A stretch of 64,000 bases of DNA from contig WGNQ01000011.1 in NCBI GenBank assembly GCA_016124455.1, positions 1 to 64,000 on the forward strand, in the 5' to 3' direction. The notes beneath the pieces were generated by a model, which was given only the letters and a program-made list of their open reading frames with translations, was not told where the DNA came from and searched no databases. The stretch comes from Sideroxydans sp. Its GTDB lineage: Bacteria; Pseudomonadota; Gammaproteobacteria; Burkholderiales; Gallionellaceae. Positions 1 through 64,000 of this stretch are shown in pieces (position 1 is the stretch's first letter; each line of letters begins with the position of its first letter). The position numbers and the translations under genes are program-made.

Positions 1-137
1 CCCTTGGCTTCGCCACCAAACTTCCTCGACAACACGGTGGTGATCGCCGCCGTCAGGGTCGTCTTGCCATGGTCAACGTGACCAATCGTACCCACGTTTA
101 CGTGCGGCTTCGTACGTTCAAATTTACTCTTTGCCAT
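1..137 (-). CDS. tuf: Elongation factor Tu, N-terminal fragment (cut by window edge)
   Basis: Delivers aminoacyl-tRNA to the ribosome as a GTPase in the cytoplasm. Only the first 45 codons lie in the window; the translation begins [20 protein letters not shown] and reaches the P-loop GHVDHGKTT and then AAITTVL, which is diagnostic of EF-Tu. The ATG at 137 is the family start. It follows tRNA-Tyr, tRNA-Gly and tRNA-Thr on the same strand, the classical tufB-type operon arrangement, so it is probably co-transcribed with them from the promoter near 572-600. Confidence 0.97.
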
Positions 138-191
138 GATTTATCCCCATCAACACGAATTAACGAAAGAACTTTAAACCACTAAAACTTT

Positions 192-266
<75 letters not shown>

Positions 267-328
267 ATTAACCTGCAACCTCCGGCCACACGCCCAGCGC
301 GCACCCTGAAATCCCGGCATACCTAAAC

Positions 329-402
329 TGGAGCGGGTGAAGGGAATCGAACCCTCGTCGTAAGCTTGGAAGGCTTCTGCTCTACCATTGAGCTACACCC
401 GC
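329..402 (-). tRNA. tRNA-Gly (anticodon UCC)
   Basis: The minus strand gives GCGGGTG...CACCCGC, discriminator T and an encoded CCA. The anticodon loop CTTCCAA carries TCC, and the T loop is GGTTCGATTCC. The first anticodon-stem pair is a G/A mismatch. It is the middle tRNA of the Tyr-Gly-Thr-tuf cluster. Confidence 0.96.
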
Positions 403-472
403 ACACCTCGCCGCCACCAGCGACCAAGCAACCAATCGCCACAACACCTGCCCAGCAAAAACCACATAATTC

Positions 473-557
<85 letters not shown>

Positions 558-571
558 AAAAAGAGCCCGCG

Positions 572-600
572 ATTATCCACATAACCAGAGATATTGTCAA
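572..600 (-). promoter_or_regulatory. Sigma-70 promoter of the tRNA-tuf operon
   Basis: On the minus strand TTGACA (595-600) and GATAAT (572-577) are separated by exactly 17 bp. The bases after the -10 are CGCGGGC, a GC-rich discriminator of the kind seen in stringently controlled stable-RNA promoters. Transcription would start about 8 bp upstream of tRNA-Tyr. Confidence 0.85.
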
Positions 601-621
601 AGGGAATCTACAGCTTGTACT

Positions 622-656
622 AAAAATCCCGGTATCCGTGCCCGGCGCCTTGGCAC
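622..656 (-). terminator. Possible weak terminator after hisD
   Basis: On the minus strand GTGCC (652-656) can pair with GGCAC (638-642), followed about 11 nt later by TTTTT (622-626). The stem is short and the T-run is displaced, so this is only a candidate for separating hisD from the tRNA-tuf promoter. Confidence 0.3.
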
Positions 657-691
657 AGGCAAGCCGGACGCAACATCCCGCCCGCCCGCCA

Positions 692-1984
692 TCACTTCCT
701 GAACAATGCCGATTGGGCGTGCGCCTGCAAACCCTCGCCGAAAGCCAGCTCGGAAGCAATCGCTCCCAGGGTTTGCGCCCCTTGGGCCGATACCTGGATC
801 AGGCTGCTGCGCTTCTGGAAGTCGTATACCCCGAGCGGGGAGGAAAAACGTGCCGTGCCCGAGGTGGGCAACACATGATTGGGGCCGGCGCAGTAGTCGC
901 CCAGCGACTCCGAGGTATAGCGCCCCATGAAAATCGCCCCGGCATGCCTGAGTTTCGGCAGCCACGCCTGCGGATCGTTCACCGACAACTCCAGGTGCTC
1001 GGGGGCGATACGGTTGCTGATGGCGCATGCCTCGTCCATGTCCGCCACCGTAATCAACGCCCCGCGGCTTTCCAGTGCAGTACGGATAATCTCCTTGCGC
1101 GGCATCTGCTCCAGCAGCCTGTCGGCGCTGGCCGCAACCGCAGCCGCATATGCCGCGTCCGGGGTAATCAGGATCGCCTGCGCCAGCTCATCGTGCTCGG
1201 CCTGCGAAAACAGGTCCATCGCGATCCAGTCCGGATCGGTTTTGCCGTCGCAGATCACCAGAATTTCCGATGGGCCGGCTATCATGTCGATACCGCATAC
1301 GCCGAACACACGGCGCTTGGCCGAAGCCACGTAGGCATTGCCGGGACCGACAATCTTGTCCACCCTGGGGATGGTCGCGGTACCATAAGCCAGCGCCGCC
1401 ACTGCCTGCGCACCACCCACCGTAAACACCCGGCTCACACCCGACAGATAGGCGGCCGCCAGCACCAGCGGGTTCTTCACGCCGTCGGGCGTCGGCACCA
1501 CCATGATCAGTTCGCCCACGCCCGCCACCTTGGCCGGCAGCGCATTCATCAGCACCGAAGAGGGATAAGCTGCCTTACCCCCGGGCACATACAGCCCCAC
1601 ACGGTCGAGCGGCGTAACCTGCTGGCCGAGCAGCGTACCATCCGCCTCGGTATAACTCCACGACTCCATGCGCTGCCTCTCGTGGTAGGCCGTCACGCGC
1701 TGCGCGGCCTGCTCCAGTGCGCTGCGCCGCGCCGCAGGCAGCCCGTCAAATGCGGCACGCAACTCGGCCTGCGGCAGCTCAAGCGCCGCAGCATCGTCGA
1801 TATCGAGGCGATCGAAGCGCTGCGTGTATTCGAGCAGCGCAGCATCGCCGCGCTGTTTCACGTCGGCCAGGATCGCCGCCACGGTTGCTTCCAGCTTGGC
1901 ATCGGCGGTTGCCTCGAACGCCAGCAGCGCATCGAGTTGCGCCGAGAAATCCGCCTGCGCCGTATTCAGTCTCTTGATATTCAT
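692..1984 (-). CDS. hisD: Histidinol dehydrogenase
   Basis: NAD-dependent, zinc-containing enzyme that oxidises L-histidinol to histidine, the last two steps of histidine synthesis. The 430-aa product has the family length and signature stretches ([17 protein letters not shown], the GPSEILVI segment, and AEHLEL near the end). An upstream in-frame extension exists inside hisG, but the ATG at 1984 overlaps the hisG stop as ATGA, which marks the real start and implies translational coupling. No hisC or hisB follows; the next genes downstream are tRNA-Tyr and tuf, so the remaining his genes must lie elsewhere. Confidence 0.97.
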
Positions 1985-2622
1985 GGCTGCACCGCCTGCG
2001 CAAATGCGTCGATCATCGGTTGCAGCGTGGCACGCTTCAGCTTGAGTGACGCCTGGTTTACCACCAGCCTTGAGGATATTGGCATGATTTCCTCCACTGC
2101 CTTGAGGTTGTTGGCCTTCAGGGTGCCGCCACTGCTGACCAGATCGACGATGGCATCGGATAGCCCAACCAGCGGCGCCAGCTCCATCGAGCCGTACAGC
2201 TTGATCAAGTCGACATGCACCCCCTTCGCGGCGAAGTGTTCGCGCGCGGTCTGCACGTATTTGGTCGCCACGCGCAACCGCGCACCCTGCTTCACCGCCG
2301 ACTCGTAGTCGAATTCGCTGGGCACCGCCACCATCATGCGGCAACGCGCAATGTTCAGATCCAGCGGCTGGTACAGCCCGGTGCCGCCATGTTCGTTGAG
2401 CACATCCTTGCCCGCCACGCCGAGGTCGGCCGCACCGTACTGCACATAAGTCGGCACGTCGGATGCACGCACGATGATCAAGCGCACGTCGTCGCGATTG
2501 GTCGGGATGATCAGCTTGCGCGAAGACTCCGGGTCTTCCAGCGCAGAAATGCCGGCCGCGGCGAGCAGCGGCATGGTTTCTTCGAAAATGCGGCCCTTGG
2601 ACAGGGCAATGGTGATGATCAT
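1981..2622 (-). CDS. hisG: ATP phosphoribosyltransferase, short form
   Basis: Catalyses the committed step of histidine synthesis, joining ATP and PRPP. The protein from ATG 2622 ([20 protein letters not shown]) is 213 aa, the length of the short HisG that lacks the C-terminal regulatory domain; family knowledge says such enzymes need HisZ, which is not in this window. The PRPP-binding region [10 protein letters not shown] is visible. A longer open frame runs upstream to 2700, but it is not conserved and begins before a good start. Overlaps hisD by 4 nt. Confidence 0.95.
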
Positions 2623-2697
2623 GCTATTTGACTTTATATTGTGCAAAGACGCGCATTTTACAGGGAAACGTAAGTCAATATGAAATCTGAACTTGCA

Positions 2698-2920
2698 CAA
2701 AACCGTCGGGGGTGGCCCGACAGCCAGTCACTTTTCTTGTCTTGCCAAGAAAAGTAACCAAAAGAAATCGCCCCCAGTTTGCCGCCCCTTCGGCGTTCCC
2801 TCGATAATTCGCAAACAAGTGGGACTGCGCAACTCGCCCTGGCGGGGCATACAAATCATGCCCCACTGCGGAGCTCAAACAGTGCTCACCTACCCCTCCG
2901 CTCGTTTGCGAACTATCGAG
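2698..2920 (-). repeat. Structured repeat, left copy (inverted relative to 3883-4101)
   Basis: Read on the minus strand this aligns end to end with the plus strand of 3883-4101. Shared conserved words are GAGCACTGT-TGAGCTCCGCAG, CCAGGGCGAGTTGCGCAG and a terminal GACGGTTTTG. The copy folds into four helices: a basal stem 2800-2816 with 2904-2920 (16 of 17 pairs), an apical hairpin 2844-2850 with 2858-2864, an AT-rich hairpin 2727-2739 with 2746-2758, and a GC-rich hairpin 2705-2710 with 2716-2721. Stem sequences differ from those of the other copy while pairing and loop sequences are kept. The family is not one I can name. Confidence 0.85.
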
Positions 2921-3040
2921 GCGGCGCACAGGGGATAGCAAACGGCGGCTCGCATAGCCTTCTAAAAAATTTAAGTTCCTTCTTCGCTATGTTATGTTGC
3001 ACCATCTTAAAAATAACAACCATGCACTCGCAGAATCTTT

Positions 3041-3766
3041 ATGCCTCCCCAGAGATTCGATCAAACACTATCGCGCTTTGGCCTTGAAAGACTAAAAAGT
3101 GGCCTTGATTTGCAGGTTACCCCAAGCGGTGACATTGCAATTACAAGGGACGGCGATTTACAGCTTGGCAACCTGAATACAAACGGTCTATTTAGATTTA
3201 TTGAACGCTGGCGCCAAAGCGAATCAACGATTGCCGAGTTATTCACGCCAATGGCACGTGAAGCAACAAGATTTGAGAACTTATCTCGATCAAGAAAAAG
3301 AGGCGAATATCCCACGCTTACTCTAAACCCGCAGGCATATCATGAAATCACCGATTCGATTATCGAAGCTCAGCTGGTAGCTTCTACGCTTGCAGGATCA
3401 ATCGCTGTCATCCTGAATAATCTCCTTCAGCGATTAAAGCAAGACCTCAAGGCACCTGACGATGAATGGCATCAAGCAAAGCCTATATTTTCCGACTTTT
3501 CCCTTGGGGAAATATTTGCAGCGGCCGCTGCAAACTTTCGGCACTATGATGAATGGGCATCCACTCAACTTCCAACAAAACAGCAGCTAACTTCAATGAG
3601 CGTTATTTGCGGATTACTAAACGTTCCCGTTCAAACCGAAAAAGGCTTTCCCTCGATTCGAACAAATGAATGCGGGAACATACTCATGTTAATAAGCAAG
3701 GGAGATATTGAAACTCTTCATCGGCTTACTGTTGAGTATGCGAAATCGCTTGCCAAGTACAAATAA
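3041..3766 (+). CDS. Orphan protein of unknown function in repeat-flanked cassette
   Basis: I do not recognise the 241-aa product. It has no signal peptide; an apolar helix around residues 118-135 (ASTLAGSIAVILNNLLQRL) is the only candidate membrane segment. The N-terminus looks beta-rich (QVTPSGDIAITRDGDLQL) and the rest mostly helical, with a motif NFRHYDEW near residue 168 that recalls helical proteins of defence-type families, a weak impression only. Base composition is clearly AT-richer than its neighbours and codon use differs. No clear ribosome site precedes ATG 3041. It is flanked by inverted repeat copies and separates hisG from murA, which are normally adjacent, so recent acquisition is likely. 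Confidence 0.75.
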   Translation: MPPQRFDQTLSRFGLERLKSGLDLQVTPSGDIAITRDGDLQLGNLNTNGLFRFIERWRQSESTIAELFTPMAREATRFENLSRSRKRGEYPTLTLNPQAYHEITDSIIEAQLVASTLAGSIAVILNNLLQRLKQDLKAPDDEWHQAKPIFSDFSLGEIFAAAAANFRHYDEWASTQLPTKQQLTSMSVICGLLNVPVQTEKGFPSIRTNECGNILMLISKGDIETLHRLTVEYAKSLAKYK

Positions 3767-3793
3767 GTAAGCCGCCATTCCTCGCAGCGATGC

Positions 3794-3814
3794 GGCACGG
3801 CCAGCGGCCGTGCC
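3794..3814 (+). terminator. GC-rich hairpin downstream of the orphan gene
   Basis: A 9-bp perfect stem GGCACGGCC / GGCCGTGCC with an AGC loop begins 27 bp after the stop of the orphan gene. There is no T-run, so it is only a candidate terminator or RNA-stabilising hairpin. Confidence 0.35.
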
Positions 3815-3882
3815 GATCAAACCCAATCGTGCGCAAAGCGCACTCAACACCTTCGCCTTTCCTCCCCTTCTGTAGCGCTGAG

Positions 3883-4101
3883 GACGGGCGATAAAATTGG
3901 GGAGAAGGCGAGCACTGTCTGAGCTCCGCAGCAGGCTACGGTTTGTGTAGCCTGCCAGGGCGAGTTGCGCAGCCGCCCAATTTTATTGCCCGACCGAAGG
4001 TACCCGAAGGGCGCTCCGGCAGGGTCGCCTTTTCTTTGGTTTCTTTCTTTTGGCGACGCAAAAGAAAGAAACTTGCTGCCGGTTAACCACCGGCGGTTTT
4101 G
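3883..4101 (+). repeat. Structured repeat, right copy (inverted relative to 2698-2920)
   Basis: The second copy of the repeat, in opposite orientation. Basal stem 3883-3901 pairs with 3976-3994 (17 of 19). The apical hairpin 3931-3939 with 3947-3955 is 9 bp, perfect, with loop GGTTTGT against GATTTGT in the other copy. The AT-rich hairpin 4039-4052 with 4059-4072 is 14 bp and perfect; the GC-rich hairpin 4078-4082 with 4090-4094 is followed by GGTTTTG. Hairpins with CTTTTGGC...GCAAAAG cores are, from memory, common between genes in betaproteobacteria. The last two hairpins could stop transcription. Confidence 0.85.
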
Positions 4102-4108
4102 ATGTTGA

Positions 4109-4157
4109 CGTTCATGCTTCGACTCCGCTGGCTACGCCAGCTACGCTCAGCACGAAC
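4109..4157. repeat. Short palindromic intergenic repeat (REP-like)
   Basis: GTTCATGCTTCGACTCCG and CGCTCAGCACGAAC flank a perfect core hairpin CTGGC-TAC-GCCAG (4128-4140), making one imperfect palindrome. It resembles the widespread TTCGAC...GCTCAGCACGAACGG extragenic palindromes of many bacteria. It ends just downstream of the murA stop codon, between murA and the right structured repeat. Confidence 0.65.
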
Positions 4158-4165
4158 GGAAGAAA

Positions 4166-5419
<1,254 letters not shown>

Positions 5420-5659
5420 TTATTGTTGCTCCTGCCACTCTTGCGGCGTAAAGGTTTTCATCGACAGCGCATGAATTTCCTCGCGCATGCGGTCGCCCAA
5501 CGTCTGGTACACGCGCTGATGGCGCTGCACGCGGCTTTTTCCCGCAAACTCATCGCTAACCACCACCGCTTCAAAATGCGCACCATCACCCGCCACGGCA
5601 AGATGGGTAACCGCCATGCCCTGCTCGATGCTGTGCTTGATGCTTTCAGGCGTAACCAT
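5420..5659 (-). CDS. ibaG: BolA family protein IbaG
   Basis: Small BolA-fold protein (79 aa from ATG 5659); family members partner monothiol glutaredoxins in iron-sulfur handling. The segment VAGDGAHFEAVVVSDEF and the later SRVQRHQRVYQ match the IbaG/YrbA branch. A TTG two codons upstream (5665) could extend it by two residues. Lies between the ABC permease gene and murA, the usual place for this gene. Confidence 0.92.
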   Translation of the reverse strand: MVTPESIKHSIEQGMAVTHLAVAGDGAHFEAVVVSDEFAGKSRVQRHQRVYQTLGDRMREEIHALSMKTFTPQEWQEQQ

Positions 5660-5669
5660 AATCAACTTT

Positions 5670-6428
5670 CTAAAAACGCAATTTATAACCCGACCGCAAC
5701 AGGGCCAAGGTGAATCCCGCCATCGCCGCGAAACAGGCCGCCACCACTGCCAGGCTGAACCAGGGCGAAATGTCGGAAACGCCGAAAAACCCGTAGCGGA
5801 AGCCGTCTATCATATAAAAAAACGGGTTGAAACGCGACAGGTCCTGCCAGAAAGCCGGCAGCGAATGGATGGAGTAGAACACGCCGGACAGGAAAGTCAG
5901 CGGCATGATTATGAAATTCTGGAAGCTCGCGAGCTGGTCGAATTTCTCCGCCCAGATGCCTGCCACCACGCCCATCGACCCCAGCAGCGCACTGCCCAGG
6001 ATAGCGAACAGCAGTGCCCACAGCGGATGATCCATGGCCGGTTGCGCAAAATACAGCGCCGCCAGATAGACACCGGCGCCGACCACCAGCCCGCGCACCA
6101 CCGCCGCCAGCACGTAGGCCGCAAAGAATTCCCAGTAGCTGATCGGTGCCAGCAGCACAAACACCAGATTGCCGGTAATCTTGGACTGGATCAGGCTGGA
6201 GGAACTGTTGGCAAAAGCGTTCTGCAGCACCGACATCATCACCAGCCCCGGGATCAGGAAAGCGGTATAGCGCACTCCGGGATACACCTCGACATGTTGC
6301 TCCAGCACGTGGGAAAAAATCAGCAGGTAAAGTACCGCCGTCAGAATCGGCGACAACAGGGTCTGGAACGCCACCTTCTGTACGCGCAGCACCTCTTTAT
6401 AGAACAGCGTGACAAAACTGGTCTTCAT
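5670..6428 (-). CDS. ABC-2 type transporter permease (YadH-like)
   Basis: Inner-membrane permease of 252 aa with about six hydrophobic segments and the ABC-2 signature around FIIMPLTFLSGVFYSI...LPAFWQ. The substrate is unknown; YadGH-type exporters are usually only named by homology. ATG 6428 overlaps the end of the ATPase gene by 4 bp, so the two subunits are coupled. It lies between the Mla operon and ibaG-murA, among cell-envelope genes. Confidence 0.9.
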   Translation of the reverse strand: MKTSFVTLFYKEVLRVQKVAFQTLLSPILTAVLYLLIFSHVLEQHVEVYPGVRYTAFLIPGLVMMSVLQNAFANSSSSLIQSKITGNLVFVLLAPISYWEFFAAYVLAAVVRGLVVGAGVYLAALYFAQPAMDHPLWALLFAILGSALLGSMGVVAGIWAEKFDQLASFQNFIIMPLTFLSGVFYSIHSLPAFWQDLSRFNPFFYMIDGFRYGFFGVSDISPWFSLAVVAACFAAMAGFTLALLRSGYKLRF

Positions 6429-7321
6429 GCCTTGCCCACCACACGCAGGAATACTTCTTCCAGATCGGGCTGCTGCAGGCTCATTTCCAGCACTGTCAGA
6501 CCGGCTTCCCGCAATTGCATCAGCATCGTTTCCAGGGCCGGATAGGATGACAATGCCAGCAGATAATCTTCGCCGACCCGCTCGATCATGTGCGGCGCCA
6601 GGACGGCGGGCAGCTCACCGGAAAGCCGCATCCGCACGCGACAACCGGCAGCGCTGTTAAGCAGGTTCTGCGTACTGTCCAGCGCAACGATCCGGCCGCG
6701 CTTGAGCATGGCAATGCGGCCGCACAGCGCCTCGGCCTCTTCCAGATAATGCGTGGTCAGCAACACGGTATGGCCTTCACGGTTAAGGCGCTGGATGAAG
6801 CGCCACATGATCTGGCGCAACTCCACGTCTACGCCGGCAGTCGGCTCGTCCAGCACGATCACCGGCGGTTTGTGCACCAGCGCCTGCGCCACCAGCACAC
6901 GGCGCTTCATGCCGCCGGACAGGCGGCGCATGTTGGTATCCGCCTTGTCGGTCAGGTCGAGATGGTGCATCAGTTCGTCGATCCAGGCATCGTTGTGGCG
7001 CAGGCCGAAATAGCCGGACTGCAGGCGCAGGGTTTCGCGCACGGTAAAGAACGGGTCGAACACCAGTTCCTGCGGCACCACGCCCAACAGGCGCCGACTG
7101 TCGCGGTACTGCGCCGCCACATCCCGGCCAAGAATGGAAAGTTGCCCGCTGTCGGCCCGCGCCAGGCCGGAAAGCAGGTTGATCAAGGTCGTCTTGCCCG
7201 CACCGTTGGGGCCGAGCAAGCCAAAGAACTCCCCCGCCTCGATACGCAGGTCAACGCCATCCAGGGCCTGCAAGCTGCCATAGCGCTTGCTCACCTGGCG
7301 AACATCGACGGCGGGAAACAT
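6425..7321 (-). CDS. ABC transporter ATP-binding protein (YadG-like)
   Basis: ATPase subunit, 298 aa. Walker A GPNGAGKTT is near residue 38, the signature LSGGMKRR is present, and Walker B reads VIVLDEPTAGVD. A C-terminal domain of about 80 residues follows the nucleotide-binding domain, as in DrrA/YadG-type exporters. Partner of the permease downstream. The next upstream gene is mlaB, 7 bp away. Confidence 0.92.
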   Translation of the reverse strand: MFPAVDVRQVSKRYGSLQALDGVDLRIEAGEFFGLLGPNGAGKTTLINLLSGLARADSGQLSILGRDVAAQYRDSRRLLGVVPQELVFDPFFTVRETLRLQSGYFGLRHNDAWIDELMHHLDLTDKADTNMRRLSGGMKRRVLVAQALVHKPPVIVLDEPTAGVDVELRQIMWRFIQRLNREGHTVLLTTHYLEEAEALCGRIAMLKRGRIVALDSTQNLLNSAAGCRVRMRLSGELPAVLAPHMIERVGEDYLLALSSYPALETMLMQLREAGLTVLEMSLQQPDLEEVFLRVVGKA

Positions 7322-7328
7322 CAGGAAA

Positions 7329-7631
7329 TCAGGACTGCATCGACGCGTCGATGCTTAATGGAAGCAATTCGGCCACATCATACAGGCGCGCAAGAGACAG
7401 CAGGTTGTCCGGCACATGCGAAAAAGACACCGACACATTATTGCGCTGCGCTTCGCGCAACCAGTTCAACATCAGGCTGACTGCAGAAGAATCGACCGCC
7501 CCGACCCCCGACATGTCGATTGCCAGCGAGTTTGCGCCGGCAGCCTGCAACCCCTGGTCGTACAGCGCCTTGACCGTTTCCAGCGTCAACGGTCCCGACA
7601 CCTTCAACTGACCACCCTCGCGAGTGATCAC
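7329..7631 (-). CDS. mlaB: STAS domain protein MlaB
   Basis: Cytoplasmic STAS-domain subunit (100 aa) of the Mla ABC complex that keeps outer-membrane lipid asymmetry; it binds MlaF. The STAS core SLAIDMSGVGAVDSSAVSLML fits in shape, with the conserved serine region at DSSAV. The start is GTG at 7631, which overlaps the mlaC stop as GTGA. Follows mlaC as in many proteobacteria. Confidence 0.88.
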   Translation of the reverse strand: MITREGGQLKVSGPLTLETVKALYDQGLQAAGANSLAIDMSGVGAVDSSAVSLMLNWLREAQRNNVSVSFSHVPDNLLSLARLYDVAELLPLSIDASMQS

Positions 7632-8269
7632 TTGGCAGCTTCCTTGCGCAGCGGCGCACTGGCCAGCGACTGGTTCTTGTCGACCAGCGTCTTGATCAGG
7701 CCGTCGATGCCGGACTGCTGGATCTGCTCGGTGAACGTGCCGCGATAAGTGGAAACCAGGCTCGCCCCCTCTATCGACAGGTCGAATGCTTTCCAGCCAT
7801 CGCCGGTTTTTTCCATTTCGTAATTCACCGCGATCGGCTGCGCACCGGATTTGACGATAAGCGTCTTGACCGTCACCTCATCGGCACCGGATGGCATCTC
7901 AAACGGCTGCACCTCAACGCTCTGGTCTCGATAGCGGGTAAACGCACTGGTATAAGTGCGCACCAGCAGATTGCGGAACTCGCTCACCAGCTGCTGGCGC
8001 TGCTGCGGGGTTGCCCCGCGCCAGCCGCGGCCGACTGCCAGCCGCGTCATGCGCTCAAAATCGAAATGCGGCAGCACCTTGGCATCCACCAGGGCCAGGA
8101 TTTTCTGCTGGTCGCCCGCCTGAATATCCTTGTCCTGCTTGACGATGGCCAGCACGTCCTCAACGGTATTCCTGATCAGCACGTCCGGGCCGGGCATGTC
8201 TGCGCCCGCCCCCATCGCGACCGATGAAAGCAACAAACCAAACACCAGAACAGCAATTTTTTTCATCAT
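7628..8269 (-). CDS. mlaC: Periplasmic phospholipid-binding protein MlaC
   Basis: Soluble periplasmic shuttle carrying phospholipids between the outer membrane and the MlaFEDB complex. A signal peptide MMKKIAVLVFGLLLSSVAMG is followed by the MlaC/Ttg2D domain (TVEDVLAIVK..., RMTRLAVGRGWR). Four in-frame ATGs or near starts exist: ATG 8281 gives four more residues, while GGGA sits 4-7 nt before the ATGs at 8269 and 8266, so the exact start is uncertain by a few codons. Confidence 0.92.
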   Translation of the reverse strand: MMKKIAVLVFGLLLSSVAMGAGADMPGPDVLIRNTVEDVLAIVKQDKDIQAGDQQKILALVDAKVLPHFDFERMTRLAVGRGWRGATPQQRQQLVSEFRNLLVRTYTSAFTRYRDQSVEVQPFEMPSGADEVTVKTLIVKSGAQPIAVNYEMEKTGDGWKAFDLSIEGASLVSTYRGTFTEQIQQSGIDGLIKTLVDKNQSLASAPLRKEAAK

Positions 8270-8299
8270 ATTCCCAACCATAATGTTACGAACTACCGC

Positions 8300-8767
8300 T
8301 TATTTGGAACCGTTTTCCGCTGCCTTGCTATACATGAACTTGCCAATCAGGTCTTCCAGCACCATGGCAGACTGGGTATGTTTCATCTCATCGCCATTTT
8401 TCAGCATGGCATCATCACCGCCGGGCTGCAGGCCGATGTACTGCTCGCCCAGCAGGCCGGAGGTCAGGATGTTGGCAAACGTGTCTTTCGGAAACCGGTA
8501 GCGCTTGTCGATGCTCATCGTCACCTTGGCCTCATAACGTTCCGTGTCCAGCGTAATCCCGGTCACCCGCCCTACCAGCACACCCGCGCTCTTGATCGAA
8601 GCCTTCGGCTTGAGGCCGCCGATATTGGTGAAGTAAGCCTGTAGCTGATAGGTATCAGATACGTTATAGGTACCCAGGTTCCCCACTTTCATTGCCAGCA
8701 CCACCAGCGCGGCGATACCCGCCACCACAAATGCGCCAACCCACAGGTCCAGTGTGGTTCGTTCCAT
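8300..8767 (-). CDS. mlaD: MCE domain protein MlaD
   Basis: Inner-membrane-anchored MCE protein (155 aa) that forms the hexameric lipid-binding ring of the MlaFEDB transporter. One N-terminal membrane helix (about residues 9-27) precedes the MCE domain, with KPKASIKSAGVLVGRV and GLLGEQYIGLQPGG as family landmarks. Lies between mlaE and mlaC in the operon. Confidence 0.95.
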   Translation of the reverse strand: MERTTLDLWVGAFVVAGIAALVVLAMKVGNLGTYNVSDTYQLQAYFTNIGGLKPKASIKSAGVLVGRVTGITLDTERYEAKVTMSIDKRYRFPKDTFANILTSGLLGEQYIGLQPGGDDAMLKNGDEMKHTQSAMVLEDLIGKFMYSKAAENGSK

Positions 8768-8772
8768 AATAA

Positions 8773-9561
8773 TCAGTCCCCTCGAAACATGAATGCGGTC
8801 AAAATAAAATCCAGTATCAAAATCGCCAGCGACGACTCCACCACCGTGCGCGTGGTCGCGCCGGAAACGCCCTCTGCGGTGGGCGGCGCGTCATAGCCCT
8901 CAAACAGCGAAATCACGGTAACCGCCACACCGAACACCACGCTCTTGATCACGCCGTTCATGATGTCATGCTGAAAGTCCACGGCGGCCTGCATTTGCGA
9001 CCAGAACGAACCTTCGTCCACCCCGATCATCACCACGCCCACCACGTAACCGCCGAATACCCCCAGCGCGGAAAACAGCGCCGACAACAACGGCATGGAA
9101 ATCACCCCGGCCCAGAAGCGCGGCGCCACCACGCGCGCTATCGGGTTCACCGCCATGATTTCCATCGCGGAAATCTGCTCGGTCGCTTTCATCAGCCCGA
9201 TCTCGGCCGTCATTGCCGAACCTGCCCGGCTGGCGAACAGCAGCGCTGCCAGCACCGGCCCCAGCTCGCGCACCAGGCTCAACGCCACCAGCGAACCCAG
9301 CGCCGACTCGGAACCGTAACGCTTGAGCGTTTCGTACCCCTGCAGGCCCAGCACCATACCGACAAAAGTACCAGCCACCAGAATGATGATCAGCGACATC
9401 ACGCCGGTGAAAAACATCTCCCGGATCGTCAGGTGAAAACGACGGAAGCTGGGCCCCGAATAAAACAGCGTCATCAGGAAGAAGCGGGTCGCAAAACCCA
9501 GCCGCCACACCGCATTCACCGTACGATGCCCGATCGATCTCAGATTTTTGATAACTGGCAT
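8773..9561 (-). CDS. mlaE: Mla ABC transporter permease MlaE
   Basis: Permease subunit (262 aa) of the phospholipid transporter. Several membrane helices and the family motif region ELGPVLAALLFASRAGSAMT...EIGLMKATEQISAMEIM are clear. The start ATG 9561 is 2 bp after mlaF, so the genes are tightly coupled. Confidence 0.95.
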   Translation of the reverse strand: MPVIKNLRSIGHRTVNAVWRLGFATRFFLMTLFYSGPSFRRFHLTIREMFFTGVMSLIIILVAGTFVGMVLGLQGYETLKRYGSESALGSLVALSLVRELGPVLAALLFASRAGSAMTAEIGLMKATEQISAMEIMAVNPIARVVAPRFWAGVISMPLLSALFSALGVFGGYVVGVVMIGVDEGSFWSQMQAAVDFQHDIMNGVIKSVVFGVAVTVISLFEGYDAPPTAEGVSGATTRTVVESSLAILILDFILTAFMFRGD

Positions 9562-9563
9562 AT

Positions 9564-10367
9564 TCAGGCCCGCAGGTTTAAATCTTTGTTGTAATCGCCG
9601 TCCGGATAATGGAACGGAATCGGCCCATCCATTTCGCCGTGCACGAACTGGCGCACAAACGCTTCGTCGGAAGCGCGAATTTCATCGGCAGTGCCTTCCG
9701 CAATGATTGCACCATTTGAAACGAAGTAGACGTAATCCACGACTTTCAGCGACTCCTGCACATCATGCGTCACCAGCACCGAGGTCGCGCCCAGCGCGTT
9801 GTTCAGGCGGCGGATCAGGTTCCCCACCACCGTCAGCGAAATCGGGTCCAGCCCGGCAAACGGTTCGTCATACATGATCAGCATCGGATCCAGCGCCACC
9901 GTGCGCGCCAGCGCCACGCGCCGCGCCATGCCGCCGGACAGCTCGGCCGGCATCAGGTCCTGGGTGCCGTACAACCCCACCGCATGCAGCTTCATCATCA
10001 CCAGGTCGCGGATGATATCTTCCGGCAGATCGGTATGCTCGCGCATCTGGAACGCCACGTTGTCATACACCGTCATGTCGGTGAACAGCGCACCGAACTG
10101 GAACAGCATCCCCATCTTGCGGCGCATCCGGTACAGATTGTCCTGGCTCAGCTCGTGCATGACCTGCCCATCCACCTTCACATACCCCCTGGTCGGCTTG
10201 AGCACACCACTGATGTGGCGCAGGATCGTAGTCTTGCCGCACCCGGAAAGCCCCATGATGGCAATCAGCTTGCCCCGGGGGAAAGTCATGTTGATGCCCT
10301 TCAGGATGGGACGGTTGTCGTAAGCAAAATTGACGTCGCGGATTTCAACCAGCGCTTGCGATGACAC
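9564..10367 (-). CDS. mlaF: Mla ABC transporter ATP-binding protein MlaF
   Basis: ATPase that drives MlaFEDB. The 267-aa product has Walker A GLSGCGKTT, signature ELSGGMARR and Walker B MIMYDEPFAGLDP. The start is GTG at 10367. It is the first gene of a long minus-strand operon (mlaFEDCB, the ABC exporter, ibaG, murA) and is transcribed away from the sigma-54 activator gene. No mlaA is present in the window. Confidence 0.95.
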   Translation of the reverse strand: MSSQALVEIRDVNFAYDNRPILKGINMTFPRGKLIAIMGLSGCGKTTILRHISGVLKPTRGYVKVDGQVMHELSQDNLYRMRRKMGMLFQFGALFTDMTVYDNVAFQMREHTDLPEDIIRDLVMMKLHAVGLYGTQDLMPAELSGGMARRVALARTVALDPMLIMYDEPFAGLDPISLTVVGNLIRRLNNALGATSVLVTHDVQESLKVVDYVYFVSNGAIIAEGTADEIRASDEAFVRQFVHGEMDGPIPFHYPDGDYNKDLNLRA

Positions 10368-10513
10368 GTAATCAACACCTTGTTTGTCGGGGGCGCCATT
10401 CTAAACCACGCCCCCATAGTGCCACAACCCTGCAGCCGGTTAAGTTTTCCCGGCATATTGAGCTCACGACAAATGCAGGCTATCCTGCGCTACCATCATA
10501 TTTGGCATACTAA

Positions 10514-11983
10514 ATGGTTACGGCGAACATAAACAGCGCCCGGGGCAAAGCCGGCTATCCCAGCCTGCTCATCGTGGATGACGACCCGCTCATTCGCGAT
10601 TCCCTGCGCCTTTCGCTCACCGGCGAATTTGACATCCACACCGCCGAAAGCCGCCCTCAAGCCATTGCCATGCTGCGCGACATGCCGGCACGCCCGCAAC
10701 TGGCGCTGGTCGACCTGGGCCTCCCGCCGCTGCCCCATCGTCCGGAAGAGGGCTTCCATCTGATTGCCGAATTACTCGCACATTCGCCGCAAATCAAGAT
10801 TCTGGCACTATCCGGGCAGGACGAAGAGTCCAATGCGCGCCATGCCCGCGCGCTCGGCGCGCTGGATTTCATTGCCAAACCCTGCAAACCCGAACTGATA
10901 AAGCAACAACTGCGCAACGCGCTGCTCATCTCCGACAGCGAAAGTTCGCCAGACAGTCCGGGCAACGACGCCCTGCTCGGCATCGTCGGCCAGAGCGCCC
11001 CCCTCCAGGCGCTGCGCAGCCAGATCATGATGTATGCCAACACTCCGTTTCCGGTGCTGATCGAAGGCGAATCGGGCAGCGGCAAGGAGCTCGTCGCCGC
11101 AGCCCTGCAATTGCTTGGCGCCAACGGCAAATCACCCTATCTGGTTTTCAACTGCGCGGCCATTTCGCCCAACCTGCTCGAAGCCTCGCTGTTCGGCCAC
11201 ACCAAAGGTGCGTTTACCGGCGCGCAAACCCCCGCTGCCGGCTATTTTGAAGATGCCGGCAACGGCACGCTGTTTCTCGACGAGATCGGTGAACTGCCGC
11301 TGGAACTGCAGGCCAAATTGCTGCGGGTACTGGAGAACGGCGAGTATCAACGCGTCGGCGAAACCGTGACGCGCAAGAGCCGTGCCCGCATCATTGCCGC
11401 CACCAACCGCAACCTGCGCCAGGAAATACGCAATGGCAATTTCCGCATCGACCTGTATCACCGCCTCAGCGTGTTTACCATCCAGGTACCGCCGCTACGC
11501 GAACTCGGCGCGGACAAATTCCTGCTGCTCAATCATTTCCGCAGTTTCTATGCCGAACAGGCACAAAGCGCACCATTCGAACTGGATGCACCGGCATTGC
11601 ACACCTGGGAACAGTACCCGTTTCCCGGCAACACCCGCGAATTGCGCAATATCGTCATCCGCCTCGCCACAAAATATCCCGGCCAGACCATTACCAGCGC
11701 CCAACTGGAAGCCGAGCTTGACCTGCTGCCCGAATCAGACAGCGCCCGCACGGAAGCCGATCCACGGGAGATTGCCAAGCTGGCCCTGCAGCAGGCGGAT
11801 TTCAATCTCGACGACCTGCTGATGGAACAGGAGCGGCTGTACATCGACACTGCGCTGAGCCTGTCCAGGCATAACATCAGCGAAGCGGCCAAACTGCTCG
11901 GCCTCAATCGCACCACGCTGTACAGCCGCATGGAAGCACAACAGAAACACCTGGCCAGAAAAGACAGCAACGGGGAACAATAA
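10514..11983 (+). CDS. Sigma-54-dependent response regulator heading the MSHA-like locus
   Basis: Transcription activator of 489 aa. Residues about 17-135 form a receiver domain with acidic pocket VDDDP, phospho-acceptor D67 and K122. The AAA+ domain has Walker A GESGSGKE (185-192), the sigma-54 contact loop GAFTGA (232-237) and Walker B TLFLDEIGE. A Fis-type helix-turn-helix (ISEAAKLLGLNRTTLYSRM) ends the protein. The architecture matches PrsR/NtrC-like regulators. No histidine kinase is adjacent. It lies 3 bp upstream of mshM, so it may be co-transcribed with the pilus genes and may control them or other genes. Confidence 0.93.
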   Translation: MVTANINSARGKAGYPSLLIVDDDPLIRDSLRLSLTGEFDIHTAESRPQAIAMLRDMPARPQLALVDLGLPPLPHRPEEGFHLIAELLAHSPQIKILALSGQDEESNARHARALGALDFIAKPCKPELIKQQLRNALLISDSESSPDSPGNDALLGIVGQSAPLQALRSQIMMYANTPFPVLIEGESGSGKELVAAALQLLGANGKSPYLVFNCAAISPNLLEASLFGHTKGAFTGAQTPAAGYFEDAGNGTLFLDEIGELPLELQAKLLRVLENGEYQRVGETVTRKSRARIIAATNRNLRQEIRNGNFRIDLYHRLSVFTIQVPPLRELGADKFLLLNHFRSFYAEQAQSAPFELDAPALHTWEQYPFPGNTRELRNIVIRLATKYPGQTITSAQLEAELDLLPESDSARTEADPREIAKLALQQADFNLDDLLMEQERLYIDTALSLSRHNISEAAKLLGLNRTTLYSRMEAQQKHLARKDSNGEQ

Positions 11984-11986
11984 AAC

Positions 11987-13432
11987 ATGTATCTGGAACA
12001 TTTCGGGCTCAACGAGCCACCATTCAAGATCACGCCGATCACCGACTTTTTCTTTTCCGGCTCCAACCGCGGCGAGATACTCGACGCGCTGGTTTACGCA
12101 ATCAGCTCCAGCGAAGGCATCATCAAGATCACCGGCGAAGTCGGCAGCGGCAAAACCATGCTGTGCCGCATGTTGCTGGAGCGCCTGCCCTCGCAGGTGG
12201 AGCCGGTATACCTGGCCAACCCCAGCCTGTCGCGCGAAGAAATGCTGTACGCCATTGCCGACGGCCTCGGCCTCGATCTCGAAGGCCAGCGCGTCAATGT
12301 CATCCTGCAGACCTTGCAGAGCCTGCTGCAGCAAAAGACCCGCGACGGGAAACGCGTAGTGATCCTGGTGGATGAAGCGCATGCCATGCCGCTGGATACG
12401 CTGGAAGAATTGCGCCTGCTCTATAACCTGCAGGCCGGCGACCAGAAACTGCTGCAAATCGTATTGTTCGGCCAGCCCGAACTGAATGAAAAGCTGGACC
12501 AGCCCAACATGCGCCAGCTCAAGGATCGCATCGTGCACCATTTCACCATGCTGCCGCTGTCAAAAAACGCCATCGCGTCCTACCTGATGTTCCGCATGCG
12601 TGCGGCCGGCTATCGCGGCCCGGACATTTTTTCCGCCAATGCCGTCAAGCTTATCGGCAGCGCCTCGCACGGCCTGATGCGGCGCGTCAACATCCTGGCC
12701 GACAAGGCGCTGCTGGCGGCCTTCGTCGCCAACACCCACCAGATCGATGTGCGCCATGTGCAGGCCGCCATCCGCGACAGCGAGCTTGCGCCGAAACAGA
12801 GAAACCCAAAAAACATTGCCGTCATGGGTGGCATCGCACTGGCGACCCTGGTCCTGGCCGTTATCGGCTGGCCGCTGGTGGGGCACCTCGCCGCACCGAA
12901 AAATAGCCACGCCGCCCTCCAGCCCGCATCCGAACAAGCCGCCGCCCCGGCAATGGCAACGCCCCCTGCCTCAGCCGTAGCGCCAGTCGCGGTATCTGCC
13001 ATCGCTGCGGCGCCCACCAAACCAGCGGCAACCAGGGCGGCACAGCGCGTTCCCGCAAAACCGTCCGTGAAAGCCCCCAGAAAAGCCGCCGCGCAAACCA
13101 TGCCGCCGCTACTGCGGCAGCGTCTGGATGCGGCACAGGAAATGCTTGCCAAACGCAGCAAGAATGACACCAGCATTCAGCTGTACTATACCGAAGACGT
13201 ACGCCCCGCCCGCATGGAGCGTTTTCTGGAACGCGCCCGCAAACTGGGCAAGCTGCAGGAGATATACGTGCTGCCGATCAAGATCAAGGGCCATGATGGT
13301 TTCCGCGTACTGTATGGAAACTATCCCAGCATTGAAGCGGCCCGCACCGACGTCCAGCATTTGCCGAAACGCTACAAGGAAGCATTCGCACCTACGCTGT
13401 ACATGTCGGAAACGGCGCAGGCAACCCGATAA
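11987..13432 (+). CDS. mshM: MshM/ExeA-type AAA ATPase with C-terminal SPOR domain
   Basis: 481 aa. An AAA domain opens the protein (YLEHFGLNEPPFKITP; Walker A GEVGSGKT at 50-57; Walker B VVILVDEAH at 124-132). A membrane helix follows at about 277-297, then an Ala/Pro-rich periplasmic linker and, from about residue 390, a SPOR-like domain (EIYVLPIKIKGHDGFRVLYG). ExeA-type ATPases help secretins through peptidoglycan, and SPOR domains bind denuded glycans, so a role in placing the MshL secretin is plausible (inference). The layout also resembles DamX. Confidence 0.88.
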   Translation: MYLEHFGLNEPPFKITPITDFFFSGSNRGEILDALVYAISSSEGIIKITGEVGSGKTMLCRMLLERLPSQVEPVYLANPSLSREEMLYAIADGLGLDLEGQRVNVILQTLQSLLQQKTRDGKRVVILVDEAHAMPLDTLEELRLLYNLQAGDQKLLQIVLFGQPELNEKLDQPNMRQLKDRIVHHFTMLPLSKNAIASYLMFRMRAAGYRGPDIFSANAVKLIGSASHGLMRRVNILADKALLAAFVANTHQIDVRHVQAAIRDSELAPKQRNPKNIAVMGGIALATLVLAVIGWPLVGHLAAPKNSHAALQPASEQAAAPAMATPPASAVAPVAVSAIAAAPTKPAATRAAQRVPAKPSVKAPRKAAAQTMPPLLRQRLDAAQEMLAKRSKNDTSIQLYYTEDVRPARMERFLERARKLGKLQEIYVLPIKIKGHDGFRVLYGNYPSIEAARTDVQHLPKRYKEAFAPTLYMSETAQATR

Positions 13433-13520
13433 AACCTTGGCCTTAGGCTAAATGACATATTGAGGATGCCTGTTAATAATGCTAGGCTGCTCAAAAATAA
13501 TTCTGGAGGAGAGCGGCAAG

Positions 13521-15329
13521 ATGCGACAGAGTCATGCACTACTGTTTTTGAGCTGTATTCTGCTGAGCGCTTGCGGCACCCGGCAGATCAAGCCATCAGA
13601 CCAGCACATCCAGCGCAGCAGTGAAAAAACCGCGCCCGAAAGCGTCGCCATCCCGCCCCCGGTAAAGCACAGCATTCCCCTGCCACCGCCCAAAGCCTCC
13701 CCCAAAATCGAAACCTACAGCGTCGTTGTCACCAACGTTTCCGCACAGGAGATCCTGTTTGCGCTGGCCCGTGACGCCAAGGTCAACCTCGATATCTATC
13801 CCGGCATCCAGGGCAACGTGACCATCAATGCGATCAACCAGACCCTGCCGCAGATTCTCAGCCGCATCGCAAAACAGATCGACATGCGCTATGAGCTGGA
13901 CGGACAGAATCTCGCGGTTATGCCGGACACGCCCTATCTGAAGCAGTACCAGATCGACTATGTAAACATGTCGCGCGATACGGAAAGTTCCATCAACACC
14001 AATGCCACGGTAGGCAGCGCCACGAGCAGCGGCGGGGCCGCCGCGACCGGTAACGGCAGCAACTCGACCATTGCCATCAAGGATATTTCCAAGAACCGTT
14101 TCTGGGATACGCTGGTGCAGAACATCAAGGACATCCTGCATGAAACCGACAAGATATTACCTGCCGGATCCAGTGAAACCGTAGTCCAGCAAAGCAGCGA
14201 CATCAGCACCAGCGGTACCGGCGCTCAACCAGCCGGCGGCAAGAAGACCTCCGCCAAAGGCGGGATAGAAAACAGCCCGAATCCCGCCAATCTGCAGGAA
14301 GGCGCCACCACCGTCACCCGCACCAGCACTTTCCGCGAAGCGGCATCGGTGATCGCCAATCCGGAAACCGGCATCATCACCGTGCGCGCGACCGGCAAGC
14401 AGCATGAAAAAATCCAGGAATTCATCGATCAGGTCATGGCCAATGCCCGGCGCCAGGTCATGATCGAGGCGACCATCGCCGAAGTCGAGCTATCCGACCA
14501 TTACCAGCAGGGCATCAACTGGAGCGCCGCACACCTCGGCCGCGCCGGCTTCACCCTGACCCAGGCCGTAGGCGGCACGCTGACCGCACCGGCACAAAGC
14601 CTGTTCTCGCTCGGTTACACCAATACCGCATCGCGCCTCGGCAGCATCAGCGCACTGGTCAACCTGCTCGACACCTTCGGTACAGTCAAGGTGCTATCCA
14701 GCCCCAAACTGTCGGTGCTCAACAACCAGACTGCGGTCCTGAAAGTGGTCGACAACACCGTCTACTTCACCATCAAGGCCGATACCAGCCAGAACCAGAC
14801 GCAGACCACCACCACCTACACCACCACGCTCAATACCGTACCGGTAGGCTTCGTGATGAACGTGACGCCGGAGATCAGCGACAACGGCGAAATCCTGCTC
14901 AATGTCCATCCCAGCGTTTCGCGCATACTCAGCTACGTCAACGACCCGAATCCCGCGCTGAAGAAAAGTACGACCAATGGCTTCGCCCAGGACATCGTCA
15001 GCCAGATACCGGTGATCCGCACCCGCGAAATGGAATCCATGTTGCGCATCCAGGACGGCAACATCGCCGTCATGGGCGGACTGATGGAAGACTCGATGAG
15101 CAATACCGATGACACCGTACCCGGCATTTCGAGGATTCCCGCTGTCGGCGAGTTCTTCAAGAACAAGGACAATCAGCGCTCCAAGAAAGAACTGGTGGTA
15201 TTCCTGCGCCCTGTAGTGATCAGGGATGCCAGCATAAATGGTGACTTCAATGCATTCAGAAACTCACTTCCCGACGAGAATTTTTTCAAGGCAGAATCCG
15301 GAAAAAACGATAGCAACAGCGCCCCTTAA
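13521..15329 (+). CDS. mshL: MSHA-type pilus secretin MshL
   Basis: Outer-membrane secretin through which the pilus passes. The ATG at 13521 is preceded by GGAGGA and gives a lipoprotein signal peptide ending LLSACG. An N-domain (VSAQEILFALARDAKVNLDI) is followed by a low-complexity Ser/Gly/Thr stretch (about 165-270) and the C-terminal secretin domain (RRQVMIEATIAEVELSD...KVLSSPKLSVLNNQTA). About 602 aa. An open frame extends 14 codons further upstream but skips the good ribosome site. Confidence 0.94.
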   Translation: MRQSHALLFLSCILLSACGTRQIKPSDQHIQRSSEKTAPESVAIPPPVKHSIPLPPPKASPKIETYSVVVTNVSAQEILFALARDAKVNLDIYPGIQGNVTINAINQTLPQILSRIAKQIDMRYELDGQNLAVMPDTPYLKQYQIDYVNMSRDTESSINTNATVGSATSSGGAAATGNGSNSTIAIKDISKNRFWDTLVQNIKDILHETDKILPAGSSETVVQQSSDISTSGTGAQPAGGKKTSAKGGIENSPNPANLQEGATTVTRTSTFREAASVIANPETGIITVRATGKQHEKIQEFIDQVMANARRQVMIEATIAEVELSDHYQQGINWSAAHLGRAGFTLTQAVGGTLTAPAQSLFSLGYTNTASRLGSISALVNLLDTFGTVKVLSSPKLSVLNNQTAVLKVVDNTVYFTIKADTSQNQTQTTTTYTTTLNTVPVGFVMNVTPEISDNGEILLNVHPSVSRILSYVNDPNPALKKSTTNGFAQDIVSQIPVIRTREMESMLRIQDGNIAVMGGLMEDSMSNTDDTVPGISRIPAVGEFFKNKDNQRSKKELVVFLRPVVIRDASINGDFNAFRNSLPDENFFKAESGKNDSNSAP

Positions 15330-15344
15330 GCACAGGTCACTGTC

Positions 15345-16466
15345 ATGAGCCTATTACTCGACGCGCTTAAAAAGGCCGGACAAAACCGGCAGGACGATGC
15401 CACAGGAGAGCAGACGGACATGCCCCAGCGCACTGCTGAACTCACGCTCGAAGAACACCCGGGAACCTCGCGCGGCCAGTCGGCCCAACCCATTCCCGAA
15501 ACCGCGCGCAACGCCGGAAAGAATCTGTTTGCCGCCAAGGCGGCACCGGTGCGCGCCAGGCGGCTGCGGCTGGGCATCATCCCCATCGCCCTGATCAGCG
15601 GTGCAGTACTGGCCACCGCCGGCGGCATTTATGTGTGGTACGAAATTACGCCGCACCCGGTAGCAAGACGGGTCACGCCACCACCGCCGCCACCGTTGCC
15701 GGTCACCAGGCCGGCACCGCCACTGATACCCGCACCGCCTGCCGTGCAGGCACCCGCATTGCAGGATATGGCTGGCGTACTGCCTGCCGACACACCGCAG
15801 GAAATGGCGCCTTCCGCCGCGTTGGCGACTGACGAACCAGCAAGCGTACCGGCCTATCGCGAACCGCGTATCCGTATCGAAAGCCACCCCCAGACCAACA
15901 GCATCGATCCGGCGCTGGCCTCTGCCTACCAGTCCTACCAGCAGGGAAATTTTGCAGCCGCGCAGCAGCAATACATGACAGTGCTGCAACAGGATGCCAA
16001 GAACCGCGATGCCTTGCTGGGCATGGCGGTCATCGCCCAGCGCCAGGGGCAGAATGTCCTTGCCGCACAATATTACGAATACGTGCTGGCGCTCAATCCA
16101 CGCGACCCGGTTGCCTATGCCGGCATGACCGCACTCAGTCGCGACGATTCACCCAACGAAGAAAGCAGCCTCAAGCTGCTGCTCGCGCAACAGCCGCAAT
16201 CGGCCGCCCTGAATTTTGCGCTCGGCAACCTGTATGCGGCACAACAGCGCTGGTCCGAAGCGCAGCAGGCTTACTTCAACGCCTACAGCCTGCAACCCGA
16301 CAGCGCGGACTATGCCTACAACCTCGCGGTCAGCCTCGACCACCTGGGGCAAAGCAAATCCGCCGCACAATATTACCAACGGGCCCTGCAACTGGACAGT
16401 TCCGGGGCAGCGGGGTTTGACCGGGCGCAGACCGCGCAGCGCCTGAACGCTTTGAAGGCACCTTGA
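15345..16466 (+). CDS. mshN: MshN-like TPR protein
   Basis: 373-aa bitopic protein. A short cytoplasmic part is followed by one membrane helix (about 75-96, LGIIPIALISGAVLATAGGI), a proline-rich linker and at least four tetratricopeptide repeats in the periplasm. The opening MSLLLDALKKAGQNRQ is the sequence seen in MshN/GspB-like proteins. Probably an assembly factor that touches the secretin complex. Co-transcribed between mshL and mshE. Confidence 0.82.
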   Translation: MSLLLDALKKAGQNRQDDATGEQTDMPQRTAELTLEEHPGTSRGQSAQPIPETARNAGKNLFAAKAAPVRARRLRLGIIPIALISGAVLATAGGIYVWYEITPHPVARRVTPPPPPPLPVTRPAPPLIPAPPAVQAPALQDMAGVLPADTPQEMAPSAALATDEPASVPAYREPRIRIESHPQTNSIDPALASAYQSYQQGNFAAAQQQYMTVLQQDAKNRDALLGMAVIAQRQGQNVLAAQYYEYVLALNPRDPVAYAGMTALSRDDSPNEESSLKLLLAQQPQSAALNFALGNLYAAQQRWSEAQQAYFNAYSLQPDSADYAYNLAVSLDHLGQSKSAAQYYQRALQLDSSGAAGFDRAQTAQRLNALKAP

Positions 16467-16470
16467 ACAT

Positions 16471-18195
16471 ATGGCGCAGGAAAATACGACCACAAGACAA
16501 ATCCAGCAGCCGCTAGGGCGCCTGCTCGTCGAGAAAGGCGTTATCAGCGACGACCAGCTGCGCATCGCCATCCAGGAACAGAACAAATCCCACCAGCCGC
16601 TAGGCCGCCTGCTGGTCGGCCTCGGCTTCCTGTCGGAAGCGACTATCCGTGACGTCCTGTCGGAAAACCTGGGGCAGGAAAGCGTCGACCTGGCCACGGT
16701 CATCCTCGACCCCGCCGCGATCAAGCTGATCCCCAAGGACATTGCCCGCCGCTACCAGCTGGTGCCGCTGTCGGTGAATGCCGCCAGCAAGCAACTCACC
16801 CTGGCCGTCGCCGACCCGGACAACATCATCGCGCTGGACCAGGTGCGCGCACTGCTCAAGGATGAATACCGGCTGACCACACAGCTCGCCAGCGAATCCG
16901 ACATCCTGCGCGCAATCGACCAGTACTACGGTTTCGAACTGTCGATCGACGGCATCCTGCACGAGATCGAGCCGGGCGAAATGGAATACCAGGCGATGCA
17001 GGCCGGGGTCAACGAATTCAGCCAGCCGGTGGTACGCCTGATCGATGCGTTGCTCACCGAGGCAGTGCAGCGCGGCGCATCCGACATCCACTTCGAACCC
17101 GAGAGCAGCTTCCTGCGCATCCGCTACCGCGTGGACGGCGTATTGCGCCAGGTGCGCAGCCTGCACAAGAGCTTCTGGCCAGCGATGGTGGTGCGCCTGA
17201 AAGTGATGAGCAACATGAACATCGCCGAAACCCGTGCGCCACAGGACGGCCGCATTTCATTGCGCCTGTCCGGCCGGCAGATCGATTTCCGCGTTGCCTC
17301 GCACCCGACCACGCACGGCGAAAACCTCGTGCTGCGCATCCTCGACCGGCAGAAAGGTATCGTGCCGATCGACCAGCTCGGCCTCGACGAGGCCGCGTTG
17401 TCGGCACTCAAGCTCATGATCGCCAAGCCCGAGGGCATCGTGCTGGTAACCGGCCCTACCGGCAGCGGCAAGACCACCACGCTGTATTCGGTACTCAGCC
17501 ACGTCAACACCGAGTCGGTCAACATCATGACCCTGGAAGACCCGGTGGAATACCCGCTGTCGCTGATCCGCCAGACTTCGGTGAACGAAGCGGCAAAAAT
17601 GGATTTCGCCAACGGCATCCGCTCCATGATGCGCCAGGACCCGGACATCATCCTGGTCGGTGAAATCCGCGACCATCCCACGGCGGAAATGGCATTCCGC
17701 GCCGCGATGACCGGCCACCAGGTCTATTCCACGCTGCATACCAACTCGGCGCTGGGTGCCATCCCGCGCCTGCTCGATATCGGCATCCTGCCGGACATCA
17801 TGGCCACCAACATCATCGGCATCGTCGCCCAGCGCCTGATCCGAGTGTTGTGCCCGCACTGCAAATATTCCTACCAGCCCGATGCGGGCGAGCGCAGATT
17901 GCTCGGCATCTCCCACAACGAGGAAGCAACCATTTTCCGTGCCGCCGGCTGCGATATCTGCCAGCATCAGGGTTACATCGGGCGCATGGCGCTGATGGAA
18001 CTGCTCAAGATGGACAACGAACTCGATGACCTGATTTCGCGTCGCGCCAGCATCCACCAGCTGAAACAGGCCGCACTGGCCAGGGGCTTCCGCCCGCTTG
18101 CAGCCGACGGCATACGGCGCGTGCTGCAAGGCATCACCTCGCTGGCCGAAGTGGCCCGCGTCGTCGACCTCACCGAACGCATCAGCCAGCCATGA
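16471..18195 (+). CDS. mshE: Pilus assembly ATPase MshE (GspE/PilB family)
   Basis: Cytoplasmic hexameric ATPase powering pilus extension, 574 aa. The N-terminal part carries two tandem QPLGRLLV motifs spaced as in MshEN domains, which in the Vibrio homologue bind cyclic di-GMP. Walker A GPTGSGKTTT is near residue 328, Asp and His boxes follow (TLEDPVEYPL, GEIRDHPTAEMA), and two CxxC pairs (CPHC, CDIC) form the zinc site. Start 4 bp after mshN; overlaps mshG by 4 bp. Confidence 0.95.
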   Translation: MAQENTTTRQIQQPLGRLLVEKGVISDDQLRIAIQEQNKSHQPLGRLLVGLGFLSEATIRDVLSENLGQESVDLATVILDPAAIKLIPKDIARRYQLVPLSVNAASKQLTLAVADPDNIIALDQVRALLKDEYRLTTQLASESDILRAIDQYYGFELSIDGILHEIEPGEMEYQAMQAGVNEFSQPVVRLIDALLTEAVQRGASDIHFEPESSFLRIRYRVDGVLRQVRSLHKSFWPAMVVRLKVMSNMNIAETRAPQDGRISLRLSGRQIDFRVASHPTTHGENLVLRILDRQKGIVPIDQLGLDEAALSALKLMIAKPEGIVLVTGPTGSGKTTTLYSVLSHVNTESVNIMTLEDPVEYPLSLIRQTSVNEAAKMDFANGIRSMMRQDPDIILVGEIRDHPTAEMAFRAAMTGHQVYSTLHTNSALGAIPRLLDIGILPDIMATNIIGIVAQRLIRVLCPHCKYSYQPDAGERRLLGISHNEEATIFRAAGCDICQHQGYIGRMALMELLKMDNELDDLISRRASIHQLKQAALARGFRPLAADGIRRVLQGITSLAEVARVVDLTERISQP

Positions 18196-19394
18196 CGCTA
18201 TATGCCTACAAGGCGGTCAATGAACACGGCAAGAGCATTCGCGGGCTGCAGGATGCGGCCAACCTGATCGATCTGGAGCAGCATCTCAAACGCAACAAGC
18301 TGGACTTGGTTAACGCAAAAGTCGATGAACAGCTGTCCCCGTTCGGCACCCGGAACATCAAGCGCGCCGAGCTGCTGAATTTCTTCCTGAACATGGAGCA
18401 GCTCACCCGCGCCGGGGTGCCGCTGCTGGAATGCCTGGCTGACCTGCGCGACAGCGTGGAAGACCCGAAATTCCGGGAAATCCTCGCCAACATGGTGGAG
18501 GAAATCGAAGGCGGGAAAAAGCTGTCGCAGGCCATGGCGCAATACCCGCAGGCATTCGACAAAATTTGTGTCAGCCTGACCCATGCGGGCGAAGACAGCG
18601 GACGCCTGCTGCAGGTATTCAAGCACCTCACCGATTCGCTGAAATGGCAGGATGAAATGGCCGCACATGCCAAGAACATCATGATCTACCCGGCATTCGT
18701 CGGCGCCGTGGTGCTCGGCATCACGTTCTTCCTGATGATCTACCTGGTACCGCAGCTGGTCAGCTTCATCCAGGGCATGGGGCAGGAAATCCCGTTCCAG
18801 ACGCGCATGCTGATTGCCACCTCAAACTTCTTCGTGGCGTACTGGTACCTGATCCTGCTTACCCCGGTCGTGCTGTTCGTTGGTTTCAAGGTCGGCATCA
18901 TTTACAACTCGCGCCTGCAATACCAGCTGGACAACCTGAAACTGAATCTGTGGCCGGTGGGGCCGATCGTGCGCAAGCTCATCCTGGCACGCTTCGCCAA
19001 CACCTTCGCCATGATGTACGCCTCAGGCATCAGCGTGCTCAGCTGCATCGCCAATTCGCGCGACATCGTGGACAACCGCGTCATCGCCGCCAGCCTGGAG
19101 CAGGTCGCACTGGAAATCGAATCCGGCAAGAATCTCACCCAGAGCTTCCAGCAGACCCACATGTTCCCGCCGCTGGTCATCCGCATGCTCAAGGTGGGCG
19201 AAGCGACCGGCGCGCTCGACCAGGCATTGCTCAACGTCAGCTACTTCTATGACCGCGACGTCAAGGATTCAATACACAAGATCCAGGTGATGATAGAACC
19301 GGTGATGACGCTTATACTGGGCGCACTGCTCGGCTGGGTGATGCTCGCCGTGCTGTCACCGATCTACGACATCATCGGCAAGGTGCAACTCTGA
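18192..19394 (+). CDS. mshG: Pilus inner-membrane platform protein MshG (GspF/PilC family)
   Basis: 400-aa polytopic platform protein on which the assembly ATPase acts. Two GspF-type repeats are visible: FFLNMEQLTRAGVPLLECL...LSQAM and FANTFAMMYASGISVLSCI...LTQSF, each followed by membrane helices. ATG overlaps the mshE stop, and its own stop abuts the next start. Confidence 0.94.
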   Translation: MTLYAYKAVNEHGKSIRGLQDAANLIDLEQHLKRNKLDLVNAKVDEQLSPFGTRNIKRAELLNFFLNMEQLTRAGVPLLECLADLRDSVEDPKFREILANMVEEIEGGKKLSQAMAQYPQAFDKICVSLTHAGEDSGRLLQVFKHLTDSLKWQDEMAAHAKNIMIYPAFVGAVVLGITFFLMIYLVPQLVSFIQGMGQEIPFQTRMLIATSNFFVAYWYLILLTPVVLFVGFKVGIIYNSRLQYQLDNLKLNLWPVGPIVRKLILARFANTFAMMYASGISVLSCIANSRDIVDNRVIAASLEQVALEIESGKNLTQSFQQTHMFPPLVIRMLKVGEATGALDQALLNVSYFYDRDVKDSIHKIQVMIEPVMTLILGALLGWVMLAVLSPIYDIIGKVQL

Positions 19395-20857
19395 TGAAAA
19401 ACAAGGTACTCCTGTTCCTCAGCGCCGACATGTTCCAGGGCTTCGTCTGGAAGGATGGCGCATTGGTGCACGAGCAAACCTTTGCCGACAACCAGGAGGG
19501 CCGTGAAAAATTTACCGCCTTCCTGAGAACCTGGCGTGCGCCGGCTTATCTGCTGACCGACCTGATCGAGGAGGATTTCCGCCACGAAACGGTGCTGCAC
19601 CTTCGCGGCCGGGAACACACTGCGCAGATCCAGCGCAAATACGAACAGTTCTACCGCAACACCACCTTCCGCCAGGCGACCCTGCACCAGCGCCAGCTGG
19701 AAGGACGGCGCGATGATGACATGCTGTTTTCCGCACTGACCAACCCCGCCACCATCCAGATCTGGCTGGACATCATCCTGCAGCAACACACCCCGCTGGC
19801 CGGCATCTATTCGGTACCCGGCATCAGCAAACCGCTGGTCAGGAACATCAATGCAGACCATATCCTGCTGCTGAGCTGGGAGAAACATTCCGGATTGCGG
19901 CAAACCTATTTCAATACCAAGCGCCTGTACCTGTCGCGCCTGACCCCGGTCAACGACGGCCAGTCCTTCAGCGAAGTGGTTTCCTCGGAAGTCGCGCGTA
20001 CCCAGCAATACCTGAAAAGCCTGAGCTTGCTGCCGCTGGGACAAACATTGCGCGTGCATATCCTGTGTCATGCCAACGACCGCCATGAACTGCAGTCGAC
20101 GTTGCGCGATGCGGGCGACATGTCCTACGAATACCAGGACATACACGAACTGGCTGCCAGCCTGAAATCAAAAGACAGCTATTCCGATTCGGATGCGACA
20201 CACCTGCTGCTGCACCTGCTGGCGGTGCAACCTCCGCACACGCACTACGCCGCTGCCGAACACACCCATTTCTTCAAACTGTGGCAACTGAATACCCGCC
20301 TGCTCTGGCTTGGCGGCCTGCTCACACTCGCCAGTCTGCTCTGGAGCAGCATCAGCCTGCTCGAAGGCGGCTGGATGAACGATGACCGCAGCACATTTGA
20401 AGCCCAGACCCAGCGCCTGACGCAACAGACCCAGCAGATTACCCGCGGCTTCGCCAACAACCTGGCACCGGCCGCCGACATGAAGAGTGCCGTCACCTCG
20501 TTGCGCACTTTGCATAGTTATTCGCCGCCGCCGGAGACCATACTGGCCGGCCTCGGCAATGCACTGGCAGATTTTCCGCGCATTCGCATCGACAGCCTGT
20601 CGTGGCAATCCGGGAGCGGCAACAGCGACACCATACAGGTCGGTGGCCAGCTGGAAGGCTGGGATAACAATTACCGCGGCTCCCTGGGCTACCTCGACCA
20701 CTTCCAGCAGGCCTTGAAACAGCAGCACTACGGCGTTTCCGCGCTGACCCTGCCGCTCGACATCAGCTCCAAGGGCAGCATTACGGACAACACGCTGGAA
20801 GGCACAGGCAATCCGGCACAGTTTTCGCTGCGACTCACATGGGAGCCGCCACAATGA
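19394..20857 (+). CDS. mshI: MshI-like protein (PilM/PilN-type, fused)
   Basis: 487 aa. A long cytoplasmic N-terminal part (about 1-295) resembles MshI/actin-like assembly proteins. One membrane helix follows (about 300-320, LLWLGGLLTLASLLWSSISLL), then a periplasmic coiled coil and a ferredoxin-like C-terminal region as in PilN. Position between mshG and mshJ fits the inner-membrane assembly complex. Similarity to characterised MshI is modest, so the name rests partly on context. Confidence 0.72.
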   Translation: MKNKVLLFLSADMFQGFVWKDGALVHEQTFADNQEGREKFTAFLRTWRAPAYLLTDLIEEDFRHETVLHLRGREHTAQIQRKYEQFYRNTTFRQATLHQRQLEGRRDDDMLFSALTNPATIQIWLDIILQQHTPLAGIYSVPGISKPLVRNINADHILLLSWEKHSGLRQTYFNTKRLYLSRLTPVNDGQSFSEVVSSEVARTQQYLKSLSLLPLGQTLRVHILCHANDRHELQSTLRDAGDMSYEYQDIHELAASLKSKDSYSDSDATHLLLHLLAVQPPHTHYAAAEHTHFFKLWQLNTRLLWLGGLLTLASLLWSSISLLEGGWMNDDRSTFEAQTQRLTQQTQQITRGFANNLAPAADMKSAVTSLRTLHSYSPPPETILAGLGNALADFPRIRIDSLSWQSGSGNSDTIQVGGQLEGWDNNYRGSLGYLDHFQQALKQQHYGVSALTLPLDISSKGSITDNTLEGTGNPAQFSLRLTWEPPQ

Positions 20858-21468
20858 GCGATTTCAAGAGCGACCTGCCGCATATCAAATGGGGACTCCT
20901 TGCGCTGCTGCTCGCATCGGGCGCCAGCGGTGCAGCGATTCTGTTCAGCCAGAATTTCCTGGCCGGTTCGCAGCAGGCCCACAAAACCGCCGAACGCCAG
21001 TTGACGGAAGCCCGCCGTAATCTGAGCGCCGCCACCGATGACCAGCAGAACATGGCATCCTATGCGCAGGAATATTCCATACTGCTGAAACGCAACATCA
21101 TCGGCAACGAACAGCGCCTGGACTGGGTCGACGCACTCGAACGCTTGCGCCACCGCAACTTCGTGCTGGACTTCAGCTACAACATCTCCCCCCAGCATTC
21201 CTACCAGCCTCCGGTATCGCTGGACCCTGGCAATTTCAACCTCAACCGCAGCGACATGACGCTCAGCTTTGACCTGCTGCACACAGGGCAACTGGTGAAT
21301 TTTTTCAACGCCCTGCAAGCCGACAGCAAAGGCTGGTTCATGCTGGACGGCTGCAGCATCACGCGCATCGCCGGCACCATCAATAACAGCGGACCGGGCA
21401 CGACGCCACAACTCAAGGCGGAATGCAAAGGCGGCTGGCTGACGCTGAAGAACAGGAACATGCCATGA
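20854..21468 (+). CDS. mshJ: MshJ-like protein (PilO-type)
   Basis: 204-aa bitopic inner-membrane protein: N-terminal helix (about 10-30), then a periplasmic coiled coil and a small alpha/beta domain, the pattern of PilO/GspM proteins. The start ATG 20854 overlaps the previous stop as ATGA; the frame stays open 15 bp upstream. Very likely pairs with the preceding protein. Sequence alone is weakly informative and the call leans on operon position. Confidence 0.65.
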   Translation: MSDFKSDLPHIKWGLLALLLASGASGAAILFSQNFLAGSQQAHKTAERQLTEARRNLSAATDDQQNMASYAQEYSILLKRNIIGNEQRLDWVDALERLRHRNFVLDFSYNISPQHSYQPPVSLDPGNFNLNRSDMTLSFDLLHTGQLVNFFNALQADSKGWFMLDGCSITRIAGTINNSGPGTTPQLKAECKGGWLTLKNRNMP

Positions 21469-21818
21469 TGCGACACACCATACTGCTTCTGGTCATTCTG
21501 TCCACATGGCTGCCAGCCGCGCAGGCGGCGGATCTTGGCCGCCTGTTCTTCACCCCCGAACAACGCGCACAACTCGACTACGCATATGCCCGCGACGCCG
21601 ACAGCGATGGCAGCAACAACGCGTCCGTGCTGACCGTCAACGGCATCGTGCAGAAGGATGGCGGCGCACGCACGGTATGGATCAACGGCGTCGCCCAGGC
21701 GGCAGGCAAGAGCGATGCACAGAACCCGGAATCGGTACCGGTTTCCGTACCCGGGAAATCGAAACCGATGAAAATCAAGGTCGGCCAGAAGCTGCTGCTG
21801 GACACGCCCTCCCAATAA
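21465..21818 (+). CDS. mshK: MshK-like small periplasmic protein
   Basis: 117 aa with a signal peptide (MRHTILLLVILSTWLPAAQA). The mature part contains LTVNGIVQKDGGARTVWING...KSKPMKIKVGQKL, a small beta-rich pattern like MshK/PilP-type proteins. ATG 21465 overlaps the upstream stop as ATGA. Position after mshJ supports the assignment. Confidence 0.62.
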   Translation: MMRHTILLLVILSTWLPAAQAADLGRLFFTPEQRAQLDYAYARDADSDGSNNASVLTVNGIVQKDGGARTVWINGVAQAAGKSDAQNPESVPVSVPGKSKPMKIKVGQKLLLDTPSQ

Positions 21819-21829
21819 TCGCCACCATC

Positions 21830-23233
21830 ATGCGTACGCCCGGCACATTCCCCACATTTCAGCGCGAGCGCGGTGCCGCCCTGATGATCATGCTGATCAT
21901 CCTGGTGCTCGGCGCAGCTTCCCTGCTGGTCAGTTCGTTCAACAGCTCGGCGGTGCAAATCGGGCGCGACAAAACCACCTCCGCCGCACTGGCACAGGCC
22001 AAGGAGGCGTTGATCGGCTATGCCCTGACCTATGCCGATACCCACAGCAATACCGTACCCGGCTACTTGCCGTGTCCCGACATCAGCGGCACTGCTGGCG
22101 CTACCGGGGAAGGATCGTCCGACACCTGCGGCAACCAGGACGTCAGCAGCATCGGCCGCCTGCCGTGGAAAACGCTGTCTCTCGAACCACTGCGTGATGG
22201 CTACGGGGAATGCCTGTGGTATGCCGTTTCCGGCACCTACAAGAACAACCCGAAAACCGCACTGATGAACTGGGACAACCCGGGATTGCTCAGCGTCAGT
22301 GATGCCAGCGGCAACACCATCTCGGACGTGGTAGCCGTTGTTTTCGCGCCCGGCCCGCCGCTTTCCGGCGACAACCGCACACCTTCCGGCAGCGCTCCGC
22401 TGTGTGGCGGCAACTATACCGCATCGAACTACCTGGACAGCGACGGCACGCACAACAATTCCACGGTATCCGGCACCGCCAATGCGACCAGCAATTTCTA
22501 TTCCGGCACTTCCAGCCAGGTTAACGACCGGCTCATCTACATCACCCGCCAGGACATCTGGAACGCCATGCTGAAACGCAACGATTTCATGACCACGCTG
22601 AAAACCATGACCGAGAGAACGGCGGAATGCATCGCCGATTACGGCAGGCGGAACTACGGCGGCTCGAATGACAAACGCCTGCCCTGGTCCGGGCGCCTGT
22701 ACAATCCCTCTACCGACTACAAGACGGACAGCAACTACGACGACGAGGATGGCCGGATGGCCGGCCGCCTGCCCTATCGCGTCAACACCTCCGACAGCGA
22801 GACCTACAACCAGATCAGCTCCCCCTATTACCAGCTGGCAAGCGATGGCGACAATTGCCCCCATGTTGCAGACTGGCCGAGCTACTACCCATGGTGGAGC
22901 AACTGGAAAGATCACCTGTTCTATTCCCTGGCCTGGAATTTCAGGCCGAACAGCGGCTCCACTTCCTGTTACAGCTATCCCTATTATTGCCTGAGCGTAA
23001 ACGGCAGCGGCAGGTACGCCGCCGTCGTGATATTCGCAGGACAGGCGCTGGCCGGCCAGACGCGCGCCACGGATAGCGACCGCCTCAATCTCTCCAACTA
23101 CCTGGAAGGCAGCAATATCAGCAGCTATCCCAACTCGTCGGGCAGGAGCAATTACCAGAGCGGGGCGACCAGCAGCAGCTTCAACGACGTGCTTTACTGC
23201 ATCAACTCAGACCTGTCCGTGACGCCATGTTGA
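21830..23233 (+). CDS. Large PilX-like pilus protein
   Basis: 467 aa. The N-terminus RERGAALMIMLIILVLGAAS is a membrane helix of the PilX/MshP kind, without the canonical prepilin peptidase sequence. The body is Ser/Asn/Tyr-rich with paired cysteines and contains QAKEALIGYAL...GYLPCPD, shared in part with the next gene. I start it at ATG 21830, where the helix begins just downstream; the frame is open far upstream but that part is a shadow of mshK. Probably a tip or minor subunit of the MSHA-like pilus. Overlaps the next gene by 7 bp. Confidence 0.7.
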   Translation: MRTPGTFPTFQRERGAALMIMLIILVLGAASLLVSSFNSSAVQIGRDKTTSAALAQAKEALIGYALTYADTHSNTVPGYLPCPDISGTAGATGEGSSDTCGNQDVSSIGRLPWKTLSLEPLRDGYGECLWYAVSGTYKNNPKTALMNWDNPGLLSVSDASGNTISDVVAVVFAPGPPLSGDNRTPSGSAPLCGGNYTASNYLDSDGTHNNSTVSGTANATSNFYSGTSSQVNDRLIYITRQDIWNAMLKRNDFMTTLKTMTERTAECIADYGRRNYGGSNDKRLPWSGRLYNPSTDYKTDSNYDDEDGRMAGRLPYRVNTSDSETYNQISSPYYQLASDGDNCPHVADWPSYYPWWSNWKDHLFYSLAWNFRPNSGSTSCYSYPYYCLSVNGSGRYAAVVIFAGQALAGQTRATDSDRLNLSNYLEGSNISSYPNSSGRSNYQSGATSSSFNDVLYCINSDLSVTPC

Positions 23234-23952
23234 CAAGGAAAACCGCCTCCGGCTTCACCCTGGTTGAAATTGCCATCGTACTCGCCATTGTTGCGCTGCT
23301 GATGGCCGGTTTGCTGCCCACCATTTCCGGACAGGTCGAACGGCAGCACGTAAGCGAAACACGCAAGCAGCTCGACGAAATCCAGCAGGCGCTGATCGGC
23401 TATGCCGTCATCAATGGCCGCCTGCCCTGCCCTGCCGACGGCACCATTGCCACAGGACAGAGCGGGGCCGGCGTGGAGGTTTCCAGCTGTACGAGTTCCT
23501 CTGCTGCCGGCGGCGTGTTGCCTTGGGTTACCCTCGGCGTCAGCGAAACGGACTCCTGGGGCCGACGCTTCAGCTACCGCGTCGATCCCAACTTTGCCGA
23601 TGCGATCAGTGCCAACACGCTCGGTAGCGGCTGTTCGGTCACGCCGCCCACCCAGTCCTCATTTGCCCTGTGCTCGCCCGGCACGCTGAACGTGCTGTCG
23701 GCCGCATCCGGCGGCTCCAACATCGCCACCAGCGTTCCGGCAGTTGTCGTTTCGCACGGCAGCGATGGCTATGGCGCCTATAACACCTCAGGCCAGCAGA
23801 TTGCCGGCGCCAGCGGCGACGAGGGCGAAAATGCCGACAACGACAACACCTTCGTCAGCCACGACTTCACACCGACATTCGACGATCTGGTTATCTGGAT
23901 TTCGCCCAACATCCTGCTCAACCGCATGGTGACCGCGGGGAAACTGCCCTAA
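23227..23952 (+). CDS. Type IV prepilin-like protein
   Basis: 241 aa with a classical class III signal: [21 protein letters not shown], cleaved before F by a prepilin peptidase. The domain after the helix has [18 protein letters not shown], matching the upstream gene, then Ser/Gly-rich sequence with disulfide candidates. MshO-like or minor pilin by context. Last gene of the plus-strand pilus block; its end overlaps the convergent cysS end by 4 bp. Confidence 0.8.
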
Positions 23953-25328
23953 GCGCGGCGCCAGGTACTGCCGTTCGGCGTGTCTTCCAGCACGATACCG
24001 GCTTCGAGCAGATCCTTGCGGATGCGATCCGCCTCCGCGAAATCCTTCGTTTTCTTGGCGGCAATACGTGACTCGATCAGCGCGTTGATCGCGGCATCGT
24101 CCAGCCCACCCGCACCCGCCCCGCCCTGCAGGAACTCTTGCGGGTCGCGTTGCAGCAAGCCAAGCACGCCGGCCAACGATTTAAGTTCTGCTGCCGCTGA
24201 CGGCGATTGCGTGCGATTCACTTCATTGGCAAGGTCGAACAGCACGGCCAGCGCTTCGGCCGTATTGAAGTCATCATCCATCGCGTCCTTGAAGCGCAGC
24301 GCATAGTCTCCATTCCAGCCAACCGCTGCCGCTTGCGCAGTCACGCTTTTCAACGCGGTGTACAAACGCGTCAGCGCGCCCTTCGCATCGTCCAGATGCG
24401 CATCCGAATAATTCAGCGGGCTGCGGTAGTGCGCGCGCAGAATGAAAAAGCGCACCACTTCGGCATCGTATTTTTTCAGTACCTCGCGGATGGTGAAGAA
24501 GTTGCCGAGGCTTTTCGACATTTTCTCGTTATCGACACGCACGAAGCCGTTGTGCATCCAGTAGTTCACGTACTGGCACTGGTGCGCGCCTTCGCTCTGG
24601 GCGATCTCGTTCTCATGGTGCGGGAACTGCAGGTCCGCGCCACCGCCGTGGATGTCGAAATGCTTACCGAGCAGTTCGGAACCCATCGCCGAACACTCCA
24701 GGTGCCAGCCGGGACGCCCCTTGCCCCATTTCGAGTCCCACTGCACTTCTGCCGCCTCGTCTGGCCTGGCATGTTTCCACAGCACGAAGTCGAGCGGGTC
24801 ATGCTTGTTCGAATCGACCTCGACGCGCTCGCCGGCGCGCAGATCCTCGAGCGATTTCCCTGACAGCTTGCCGTAGCCATCGAACTTCCTGACGGCATAG
24901 TTCACGTCGCCGTCTGCCGCCTGGTAGGCCAGGCCGTTCTGTTCCAGTTGCGCGACCATGTCCAGCATCTGCGGAATGTATTGCGTCGCACGCGGCTCGT
25001 GGTCCGGGCGCTGCACGCCAAGCGCATCGGCATCCTCGTGCATCGCGTCGATGAAGCGCTGCGTCAGCGCATGGATCGATTCCCTGTTCTCCGCGGCGCG
25101 CTTGATGATCTTGTCGTCGATGTCGGTGATGTTGCGCACGTAGGTCACGTCGTAACCGGAAGCCCTGAGCCAGCGCTGCACCACGTCGAATACCACCATG
25201 ACCCGTGCATGTCCTAAATGGCAGTAGTCATAAACGGTCATGCCGCACACGTACATGCGCACCTTGCTGACGTCGATCGGCCTGAACTCCTGCTTGTCGC
25301 GGGCGAGCGTGTTGTAAATCTTCAGCAT
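23949..25328 (-). CDS. cysS: Cysteinyl-tRNA synthetase
   Basis: Class I synthetase, 459 aa from ATG 25328 ([15 protein letters not shown]). HLGHARV is the HIGH motif and KMSKS is present; the zinc ligands include the Cys of YVCGMTVYD and the [10 protein letters not shown] region. A 51-codon in-frame extension runs into glnS but is not conserved. Two bp separate it from glnS, so the two synthetase genes form one minus-strand operon. Confidence 0.97.
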
Positions 25329-25330
25329 GC

Positions 25331-27001
<1,671 letters not shown>

Positions 27002-27194
27002 TGTATGAACTTTTCTGTCTCGGGGAAATCCGAGGATTTTACCCGAAAACCGCCGTCTCCAAACGAGGGAACGAGCGGCAAGGCGCGATAACTTGTGAAA
27101 CAAGCTGGCTTATTTGGTAGAATTCAGGCCGCCTTGGGTAATCCCATTCAGAATTTTCAAGCCGGAAGTCAATTTCAGGAAAAATACGACGCTT

Positions 27195-28292
27195 ATGAAC
27201 ATGTTTAACCGTTTCTGCCAATATGCCGCATTGTGCGGCGGTGCGCTACTGCTCTGCTGCAGCCTGTCCGCACGCGCCGACGAAGTTCAGGATGCCAACA
27301 AGCTATTCAAGCAGGGACAATACGACCAGGCGATGGCAAAGGTCGACAGCTTCCTCGCCGGCAAGCCCAAGGACGCCCAGGCACGCTTCCTCAAGGGCCT
27401 GATTCTGACCGAGCAAGGCAAGACCGGCGACGCCATCCACATTTTCACCTCGCTCACCGAAGACTACCCGGAACTGCCCGAGCCGTATAACAACCTGGCG
27501 GTGCTGTATGCCGGACAAGGCCAGTACGACAAGGCCAGGGTCGCGCTGGAAATGGCGATCCGCACCCATCCCAGCTATGCCACCGCGCACGAAAACCTCG
27601 GCGACATCTACGCCAAGATGGCCAGCCAGGCTTACGACCGCGCGCTGCAGCTCGACCGCAGCAACACCAGCACCAAAACCAAGCTGGCGCTGATCAAGGA
27701 GCTGTTCTCCAGCGACCACAGCCGGGCCGGTACGCATAACGTCGCCACCGGCACAGTCAACGTCGCCAAGCCGCAACCTGCCGCCGAAACGCCTGCCGCC
27801 CCTGTTGTCACACCGGTTGCCGTTGCTGCAGCGCCCGTTGTGGAACCTGTGCCGGCCAAGCCGGTCGCCGCCCCGGCTCCGGCACCCGCCAAGCCGGTCG
27901 CCGCAGAACCCGCCCCGGCTAAAGTTGCCGCCGCCAAACCCGCCGCGACTAACAGTGCGGACGTGCTGAAATCGGTGCATGACTGGGCCGCAGCGTGGTC
28001 GGCAAAGAACGTGAAGAAATATCTTTCCTTCTATGCACCCGATTTCGACACCCCGGGCAATGAAAGCCGCAGTGCCTGGGAAGCTGTGCGCCATGATCGC
28101 CTCAGCAAGCCGAAGTACATCCACGTCAAGATCAGCGACGCCAGCGTCAAGTTCACCGACGATACTCACGCCACCGTGACCTTCAGGCAGGAATATCGGG
28201 CCAGCCACCTGAGCTCTTCCGCAAGCAAGACGCTGCTGATGGTGAAATCCGGCGGGAAGTGGCTGATCCTGAAAGAGCACGCGAAAGATTAA
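27195..28292 (+). CDS. Periplasmic TPR protein with C-terminal Cds6-type domain
   Basis: 365 aa. A signal peptide (to about SARADE) precedes 3-4 tetratricopeptide repeats (residues ~30-170), a Pro/Ala/Val-rich linker (~190-250) and a C-terminal NTF2/Cds6-like domain of about 105 residues (VHDWAAAWSAKNVKKYLSFY...). The same terminal domain ends the next gene. I take ATG 27195; ATG 27201 is an alternative. Cell-envelope role with the L,D-transpeptidase 4 bp downstream is inferred. Confidence 0.82.
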   Translation: MNMFNRFCQYAALCGGALLLCCSLSARADEVQDANKLFKQGQYDQAMAKVDSFLAGKPKDAQARFLKGLILTEQGKTGDAIHIFTSLTEDYPELPEPYNNLAVLYAGQGQYDKARVALEMAIRTHPSYATAHENLGDIYAKMASQAYDRALQLDRSNTSTKTKLALIKELFSSDHSRAGTHNVATGTVNVAKPQPAAETPAAPVVTPVAVAAAPVVEPVPAKPVAAPAPAPAKPVAAEPAPAKVAAAKPAATNSADVLKSVHDWAAAWSAKNVKKYLSFYAPDFDTPGNESRSAWEAVRHDRLSKPKYIHVKISDASVKFTDDTHATVTFRQEYRASHLSSSASKTLLMVKSGGKWLILKEHAKD

Positions 28293-28296
28293 GCAC

Positions 28297-29481
28297 ATGC
28301 GTCGCGCCTCATTCGCCTTGCTGTCGGCCGCCCTGTTTTCCCAGACAGTGCTTGCCGGCGACCTGAACGTCATGCCGGACGAGTCCCGCAAAATGGAGGC
28401 GCTACTGGCCAAGAGCATGCTGGCCGTCGCCAACAGCCACCTCGACCTGGCGCTGAACGATGTCGATTCGCTGCTCAAGATCAATCCCAACTTCAAGCTG
28501 GCACAGCTGGTCAAGGGCGACCTGCTGCTGGCGCGCTCCAAGCCGCTTACCTCGTTCGGCGACGCCCCCGACGCGCCGCAAAGCCGCGTAGCGGATTTCC
28601 GGGACGAAGCGCGCGTGCGCCTGCAGCGCTACCAGGAACAGCAGCCCATCTCGCTGGAGCCCAGATACCTGTGGAAGATGAATGCCAGCCAGCATTACGC
28701 CATCGTGGTGGACACCAGCAAATCCACGCTTTACCTCTACCAGAACGTCAACGGCGAACCCCGTTACGTGGCGGACTACTACATCACCAGCGGCAAAAAG
28801 GGCGCCGCCAAGGTCAGCGAAGGCGACCAGAAAACGCCGATCGGTGTGTATTTCGTCAAAAGCAGCCTGCCCAAGCGCGAACTGGCCGACCTCTATGGCG
28901 ACGGCGCCTACCCGCTGAGCTATCCCAACGAATGGGATCGCCGATTCGGCCGCAACGGCCACGGTATCTGGCTGCACGGCACGCCCAGCAATACCTACAG
29001 TCGCCCACCGCGCGCCAGCAACGGCTGCGTGGTACTGGCCAACGATGATTTGCTCGACGTCGGCAAAATCATACAGGTCGGCATCACGCCGGTAATCATC
29101 ACCGACAACATGCACTGGAGCGATGCGCAGGACAAGAGCGACCGTGCCGCACTGCTGCAATCGCTGGAACAATGGCGCAAAGACTGGGCCAGCCGGGATA
29201 CCGACGCCTACCTCCGGCACTACGCACCGGATTTCGCCAGCGGCAAAACACGGTTCGCCAGCTGGGCGCAGCAGAAAAAACTCGTGAATGCGCACAAGTC
29301 CTGGATCAAGGTCAACCTGTCCGACATCAGCGTGTTTGCCTACCCCGATCAGCCCAACCTGGCTGTCGTCGACTTCGAGCAGGACTACGACAGCAACAAC
29401 CTGTCCAACCGCATGAAAAAACGCCAGTACTGGATCAAGCACGGCGACCGCTGGCAAATCATCTATGAAGGTGCAGCATGA
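28297..29481 (+). CDS. L,D-transpeptidase with C-terminal Cds6-type domain
   Basis: Periplasmic YkuD-fold peptidoglycan enzyme, 394 aa: crosslinks stem peptides or attaches proteins to them. Signal peptide ([20 protein letters not shown]), a helical N-terminal region, then the catalytic domain with H227 and nucleophile C244 in [12 protein letters not shown]...SNGCVVL. The last ~105 residues repeat the Cds6-type domain of the preceding gene. The stop overlaps the cyclophilin start by 4 bp. Confidence 0.92.
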
Positions 29482-30086
29482 AAACACTCCTGAGAAACCT
29501 GTTCGTCCTGCTGTTCGTCAGCCTGCATATCGGGCCAGCCTGTGCGGCCACTACCACTACAACTCTTCACGCTCAAAAAGGAAAACACACCATGGTCAAA
29601 CTGCATACCAACCACGGCACCATCACGCTCGAACTGGACGATGAGAAGGCGCCGATCACCGTGAAGAACTTTCTCGAGTACGTAAACAGCGGCTTCTACG
29701 ACAACACCATTTTCCACCGCGTGATCGACGGCTTCATGATCCAGGGCGGCGGCTTCGAGCCCGGCATGAAACAGAAAGCCACACGCGCACCGATCCAGAA
29801 CGAAGCGGCCAACGGCCTGAAGAACGATGCCTACACCATCGCCATGGCACGCACTTCCGACCCGCACTCCGCCACCGCGCAGTTCTTCATCAACGTCAAG
29901 GACAACAGCTTCCTCAACTACACTGCCTCCAATACCCAGGGCTACGGCTACTGTGTGTTCGGCAAGGTAGTCGACGGCAAGGACGTGGTGGACGCGATCC
30001 GCAAGGTGCCTACCGGATTCAGCGGCGGCCACCAGGACGTGCCGCAGGAAGACGTGATCATCACCAAAGCGGAAGTGGCGCAATAA
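29478..30086 (+). CDS. ppiB: Peptidyl-prolyl cis-trans isomerase, cyclophilin type, with signal peptide
   Basis: 202 aa. Residues ~1-24 form a signal peptide ([20 protein letters not shown]); from [17 protein letters not shown] (codon 39) it matches E. coli PpiB almost end to end, including [19 protein letters not shown]. The ATG at 29478 overlaps the L,D-transpeptidase stop. A second ATG at 29592 has AAGGA 9-10 nt upstream and would give a cytoplasmic 164-aa form, so two forms are possible. Confidence 0.9.
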
Positions 30087-30116
30087 GCGCCACTCCCCTT
30101 TCCACAGGAAGGCATA

Positions 30117-30140
30117 TGCCATGCGGCAAGCCGCATGGCA
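30117..30140 (+). other. Perfect 10-bp hairpin between ppiB and lpxH
   Basis: TGCCATGCGG and CCGCATGGCA pair perfectly across a CAAG loop, 31 bp after the ppiB stop and 23 bp before the lpxH start. No T-run follows, so it may be an RNA processing or stability hairpin, or a weak terminator. Confidence 0.5.
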
Positions 30141-30162
30141 CTACCACACCAGAGGTAATCTG

Positions 30163-30885
30163 ATGCCGCATACCCTGTTCATCTCCGACCTGCATCTCAG
30201 CGCAGAGCTACCGCGCGCCACCGAACTGTTCCTGGGCTTTGTGCAGCACGCCGCACCGGAAGCCGACGCGCTGTATATCCTTGGCGACCTGTTCGAATAC
30301 TGGGCAGGCGACGATGACCTGGATGAACCACTCCACCAGACGGTAACCGGTGCGTTGCAGAAACTCGCCCGCGGCGGCACGCGCGTCTACCTGATGCACG
30401 GCAACCGCGACCTGCTGATGGACAAGGCACTGGAACAGGCCTGCGAAGCCTCGCTGCTACCCGATCCGGCATTGGTCGACCTGTACGGCAAACCGGTGCT
30501 GCTTACCCACGGCGACCTGCTGTGCACCGACGACCACGCCTACCAGGCCTACCGCAAGCAGGTGCACGACCCCGAGTTCCAGCAGCAATTCCTGGCGCAA
30601 CCGCTGGCACAACGCAAGGCTTTCATCATGCAGTTGCGCATGCGCAGCCAGGACGAAAAACAGAACAAGAGCAACGAGATCATGGATGTGAATCAGCAAG
30701 CCGTCGCCGACATGCTGCGCGCGCACCACTACCCGCAAATGATCCACGGCCACACCCATCGTCCCGGCCACCATCTGCATCAGGTGGATGGCCACACCTG
30801 CGAACGCTGGGTGCTGGGCGACTGGTACGACAGCGGCAATGCACTGCGCTGCGACGCACAAGGCTGCCGCGTACTGAAACTCTAG
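30163..30885 (+). CDS. lpxH: UDP-2,3-diacylglucosamine hydrolase
   Basis: Manganese-dependent calcineurin-like hydrolase of lipid A synthesis, yielding lipid X at the inner membrane. 240 aa from ATG 30163, which has AGAGGT upstream. Metal ligands: DLHLS, GDLFEYWAGDD, HGNRD, THGD, HGHTHRP. An in-frame ATG at 30121 lies inside the hairpin and has no ribosome site. Confidence 0.95.
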   Translation: MPHTLFISDLHLSAELPRATELFLGFVQHAAPEADALYILGDLFEYWAGDDDLDEPLHQTVTGALQKLARGGTRVYLMHGNRDLLMDKALEQACEASLLPDPALVDLYGKPVLLTHGDLLCTDDHAYQAYRKQVHDPEFQQQFLAQPLAQRKAFIMQLRMRSQDEKQNKSNEIMDVNQQAVADMLRAHHYPQMIHGHTHRPGHHLHQVDGHTCERWVLGDWYDSGNALRCDAQGCRVLKL

Positions 30886-30913
30886 CGTTCCCGCACAAAC
30901 ACCGCAGCGTGAA

Positions 30914-31636
30914 TTACGCGCCGGGCTTCCTGAACAGGTCGACGCGAATCGGCATCTGGAAATCCGCCCCATGCGGCGCCATGTGCCGCTCGAACTTCGT
31001 GCGTACCTCCTCGAACAGCCCGGCTGACAGCCTGTGGTCGGTATGCGTTACCTTGAGCACCTGCTCCTCGAACTGGCCGAAGCTGTCGAAATGCATCGGC
31101 TGCAGGAAGAATGCCTGCGCCTGCAATAGCAGCCGGGACGCCACGACCGCCCGCTGTTCGGCAGCAAAAGCGGCTTCGCGCACGAGCCGTTCGTCGTGGA
31201 AGAGCCTCAGGATTTCATTGAACGCCCCCGCGTATACCGGCTCCGAAATATAGGCTGCTCCGCCCGGTTTCAAGACGCGGCTGATCTCGGAAAACGCGCT
31301 GTCCATCAGCGCGACCGGCACATGATGCAGTGACTTGAACATCAGGACGATGTCATGACTCGCATCGGCCGCCGGAATTTTCTCCGCACCGCCATGCTCG
31401 AAGCTGACGTTCGGCAAATCCGGGATGGCCTTGTTCTTCGCGAGCTGGATTTCATCTACTTCCAGCGCAAGCACCGTGGCTGCTTGTGCGGCGACCACGC
31501 GGGTCTTCTCCGCCCTGCCACAGCCGAGCTCCAGCACGGCCGCCCCCGTCAGCTGCAGCAATTCGTCAAGTATCGCCCCCTCGTTTGCCACCCGCACGCC
31601 CCCCGGGTCCGCAATACGCATCTCGCTCACATCCAT
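30914..31636 (-). CDS. Class I SAM-dependent methyltransferase
   Basis: 240 aa, substrate unknown. Motif I is VLELGCGRAEKTR (residue ~36) and a later LKPGGAAYISEPVYAG fits motif post-I/III. No membrane segment. Opposite strand to lpxH and 28 bp from its end; the coiled-coil membrane protein lies 27 bp upstream on the same strand. Confidence 0.85.
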   Translation of the reverse strand: MDVSEMRIADPGGVRVANEGAILDELLQLTGAAVLELGCGRAEKTRVVAAQAATVLALEVDEIQLAKNKAIPDLPNVSFEHGGAEKIPAADASHDIVLMFKSLHHVPVALMDSAFSEISRVLKPGGAAYISEPVYAGAFNEILRLFHDERLVREAAFAAEQRAVVASRLLLQAQAFFLQPMHFDSFGQFEEQVLKVTHTDHRLSAGLFEEVRTKFERHMAPHGADFQMPIRVDLFRKPGA

Positions 31637-31663
31637 ACCGCTTCCCTGTTTGCCCAGACGGGC

Positions 31664-32251
31664 CTACTTGTTGAAGGCATCGATCGCTGCCTTGATCGCC
31701 TGCGCCTGCGGACTCAGCTTCTTTTCCACCTTTGCCGGTGCAGATGCTGCCGCGGCCGGTGCGGCCGTCACCGCAGAAACGGCGGATACCGCGGAGGCGG
31801 CGCTGACAGGTGGCATCAACTGCTCTTCCAGCGTGGGGCTGATTTTCAGCTTCACCTGCAACCGGGTCACGCTTGCTATGATTTTCTGCTCCTGCTCGCC
31901 CTGCTGCTTGCGCTCCGCCTCCTGTGCCGCCTTTTCCTGCGCCATGGCAGCGTTAAGCCTCGCCAGCTCGGCCCTGGCGGCAACCAGGCTGCTGTCCAGC
32001 GCTTTTATGCCCACGGCATCCCTCGCGAGCTGCGCCTGGCTGGAACGATTACCCACCACCGCGACCACGGCGACCGCCAGCGCGACTACCGCCACGACAG
32101 GCGCAAAACCGCGCGCAACATAAATAACGATGAGCTTCAGCACCGAACTTTTCGGTGCTGCCCCACCTTCATCCTCCTCGCCACCGGATTTTCTCCTGCG
32201 AACGGGGGGCGTGTTTTCCTCTTCTGCGTCGTCTTCCGGGCGCTTGCTCAT
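31664..32251 (-). CDS. Bitopic membrane protein with coiled coil, unknown function
   Basis: 195 aa. A charged cytoplasmic N-terminus rich in Glu/Arg is followed by one membrane helix (about 42-66, APVVAVVALAVAVVAVV), a coiled coil (about 75-125, rich in Ala/Glu/Gln) and an Ala/Pro/Val-rich tail. I do not recognise the family. Composition makes length and fold uncertain but the frame is the obvious coding one. Confidence 0.6.
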   Translation of the reverse strand: MSKRPEDDAEEENTPPVRRRKSGGEEDEGGAAPKSSVLKLIVIYVARGFAPVVAVVALAVAVVAVVGNRSSQAQLARDAVGIKALDSSLVAARAELARLNAAMAQEKAAQEAERKQQGEQEQKIIASVTRLQVKLKISPTLEEQLMPPVSAASAVSAVSAVTAAPAAAASAPAKVEKKLSPQAQAIKAAIDAFNK

Positions 32252-32370
32252 GCTGTCTCCTTGATCGAACCAAAATTCAATGTTGCACCAGACCGGCAGG
32301 CCGGAAATGTCCAGCCGCGATTTTCCAGTCTACCATTCCGGATTACGATTTTGCACCGATGCCGTGCCGG

Positions 32371-33015
32371 CTAGCGATGCAGGCACAGCTTCCTGCACGG
32401 CACACCGTCGCCCTCGGGATTCAGCGCCTTCACGCCACAAACCGTGAGATAGTAATGCGCCTCGTTGCAGGAACGCATCTGCGAGCAATGATGTTTGCTG
32501 CCGCAAGAGTAGTCGCCCGCCGCCAGCACCGGCGGCACATCCCGCTCATCGGTATGCTGTTTGCGCCATTGCCAGGGCGGCATGGGATTGGCCTGCCGCC
32601 ACAGCCCGCGCTTTGCCTGCTGCGCCGCGGCCTGCAACGCGATGTAATGACGGTCGCTGTGGAAATGTGAATACTCCCAGGCCAGGCCGCGCCGCACCAT
32701 TTCCTCGTTGACACTCATGCCATCCACTTCCAGCAACGCGACGGTACGGCCATATTTGTCCAGTGCCAGCGTATCCACCCGCACCTGCTGGTGCAGCACC
32801 ATCCGTACCAGCGCATCGCGCGAGGCCATGCCGTAATCCTGCGCCTTTTCCGGCGCATCGATGTCGGCAAGGCGGATCTTCAGCGGATGCTGGTTCCTGA
32901 CGACCAGCACCGTGTCGCCATCGAGCACTGCAACAACTTTGGCCAGAAACTGCTCTGCGCTGGCCGTGCCGCACAGCGACAGCAGCAACACCGGCACATA
33001 CAGCAGTTTACGCAA
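32371..33015 (-). CDS. Secreted thermonuclease-like protein with Cys-rich tail
   Basis: 214 aa with a signal peptide (LLYVPVLLLSLCGTASA). SNase fold from residue ~22: VVAVLDGDTVLVV, IRLADIDAPEKAQDYG and YGRTVALLEV carry metal-binding and catalytic residues. The last ~45 residues hold six cysteines and NPEGDGVPCRKLC, like a calcium-binding Excalibur-type end. Likely degrades extracellular or periplasmic DNA/RNA. Confidence 0.87.
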   Translation of the reverse strand: MRKLLYVPVLLLSLCGTASAEQFLAKVVAVLDGDTVLVVRNQHPLKIRLADIDAPEKAQDYGMASRDALVRMVLHQQVRVDTLALDKYGRTVALLEVDGMSVNEEMVRRGLAWEYSHFHSDRHYIALQAAAQQAKRGLWRQANPMPPWQWRKQHTDERDVPPVLAAGDYSCGSKHHCSQMRSCNEAHYYLTVCGVKALNPEGDGVPCRKLCLHR

Positions 33016-33019
33016 AGGC

Positions 33020-33547
33020 TCAGCTCAGGAAGCTTTTGACCAGCGCCAGGCACAGCAGGGTGTAGCCGGCCGCCAGCATATCGTCAAACATCACGCCGAG
33101 CCCGCCATGCCAGTGGATATCGAAATAACGGATGGGCGGCGGTTTCACGATGTCGAAGAAACGGAACAGCGAGAATGCGAGCAGGTTCCAGAAAATGCCG
33201 GACGGTGTGCTGAACGAACCGGCAAACGGCGTGAAGAACAGTACCAGCAGGAAAGCCACGATCTCATCCCATACGATGCCGCCGAAATCCGACTCGCCGA
33301 GCGCGCGCCCGGTCTTGTCGCATACCATCACGCCGATGGCGAACGCCCATACCAGCATGATGAGGTAGGCACGGGAGTCCAGGTACGGCGTCATCAGCCA
33401 GTACAGCGGAAAGGCCACCAGCGTGCCTGCCGTACCGGGCGAGCGCGGGAACAGCCCGCTGCCGAAACCGAACGAAAAGAAATGTGCAGGATGGCTGAGG
33501 ATGAAGCGCCATGAAGGCCGCACATTCAACTCATGTGAAGTGGTCAT
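33020..33547 (-). CDS. pgpA: Phosphatidylglycerophosphatase A
   Basis: Inner-membrane phosphatase of phosphatidylglycerol synthesis, 175 aa. From ATG 33547 the protein reads MTTSHELNVRPSWRF; conserved GFGSGLFPRSPGTAGTL and VWDEI...FDIVKP...FDDMLAG-type motifs are clear, with about four membrane helices. A longer open frame extends into thiL. Overlaps thiL by 17 bp in the nusB-thiL-pgpA operon. Confidence 0.93.
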   Translation of the reverse strand: MTTSHELNVRPSWRFILSHPAHFFSFGFGSGLFPRSPGTAGTLVAFPLYWLMTPYLDSRAYLIMLVWAFAIGVMVCDKTGRALGESDFGGIVWDEIVAFLLVLFFTPFAGSFSTPSGIFWNLLAFSLFRFFDIVKPPPIRYFDIHWHGGLGVMFDDMLAAGYTLLCLALVKSFLS

Positions 33548-34484
33548 AACCCGATTCCCTGATATTAATGATGCTGCCGTCTTCTGAATGTACGGTACAG
33601 CGATTGCCTGACACGATAGTGCCGATACGCGCCAGCGGCAAGCCCAGCTTGTGTGACAGTTGTTGCAGTTCGTCGCGATGCGTTGCCGGCGCAGTAAAAC
33701 ACAGCTCGTAATCGTCACCCCCGGCGAGCACGCAACGCCTGCCCTCCGGTTGCACCAGCTGCGCGCGCACTGCGGCCGATACCGGCAGCGCGGCCAGGCT
33801 CAGTTCGGCACCGACTGCCGAGCTTTCCAGAATGTGCCCAAGGTCTGCCAGCAGGCCGTCCGACACGTCGATCGCACTGCTGGCGATGCCACGCAATGCC
33901 ACGCCCAGCACAACGCGCGGCTGTGGCTGGTGCAGCGCGGGCATGCAGGAGGCGAAGTCGGCGGCAGGCAATGCGACCCTGCCCTGCAGATGCGCCAGCG
34001 CCAGCGCTGCATCGCCCAGCGTGCCCGACACCCAGATGTCCTCGCCGGCCTGCGCGCCGCTGCGCCGCAGTGCCGCACGCTGCGGCACCTCGCCCATGAT
34101 GGTGACGCACAGATTGAGCGGCCCGCGCGTAGTGTCGCCGCCGACCAGCTCCACGCCGTGCCGTTCCGCCAGCGCGAAAAAACCTGCACTGAATTTCTGC
34201 AGCCAGCCCTCATCCGCCTGTGGCAGCGACAAGGCCAGCGTTGCCCAGCGCGGTGTGGCGCCCATCGCCGCCATGTCGGAAAGATTGACCGCCAGTGTCT
34301 TGTGCCCGAGCAGGTACGGGTCGGCATCCGGCAGGAAATGCGTACCGCTCACCAGCATGTCGCTGGATACCGCGAGTGTCATGCCGGGCGCGACGCGTAA
34401 CAGTGCGGCATCGTCCCCCACACCGAGTTCGGCGCCGGGCGTGGCATGGGTGAAATAACGCTTGATCAGATCAAATTCCGACAT
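33531..34484 (-). CDS. thiL: Thiamine-monophosphate kinase
   Basis: Phosphorylates thiamine monophosphate to thiamine diphosphate. 317 aa from ATG 34484 (MSEFDLIKRYF). Family landmarks VGDDAALL, VNLSDMAAMGA, GGDTTRG and SAIDVSDGLLADL are present. Downstream of nusB and overlapping pgpA. ATG 34496 would add four residues. Confidence 0.95.
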   Translation of the reverse strand: MSEFDLIKRYFTHATPGAELGVGDDAALLRVAPGMTLAVSSDMLVSGTHFLPDADPYLLGHKTLAVNLSDMAAMGATPRWATLALSLPQADEGWLQKFSAGFFALAERHGVELVGGDTTRGPLNLCVTIMGEVPQRAALRRSGAQAGEDIWVSGTLGDAALALAHLQGRVALPAADFASCMPALHQPQPRVVLGVALRGIASSAIDVSDGLLADLGHILESSAVGAELSLAALPVSAAVRAQLVQPEGRRCVLAGGDDYELCFTAPATHRDELQQLSHKLGLPLARIGTIVSGNRCTVHSEDGSIINIRESGYDHFT

Positions 34485-34510
34485 GCCTCGCTCCATGCGG
34501 AATGGAATGG

Positions 34511-34963
34511 CTACTTGGCGGCGACTTCGACCGCACGCACCTGTGCGGCGAGCTTGTCCAGCACACCGTTGACGAACTTGTGGCCGTCGGTACCGCCGAA
34601 GGTCTTGGTCAGCTCCACCGCCTCGTTGATGATCACGCGGTAGGGAATCTCGGGATGCTGCAGCAACTCGTAGGCGGCCAGCAGCAGCACGGAAAATTCC
34701 ACCGGGCTCAGCTCGTCCAGCGGACGATCGAGGTGCGGCGTGACTGCGGCTTGCAGGTCGTCATGCCGGGCCAGCACGCCGCGCAGCAGTGCACTGAAAA
34801 ATTTCGCGTCGTAGTTGCCGAGATTCTTTTCTTCGCGCATCTGCTTCTCGACCTGCGCCATGTCAGCACCGGTCAGCCGCCACTGGTAGATGCCCTGCAA
34901 CGCCAGCTCGCGCGAACGGCGGCGGGCACTCTTGGCAGGGGCTTTGGGGGTCTGTTGGTTCAC
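34511..34963 (-). CDS. nusB: Transcription antitermination factor NusB
   Basis: RNA-binding partner of NusE in rRNA antitermination. 150 aa. The start is GTG at 34963, overlapping the ribH stop as GTGA; the frame continues upstream only as a shadow of rib[32 protein letters not shown] and [11 protein letters not shown] are diagnostic. Order ribH-nusB-thiL is standard. Confidence 0.95.
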
Positions 34964-35412
34964 GCGATTTCTTTCAGCAAATTGACCATCTCGATTGCCA
35001 CCTGCGCGGCTTCCGCACCCTTGACGCTCATGCGCACCTCGGCCTGTTCGTCGGTATCGGTGGTGAGGATGGCATTGGCAATCGGCACGCCGCAATGCAG
35101 CTGCACCTCGCCGACACCGCGCGCGGACTCGTTGGACACCACCTCGAAATGATAGGTATCGCCGCGGATCACCGCGCCCAGCGCGATCAGCGCGTCGTAC
35201 TTGCCGCTCTGCGCCATCGCCTGCAGGACCAGCGGAATCTCCAGCGCACCGGGTACCGTCGCCAGGGTAATATCGTCGTCCTGCACGCCCTGCTGTTCCA
35301 GTTGCGCGCGGCATGCGCCGAGCAGTCCCTCGCACACCACCTCATTGAAGCGGCTCTGCACGATGCCGATGCGCAATCCGCTGCCGTTCAGGTTTTTCTC
35401 GATTTCTTTCAT
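34960..35412 (-). CDS. ribH: 6,7-dimethyl-8-ribityllumazine synthase
   Basis: Condenses the ribitylamino pyrimidine with dihydroxybutanone phosphate in riboflavin synthesis. 150 aa. [38 protein letters not shown] and the active-site region are present. Start ATG 35412 overlaps the end of ribBX by 4 bp. Confidence 0.96.
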
Positions 35413-36518
35413 TGCTGTTCCTTGTTGGTTGCGCAGCAGTAACCCACCACTTCAAGGCCGAAACCGGCCATACTGGGCAGCTTGCGCGGGGTCGCGATCA
35501 GGCACATCTTGCCGACGTTGAGGTCGCGCAGGATCTGTGCGCCGATACCATAGCTGCGTGGATCCCATTGCGAAGCATGATGCGCTTCCGGCATCGCCGC
35601 CGCGCGCGCCAGCAAATCCTGCGACATTTCGTTGTGGTGCATCATCACCAGCACGCCGGCAGGTGCCTGGCTGATGCGGGTCAGCGCATCGTGCACGCTG
35701 GTCGAATGCGGGTAATGCGTCTGTTCCAGGAAATCCAGCACCGACAGCGGCTCGTGCACGCGCACCAGCGTTTCGCTATCGGCGTTGATGCTGCCCTTCA
35801 CCAGCGCGAGGTGCGCCCGCTGCGTGGTCTTGTCGAGATAGGTCACCAGTTCGAACTCGCCGTAGGCGGTCTGCACCTTGCGCTGCGCGACACGCTCGAC
35901 CAGCTTCTCGTGCCGGATGCGGTGCTCGATCAGGTCGCTGATTGCGCCGATTTTCAGGCCGTGCTGCCTGGAAAACTCGATCAGATCCGGCAGGCGCGCC
36001 ATCTCGCCATCTTCCTTGATGATCTCGCAGATCACCGCAGCCGGGGTGACGCCGGCCATCTGCGCCAGGTCGCAGCCCGCCTCGGTATGCCCGGCGCGCA
36101 CCAGCACGCCGCCGGAGCGCGCCATGATCGGGAAAATGTGGCCGGGCTGCACGATGTCATTCGGCGTGGCATCCGCCTTCACCGCAGCCCGGATGGTAGT
36201 GGCGCGGTCGGAAGCGGAGATGCCGGTGGTCACGCCCTGTGCCGCCTCGATCGACACCGTGAAGTTGGTGCCGAGCGGACTCTTGTTCTCGCGCGCCATG
36301 TGCGACAGGCCAAGCTGGCGGCAGCGCTCCTCGGTCAGCGTCAGGCAGACCAGGCCGCGCGCGTGGCGGATCATGAAATTGATGGCTTCCGGCGTCACGA
36401 AATCGGCGGCCATCACCAGGTCGCCCTCGTTCTCGCGGTCCTCTTCGTCCACCAGCACCACCATGCGCCCGGCGCGCAGTTCGGCAATGATGTCCTGTAT
36501 CGGTGCAATATCTGTCAT
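35409..36518 (-). CDS. ribBA: Dihydroxybutanone phosphate synthase with degenerate GTP cyclohydrolase II half (RibBX type)
   Basis: 369 aa from ATG 36518; a TTG at 36542 could extend it by eight. The N-terminal RibB half is intact ([22 protein letters not shown]). The C-terminal half aligns with RibA but lacks the zinc cysteine cluster and the DCGxQL region; the ends [12 protein letters not shown] and [12 protein letters not shown] are kept. This matches the RibBX hybrids known from proteobacteria, whose X half is not an active GTP cyclohydrolase. A separate ribA should exist elsewhere. First gene of ribBX-ribH-nusB-thiL-pgpA. Confidence 0.9.
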
Positions 36519-36668
36519 GTCGGTCAGTGTCTTTTTGGGCAAACCGCCCGTGAATGCGCGATTTTACCATCTGCCAGCAATCCTTTCGCGCGATTGAAAG
36601 AACAAGAACTTATAATACGCGCACCGGACACCCCGCAGCGGGTAAACACAGGGAAGCCGAAGCGCCAG

Positions 36669-39600
36669 ATGAAACAACTCAATCTCTCCGAATGGGCCAT
36701 CCGCAACCAGGCGATGGTGCTCTACCTGCTGCTCGCGCTGCTGCTGTCGGGCGCCTTTGCCTATACCCAGCTGCCGCAGAAGGAAGATCCCGACTTCACC
36801 TTCAAGGTCATGACCGTCAAGCTGCTGTGGCCGGGCGCCACCGCGCGCGAAATGGAACAGCAGGTCACCGACCGCATCGAGCGCACGCTGCAGGAAACCC
36901 CGTGGCTGGACAACGTGAGCAGTTACTCCAAGCCGGGTGAGGCGGAAATCTTCGTCACCCTGCAGGATGCAATGCCGCCGGCCGAACTCAACCATGCCTG
37001 GCAAACCGTGCGCAAGAAGCTGCTCGACATGCACGGCACGCTGCCCGAGAACGTGCAGGGACCGTTCATCAACGACGAGTTCGGTGACACTTTCGGCTCA
37101 ATCTACGCCTTTACCTCGAGCACGCTCAGCCCGGCCGAACTGGCGCATGAAGCATCACTTGCGCGGCAGGAACTGCTGGGCATCGCCGGCATCGGCAAGG
37201 TCGAACTGATCGGCGTGCAGCCGGAAAAAATCTACATCGAATTCTCCAGCAGCAAGTTCGCCGCGGACGGCATCGACCCGCTGCAGGTCGCCGCCATCCT
37301 CAAGGCGCAGAATGCGATGGAGCCGGCCGGCGAGATGGCCACGGCACAGGGCGTGGTGCGCATGCGCGTCAGCGGCGATTTCCATTCGCTGCAGAGCATC
37401 CGCGACATCGGCATCCCGGTGCATGGCCGCATACACCGCCTCGGCGACATCAGCCATGTCTATCGCGATTACCAGGAGCCGCCCCGCTTCAAGATGAAAT
37501 TCATGGGCCAGGATGCCGTCGGCCTTGCCATATCGATAGCACCGGGCGGCGACGTCACCCGCCTCGGCAGCAGCCTCGACAGCGCCATCCAGCGCATCCG
37601 TGCGCACCTGTCGCAAGGTGTGCAGATCCACCAGGTCGCCGACCAGCCGCAGGTGGTGAAACATTCCATCAACCAGTTCATGCATTCGCTGCTGGAAGCG
37701 CTGCTGATCGTGCTTGCGGTCGGCTTCCTGAGCCTGGGCTGGCGTGCCGGGCTGGTGGTGGCACTGTCCATCCCGGTGGTGATGGCCGGCACCTTCCTGC
37801 TCATGAAAGCGTTCGGCATCGACCTGCACCGCGTCTCCATCGGCGCGCTGATCATCGCCATCGGCCTGCTGGTGGACGATGCGATGATCGCCGTGGAAAT
37901 GATGAAGGTGAAACTCGAGCAAGGCTGGACCCGCGCACAGGCCACCACCTTCGCCTACAAGAGCACCGCCTTCCCGATGCTCACCGGCACGCTGATCACC
38001 GCCGCCGCTTTCCTGCCGGTCGGCCTTGCCAAATCCTCCGCCGGCGAATACACCTTCGCCATCTGCGCGGTGGTCACCATCGCGCTGCTGGTATCGTGGT
38101 TCGTCGCGGTGATCTTCACGCCGTTCATCGGCTACCGCCTGCTCAACGAGCACACCGGCCACCATGAACGGCTGTACCGCAACGTCTTCTACAAACTGTT
38201 CCGCAAGCTGGTGATAGCCTGCCTCGCCTGGCGCAAGACCGTCATCCTGGTTACGGTCGCGCTGTTCGCGCTCGCCGTCGCCGGTTTCGACAAGGTGGAA
38301 CAGCAGTTCTTCCCGCCCTCCGAGCGCCCCGAACTGCTGATGGATATCTGGCTGCCCGAAGGCGCACCGTTCTCCGCCACCGAGGCCGCCGCCGCAGAAA
38401 TCGGGAAACAGCTCAAGCAGGACAAGGATGTGGCGCAGTACACCAGCTACATCGGCGGCAGTTCGCCGCGCTTCTACCTGCCGCTCGACCTGCAGTTGCC
38501 CGCCACCAACTACGCGCAACTGGTGATCACCGCGCGCAACCTCAAGGCGCGCGAAGCCGTGCTCAAGCGCATCCGCAAAACCATGGACACCGAGTTCCCC
38601 GATTCCGGCATGCGCATCTCGCGCCTGGAAAACGGCCCGCCGGTCGGCTACCCGATCCAGTTCCGCATCACCGGCGACGATCCCGACAAAATCAGACAGA
38701 TTGCCGATGACGTGCTCAAGGTGGTCAGGCAGAACAAATACACCAAGAACGTCACCCAGGATTCGGACGAACCGGTCCAGGCGCTGGACATCGACGTGAA
38801 CCAGGAAAAGGCGCGCGCGCTGGGCATCTCTTCGCAGAGCCTGTCGCGCTATCTGCAGATGCTGCTGTCCGGCCTCACCGTCAGCCACTACCGCGAAGGC
38901 GACCAGCAGATCGACATGGTGATGCGCGCCAGCGAAGCCGACCGCCACAACCAGGCATTCTTCAGCCACGCCCGCATCCATACCGACAGCGGCCAGTTCG
39001 TACCGTTGCCGGCCATCGCCAGCATCAAGCAGGGCACCGAAGAAGGCATCATCTGGCGCATGAACCGCCAGCCCGTGGTCACCGTGCGCGCCGACATCCC
39101 GGACGAAGTGCAGGCGCCAGACGTGAGTGCCGCCATCGACAAGAATCTCGCCGGCATCCGCGCCATGCTGCCCAAGGGCTACCAGATCGAAGCGGGCGGC
39201 GCGATGGAAGAAAGCGACAAGTCCACCGACTCCATCATCGCCGTGCTGCCGCTCACCGGTTTCATCGTGCTCACCCTGCTCATGCTGCAACTGCGCAGCT
39301 TCAACCTGGTGGCGCTGGTGCTGCTCACCGCCCCGCTCGGCATCATCGGCGTCACCGCCTCGCTGCTCGCTTTCAATGTCTCGTTCGGCTTCGTCGCCAT
39401 GCTCGGCATGATCTCGCTGGCCGGCATGATCATGCGCAACTCGGTGATCCTGGTCGACCAGATCGAACAGGACATGGCCATCGGCCTGTCGCGCTACGAC
39501 GCCATCATCGATTCCACCGTGCGCCGCGCAAGGCCGATTTTATTGACCGCCGCCGCCGCGATCCTCGCCATGATCCCGCTCACCACCAGCGTGTTCTGGG

Positions 39601-39707
39601 GCCCGATGGCCATCGTCATCATGGGCGGCCTGTTTGTCGCGACGCTGCTGACGCTGCTCTACCTGCCGGCACTGTATGCGACCTGGTTCGGGGTGAAGGC
39701 GGAATAA
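36669..39707 (+). CDS. RND family efflux transporter permease, orphan
   Basis: 1012 aa from ATG 36669; the frame stays open to 35412 only as antisense of ribBX. Twelve membrane helices in the RND pattern with two large periplasmic loops; LLVDDAMIAVEMM holds the proton-relay aspartate pair. It belongs to the AcrB-like branch without a nearby adaptor or outer-membrane factor. Divergent from ribBX (150-bp gap with a TATAAT at 36611-36616). Substrate unknown. Confidence 0.88.
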   Translation: MKQLNLSEWAIRNQAMVLYLLLALLLSGAFAYTQLPQKEDPDFTFKVMTVKLLWPGATAREMEQQVTDRIERTLQETPWLDNVSSYSKPGEAEIFVTLQDAMPPAELNHAWQTVRKKLLDMHGTLPENVQGPFINDEFGDTFGSIYAFTSSTLSPAELAHEASLARQELLGIAGIGKVELIGVQPEKIYIEFSSSKFAADGIDPLQVAAILKAQNAMEPAGEMATAQGVVRMRVSGDFHSLQSIRDIGIPVHGRIHRLGDISHVYRDYQEPPRFKMKFMGQDAVGLAISIAPGGDVTRLGSSLDSAIQRIRAHLSQGVQIHQVADQPQVVKHSINQFMHSLLEALLIVLAVGFLSLGWRAGLVVALSIPVVMAGTFLLMKAFGIDLHRVSIGALIIAIGLLVDDAMIAVEMMKVKLEQGWTRAQATTFAYKSTAFPMLTGTLITAAAFLPVGLAKSSAGEYTFAICAVVTIALLVSWFVAVIFTPFIGYRLLNEHTGHHERLYRNVFYKLFRKLVIACLAWRKTVILVTVALFALAVAGFDKVEQQFFPPSERPELLMDIWLPEGAPFSATEAAAAEIGKQLKQDKDVAQYTSYIGGSSPRFYLPLDLQLPATNYAQLVITARNLKAREAVLKRIRKTMDTEFPDSGMRISRLENGPPVGYPIQFRITGDDPDKIRQIADDVLKVVRQNKYTKNVTQDSDEPVQALDIDVNQEKARALGISSQSLSRYLQMLLSGLTVSHYREGDQQIDMVMRASEADRHNQAFFSHARIHTDSGQFVPLPAIASIKQGTEEGIIWRMNRQPVVTVRADIPDEVQAPDVSAAIDKNLAGIRAMLPKGYQIEAGGAMEESDKSTDSIIAVLPLTGFIVLTLLMLQLRSFNLVALVLLTAPLGIIGVTASLLAFNVSFGFVAMLGMISLAGMIMRNSVILVDQIEQDMAIGLSRYDAIIDSTVRRARPILLTAAAAILAMIPLTTSVFWGPMAIVIMGGLFVATLLTLLYLPALYATWFGVKAE

Positions 39708-39966
39708 TTATCTAGGCCTTTTGGCATATTGTAAGCACGGACTCCTGCTGTTAGTGTCGCCACCACCATATCTGCGTCCTGTTCGGCAAATTAATCTGTG
39801 GAAAAAAATATAGTTCTCTGGTAGCTTGAGGCCATGCTAAGAAATATTTAACTATTTCAATCAGGTGGTTAATTGCAACATAAGCCGTAGGTGAATCGCA
39901 CACTGTCCATATGCTTGGCGCATCTGTGCAGAAGCAGTATTTAAGCACCGCCCAGCCGGAGGCAAA

Positions 39967-42900
39967 ATGATACTGATCCATTCTGATATTCCCATGCAGG
40001 CGCTGTTCAAGCGTTTTGCACTGATTTTCCTGCCTGTCGCTTTTGTCCTCTCCGTGATGCTTTTCCTGGGCATTCGCTTCGATGAGAAACTGCGGGCACA
40101 GAACACGGAAATCCGCGAGACCAGCCGCATCGCAATTGCCAAGGGGCGGATCATGCGGGACATATCGGCGATAGATACCGACCTGCGCGTGATCGTCAAC
40201 CTGCAACTGATGCAGGAATACCTGGACAGCGGCAGTGCCAGAGAAAAGGAGAGGCTGGGCAAGGTTTTCCTGGACCTGGTCAAGGAAACGCGCCGCTATG
40301 ACCAGATTCGCTATCTCGATGCCAGCGGCCAGGAAATCATCCGCGTCAATTACAACTATGGTGAACCGGCAATCGTGGCGCACGAAAAATTGCAAAGCAA
40401 AGCCGATCGTTACTATTTCAAGGACGCGTTCAAGCTGGGCAAGGGCGAGATATTTGTCTCCCCGCTGGACCTGAATATCGAGCACGGCAGCCTGGAGATC
40501 CCCTACAAACCGATGATCCGCTATGGCACACCGGTGTTTGACAGCAAAGGGCATAAAAGAGGGGTCGTCCTGCTAAATTATCTGGGAACGGGGTTGCTGC
40601 AGAATTTCCGCGAAGTAATGCATGGCGACAACCCGCATAGCGGCATGCTGCTCAATCAGGATGGCTACTGGTTGAGTGACCCCAACCCGGAAAACGACTG
40701 GGGCTTCATGCTGGGCAGGAACGAGCGCACTTTCGGGCACGATTTCCCCAAGGCGTGGGAAACCATCTCCAGCGCCGACCACGGCTCCTTGCTGACCAGC
40801 AGGGGGCTGTTTGTCTATACCACGGCCTACCCGCTGCAGGGAGAGCAGTACCTGCCCGGAAAGGCCGCCCCACAGGCTCAAGGTCCGCAAGGATCAATGG
40901 CAGATAAGTATTACTGGAAGATCGTATCGTTTATCCCGCATGCCGACTTGTCGGGCGATGCCATCTACAACAGGCCCTTTGGCAAGATACTGCTTGGCAC
41001 CCTCTATCTGCTGCTTGCCCTGGCCAGCCTCCTGTTCGCCGGCATTGCCCTGAGCCGGAAGCGCGCAAAACAGGAAATCATCAAACTCAACACCGAGCTA
41101 GCGCAACGCGTGGCAGAACGCACTGCCGGAGAAGAGAAGCTCTCTGTCACGCTCAACTCTATCGGCGATGCAGTGATGGCCACGGATGCGGAGGGCAGGG
41201 TAATGCGCCTGAACCCCGTTGCGGAACAGCTCACCGGCTGGTCGCAGACGGAAGCTGCCGGACGCCCGGCAGCCGACATCTTTCACATCATCGACCGGAC
41301 GACACGACAGCCCGCATTCAATCCGGTAGAGCCGACCCTGGCGCAAGGCACACCGCATGGCCTGAACATCGACACCATACTGGTTGCACGCAATGGCATC
41401 GAACATCCCATAGCGGACAGTTGTGCGCCCATTCTCGATCGCAATGGCGACGTAATCGGAACCGTGCTGGTGTTTCGCGACGTAACTAGGGAACATGCCG
41501 CCCAAACCGCGCTGCGCGACAGTGCCACGCGCATCCAGACGATACTCAGTACCGTGGCCGACGGCATCATCACCATCGACGAGCACGGCGTTGTCGAAAG
41601 CCTCAACCCGGCTGCCGAAGACCTGTTCGGCTATCGCGATGCCGAGGTCATTGGCCGGAATATCAACATGTTGATGCCCGAGCCCTATCACAGCCAGCAC
41701 GATGGCTATATCAAACATTACTGCGACACCGGCGAAGCACGCATCATCGGCATAGGCAAAGGGCGCGAGGTCGAAGGTAAACGCAAGGATGGCAGCACTT
41801 TCCCGATGTATCTGTCAGTAAGCGAGATGAACCTGGGAGGCCAGCGCAAATTCACCGGCATCGTGCATGACTCAACCGAGCGCAAACAGGCCGAACAGAA
41901 TCTTGTCGCCGCCAAGGAACAGGCAGAACTGGCCAACCGCGCAAAGGACTCGTTCCTTGCCACCATGAGTCATGAGATTCGCACTCCGCTCACCGGCATG
42001 CTCGGCATGCTGGAATTGCTTTCCATGTCCGCCCTCGACGACAAGCAGCGCGCCACGCTGGATACGGCATGGGAATCCGGCAGAGGCCTGCTCCGCATTG
42101 TCAGTGACATCCTGGACTGGTCGAAAATCGAGGAAGGGAAACTGGAACTTGCATTGCGCGCCACTTCAGTCCCGCAGCTATTGCAGGACGTCGTCAACAC
42201 CTATTCGCGCGTAGCCAGCGCCAAGTCTCTCGTGCTGTGGCAACATGCCGACCCGCGTCTCAGTGCCGCCCATATCGTCGATCCGCTACGCCTGTCCCAG
42301 GTGCTGAACAATTTTGTCAGCAATGCCATCAAGTTTACCCAGCATGGCGAAGTTGAGCTTCGAGCCGAACTTCTCGAGCAGCTCAACAGCGGCGAAAAAA
42401 TTCGTTTCTCGGTGAAAGACACCGGTGTCGGCATTGCCAAAGAATCCCAGGAACGGCTGTTCCAGCGATACCGGCAAGGAGATGCAGATACCGCACGCAT
42501 GTACGGCGGAACAGGGCTGGGATTGGCAATCTGCCGACGCCTGGCCGAGCTGATGGACGGGCAAGTCGAATTGGCAAGCGAACCGGGGCATGGCTCCGTT
42601 TTCAGCATCACGCTGACCCTGCCGGTTTCAGGTGTGCCGGGGGAAACGGGTGCAATGCAGCTCCAGAATCCGGCAGTGCAACCCAGGAAGGTGGCTCCCC
42701 TGATGGACAGCAGCCCGGATGCACCACTGGTACTTGCCGTGGACGACCACCCGATCAACCGCGACCTGCTGGCTCAACAAATCGAGTTGCTCGGCCTGCG
42801 CGCCGAAACCGCCGAGAATGGACTGGTGGCTTTCTCGAAATGGCAGGAGCAACGTTTTGCACTGGTCATCACCGACTGCCACATGCCCGAGATGGACGGT

Positions 42901-43500
42901 TATGCCCTGGCACGCGAAATACGCAAGACCGAAGCCGAAAAAAGACTGCCCCGCATCCCGATCATTGCCTGGACAGCCAATGCGCTTGCCGGGGAAATGG
43001 ACAATTGCCATGTTGCCGGCATGGATGAGCTGCTGGTCAAACCAGCCAACATGACACAACTGAGAACGGTGCTGGCAAAGTACCTGGCAACCGAAGAGGA
43101 CGGCAAGCCACGCAAGGCTTCACCGCCCGATCCTCTGGACAGCGCCGCCGATGCTGGACCTATTGATTACGCCGCATTAAGCGCAGTCGTACCGGACAGC
43201 GCCGTCCAGCGCCGGATACTGGAAGATTTCCGGATCCACCTTCGCACCGACCACGCCCAGCTAATCGAGATGCTGGAACAGGGTGCGCAGGTCGATGTCG
43301 AACGCACTGCCCATCGCATGAAGGGATCCAGCCGGATGGTGGGTGCCAGGGATATTTCAAGTGTCTGCGCCATCATCGAGCAGGCCGCCAGGGATGGCGA
43401 CATAGCCGAGGCCAGAGCGGCCGAAACAAAACTGGGGAAAGCCGTCAGGCAGTTTGAGGCATATTTGATTGAAACAGAAAACCTGGGGAAACCTGAATGA
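39967..43500 (+). CDS. Hybrid sensor histidine kinase (Cache-PAS-PAS-HisKA-HATPase-REC-HPt)
   Basis: 1177 aa. Two membrane helices (about 14-38 and 340-360) enclose a periplasmic Cache-like sensor (YDQIRYLDASGQEIIRVN, SPLDLNIEHG). Two PAS domains follow (~390-500 and ~520-640), then HisKA with H669 in SHEIRTPL, an HATPase domain (GTGLGLAICRRL), a receiver with D970 (VITDCHMPEMDG) and a C-terminal HPt with H1116 (AHRMKGSS). GGAGG precedes the start. It overlaps the REC-EAL gene by 4 bp, so that protein is the probable output. Confidence 0.93.
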   Translation: MILIHSDIPMQALFKRFALIFLPVAFVLSVMLFLGIRFDEKLRAQNTEIRETSRIAIAKGRIMRDISAIDTDLRVIVNLQLMQEYLDSGSAREKERLGKVFLDLVKETRRYDQIRYLDASGQEIIRVNYNYGEPAIVAHEKLQSKADRYYFKDAFKLGKGEIFVSPLDLNIEHGSLEIPYKPMIRYGTPVFDSKGHKRGVVLLNYLGTGLLQNFREVMHGDNPHSGMLLNQDGYWLSDPNPENDWGFMLGRNERTFGHDFPKAWETISSADHGSLLTSRGLFVYTTAYPLQGEQYLPGKAAPQAQGPQGSMADKYYWKIVSFIPHADLSGDAIYNRPFGKILLGTLYLLLALASLLFAGIALSRKRAKQEIIKLNTELAQRVAERTAGEEKLSVTLNSIGDAVMATDAEGRVMRLNPVAEQLTGWSQTEAAGRPAADIFHIIDRTTRQPAFNPVEPTLAQGTPHGLNIDTILVARNGIEHPIADSCAPILDRNGDVIGTVLVFRDVTREHAAQTALRDSATRIQTILSTVADGIITIDEHGVVESLNPAAEDLFGYRDAEVIGRNINMLMPEPYHSQHDGYIKHYCDTGEARIIGIGKGREVEGKRKDGSTFPMYLSVSEMNLGGQRKFTGIVHDSTERKQAEQNLVAAKEQAELANRAKDSFLATMSHEIRTPLTGMLGMLELLSMSALDDKQRATLDTAWESGRGLLRIVSDILDWSKIEEGKLELALRATSVPQLLQDVVNTYSRVASAKSLVLWQHADPRLSAAHIVDPLRLSQVLNNFVSNAIKFTQHGEVELRAELLEQLNSGEKIRFSVKDTGVGIAKESQERLFQRYRQGDADTARMYGGTGLGLAICRRLAELMDGQVELASEPGHGSVFSITLTLPVSGVPGETGAMQLQNPAVQPRKVAPLMDSSPDAPLVLAVDDHPINRDLLAQQIELLGLRAETAENGLVAFSKWQEQRFALVITDCHMPEMDGYALAREIRKTEAEKRLPRIPIIAWTANALAGEMDNCHVAGMDELLVKPANMTQLRTVLAKYLATEEDGKPRKASPPDPLDSAADAGPIDYAALSAVVPDSAVQRRILEDFRIHLRTDHAQLIEMLEQGAQVDVERTAHRMKGSSRMVGARDISSVCAIIEQAARDGDIAEARAAETKLGKAVRQFEAYLIETENLGKPE

Positions 43501-44714
43501 ACACTGCTGAGCTAAATATTCTGGTCGTGGAAGACGACGACTTTCAGCGCGGGGTAATGGTGACCATGCTGAATACGCTGGGTGTGACGTCGATACGGGA
43601 TGCCGGCAACGGCAAACAGGCCATCGATATAATTCACGACGAAAACACACAGCCGATAGACATCGTGCTATGCGATCTGAACATGCCGGAAATGGACGGA
43701 CTGGAATTCCTGCGGCATCTTGGACATGAACGCCGCAATGTTGCAATTGTCATTATCAGCGCACTGGGTGGCAAACTGCTGCTCTCGGCCGGGAAAATGG
43801 CCAAAATGCATGGCATGAAACTGCTCGGGGTAATTGAAAAACCCATCATGCTTGGGCAGCTCAAGGAGCTGCTTGAAAAATACGAGCGCACGGAGGCCAA
43901 GTGGCAGCAATCCTCTACCGGTATGAACTTCGACCTCCAGACGATATTGCAGGGAATTCGCGCAAAACAGTTCGAACCATACTTCCAGCCGAAGGTGAAC
44001 CTGAAAACTGGACGGGCAGTCGGTGCCGAAGCATTGGCGCGCTGGGTTCACCCCGAGCAGGGGGTAGTCAGCCCCCATCACTTTATCCCGCTGCTCGAAC
44101 AAAGCGCCAATATCGACGAACTGACTTTCCTGATGCTCGAAAAATCCGCAGTGGCGGCCCACGCACTCCAGGAAGCCGGCTACTCGATCACCATCTCGGT
44201 CAATCTTTCACTGGTTTCACTGGCCGCCCATACGCTCGCAGACCATATTACCCAGATAGTGCGCGAAGCTAAGGTTGATCCCTCCTCCATCGTACTGGAA
44301 ATCACCGAATCGGCTGCCATGACCGATGCCGCACAGGCACTGGAAAACCTGGCACGTTTATGCATGAACGGCTTCACGCTTTCCATCGATGATTACGGCA
44401 CCGGCTATTCCAGCCTGCAGCAACTCACGCGCATTCCTTTCAATGAACTGAAAATTGACCAGTCCTTCGTAAAGGATTTTTCTGACAACGAGACATCGCG
44501 CATCGTGGTCGAGTCGAGTATAGATATGGCGCACAAACTACAGCTCAAGAGTGTCGCCGAAGGTGTGGAAACCCAGCAGGACTGGGACAACCTGAAAGCT
44601 GCAGGATGCGAGATAGCACAGGGATATTTTATCGCCAGGCCGATGGACTTAAGGGCATTCCATGATTTCCTGGCCATCTACAAATCCAGTACTGGAACCC
44701 GCGGCCCCGCATAA
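43497..44714 (+). CDS. Response regulator with EAL cyclic-di-GMP phosphodiesterase domain
   Basis: 405 aa. Receiver domain (acceptor D60 in IVLCDLNMPEMDG) then an EAL domain from about 143. All catalytic residues seem intact: AEALARW, SVNLS, LEITES, DDYGTG, LKIDQSF, EGVET. It should hydrolyse cyclic di-GMP when its domain is switched by phosphorylation. ATG 43497 overlaps the kinase stop as ATGA. Confidence 0.93.
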   Translation: MNTAELNILVVEDDDFQRGVMVTMLNTLGVTSIRDAGNGKQAIDIIHDENTQPIDIVLCDLNMPEMDGLEFLRHLGHERRNVAIVIISALGGKLLLSAGKMAKMHGMKLLGVIEKPIMLGQLKELLEKYERTEAKWQQSSTGMNFDLQTILQGIRAKQFEPYFQPKVNLKTGRAVGAEALARWVHPEQGVVSPHHFIPLLEQSANIDELTFLMLEKSAVAAHALQEAGYSITISVNLSLVSLAAHTLADHITQIVREAKVDPSSIVLEITESAAMTDAAQALENLARLCMNGFTLSIDDYGTGYSSLQQLTRIPFNELKIDQSFVKDFSDNETSRIVVESSIDMAHKLQLKSVAEGVETQQDWDNLKAAGCEIAQGYFIARPMDLRAFHDFLAIYKSSTGTRGPA

Positions 44715-44763
44715 CTGCCCCGTGCCGCATCCCTTGGCTACCCATCTGCAGAGGGCTCGGCAC

Positions 44764-45360
44764 TTACGTACTTTCCACCGTCATCATCCGCTCCACGTAG
44801 CGCGCAATCAGGTCGATCTCCAGATTCACTTTCGCACCGGCCTTCAGTTCGTGCAGCGTGGTCACTGCCAGCGTGTGCGGGATCAGGTTCACCTCGAATT
44901 CGTTACCGGCAACGCGGTTTACGGTGAGGCTCACGCCGTTGATGGTGATCGAACCTTTCTGGGCGATGTACTTGGCCAGCTCGTGCGGCGCGCGCACGAT
45001 CAGCCGCCAGCTTTCACCGACGTCGTTGAACGCCACTACTTCGCCGACGCCGTCGACGTGGCCACTGACCAGATGACCGCCCAGCCGATCGGACAGGCGC
45101 AGCGCCTTTTCGAGATTCACTTTCGCGCCCTGCCGGTCGAGGCCGACGGTGCAGTCCAGCGTCTCGCGCGAGACATCGACCACGAAGCTGTTGGCGACTT
45201 TCTGCACCACGGTCAGGCACACGCCGTTCACCGCGATGCTGTCGCCGAGCTGAACGTCGTCCATGCCGAGCAGATGCGTACCCACGGTGAGGCGCAGGCC
45301 GCCCTGCCGGTCTTCGGCGCGCGCGATGGCGCCGACATCTGCAATGATTCCGCTGAACAT
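44764..45360 (-). CDS. ribE: Riboflavin synthase alpha chain
   Basis: Dismutates two lumazines to riboflavin. 198 aa with two lumazine-binding repeats: MFSGIIADVGAIAR...GVCLTVV and GHVDGVGEV...GVSLTVN. An ATG at 45369 abuts the AGGAGG, whereas ATG 45360 is 9 nt from it and gives the family start MFSG. It is separated from ribBX by the kinase/RND insertion and from ribD by the efflux operon. Confidence 0.95.
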   Translation of the reverse strand: MFSGIIADVGAIARAEDRQGGLRLTVGTHLLGMDDVQLGDSIAVNGVCLTVVQKVANSFVVDVSRETLDCTVGLDRQGAKVNLEKALRLSDRLGGHLVSGHVDGVGEVVAFNDVGESWRLIVRAPHELAKYIAQKGSITINGVSLTVNRVAGNEFEVNLIPHTLAVTTLHELKAGAKVNLEIDLIARYVERMMTVEST

Positions 45361-45414
45361 GGTTTCCATCCTCCTGGTGTGGCGCAGCGCGCCGACGTTG
45401 GCTGATTCTACCGG

Positions 45415-46794
45415 CTAATCGCGCCATCCTCCACCGGCTGCGGTGTAAACGTTGACCAGGTCTTTCCGCAGGCTGGCATCCGACGTCGCCTGGCTGGCCT
45501 CGGCATCCAGCAGGTTACGCTCGGCAACCAGCACGTCCAGCAGGCTGGCATAGCCGTTGCTGAATTGCTGCTGCGCCAGTTCGTTCGCCTTGCTGTTTTC
45601 CGCCACGGCATCCGCCAGCGAAGCATTGCGGTTGGTTTCGTGCATGTAACTGGACAGCGCATTTTCCATATTCTCCAGCGCCACCAGCACGGTCTGCTGA
45701 TAGTTCAGGAAGGCCTGTTTCTGCCGCGCATCGCTGGCATCGATTTGCGACTCGATGCGGCCGAAGTTCAGCAGCGGTTGCGCCAGGTTGAAACCCAGCC
45801 CCCAGGGCGTCGAAGAGAACGGGGTCGCATTTTGCGCGCCGAAGAATGCGGTCAGCGATATCTTCGGGAACAGGTCGGCCGTCGCCGCCTTGCGGGCGGA
45901 AATGCTGGCGGCGAACCGGCGCTCGGCCACCCTGACATCGGGACGGGTGGCCAGCACGGTGGCCGGCGCAGCGATCACGACATTCGGGTCGAGCGGCTTC
46001 AGCGGTTGCGCAGTTTGCAACAGCTTGTCCTTGGTGCCCGGCGGGTAACCCAGCAGCACATTCAGCCGGTTCAGTGCCGCATTATGCGCCATCTGCAAAG
46101 CGGGAATCATGGCGGCAGTGGTCGACACCTGGGCGGCCGTGCGCTGCACGTCGAAATTGCTGACCATGCCACCCTGGAATTGCGACTGGATCAGCTCCAG
46201 CGTCTTTTTCTGCGTTTCCAGGTTGCGTCTGGTCAGCGTGAGCTGCCGTTCGTAATTGCGCATGTCGAAATAATTGCGGGCAACCTCGGCGAGCAGCGCG
46301 ACACGGATCGATTGCTGGCTCGCCTGTTCCGATTGCAGAATGGCCGATGCTTCCGCAGTGTTGGCCTGGTTGCCGCCGAACAGGTCGATTTCCCACGAGG
46401 CCTGCACATCGGCCTCGGCAACGTACACCGTCCGGTTGTTGGTGAGGAAGCCCTTGTTGCCGCGCTGCCCACTGCCAACCGCGCTGATTTCCGGCAGCAA
46501 CTGCGACCGTGCGCCGATACGCCCGGCACGCGCCTCTTCCACGCGCGCCCTGGCGATCTGCAAGGTCTTGTTGTTGGCCAGCGCCTCAGCGATCAGGGTA
46601 TCCAGCGTGGGGTCGGCAAAATGTTTCCACCACGCCTGGTCAACCTGCACCGCCGCATTGCCGGACGACTGCCCCTGCCATGCGGCGGGTGCGGCGATAC
46701 CGGAATCCTGATGCCCGACCGGCGAGGTGGCGCAGGCCGTTACGGCCAACGCGGCCAGCACGGCCACAGATAATGTACGTTTCGAATTAGACAT
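45415..46794 (-). CDS. RND efflux outer-membrane lipoprotein (OprM/NodT family)
   Basis: 459 aa TolC-like channel. A lipoprotein signal with VTACATSP is followed by two OEP repeats (VDQAWWKHFADPTLDTLI; RPDVRVAERRFAASISARKAATADLFPKIS broken here for length). Third gene of the TetR-mexAB-oprM operon; its start overlaps the end of the pump gene by 8 bp. Confidence 0.92.
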   Translation of the reverse strand: MSNSKRTLSVAVLAALAVTACATSPVGHQDSGIAAPAAWQGQSSGNAAVQVDQAWWKHFADPTLDTLIAEALANNKTLQIARARVEEARAGRIGARSQLLPEISAVGSGQRGNKGFLTNNRTVYVAEADVQASWEIDLFGGNQANTAEASAILQSEQASQQSIRVALLAEVARNYFDMRNYERQLTLTRRNLETQKKTLELIQSQFQGGMVSNFDVQRTAAQVSTTAAMIPALQMAHNAALNRLNVLLGYPPGTKDKLLQTAQPLKPLDPNVVIAAPATVLATRPDVRVAERRFAASISARKAATADLFPKISLTAFFGAQNATPFSSTPWGLGFNLAQPLLNFGRIESQIDASDARQKQAFLNYQQTVLVALENMENALSSYMHETNRNASLADAVAENSKANELAQQQFSNGYASLLDVLVAERNLLDAEASQATSDASLRKDLVNVYTAAGGGWRD

Positions 46795-49700
46795 GATGAT
46801 GCACCTTTTCCGTTTTGGTTATGCGTTTCTCCAGTGCGCGCACCAGCACATAGAACACCGGCGTCAGGAACAGGCCGAAGAAGGTCACGCCCAGCATGCC
46901 GGAAAATACCGCCACGCCCATGGCATGGCGCATTTCGGCCCCCGCGCCCGAGGACAGCACCAGCGGCACCACGCCCATGATGAAGGCCATCGAGGTCATC
47001 AGGATGGGGCGCAACCTGAGGTGGGCGGCTTCAATCGCGGCATCCACCGTGCTGCGGCCGTCGATTTCCAGCTCGCGCGCGAACTCGACGATCAGGATCG
47101 CATTCTTGCAGGCCAGCCCGATCAGCACGAAGAATGCGATCTGGGTGAACAGATTGTTGTCGCCGCCGGTAACCCACACCCCGGTGACAGCCGACAAGAT
47201 GCACATCGGCACGATCAGGATGATCGCCAGCGGCAGGTACAGGCTCTCATACAGCGCAGCCAGCACCAGGAACACCAGCAGCACGCAGATCGGGAACACC
47301 AGTATGGCGGTGTTGCCGGACAGGATTTGCTGGTAGGTCAGGTCGGTCCACTCATAGCTGATGCCCTTGGGCAGGGTGTCATGCAGGATTTTCGCCATCG
47401 TCGCCTGCGCCTGCCCGGTCGAATAGCCCGGTGCGGGTGCGCCATTCAGGTCGGCCGAACGGAATCCGTTGTAACGCATCACGGTATCCGGCCCATTGGT
47501 TTGCGAGACGCGAACGACAGATCCCAGCGGCACCATCTGCCCATCCACATTTCTGGTCTGCAGGCGCAGGATGTCGTCCGGCCGGGAACGGAACTCCTTG
47601 TCGGCCTGCGCGACAACCTGGTAGGTGCGGCCAAATTTGTTGAAGTCATCCACATACAGTGAGCCGAGATAGATCTGCATGGTGTCGAACACGTCCTGCA
47701 CATCGACGCCCAACTGCATCGCCCTGGTCCGGTCCAGGTCGGCATACAGCTGCGGCGAATTGACGTTGTAGTTGGTGAACACCCGGGTCAGTTCCGGCGA
47801 CTTCCTGGCCTGGGCCGAGACCGCTTTCATTGCCTGGTCGAGCGCCGCATAGCCATGATCCGCGCGGTCTTCCACCTGCAACTTGAAACCGCCTATGGTG
47901 CCCAGCCCGTGCACCGGCGGCGGCGGGAAGATCGCGACGAAGGCACCCTTGATGCCGGCGAATTTCTTTTGCAGCTTTTGCGCGATCGCGAAACCGGACA
48001 GGTCGCCCGAGGTACGCTGGTCAAACGGCTTCAGCGTCTCGAACACGATACCCGCCGACGGACTGTTGACGAAGCCGTTGATCGACAGGCCAGGAAAGGC
48101 CACGGCACTTTCCACACCAGGCTCTTTCAGCGCAATCGCGGACATCTGCTTGATCACGTCTTCGGTGCGATCCAGTGTTGCGCCTTCCGGAAGCTGCGCA
48201 AAGCTGACCAGGTACTGCTTGTCCTGTGACGGCACGAAACCGGGCGGCACATGGCTGAAGGCGATATAGGTGAAGCCCAGCAGGATTGCATACACAGCCA
48301 CCGTCGCCGACTTGCGGCCCAGCAGGCCGGTAACCTTGCGCCCATAGCCGGCCGAGCTCCTGTGGAAGAAGCGGTTGAAGCCGTTGAAGAAGCGGCCGAA
48401 CACTTTCTCCATCATGCGCGTCAGCCAGTCCTTCGGTTCGTCGCGGCCTTTCAGCAGTATCGACGCCAGCGCCGGCGACAGCGTCAGCGAGTTGAAGGCC
48501 GAGATGATGGTCGAAAACGCGATGGTCAGCGCGAACTGGCGGTAGAACTGGCCGGTCAGGCCGCTGATGAATGCGATCGGCACAAACACCGCACACAGTA
48601 CGAGTGCGATTGCGATAATCGGACCGGTCACCTCGCCCATGGCCTTGAGCGTTGCTTCGCGCGGCGACAAGCCGTTCTCTATACTTCGCTCGACATTCTC
48701 GACGACGACGATGGAATCGTCGACAACGATGCCTATCGCCAGCACCAGCCCGAACAGGGACAGCGTGTTGATCGAGAAACCGAATATATGCAGTACCGCA
48801 AACGTGCCAATGATAGAAATCGGCACGGCCAGCAGCGGGATGATCGACGCGCGCCAGGTTTGCAGGAACAGAATGACCACCAGCACGACCAGCGCCACCG
48901 CTTCGAGCAGGGTGTGGATCACCGCCTTGATCGAGTCGCGAACGAATACCGTCGGGTCGTAGACGATTTTGTAATCCAGGCCTTCCGGGAAGTTCTTCTT
49001 GAGCTCCGCCATCGTACTGCGCACACGGTCGGAAATCTCCAGCGCATTGGAACCCGGCGCCTGGAAGATCGGAATCGCGACCGCCGGCTTGTTGTCGAGC
49101 AGCGAACGCAAACCATACTGCGAAGCATCGATCTCGATGCGCGCCACATCCTTCAGGCGCGTGATGACGCCATGGTCGCGCTTGATGATGATCTGGGAAA
49201 ACTGGTCGACATCGGTCAGGCGGCCCTGCGCGTTGACCGGCAGCTGCAATTCGACGCCGTTGCCATACGGCGGGCCGCCGATCACACCGGCCGCAACCTG
49301 GGCATTCTGCCTGCGGATGGCATTCACCACGTCGTTGGCGGTCATGCCGCGTTCGGCGATTTTTTCCGGGTTCAGCCAGATGCGCATCGCATAATCGCCG
49401 GAACCGAACAGCCGCACGCTGCCGATGCCGGAAATCTTGGCCAGCTGGTCCCTGACGTTGAGCACGGCGTAGTTGCGCAGGTAGAGCATGTCATAACGCT
49501 CATCCGGCGACTCCAGATGCACCACCATGGTCAGGTCGGAAGAGCTCTTGACGGTAGTCACGCCGAGCTGGCGCGTGACTGCAGGCAGACGCGTGAGCGC
49601 CTGGTTGACACGATTCTGCACCAGTTGCGTGGCGAGATCTGGATCGGTACCGAGCTTGAACGTGACGGTCAGCGTCAGCGTGCCGTCGGACGCGGCCTGC

Positions 49701-49945
49701 GAAAACATGTACAGCATGTTTTCCACGCCATTGATCTGCTCTTCCAGCGGGGTGGCGACAGTCTCCGCAATGACCTTGGGATTGGCGCCGGGAAACTGCG
49801 CAGTAACCACTACCGATGGCGGCACGACTTCGGGATATTCCGAAATCGGCAACTGGAATATCGAGAGCAATCCCGCGAGGAATATGATGATAGAACTTAC
49901 CCCGGCGAAAATCGGACGATCAATAAAAAATTTGGACACATTCAT
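46787..49945 (-). CDS. RND efflux pump, HAE1 family (MexB/AcrB-like)
   Basis: 1052-aa inner-membrane proton/drug antiporter with twelve helices. Starts MNVSKFFIDRPIFAGVSSI, the HAE1 signature; the proton relay pair is in IVVDDSIVVVENVE. With the adaptor 36 bp upstream and the OprM-like channel downstream it forms a complete tripartite pump, probably for toxic organic compounds. Controlled by the TetR protein at 51322-51942 (inference). Confidence 0.94.
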   Translation of the reverse strand: MNVSKFFIDRPIFAGVSSIIIFLAGLLSIFQLPISEYPEVVPPSVVVTAQFPGANPKVIAETVATPLEEQINGVENMLYMFSQAASDGTLTLTVTFKLGTDPDLATQLVQNRVNQALTRLPAVTRQLGVTTVKSSSDLTMVVHLESPDERYDMLYLRNYAVLNVRDQLAKISGIGSVRLFGSGDYAMRIWLNPEKIAERGMTANDVVNAIRRQNAQVAAGVIGGPPYGNGVELQLPVNAQGRLTDVDQFSQIIIKRDHGVITRLKDVARIEIDASQYGLRSLLDNKPAVAIPIFQAPGSNALEISDRVRSTMAELKKNFPEGLDYKIVYDPTVFVRDSIKAVIHTLLEAVALVVLVVILFLQTWRASIIPLLAVPISIIGTFAVLHIFGFSINTLSLFGLVLAIGIVVDDSIVVVENVERSIENGLSPREATLKAMGEVTGPIIAIALVLCAVFVPIAFISGLTGQFYRQFALTIAFSTIISAFNSLTLSPALASILLKGRDEPKDWLTRMMEKVFGRFFNGFNRFFHRSSAGYGRKVTGLLGRKSATVAVYAILLGFTYIAFSHVPPGFVPSQDKQYLVSFAQLPEGATLDRTEDVIKQMSAIALKEPGVESAVAFPGLSINGFVNSPSAGIVFETLKPFDQRTSGDLSGFAIAQKLQKKFAGIKGAFVAIFPPPPVHGLGTIGGFKLQVEDRADHGYAALDQAMKAVSAQARKSPELTRVFTNYNVNSPQLYADLDRTRAMQLGVDVQDVFDTMQIYLGSLYVDDFNKFGRTYQVVAQADKEFRSRPDDILRLQTRNVDGQMVPLGSVVRVSQTNGPDTVMRYNGFRSADLNGAPAPGYSTGQAQATMAKILHDTLPKGISYEWTDLTYQQILSGNTAILVFPICVLLVFLVLAALYESLYLPLAIILIVPMCILSAVTGVWVTGGDNNLFTQIAFFVLIGLACKNAILIVEFARELEIDGRSTVDAAIEAAHLRLRPILMTSMAFIMGVVPLVLSSGAGAEMRHAMGVAVFSGMLGVTFFGLFLTPVFYVLVRALEKRITKTEKVHHHV

Positions 49946-49981
49946 GACGAGAATTCCTATCTCTGGGTAATGGTTGAACGC

Positions 49982-51184
49982 TTAATTCGCGGCCATTTTT
50001 TGCGCGGATACGCGTTCCGCAGGAACCTCCTTGACCTGCACCACATTGCCCGGCCTGACCTGCTGCACGCCATCGACGATGACGCGTTCGCCACCCTGCA
50101 ATCCGGTGCGGACGATTTGCTGGCCGCCAACCCGCTGCCCCAGCGTGACCGCACGATAGGCAACCTTGTGATCAGCGCCGACCACGTATACGAATTTCTT
50201 GTTCTGGTCGTTGCCGATGGCGCTTTCCGGCACCACGATCGCATTGTCGTCATTGCTGCCCGCCATCTTCACCGAGACGAACATGCCGGGAATGAGGCGG
50301 CCGCTTTCATTGGCAAACCGCGCGCGCGCACGTATCGTGCCGGAACCGGTATCGATGTGATTGTCGAAGCTGTAGATCGTCCCGACATAGGGATGCGACT
50401 CATCACCCTGCACCACCAGTTCGACCGGGATGCGCCGTTCTTCGTCCGGGGTGTCGGCGTGGGGGCGGATGCTCTCCATGTAGGTCTGCTCGTCGACATC
50501 GAAGTCGGCATAAATGCCGTTGCGCGAAACGATCGAAGTCAGCACCGGCGCATTGCTGCCGGACTGCACCAGGTTGCCCACGGTGATTTCCGCCCGGCTT
50601 ACCCGCCCGGCAATCGGCGCCTTGACATAAGCACGATCGAGATCAACCCTGGCCTGCTTCAATTCCGCTTCGGCGACCAGAACTGCGGCCTGCGCAACGC
50701 GATAGGCGTTCGCCCGCTCGTCGTACAGTTGCTGCGGAATCGCTTGCGTCTTGATCATATTGGCTGCCCGCTCAAGCTCTATCCTGGCAAACCCGGCATT
50801 GGCATTGGCCGATGCAAGGCCGGCCTCAGCCTTGGCCGCAACCGCTTCATAGGGGCGAGGATCAATAACGAACAGCACCGCGCCCGCCTTGACCGTCTGG
50901 CCGTCTTTAAAGCGTATCTCGGTAATGCGCCCGCTGACTTCCGGACGAATCTGCGCATAATCCACAGCCTGCGTGCGTCCGGAAAATTCCGACCAGACAC
51001 GGACTTTCTGGGGCGCGACGTTCTGTACGCTGACGGTAACGGCGGGATTTGCCGCCGCAGCCGAAGTTTGCGCACCGGCCTCCGGGATCGTGTGCAGCGC
51101 CGCTGCCATGGCACCCAGCGTTATCAGACTGATGGCGCCCAGCAACATGCGCCGATTTTTTGTGAAATGTGTGACGTTTAACAT
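49982..51184 (-). CDS. RND efflux periplasmic adaptor (MexA-like)
   Basis: 400 aa. ATG 51184 has AGGGGA six nt upstream; an open frame continues to 51283 without such a site. N-terminal membrane/signal helix (MLLGAISLITLGAMAAALH), then barrel-sandwich hybrid with coiled-coil hairpin (YVKAPIAGRVSRAEITVGN) and beta-barrel domains. First gene of the pump operon; a -10-like TATACT and a TetR operator candidate lie 40-56 bp upstream. Confidence 0.93.
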   Translation of the reverse strand: MLNVTHFTKNRRMLLGAISLITLGAMAAALHTIPEAGAQTSAAAANPAVTVSVQNVAPQKVRVWSEFSGRTQAVDYAQIRPEVSGRITEIRFKDGQTVKAGAVLFVIDPRPYEAVAAKAEAGLASANANAGFARIELERAANMIKTQAIPQQLYDERANAYRVAQAAVLVAEAELKQARVDLDRAYVKAPIAGRVSRAEITVGNLVQSGSNAPVLTSIVSRNGIYADFDVDEQTYMESIRPHADTPDEERRIPVELVVQGDESHPYVGTIYSFDNHIDTGSGTIRARARFANESGRLIPGMFVSVKMAGSNDDNAIVVPESAIGNDQNKKFVYVVGADHKVAYRAVTLGQRVGGQQIVRTGLQGGERVIVDGVQQVRPGNVVQVKEVPAERVSAQKMAAN

Positions 51185-51223
51185 TGCAGATCCCCTTATG
51201 AGCAACTTGTTTCGCTTTGCAAA

Positions 51224-51239
51224 TTGACCGGTCAGTATA
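51224..51239 (-). promoter_or_regulatory. Candidate TetR operator over the -10 of the efflux operon
   Basis: TTGACCGGTCAGTA (51224-51237) has the palindrome TGACCGGTCA at its centre. A nearly identical site precedes tetR. On the minus strand it overlaps TATACT (51234-51239), a possible -10 for mexA; the matching -35 is poor. Binding here would block transcription. Confidence 0.65.
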
Positions 51240-51321
51240 GTGTTGCCCGTTAAAAAAACCGCATATCTGCGGATTCGAATCACTCGCTACCTTGTTACCA
51301 ATGCTGCCAACCCATTACTTT

Positions 51322-51942
51322 TTACTTTTGCGGCGCCCCGCCCTTCAGCCCCAGAATCCGGAATAGCCCGGGCTTCAAATCCCGCTGCAACGCAGCAATG
51401 TCATTCTGGATCCTGGCCAGCATCAACTGCCCGAGGATAAACGTCGATATTTCATGCGCCACGCTCTTGATATCCGTTCCGTCCGGTATCAGCCCTTCTG
51501 CCGCCATATCCCGCAGGGCGCTTTCGTAATAGCTTTCCTTGCGGCGGATAATCTCGTCATACTTTTCCCGGATACCTTGCTCCTGGCCGGCCATTTCACA
51601 GCTCAGCGAAGAGGCGGGACAGCCACATACCTGGCTGTACTTCCGGGCGATTTCCGCCTGTCGTTCACAAATATAGTCGGCCAGATCTTCAAAGCGGGTG
51701 ATCGGCTGTTTTGACGCCGAGAAAATCTGGTCGTAAGTCGTCTTGGTTTCCTGATACGTCATTTCCATCGAAGCGATTGCCAGCTCCGCTTTCGAAGGAA
51801 AAAAATGATAAAAGCTGCCCTTGTTTACATTGGCGGCCTTGCAAATATCATCAACGCTCACAGAACCATAGCTTTTTTTCCACAGCAATTCCTGTGCTGT
51901 ATCGATCAGCCTCTGTCTGGTATCTGGTTTAGCGCAAACCAT
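51322..51942 (-). CDS. TetR family repressor of the adjacent efflux operon
   Basis: 206 aa. Helix-turn-helix near residues 27-48 (VSVDDICKAANVNKGSFYHFF). The ligand domain carries three cysteines close together, C106, C108 and C115 (VCGCPASSLSC), which suggests an electrophile or redox sensor as in NemR (inference). GAGGGA precedes ATG 51942. Located just upstream of and codirectional with mexA; matching palindromes precede both genes. Confidence 0.88.
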   Translation of the reverse strand: MVCAKPDTRQRLIDTAQELLWKKSYGSVSVDDICKAANVNKGSFYHFFPSKAELAIASMEMTYQETKTTYDQIFSASKQPITRFEDLADYICERQAEIARKYSQVCGCPASSLSCEMAGQEQGIREKYDEIIRRKESYYESALRDMAAEGLIPDGTDIKSVAHEISTFILGQLMLARIQNDIAALQRDLKPGLFRILGLKGGAPQK

Positions 51943-51969
51943 TGGAAATCTTCCCTCGTTTTTGTTGCA

Positions 51970-51997
51970 ATGTTACGCCTCTTTACTGATCGGTCAA
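51970..51997 (-). promoter_or_regulatory. tetR promoter with embedded operator
   Basis: On the minus strand TTGACC (51992-51997) and TAACAT (51970-51975) are 16 bp apart. The -35 is part of TTGACCGATCAGTA (51984-51997), which differs by one base from the site before mexA. This layout implies autorepression. Confidence 0.65.
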
Positions 51998-52042
51998 GTA
52001 ATTTTCTAACCGATTATTTTTAATTGGTTTCTGGCCGCACCG

Positions 52043-53131
52043 TCAGCGCTGCACGCGCGCCACGATGCGCAAATCGCGCCCGATCTGGCGCACGTCTTTC
52101 CATTCGAGTTCGATGCGCTGTTCCAGGCGGGCGAGTTCGCCCAGCCGCGCAATGCCGCGCGCCATGTCGCCGAGCAATTGCGGTGCAACATACAGCACCA
52201 GCTCGTCCACCAGCCCGGCCTGCAACAGCGAACCGTTGAGTTTGCTGCCGGCTTCCACCAGCACTTCGTTGCATCCCTGGTCGGCGAGGTCGCGCAGCAC
52301 GGCCGCGACATCCACCTGCCCATTTTCGCCCGGCAGCGACACCACGCGCGCGCCAGCCGCTTCCAGCGCGATCGCCTTCTGTACATCCTGCATGGCTGTA
52401 TAAACCATCACGCCCGGCTGTTGCAGCAGACGCGCATCGGGCGACAGGCGCAAGGCATTGTCCACGATCGCGCGCAGCGGCTGGCGAGGCGTCTCGATAC
52501 CGCGCACGTTGAGTTGCGGATCGTCGGCGAGCACGGTGCCGATGCCGGTGAGCACCACACAGGAACGTGCACGCCAATGCTGCACATCCTGCCGCGCGAC
52601 ATCGCCGGTGATCCACTGGCTTACGCCATTGGCGAGCGCGGTGCGCGCATCCAGGCTCATGCCGATCTTGCTGCGCACCCACGGTATGCCACGCGTCATG
52701 CGCGCGACGAAACCGGTGTTGAGTTCATGCGCCGCCGCTTCCATGAGGCCGCTGTCGACCTCGATACCGGCTGCGCGCAGGCGCGCAATGCCGGTACCGG
52801 CGACCTTTGGATTAGGATCCTGCATCGCCATTACCACGCGCGCCACACCTGCTTCAACCAGCGCATCGGCGCAAGGCGGGGTACGGCCGTGATGGCTGCA
52901 GGGTTCGAGCGTGACATAGGCGGTGGCGCCGCGTGCCGCATCACCGGCTGCGCGCAAGGCATGCACTTCGGCATGCGCTTCGCCCGCACGCTCATGCCAG
53001 CCTTCACCGACAACTGCACCATCCTTCACCAGCACGCAGCCGACGCGCGGGTTGGGACTGGTGGTATACAAGCCGCGCTCCGCCAGTTGCAGCGCACGCG
53101 CCATCCACTGACTGTCGGCGGCGGCCAGCAT
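52043..53131 (-). CDS. ribD: Riboflavin biosynthesis deaminase/reductase
   Basis: Bifunctional, 362 aa. The N-terminal cytidine-deaminase-like domain has zinc ligands in HAEVHAL and PCSHHGRTPPC; the C-terminal reductase has VRSKIGMSLDARTA and EAGSKLNGSLL. Acts between GTP cyclohydrolase II and lumazine synthase. Two bp separate it from nrdR upstream. Confidence 0.95.
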   Translation of the reverse strand: MLAAADSQWMARALQLAERGLYTTSPNPRVGCVLVKDGAVVGEGWHERAGEAHAEVHALRAAGDAARGATAYVTLEPCSHHGRTPPCADALVEAGVARVVMAMQDPNPKVAGTGIARLRAAGIEVDSGLMEAAAHELNTGFVARMTRGIPWVRSKIGMSLDARTALANGVSQWITGDVARQDVQHWRARSCVVLTGIGTVLADDPQLNVRGIETPRQPLRAIVDNALRLSPDARLLQQPGVMVYTAMQDVQKAIALEAAGARVVSLPGENGQVDVAAVLRDLADQGCNEVLVEAGSKLNGSLLQAGLVDELVLYVAPQLLGDMARGIARLGELARLEQRIELEWKDVRQIGRDLRIVARVQR

Positions 53132-53133
53132 GA

Positions 53134-53610
53134 CTAGTCGGTCTTGCGGCGGCGTGCCGGCTTCTTGCGCACGGCCGCGACGGCATCGGTGAAATCATCT
53201 TCGTCCTGGAAGCTCTTGTATACCGAGGCGAAGCGAATGTAGGCAACCTTGTCGAGCCGGAGCAATTCCTTCATCACCATCTCGCCGATCTGGCGCGAAT
53301 CGATCTCGCGTTCGCCGAGCGCGAAGATTTTCTGCTGGACGTGATCGATGGCCGCATCGACCAGGCTGGTGGGAACCGGACGCTTGTGCAGCGCACGGGT
53401 AAAACTCGTGTGCAATTTTTCTTCGCTGAATTCGCTGCGCATGCCATTCTGCTTGACCACCTGCGGCATGCGCAGCTCTATCGTCTCATTGGTGCTGAAG
53501 CGCTTGTCGCATGACAGGCAGCGGCGGCGGCGGCGGATGCTGTCGCCTTCCTCGCTTTCGCGGGTGTCGATCACCTGGGTGTCGGGGCCTTTGCAGAACG
53601 GGCATCTCAT
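53134..53610 (-). CDS. nrdR: Ribonucleotide reductase regulator NrdR
   Basis: Zinc-ribbon/ATP-cone repressor of nrd genes, 158 aa. From ATG 53610: [20 protein letters not shown], with CPFC and CLSC zinc ligands, then the ATP-cone ([16 protein letters not shown]). The frame is open 21 codons further upstream without support. Between glyA and ribD as usual. Confidence 0.96.
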
Positions 53611-53773
53611 CGGCCACCCCCGCCAACTGCCGCGCAGTCGTGCGTCACGTGCTCGCTCGCTCGCTGCCAGCATGCCGACATATGGCTCCGCAAGGTTTTC
53701 CCGTCACTCACTGCGCGACTCCTCCCACTCGTGCCTGCCCGTGACATTTCTCGAAGTAGCCGGGGATTCCGGC

Positions 53774-55021
53774 TTACTCGCTGTATACCGGAAACTGCGT
53801 AGTCAGCTTCTTCACCTCGCCGGCAACGCGTGCGATCACCGCCTCGTCGTTCGGCGCGTCAAGCACGTCGGCGATCAGGTTGGCGAGCTTCTCGGCTTCC
53901 AGTTCCTTGAAGCCGCGCGTGGTCATCGCCGGCGAGCCGATGCGGATGCCGCTGGTAACGAACGGCTTCTGCGGGTCGTTCGGGATCGCGTTCTTGTTGA
54001 CGGTGATATGCGCCTTGCCCAGTGCGGCCTCGGCATCCTTGCCGGTGAGGTTCTTCGCCTGCAGGTCGACCAGGAACACGTGGCTTTCGGTACGGCCGGA
54101 AACGATGCGCACACCGCGCTCCTGCAGCACCTTGGCCATCACGCGCGCATTGTCGACCACCTGCTTCTGGTATGCCTTGAACTCCTTGCTCGCGGCCTCC
54201 TTGAACGCAACCGCCTTGGCCGCGATCACGTGCATCAGCGGGCCGCCCTGCAGCTGCGGGAAGATCGCGGAATTCAGCGCCTTCTCGTGTTCCGCCTTGG
54301 ACAGGATCAGGCCACCGCGCGGGCCGCGCAGCGTCTTGTGGGTGGTGGTGGTCACGAAGTCGGCGATGCCCACCGGATTCGGATAGCAGCCTGCCGCCAC
54401 CAGGCCGGCGTAATGCGCCATGTCCACAAACAGGTAGGCACCGACGCTGTCGGCGATCTTGCGGAAGCGTTTCCAGTCGATCACCAGCGCATAGGCGGAA
54501 GCACCGGCCACGATCATCTTCGGCTTGTGCTCGTTGGCCAGCTGCTGCACCTGGTCGTAGTCGATTTCTTCCTTGGCATTGAGGCCGTAGGTGATGGCGT
54601 TGTACAGCTTGCCGCTGATGTTGACCGATGCACCGTGGGTCAGGTGGCCGCCGTGCGCGAGGCTCATGCCGAGGATGGTGTCGCCGGGCTTGAGCACCGA
54701 GACATAAACCGCCTGGTTGGCCTGCGAGCCGGAGTGCGGCTGCACGTTGGCGTATTCGGCACCGAACAGCGCCTTGGCGCGGTCGATGGCGAGCTGCTCG
54801 GCGACATCCACGTATTCGCAGCCGCCGTAGTAGCGCTTGCCGGGATAGCCTTCAGCATATTTATTGGTGAGCTTGCTGCCCTGCGCTTCCATCACCGCCG
54901 GGCTGGTGTAGTTTTCCGAGGCGATCAGTTCGATGTGATCTTCCTGGCGACGGTTTTCATCCTGGATGGCCGCCCACAATTCGGGGTCGGTATGGGCAAT
55001 GGTATTTTTGCTGGAGAACAT
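53774..55021 (-). CDS. glyA: Serine hydroxymethyltransferase
   Basis: PLP enzyme interconverting serine and glycine with tetrahydrofolate; 415 aa. From ATG 55021 ([15 protein letters not shown]). [20 protein letters not shown] and the PLP lysine in [14 protein letters not shown] are present. A GC-rich hairpin (AGCCGG/CCGGCT) touches the stop codon, without a T-run. Likely first gene of a glyA-nrdR-ribD unit. Confidence 0.96.
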
Positions 55022-55143
55022 GGCAAGCCTTCTTGTATTAAAAGATAAATCGGCAAATGGCACTAAGCCGGGAAGGCGCGCATTTTATCATGCCGTAACA
55101 AAAGGGCGGAAATACTGAAAAACAGGGGAGCGCCCCGGCCGCG

Positions 55144-56616
55144 TCACTGCCCCAACGGCCGTGGCTTGGCCACGCCAAAACCCTGCACAAAATCGATGCC
55201 GATCTCCCTGAGCCGGGTGATGATCTCGTCGCTCTCGACGAATTCGGCAATAGTCGCAACGCCGATTTTCTTGGCAACCCGGTTGATTGCCACGACCTTG
55301 GCGAGCGCCACCGGATCGTTCAGGATATGCAGGATGATGTTGCCGTCGATCTTCAGGAATTCCACCTGGAAACCGCGGATACGGTCGAACATCGCCTGGT
55401 CGCGGCCGAAACCGCTGAGCGCGACCTGGCCGCCGGACTGGCTGATCCGCCGCGCGAATGCGGCGACCTCCGCGCCTCTCGCAACAAGTTCCGAATGCGG
55501 TATCTCGAAGCACAATGCGGCGCCGGGTACGCCATATTGCAGCAGGGTCACGCCCAGGTAATCCGGAAAACCGCGATCGCCTATCGTCGCCTCCGACAGG
55601 TTGACGAAGAAAACCGAGCCCTCGCGCCAGGTTTTCTGCTGGACCTGGATGGCAATCCGTTCCGTTACATGCTGCACCACCCAGCGATCCAGGTACGGCA
55701 TCATGCCGTGCTTTTCGGCCAGCGGGAAAAAGGCGCCCGGCGGCATCATGCCTTCCTCTTCCTCCATCAGGCGCACCAGGATTTCATGGTATTCGGCACC
55801 GTCCGGATTGAGTGCCAGTGGCGCGATCTGCTGGTAGAACAGGGCAAACTCGTTTTTCTCGATGGCCGCCACGATCTCCGCGCTCGCTTCCCTGTGCCCG
55901 GTCACTTCCTCGGCAAACGAATCCACGAACAATGCCTGGCTGGCCGCCGCATCCTGCTCCGGAACCTCTATCACCACATCCCCGTGCTCGGTCACATCGT
56001 CGATCAGCATGTAGAACCCGGCCACTTTGCCGCTATCGGCAAACTGGGGCACATGCGTCACCGCGAGTTTGTAGATCGCACCATTCGCCATTTGCTGCGT
56101 CCGCTCATATTTGGCGATGTGGCCATCCAGTGCCTGCCGGATATATGGGGTGATTTCCTGATAGACCCGGGCACCCAGTATCTGGTTGAGGTGCACGCCG
56201 TCGATCTGCTCGGGCCGCAGCTGCAACCATTCCCGGCTGGCGCGGTTGTGGTAGCGGCAGCGCCCGCCGGCATCCACGAACATCACCATGATCGCCAGCA
56301 CTTCGTCGATCAGGTTCAGGCGCGGCTTGCTTGCGGCAAGCTCCGCCTCGACGCTTTTACGCAGCCGGGTTTCGCGCTCAAGCTTGGTTTTTACCGATGA
56401 CAACTGCGCTGTGCGGCGCATGAATATCCATTCCGCCCGCGATACCCGGGCAGCTTCGGCCAGCACCGCCGCCACCAGCACCCCGGCAAGAAAGGTGGCC
56501 CACTGCATGCTGAGCTGGGTGAAATAGATGGTAAAAACGAGCACCGCGGCAATCGCAATAACGGCGATGGCCGATACGAAGGGTTTGACCGACTGCATTA
56601 ACTTGCGGCTTCGCAT
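55144..56616 (-). CDS. Membrane PAS-EAL protein with degenerate EAL domain
   Basis: 490 aa. Two membrane helices near the N-terminus (about 11-55), a coiled coil, a PAS domain (about 105-215) and an EAL-like domain (about 245-490). E of HEILVRL, N of FVNLS, LKIDGN and AEFVES are kept, but the DDFGTG pair is replaced by SGFGRD, so metal binding and hydrolysis are probably lost. It may bind cyclic di-GMP or a protein instead (inference). Between glyA and pmbA. Confidence 0.85.
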   Translation of the reverse strand: MRSRKLMQSVKPFVSAIAVIAIAAVLVFTIYFTQLSMQWATFLAGVLVAAVLAEAARVSRAEWIFMRRTAQLSSVKTKLERETRLRKSVEAELAASKPRLNLIDEVLAIMVMFVDAGGRCRYHNRASREWLQLRPEQIDGVHLNQILGARVYQEITPYIRQALDGHIAKYERTQQMANGAIYKLAVTHVPQFADSGKVAGFYMLIDDVTEHGDVVIEVPEQDAAASQALFVDSFAEEVTGHREASAEIVAAIEKNEFALFYQQIAPLALNPDGAEYHEILVRLMEEEEGMMPPGAFFPLAEKHGMMPYLDRWVVQHVTERIAIQVQQKTWREGSVFFVNLSEATIGDRGFPDYLGVTLLQYGVPGAALCFEIPHSELVARGAEVAAFARRISQSGGQVALSGFGRDQAMFDRIRGFQVEFLKIDGNIILHILNDPVALAKVVAINRVAKKIGVATIAEFVESDEIITRLREIGIDFVQGFGVAKPRPLGQ

Positions 56617-56708
56617 TTCCCCTCCTCACATGCGTGAACGGGTCTGCCGCAGCACGGCAGGAGCAGGCATCTTAAAGCAGGTACAGCGTACTTCCAGGCG
56701 CCGCCTGA

Positions 56709-58094
56709 CTAGCGCCCGGCCACCATCATGTTCTCGATCAGGATGGAACCGCACTGGCGCGAACCCTGCACCAGCATGTCGTTACCGACGGCGACGATCT
56801 GGCGGTACATATCCTTGAGGTTACCCGCGATGGTGATCTCTTCCACCGGATACTGGATTTCGCCATGCTCCACCCAGAACCCGGCCGCGCCACGCGAATA
56901 ATCGCCGGTAACATAGTTTACGCCCTGTCCGAGCAATTCGGTGACCACCAGGCCACGCCCCATTTGCCTGAGCAGGCCGTCGAAATCCAGCTTGCCCGAC
57001 TGCAGGATCAGGTTGTGGCTGCCGCCGGCATTGCCGGTGGTCTGCATGCCCAGCTTGCGCGCGGAATAACTGCCGAGGAAATAGCCTTGCAGCATGCCCG
57101 CTTCGACGATGGCGCGGCGCTGCGTGCGCACGCCTTCCGCGTCAAACGGGCTGCTGGCCAGCCCCCTGCGGATATCCGGTATGTCGTCGATGCGCACGAT
57201 GTCGGCAAACACCTGCTGGCCCAGCTGGTCGAGCAGGAAAGAAGATTTGCGGTACAGGCTGCCGCCGCTTACCGCATGGGCGAAATGGCTGAGCAGGCTG
57301 GCTGCCACCGGCGCCTCGTACAGCACCGGCACCTGGCAAGTGGGAATGCTGCGCGCCTTGAGACGGCGCACGGTGCGCTCGGCCGCAATGCGCCCGACCT
57401 CTTCCACCCGCAGCATTTCGGCCGCGTCGCGCGCCTCGCTGTACCAGTAATCGCGCTGCATGCCATCGCCCCTGCCGGCGATTACCGCGCAGCTGATGCT
57501 GTGGCGCGAGGTAGGGTAACCGGCATTGAAACCGAGGCTGTTGGCATAAGCGAACTGCCCCTCGTGCACGTGCACGGTGGCGCCTTCGGAATTGCGGATG
57601 CGCTTGTCGCTGGCGAAAGCCGCCTGCTCGCATTCACCGGCCAGCTGGATTGCCTGCTCCACATCCAGCAACCACGGATGATAAAGGTCGAGCTCGACCA
57701 CCTCGGTCGCCAGCAATGCCTTGTCCGGCAATCCCGCACAATCGTCGCTGGCCGTAAAGCGCGCAATGTTCAATGCAGCGTCCACCGTGTCGCGCATCGC
57801 CTGCTGCGAAAAATCGGACGTGCTCGCATTGCCGCGATGCTGGCCAAGGTAAACGCTGACGCTCAGCCCCTTGTCGCGGTTGTATTCGATGGTTTCTACC
57901 GCGCCCTGGCGCACCGTGACGGACTGCCCGAAACCTTCCGACACCTCTGCCGCACAGGCGGTCGCTCCCTGCTGTGCGGCATAGTGGATGATGTCGTCGT
58001 TCATCCGCTGCAGGGTATCGGCAGCAAGTGAGAAGCGATGCTCGGTCTGTACAATCCCGGTTTTGGCGCTTTTGGCTTTGGCAACTTGTCTCAT
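56709..58094 (-). CDS. pmbA: Metalloprotease PmbA (TldE)
   Basis: Partner of TldD in processing of modified peptides and of CcdA-type antitoxins. 461 aa, colinear with E. coli PmbA: LASSPFDAEGVRTQRR, YFLGSYSARKLG, GDYSRGAAGFWVEHGEIQYP and ITIAGNLKDM are conserved. Divergent from darP, with 38 bp between the two starts; these two genes are adjacent in many proteobacteria. Confidence 0.94.
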   Translation of the reverse strand: MRQVAKAKSAKTGIVQTEHRFSLAADTLQRMNDDIIHYAAQQGATACAAEVSEGFGQSVTVRQGAVETIEYNRDKGLSVSVYLGQHRGNASTSDFSQQAMRDTVDAALNIARFTASDDCAGLPDKALLATEVVELDLYHPWLLDVEQAIQLAGECEQAAFASDKRIRNSEGATVHVHEGQFAYANSLGFNAGYPTSRHSISCAVIAGRGDGMQRDYWYSEARDAAEMLRVEEVGRIAAERTVRRLKARSIPTCQVPVLYEAPVAASLLSHFAHAVSGGSLYRKSSFLLDQLGQQVFADIVRIDDIPDIRRGLASSPFDAEGVRTQRRAIVEAGMLQGYFLGSYSARKLGMQTTGNAGGSHNLILQSGKLDFDGLLRQMGRGLVVTELLGQGVNYVTGDYSRGAAGFWVEHGEIQYPVEEITIAGNLKDMYRQIVAVGNDMLVQGSRQCGSILIENMMVAGR

Positions 58095-58132
58095 GTCGGG
58101 AAATTCAGCAAAACGGATTGATAGAAGGCGTT

Positions 58133-58687
58133 ATGATAACAACATCCATTTATTATTTCGCCGTCATGCACGCAGACCAACACCACAACCAGGACGAAGA
58201 AGACCTGGACCAGCCGCTCAGCAAAACCCGGCGCAAACAGCAGATGCACGACTTGCAGGACATCGGCGAGCGCATCGCAGTGCTGGGCAACGACAAACTG
58301 GCAGAGCTGGATTTGCCGGAAAGGCTGCTGGACGCCATCCGCGAATTGCGGCGCATCAACAAGTTCGGCGCGCAGCGGCGGCAGATGCAGTACATCGGCA
58401 AGCTGATGCGCGATGTCGAGACCGGCCCGATCATCGCCAAGTTGGACGCCTGGAGCGGGGTTTCGCTGCAGCATACGGCATGGCTGCACCGCATCGAGCG
58501 CTGGCGCGACCGCCTGCTGGAAGACAGTAATGCGCTGACCGAATTGCTGGCCGACCATCCGGATGCCGACACCCAGCACCTGCGCGCGCTGATCCGCAAC
58601 GCACACCGGGAAAAGGAGCTCAACAAGCCGCCGAAAAGCTATCGCGAAATCTTCCAGGTACTGCGTGACATGATGCCGGAAGAGTGA
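58133..58687 (+). CDS. darP: Ribosome-associated protein DarP (YjgA)
   Basis: Late 50S-assembly factor, 184 aa from ATG 58133, which has GAAGG six nt upstream. The family-conserved part starts at an internal ATG (58166) giving 173 aa, so the true start is uncertain. RRQMQYIGKLMRD, LRALIRNAHREKELNKPPKS and EIFQVLRD are diagnostic. Followed after 3 bp by the esterase. Confidence 0.92.
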   Translation: MITTSIYYFAVMHADQHHNQDEEDLDQPLSKTRRKQQMHDLQDIGERIAVLGNDKLAELDLPERLLDAIRELRRINKFGAQRRQMQYIGKLMRDVETGPIIAKLDAWSGVSLQHTAWLHRIERWRDRLLEDSNALTELLADHPDADTQHLRALIRNAHREKELNKPPKSYREIFQVLRDMMPEE

Positions 58688-58690
58688 GCC

Positions 58691-59374
58691 ATGCCGGATA
58701 CAAGCACGATGAATGACACCCTGCCCCATATCACGCTGGAAACCGGCCCCGTCCCCAGGCACAGCATCATCTGGCTGCACGGCCTCGGTGCCGACGGCGA
58801 GGACTTCGTGCCGGTCGCCGAGCAGATGCAGCTGCCGGTGGCGGTACGCTATATTTTCCCGCATGCGCCGATGCAGCCGGTGACCATCAACGGCGGCTAC
58901 GTGATGCGCGCCTGGTACGACATCATCGCCACCAACATCGGGGCCGCCCAGGATGAGGCCGGCATTCGTGATTCGCAGGCGGAAATCGAAAAACTGATCG
59001 CGCAGGAAAAGCAGCGCGGCATTGCGGCACAGCACATTTATCTCGCGGGATTTTCGCAGGGCGGCGCTATCGCACTGCACGCCGGGCTGCGCCATGCCGA
59101 ACGGCTGGGCGGCGTCATCGCGCTGTCCACCTATCTGCCGCTATCGCATACGCTGGCCCAGGAAGCACACGCCGCCAACCGCGAACTTGCCATCTTCATG
59201 GCACACGGCGACAGCGACCCAATCGTGCCTTACGCACTGGGCAAATCGTCGGCGCAGAAACTGCAGGACCTGGGCTATCAACTAAGCTGGCACGAATACG
59301 GCATGCCGCATTCGGTGTGCGCGGAAGAAATCGACGACCTCGCCCACTGGCTCGGCACACGACTGGCTCAATAG
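58691..59374 (+). CDS. Carboxylesterase/phospholipase, alpha/beta hydrolase
   Basis: 227 aa cytosolic hydrolase of the acyl-thioesterase/carboxylesterase family. Catalytic serine in GFSQGG, aspartate in HGDSDPIVP and histidine in GMPHSV form the triad; HGLGADGEDFVP is the oxyanion-side motif. Overlaps the end of the convergent PilZ-like gene by 7 bp. Confidence 0.92.
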   Translation: MPDTSTMNDTLPHITLETGPVPRHSIIWLHGLGADGEDFVPVAEQMQLPVAVRYIFPHAPMQPVTINGGYVMRAWYDIIATNIGAAQDEAGIRDSQAEIEKLIAQEKQRGIAAQHIYLAGFSQGGAIALHAGLRHAERLGGVIALSTYLPLSHTLAQEAHAANRELAIFMAHGDSDPIVPYALGKSSAQKLQDLGYQLSWHEYGMPHSVCAEEIDDLAHWLGTRLAQ

Positions 59375-60897
59375 GCTTCCTCTTCGCTCGAGGTATCCTG
59401 CTCGATCTTGCGGTAGCGCGCAAAATCGTAATCCTCGCCCTTCTCCACCAGCGCTAGCGGCATCAGCAGATATTGCCTGCCCGACACATGCATGTGCAGA
59501 CTGCGGTTGATGGAAAAGGTATCCGGCTTCATCAGCAGGAAAGCTTCGCCCGCATCGTCCTCTCCGCGCACCAGCCACAACGCCAACTGGTCGTCATCCG
59601 CACCGGCACGGTTGCTTTCGCGCAGCGCCACCCCCTGCAACTGGTTGCTCAGCGTCTCCACCCCGACATGCAGATTGTTCTCGCCGTCGCGACCGAGGCG
59701 ACGCACGATGCCGGCGCCCCAGCGCTCGACCTTCTCCGGCTTGATGCCGACCAGCAGGCCGATTTTCACCGCATCGGCCTTGGCCGGCGGCAGCACACAG
59801 CGGAACCCGTTGGCGCTGATTTCCTCGACTTCCCAGCTTTCGGTACCGCTGAAGTTCAGGCCGACATCGGTTTGCTCGACCATGCTGGCGAAACCGCCCG
59901 CCACATCAAGGTTAACGCTGATACGGCGGCGCGCCGTGCGCCGCATCGGCGGCGGCATCGACCACACTGCGGCAAGATGCCGGGTCACCTGCTGCACGAC
60001 TTCCGCTTCATACGTGCCGCCGAGGTTGATATCCTCGGGCACGATACCTTTATCCAGTGTCTTGTTGATGGCATCGAGTTGCGCCTGCACCTGGCCCAGG
60101 CCGACAAAACGCAAACTCGGATGCACGGTGGCGTCACCGGTAAAACGCACCGGCGGCCGCGGCTGCACGATATCGAAAGTAAGCAGGGTGCCGACATGCA
60201 GTTGCGCCTGCACAGTATAGTTGCGGCACATATGGGCGATCACGCGTTCCGCCAGATGCATCTGCTGCTGCTTGAGCGTGCCGGTGCCGGAAACCCACCA
60301 CAGCAATACGCTGGTGAATTCGCAGCGCACCGAGCTGTTGGCGCCCGAGGCCGGATACAGCGCAATCGGCTCATCCAGATAATTCTCCAATTCGGCACTT
60401 GAATAAGCGGCCGCAAGCAGCCCCCAGAGCTCCGGTTCGGCCTGGGCATAGCGCATGGCTGCACACTTCAGCCGCCCCCGCAGGGCATGAATCGCACGTG
60501 CGGCAATCAACGGCTGCAACAGCCTGAGTGCCGCGCTGCCTTTGTCGCCGTTGCGGCAGCTGGCCAGCACTGCGCCGTAAGCTTGGGAAACCTGCGTATA
60601 GAAATCGTTGAGCGCAGTCCACAGCCGGTTTTCCTGGAACCTGGATAACGTGGCCGAAGCATAAAGTTCACGCGCGAGTTTGCGCTCAAACAGGCGTGCC
60701 GTTTCATCCAGCAGACGCAATGCCTCGAACCGGTTATCCAGACGGAACTTCTCGTCTTCGCGCACCGATTCGATCCAGGTGGTGAGTTCCTGCAAAGTTT
60801 TCAGTGCATCGTTTTTCGGTAACTCATCCAGCAATTGCTGCGCCGACTTTGGATCCGCCATCGGATGATCCGATTTCCTGCCAAACAGCCCCAACAT
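59368..60897 (-). CDS. Soluble protein with possible C-terminal PilZ domain, unknown function
   Basis: 509 aa from ATG 60897, which has GGGGGTG upstream; no membrane segment. The first ~270 residues are helical and unrecognised. The C-terminal ~130 residues look like a degenerate PilZ domain: RRTARRRISV recalls RxxxR and EEISANGFRC the [DN]xSxxG motif. Possibly cyclic-di-GMP related; the motif match is imperfect, so this is inference. Confidence 0.7.
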   Translation of the reverse strand: MLGLFGRKSDHPMADPKSAQQLLDELPKNDALKTLQELTTWIESVREDEKFRLDNRFEALRLLDETARLFERKLARELYASATLSRFQENRLWTALNDFYTQVSQAYGAVLASCRNGDKGSAALRLLQPLIAARAIHALRGRLKCAAMRYAQAEPELWGLLAAAYSSAELENYLDEPIALYPASGANSSVRCEFTSVLLWWVSGTGTLKQQQMHLAERVIAHMCRNYTVQAQLHVGTLLTFDIVQPRPPVRFTGDATVHPSLRFVGLGQVQAQLDAINKTLDKGIVPEDINLGGTYEAEVVQQVTRHLAAVWSMPPPMRRTARRRISVNLDVAGGFASMVEQTDVGLNFSGTESWEVEEISANGFRCVLPPAKADAVKIGLLVGIKPEKVERWGAGIVRRLGRDGENNLHVGVETLSNQLQGVALRESNRAGADDDQLALWLVRGEDDAGEAFLLMKPDTFSINRSLHMHVSGRQYLLMPLALVEKGEDYDFARYRKIEQDTSSEEEAY

Positions 60898-61000
60898 GAA
60901 CACCCCCGTTATGTATCTTGACGCCGCCGCTACGCTGCCTATATAAGCATAAATCAATAGGCTTGACCATATCCCGAACAGCCTGCGCGCTCAATCCACA

Positions 61001-61699
61001 ATGATCACACTGCTGCTTGACGACACCCCTTTCCCGCCGGTCGCCCAGGCACTACGCGAGCCGAACGGCCTGCTCGCCGCCGGCGGCGACCTGTCGCCGG
61101 CGCGCCTGCTGGACGCATACCGGCATGGCATTTTCCCCTGGTTCAACGACGACCAGCCCGTGCTGTGGTGGAGCCCGGACCCGCGCATGGTGCTGCTGCC
61201 GCAGGAATTCAAGGTTGCCCGCTCGCTGCGCAAAACATTGCGCAACAAGCGCTACGAGGTGCGCGCCGACAGCGCTTTCGAGCTAGTCATGCGCGCCTGC
61301 GCCGCACCGCGCGACGACCAGGCCGGCACCTGGATCAACGAACAGATGATCGCCGCCTACACCGCGCTGCACCATCTCGGCCATGCGCACTCGATAGAAA
61401 CCTGGGTCGGTGGCGAGCTCATGGGCGGGCTGTACGGCATCGCCATCGGCCGCATGTTCTACGGTGAATCGATGTTCAGCCGCGCGACCGATGCATCCAA
61501 GATCGCGCTGTTCCATCTCGCGGCACAACTCGCGCGATGGAACTTCGGCATGATCGATTGTCAGATGAATACGCGCCACCTCGCCTCACTCGGTGCCCGC
61601 GAGATCCCGCGCGCGGAATTTCTCAGCCGCCTGCAGGAATTGATACACTACCCGGACATTGCCTCGCCCTGGAAACTTGAGCATGACCTTGTTGAATGA
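61001..61699 (+). CDS. aat: Leucyl/phenylalanyl-tRNA-protein transferase
   Basis: Adds Leu or Phe to N-terminal Arg/Lys of proteins in the N-degron pathway. 232 aa; [41 protein letters not shown] and [19 protein letters not shown] are diagnostic. Overlaps bpt by 17 bp; the two tagging enzymes feed ClpS/ClpAP. Confidence 0.95.
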
Positions 61700-62417
61700 A
61701 ATTCCGCTGTCGGCGCTGCAGCTCTACCTGACCGCACCTTATGCGTGCAGCTACCTGCCGCATCGCGCCGCGCGTTCGCAGGTCGCCACGCCAAGTTTCC
61801 TGATCACCCCGCGCGTCTATTCCGAACTGGTGCAACGCGGCTTCCGCCGCAGCGGCACCTTCACCTATCGCCCGCGCTGCGATACCTGCCATGCCTGCGT
61901 GCCGGTGCGTGTCGAAGTGGCGGCATTCACGCCCACCCGCTCGCAGCGCCGCGCGCTGAAGCGCCACCACAAACTCAGTGTTTCATTGCGTCCGCTGGAG
62001 GACCACGAGGAGTATTACGAGTTGTACCAGCGCTACCAGGCAGCCCGCCACAATGACGGCGACCTGGAAAGCGACAGCCGCGAGCAATACCGCGGCTTCC
62101 TGCTGCAGACCCATGTCGATTCCATGCTGGTGGAATTCCGCGAGGATGGCGTATTGCGCATGGTCAGCATCATCGACATCCTGAGCGATGGCATCTCGTC
62201 GGTATATACCTTTTACGACCCGGACGTGGCGCATGCGAGCTATGGCACCTACAACGTGCTGTGGCAGATAGACCTGTGCCGCAAACTGCTGCTACCCTAT
62301 CTCTATCTCGGCTACTGGATCAAGGAAAGCCGCAAGATGGCCTACAAATCGAATTTCGCGCCACTGCAAGGATTGCTGCAAGGCGTATGGCAACCGCTTC
62401 CCGAGGAACAAACCTGA
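61683..62417 (+). CDS. bpt: Aspartate/glutamate leucyltransferase
   Basis: Transfers Leu from tRNA to N-terminal Asp or Glu, generating a ClpS degron. 244 aa from ATG 61683 ([16 protein letters not shown]). [30 protein letters not shown] and [13 protein letters not shown] are characteristic, the Cys pairs matching the ATE N-domain. Its stop overlaps the pyrD start. Confidence 0.93.
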
Positions 62418-63430
62418 TGTATCCCTTGCTGCGCCCGCTGCTGTTTACGCTCGCTCCCGAAACCGCCCACCACCTCACCCTGGACGGCCTGCAAACCGCC
62501 TACGACCTGGGCCTGCTGCCGCTGGTTGCGCGGCGCCCGGCGGACGATCCGCGCACCGTGATGGGCCTGGAATTTCCCAATCCGGTCGGCTTGGCCGCGG
62601 GCCTGGACAAGAACGGCGAATACATCGATGCGCTGGCCGCGCTCGGTTTCGGCTTCATCGAGATCGGCACCATCACCCCGCGCCCGCAGCCCGGCAATCC
62701 GCAGCCACGGCTGTTCCGCCTGCCTGCAGCTCAGGGCATCATCAACCGCATGGGCTTCAACAACCACGGCGTGGACGCGCTGGTCGAAAACGTGAAGCGC
62801 GCCAGGTTCAAGGGCATCCTCGGCATCAACATCGGCAAGAACGCCGACACGCCGATCGAAAATGCCGCCTGTGACTACCTGACCTGTTTGCGCAAGGTAT
62901 ACACCCACGCCAGTTACGTTGCGGTCAACATCTCCTCGCCCAACACCAAGAACCTGCGCCAGTTGCAGGGTGGCGACGAACTCGATTCGCTGCTTGCGCA
63001 ATTGAAGGCGGAGCAGACCAGCCTCGCCGACCTGCACGGCAAATACGTGCCGCTGGCGGTAAAAATCGCCCCCGATCTCGACAATGAGCAGGTCAGCCAG
63101 ATCGCTGCGCTGCTGGTCAAGCACCGCATCGACGGCGTGATCGCCACCAACACCACACTCTCGCGCGATGGTGTGGAAAACCTGGCACACGGCAACGAGG
63201 CAGGCGGGCTTTCCGGTGCGCCGGTGCGCAGCAAGTCCACCGCCGTGATCCGCCAGCTCGCGAATGCACTTGACGGCGCATTGCCGATCATCGGCGTTGG
63301 CGGCATCCTGGGCGGCGCCCATGCCGTGGAAAAAATCAGCGCCGGCGCGGCACTGGTGCAAATCTACAGCGGGCTGATCTACAGCGGCCCGGCGCTGGTT
63401 GCGGAATGCTGCACGGCATTGCGCCACTGA
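62417..63430 (+). CDS. pyrD: Dihydroorotate dehydrogenase, quinone-dependent (class 2)
   Basis: Oxidises dihydroorotate with FMN and passes electrons to quinone at the inner membrane. 337 aa from ATG 62417, overlapping the bpt stop. The amphipathic N-terminus ([17 protein letters not shown]), [23 protein letters not shown] (catalytic Ser) and GVGGI are typical. The open frame upstream is a shadow of bpt. Confidence 0.96.
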
Positions 63431-63439
63431 GGAGGCGAC

Positions 63440-64000
63440 ATGCGCATCGGCGTACCGAAAGAAATCAAGGATCACGAATTCCGCGTCGGCCTCACGCCGG
63501 ACGGCGTGCGCGCGCTGTGCGGCACCGGCCACGAAGTGCGGGTGGAAGCGGGTGCGGGTACGGCCATCGGGTTTGCCGATGAACAATATGCGCAAGCCGG
63601 CGCACAGATCGTTGCCGGCCCCGCTCCCGTGTATGACTGCGAACTGGTGGTCAAGGTAAAGGAACCGCAGCCTGCGGAAATCCCGCTGATCGGCAAGCAC
63701 CTCACACTGTTCTGCTACCTGCATCTCGCCGCTGCGCGTGAACTCGCCGCACAACTGCTGCACAGCCAGGCCATGTGCATTGCCTATGAAACCGTCATCG
63801 ACGCGCAGGGCGGACTGCCCCTGCTCACCCCGATGTCACAAGTGGCGGGCCGTCTGTCGGTGCAGATGGGTGCCTGGGCACTGACCATGGCCAACGGCGG
63901 CAGCGGCGTGCTGCTTTCCGGCGTACCCGGCGTGGCGCCGGCCCGGGTCACCATCCTCGGCGGCGGCATGGTCGGTACCAACGCCGCGCAGATCGCACTC
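63440..64000 (+). CDS. ald: Alanine dehydrogenase, N-terminal part (cut by window edge)
   Basis: The first 187 codons: MRIGVPKEIKDHEFRVGLTP, LVVKVKEPQ and ARVTILGGGMVGTNAAQIAL (the start of the NAD-binding Rossmann fold). GGAGG sits 5 nt before ATG 63440. It deaminates L-alanine to pyruvate with NAD. Follows pyrD by 9 bp on the same strand. Confidence 0.94.
   Translation, partial: MRIGVPKEIKDHEFRVGLTPDGVRALCGTGHEVRVEAGAGTAIGFADEQYAQAGAQIVAGPAPVYDCELVVKVKEPQPAEIPLIGKHLTLFCYLHLAAARELAAQLLHSQAMCIAYETVIDAQGGLPLLTPMSQVAGRLSVQMGAWALTMANGGSGVLLSGVPGVAPARVTILGGGMVGTNAAQIAL

Follow-up and report, generated by a model that had tools for sequence, protein, structure and literature searches.

The murA-hisG locus

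The window analyzed here is a 64,000-nt stretch of Sideroxydans contig WGNQ01000011.1. Within it, murA and hisG are separated by a unit containing two structured copies and a gene coding for 241 amino acids (3041..3766, plus strand); hisG (1981..2631, minus strand) lies to the left of the insertion site and murA (4166..5416, minus strand) to its right. The left structured end is a type B copy (2698..2934, minus strand), with its 3' end facing outward at 2698. Its conserved core (2814..2890, minus strand), the part described by covariance model R1, consists of GAGCACTGT..GAGCTCCGCAG, an apical hairpin, and CCAGGGCGAGTTGCGCAG, and scores 94.4 bits. Further toward the 3' end are an AT-rich hairpin (2727..2758, minus strand) and a terminal H-type pseudoknot (2705..2726, minus strand). 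The right end is a type A copy (3864..4101, plus strand) with its 3' end outward at 4101, a core at 3907-3983 scoring 98.7 bits, an AT-rich hairpin (4039..4072, plus strand), and a 3'-terminal H-type pseudoknot (4073..4094, plus strand). Immediately inside this end is a REP-like hairpin, GTGCGCAAAGCGCAC (3829..3843).

The original prediction described two inverted copies at 2698-2920 and 3883-4101, sharing conserved words and having stems that differ yet still pair, and these features are present as described. The arms at 2825-2896 and 3901-3972 are 81% complementary, and the copies are 71% identical. The locations hold, but the 5' limits do not, as an outer CCCC/GGGG clamp extends the fold 5'-ward, giving extents of approximately 2698-2934 (minus strand) and 3864-4101 (plus strand). 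A predicted GC-rich hairpin at the 3' end proves to be part of the H-type pseudoknot, which had been missed. The two-copy observation is real but too small in scope, in that the copies bracket a cargo gene as the ends of a single unit, an arrangement that recurs with other cargos. Both copies fold far better than their dinucleotide shuffles (z scores of -5.4 and -7.5; none of 200 shuffles reaches either).

A family of structured elements

A search for additional copies in other genomes revealed a multicopy family, present in the host's taxonomic family and beyond. With these additional copies, none of the outcomes named as refuting the original prediction has materialized. When 60 relatives were searched with a core pattern, 10 had a match and the reversed control had none; searching the genome collection for the exact core returned 98 stretches, mostly from Nitrosomonadales; genera with the exact core are Sideroxydans, Sideroxyarcus, Gallionella, Sulfuricella, Sulfuriferula, and Thiobacillus. 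The carriers are iron- and sulfur-oxidizing bacteria. Of 158 genomes of the host family, 85 match AGGGCGAGTTGCGCAG at least once (with one mismatch or fewer), the reversed control giving scattered single matches. A 77-position covariance model of the core also picks up shorter, degenerate copies. Sampling of the class (Gammaproteobacteria) showed that 9 of 369 genomes contain a looser core, GCGAGSACTGTYYGAGC-loop-GCGAGTTSCGCAGC, with 15 matches in one of them (G745). The two S positions of this looser core covary, GAGG occurring with TTCC and GAGC with TTGC.

No named family was put forward in the original prediction, and Rfam 15 has no match at gathering scores; at E ≤ 10 only chance microRNA models appear. 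A scan of the window against Rfam 15, whose families include HEARO/omegaRNA and others, reports only tRNAs. We found no description in the open literature, with published motifs that lack an Rfam entry (such as Burkholderiales-1 and Nitrosococcus-1, PMC2864571) lying outside the comparison. The ~220-nt element with its pseudoknot is an undescribed family of its own, absent from Rfam.

The element has no blastn match to plasmids and phages, and a distant relative has none to plasmids and Escherichia coli genomes; at that sensitivity there is therefore no plasmid carrier. Viral contigs gave three matches (L198 9041-9080, L199 350-413, and L200 6855-6918). In all three the element is cut short in its 3' portion, where it gives way to sequence resembling a Mu-like phage end; Mu-like transposition genes were recognized by eye beside the break in L198 and L200, and the end sequence of L199 is similar. 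The matches thus look like elements into which a phage has inserted rather than elements carried by a phage, and Mu-like phages possibly prefer the elements as an insertion target. Small hairpin-forming inserts are present within some elements (L070, L071, L050, L122, and L130), which suggests that other miniature elements also target them.

The host genome has a third full copy on another contig (C7:13518-13745; L002, L173), less than 1 kb from a polA-like gene recognized by eye, and a copy in another genome (L254) likewise adjoins a polA-like gene, by eye. We note that contigs end at or near elements in many assemblies (for example, L205, L211, L212, L224, L225, and L236), so that copy numbers and pairs are undercounted in draft genomes.

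The folded strand

The claim that covariation reflects selection on a folded RNA or single-stranded DNA was assessed with 53 diverse copies, 49 of which aligned at full length, over 34 pairs in six helices. In these 49 copies, 97.9% of cells are paired compared to 88.7% in shuffles, 21 pairs have double changes compared to 10.5, and there are 165 double-changed cells compared to a shuffled mean of 41. None of 500 shuffles, which do not model phylogeny, reaches the observed value by any measure, so by this test covariation exceeds chance, as in structured noncoding RNAs; controls with slid partners give only 5 to 16 double-changed cells. Examples include columns 81/101 (GC in 29 copies, AU in 19, and UA in 1) and 86/96 (AU in 24 and GC in 24). 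The pseudoknot helices are 99% to 100% paired; S1 varies among TAG/CTA, TTG/CAA, CAG/CTG, TGG/CCA, and CTG/CAG, and S2 (GCCGGG/CCCGGC) shows CG to UA changes.

Two further properties distinguish the strands. Stems on the outward strand contain 67 G.T pairs against 14 A.C pairs (46 of the 67 at two positions), and the outward strand has the more stable fold in 47 of 49 copies. Because six helices including the pseudoknot covary, G.T exceeds A.C, and the outward strand is the more stable, we infer selection on a folded single strand, in agreement with the original prediction; the element probably acts as RNA or single-stranded DNA of the outward strand. Separately, alignment columns 78/104, which adjoin the apical helix, switch between A.C and G.U (29 and 16 copies, window copies included), an isosteric wobble change.

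Facing pairs and lone copies

Neighboring elements less than 5 kb apart are inverted, with their 5' ends facing, in 60 of 63 instances: 60 are (-,+), 2 are (-,-), 1 is (+,+), and none is (+,-). The fetched loci contribute 48, 2, and 1 of these, respectively, and 40 further regions contribute 12, all (-,+), of which L206, L207, L208, and L223 resample loci already counted. The binomial probability for this orientation (~1e-32) is overstated, since some loci are duplicate or orthologous. Spacings among the 48 pairs are either 141 to 268 nt (n = 22) or 654 to 3315 nt (n = 26), and one pair in the further regions is spaced by 438 nt. The closely spaced pairs have no gene between them, and the wider ones (438 to 3315 nt) usually enclose one gene, with two or three short open reading frames in L129, L131, L133, L137, and L213. 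In some loaded units the two ends are nearly identical (97%, 95%, and 90%), and ends are closer within loaded units than between them (Wilcoxon, p = 0.005), which hints that they may form or be homogenized as a pair. Hairpins, many of them REP-like, lie just upstream of 63 of 112 copies, compared to a background of 8%.

Many copies have no detected partner. In Thiobacillus and its relatives, a lone copy lies in the nrdA-nrdB gap, antisense to the operon, and is kept across species; in L084 (4410-4486) Pfam confirms both nrdA and nrdB, and nine other loci match by flank similarity and by eye (L032, L033, L038, L076, L082, L101, L105, L121, and L124). This is perhaps a domesticated copy.

Cargo genes

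The 241-residue product of the window cargo gene has no match in Pfam or PADLOC, and has distant homologues on two plasmids (31% and 28% identity). Its predicted structure, from two sequences, had a mean pLDDT of 43 and was discarded. Among units with two detected ends, cargos with Pfam or PADLOC matches include RelA_SpoT/PDC-S33 (L028), KilA-N/BstA-like (L030), TIR (L031, a weak match), HEPN (L036, weak and under the Pfam cutoff), P63C (L051), CoiA N-terminal (L109), HTH/DnaD-like (L126), SIR2 (L130), a protein kinase like PD-T4-6 (L134), DUF4238 (L138), an exonuclease (L214), CBS (L242), and DUF2971/PDC-S31 (L198). Three more genes lie next to one end whose partner is not fully resolved: a TIR-like gene (L097), a NERD gene (L231), and a frameshifted retron-type RT-Toprim gene (L229), the last of which is a broken cargo gene. 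PADLOC matches at E ≤ 1e-5 were obtained for about 8 of 30 cargos compared to 1 of 20 window genes, a difference that is no more than suggestive of a bias toward anti-phage defense. Cargos are mutually dissimilar beyond short stretches, the exceptions being the window cargo and L140, L061 and L222, and the RelA/SpoT cargo.

Some unrelated cargos share a sequence block, ATAGtCAAAACAATTCGACTCCGGTACATTGG, which lies upstream of their starts and reads toward the gene. It is present in 9 of 25 loaded units (L028, L036, L054, L061, L109, L131, L132, L136, and L137) and in none of 22 empty ones; outside of units it occurs once in 280 kb. It is likely a shared promoter or operator. A sigma-70 promoter scan was uninformative (two sites, with 1.2 expected), and the orientation of neighboring host genes followed no rule, simple open reading frame calls being unreliable there.

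Exchange and relocation of cargos

The gap between murA and hisG is 13 to 190 nt in most relatives with both genes, and larger in a few more distant ones. In a genome of another genus (G003), the same cargo (84% amino acid identity) is at the same murA-hisG position with two degenerate ends; the murA-side end is type B there and type A in the window. Elsewhere, conserved slots carry different genes, in the manner of minimal mobile elements. Loci that match by both flanks differ in content for L054 and L109, L031 (with a gene) and L049 (empty), L030 (with a gene) and L103 and L075 (both empty), and L028 (RelA/SpoT) and L077 (a different gene). Further groups of loci match by one flank.

Cargos also recur at different sites. 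A DUF2971-like cargo is present at the site of L061/L247 and at a second site, that of L222/L249/L248, with 76% to 83% nucleotide identity, and the RelA/SpoT cargo is at the L028/L252 site and in L253 and L254. Element sequence lies on both sides of the cargo in L061/L247, L222/L249, and L028/L252, and also in L248, with one side weak; L253 and L254 have one element tail, with partial similarity or no sequence on the other side. More distant homologues of the RelA/SpoT cargo, such as those in G018 (L255) and G073 (L256), gave no model matches, so this gene is not confined to such units. No target-site duplication was recognized at the element ends, and the loci compared include no base-exact junction or empty site. 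We found no transposase, recombinase, or RNA-guided nuclease inside the cassettes, and no parent transposon among the cargos scanned. Y1 transposases (PF01797) were considered as a mover, and they are present in copy-rich and copy-free genomes alike, with no correlation.

Models for the paired elements

We think that the two window copies probably delimit an exchangeable cassette of a single gene, spanning 2698-4101, whose structured ends are recognized in trans. Such a cassette, with two ~220-nt inverted ends, 3' ends outward, usually one cargo gene, and often a REP-like hairpin immediately inside each end, would have gone into the murA-hisG intergenic region. The outward strand of each end, either RNA or transiently single-stranded DNA, would be the active form, and a protein supplied in trans may bind the conserved core and 3' pseudoknot and either move the unit or exchange its contents. 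Cassettes would be retained because several cargos resemble anti-phage defense genes. The family, its covariation, pairing, exchange, and relocation emerge from comparison, and comparative genomics suggests that the units are mobile. A more specific proposal is offered only tentatively: that these are a new kind of mobile cassette, transposase-less single-gene units whose inverted ends work as folded single strands (RNA or single-stranded DNA) and are recognized by recombination machinery acting in trans, possibly RNA guided, that moves accessory and defense-like genes from one chromosomal slot to another. Counting against the cassette model are the solitary, fixed copies in Thiobacillus and the many others without a detected partner, as well as the failure to find a transposase, recombinase, or RNA-guided nuclease in the cassettes or to establish a target-site duplication or base-exact junction.

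A plausible but rather doubtful alternative is that the copies are old, unmoved repeats providing border homology, and that transformation and homologous recombination swap the gene between them. Recombination through shared flanks could exchange cargos without a dedicated enzyme, and this agrees with orthologous sites having different cargos or none, with the lack of any enzyme found in the cassettes, and with the near identity of the ends in some loaded units and their greater similarity within units than between them. However, the type of element at a given border can vary from one species to another, as on the murA side in the window and G003, and the same cargo with both ends occurs at unrelated sites; moreover, homology alone does not require strand-specific covariation or a pseudoknot. 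The strand preference would also fit RNA insulators, in which transcripts running out of the cassette are stopped or modulated at each end and pairing serves to insulate foreign genes in host operons. The folded strand is the outward one, the end of the second window copy scans as an intrinsic terminator (GCTGCCGGTTAACCACCGGCGGT followed by TTTG), and lone copies persist at nrdA-nrdB; yet no conserved T-run follows the last helix in copies from Sulfuricella and Thiobacillus, a plain terminator needs neither the conserved core nor the pseudoknot, and relocation of whole units is left unexplained. We regard this explanation as improbable. Least credible of all is that the elements are ordinary palindromic repeats of the BIME/REP-like kind, without function, that came to lie near variable genes by drift: they are multicopy and intergenic, and REP-like hairpins are frequent upstream of them, but covariation far above that of shuffles and slid controls, and the one orientation shared by nearly all pairs, would not be expected of such repeats.

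If the cassette interpretation is correct, the units would be an unrecognized route for acquiring and swapping single accessory genes, several of them defense-like, and the covariance model together with the facing-pair rule would provide a handle for finding many uncharacterized cargo genes. An RNA role for the ends, if correct, may indicate a new system of RNA-dependent recombination or insulation.

Relation to known systems

Between strains, neisserial minimal mobile elements differ in which whole gene occupies a given intergenic slot, and the units described here are similar in this respect; the neisserial elements are moved by homologous recombination and are not defined by a structured element family. 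Integron cassettes are likewise diverse single genes, often defense-like, with a structured recombination site. However, they have one attC site per cassette, tandem arrays, and an integrase, whereas the units here are isolated and scattered, with two facing inverted ends per gene, and no integrase was seen beside them. REP, BIME, and REPIN sequences, associated with RAYT transposases (PMC2817692, PMC3116915), are also palindromic, multicopy, and intergenic, and REP-like hairpins adjoin the elements. REPs are short GTAG-type hairpins with a cognate RAYT, whereas our elements are ~220 nt with a multihelix fold and pseudoknot, and presence of PF01797 does not track with them. Also comparable are mobile insertion cassettes, transporter insertion sequences, and MITEs or TIMEs with passenger genes (PMC4133298, PMC10969869), which consist of a passenger between inverted ends, contain no transposase, and are presumed to be mobilized in trans. 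The units have this same arrangement; the ends of mobile insertion cassettes and MITEs are short transposase-binding inverted repeats, whereas those described here are ~220 nt long, covary in a strand-specific manner, and contain a conserved core and a pseudoknot.
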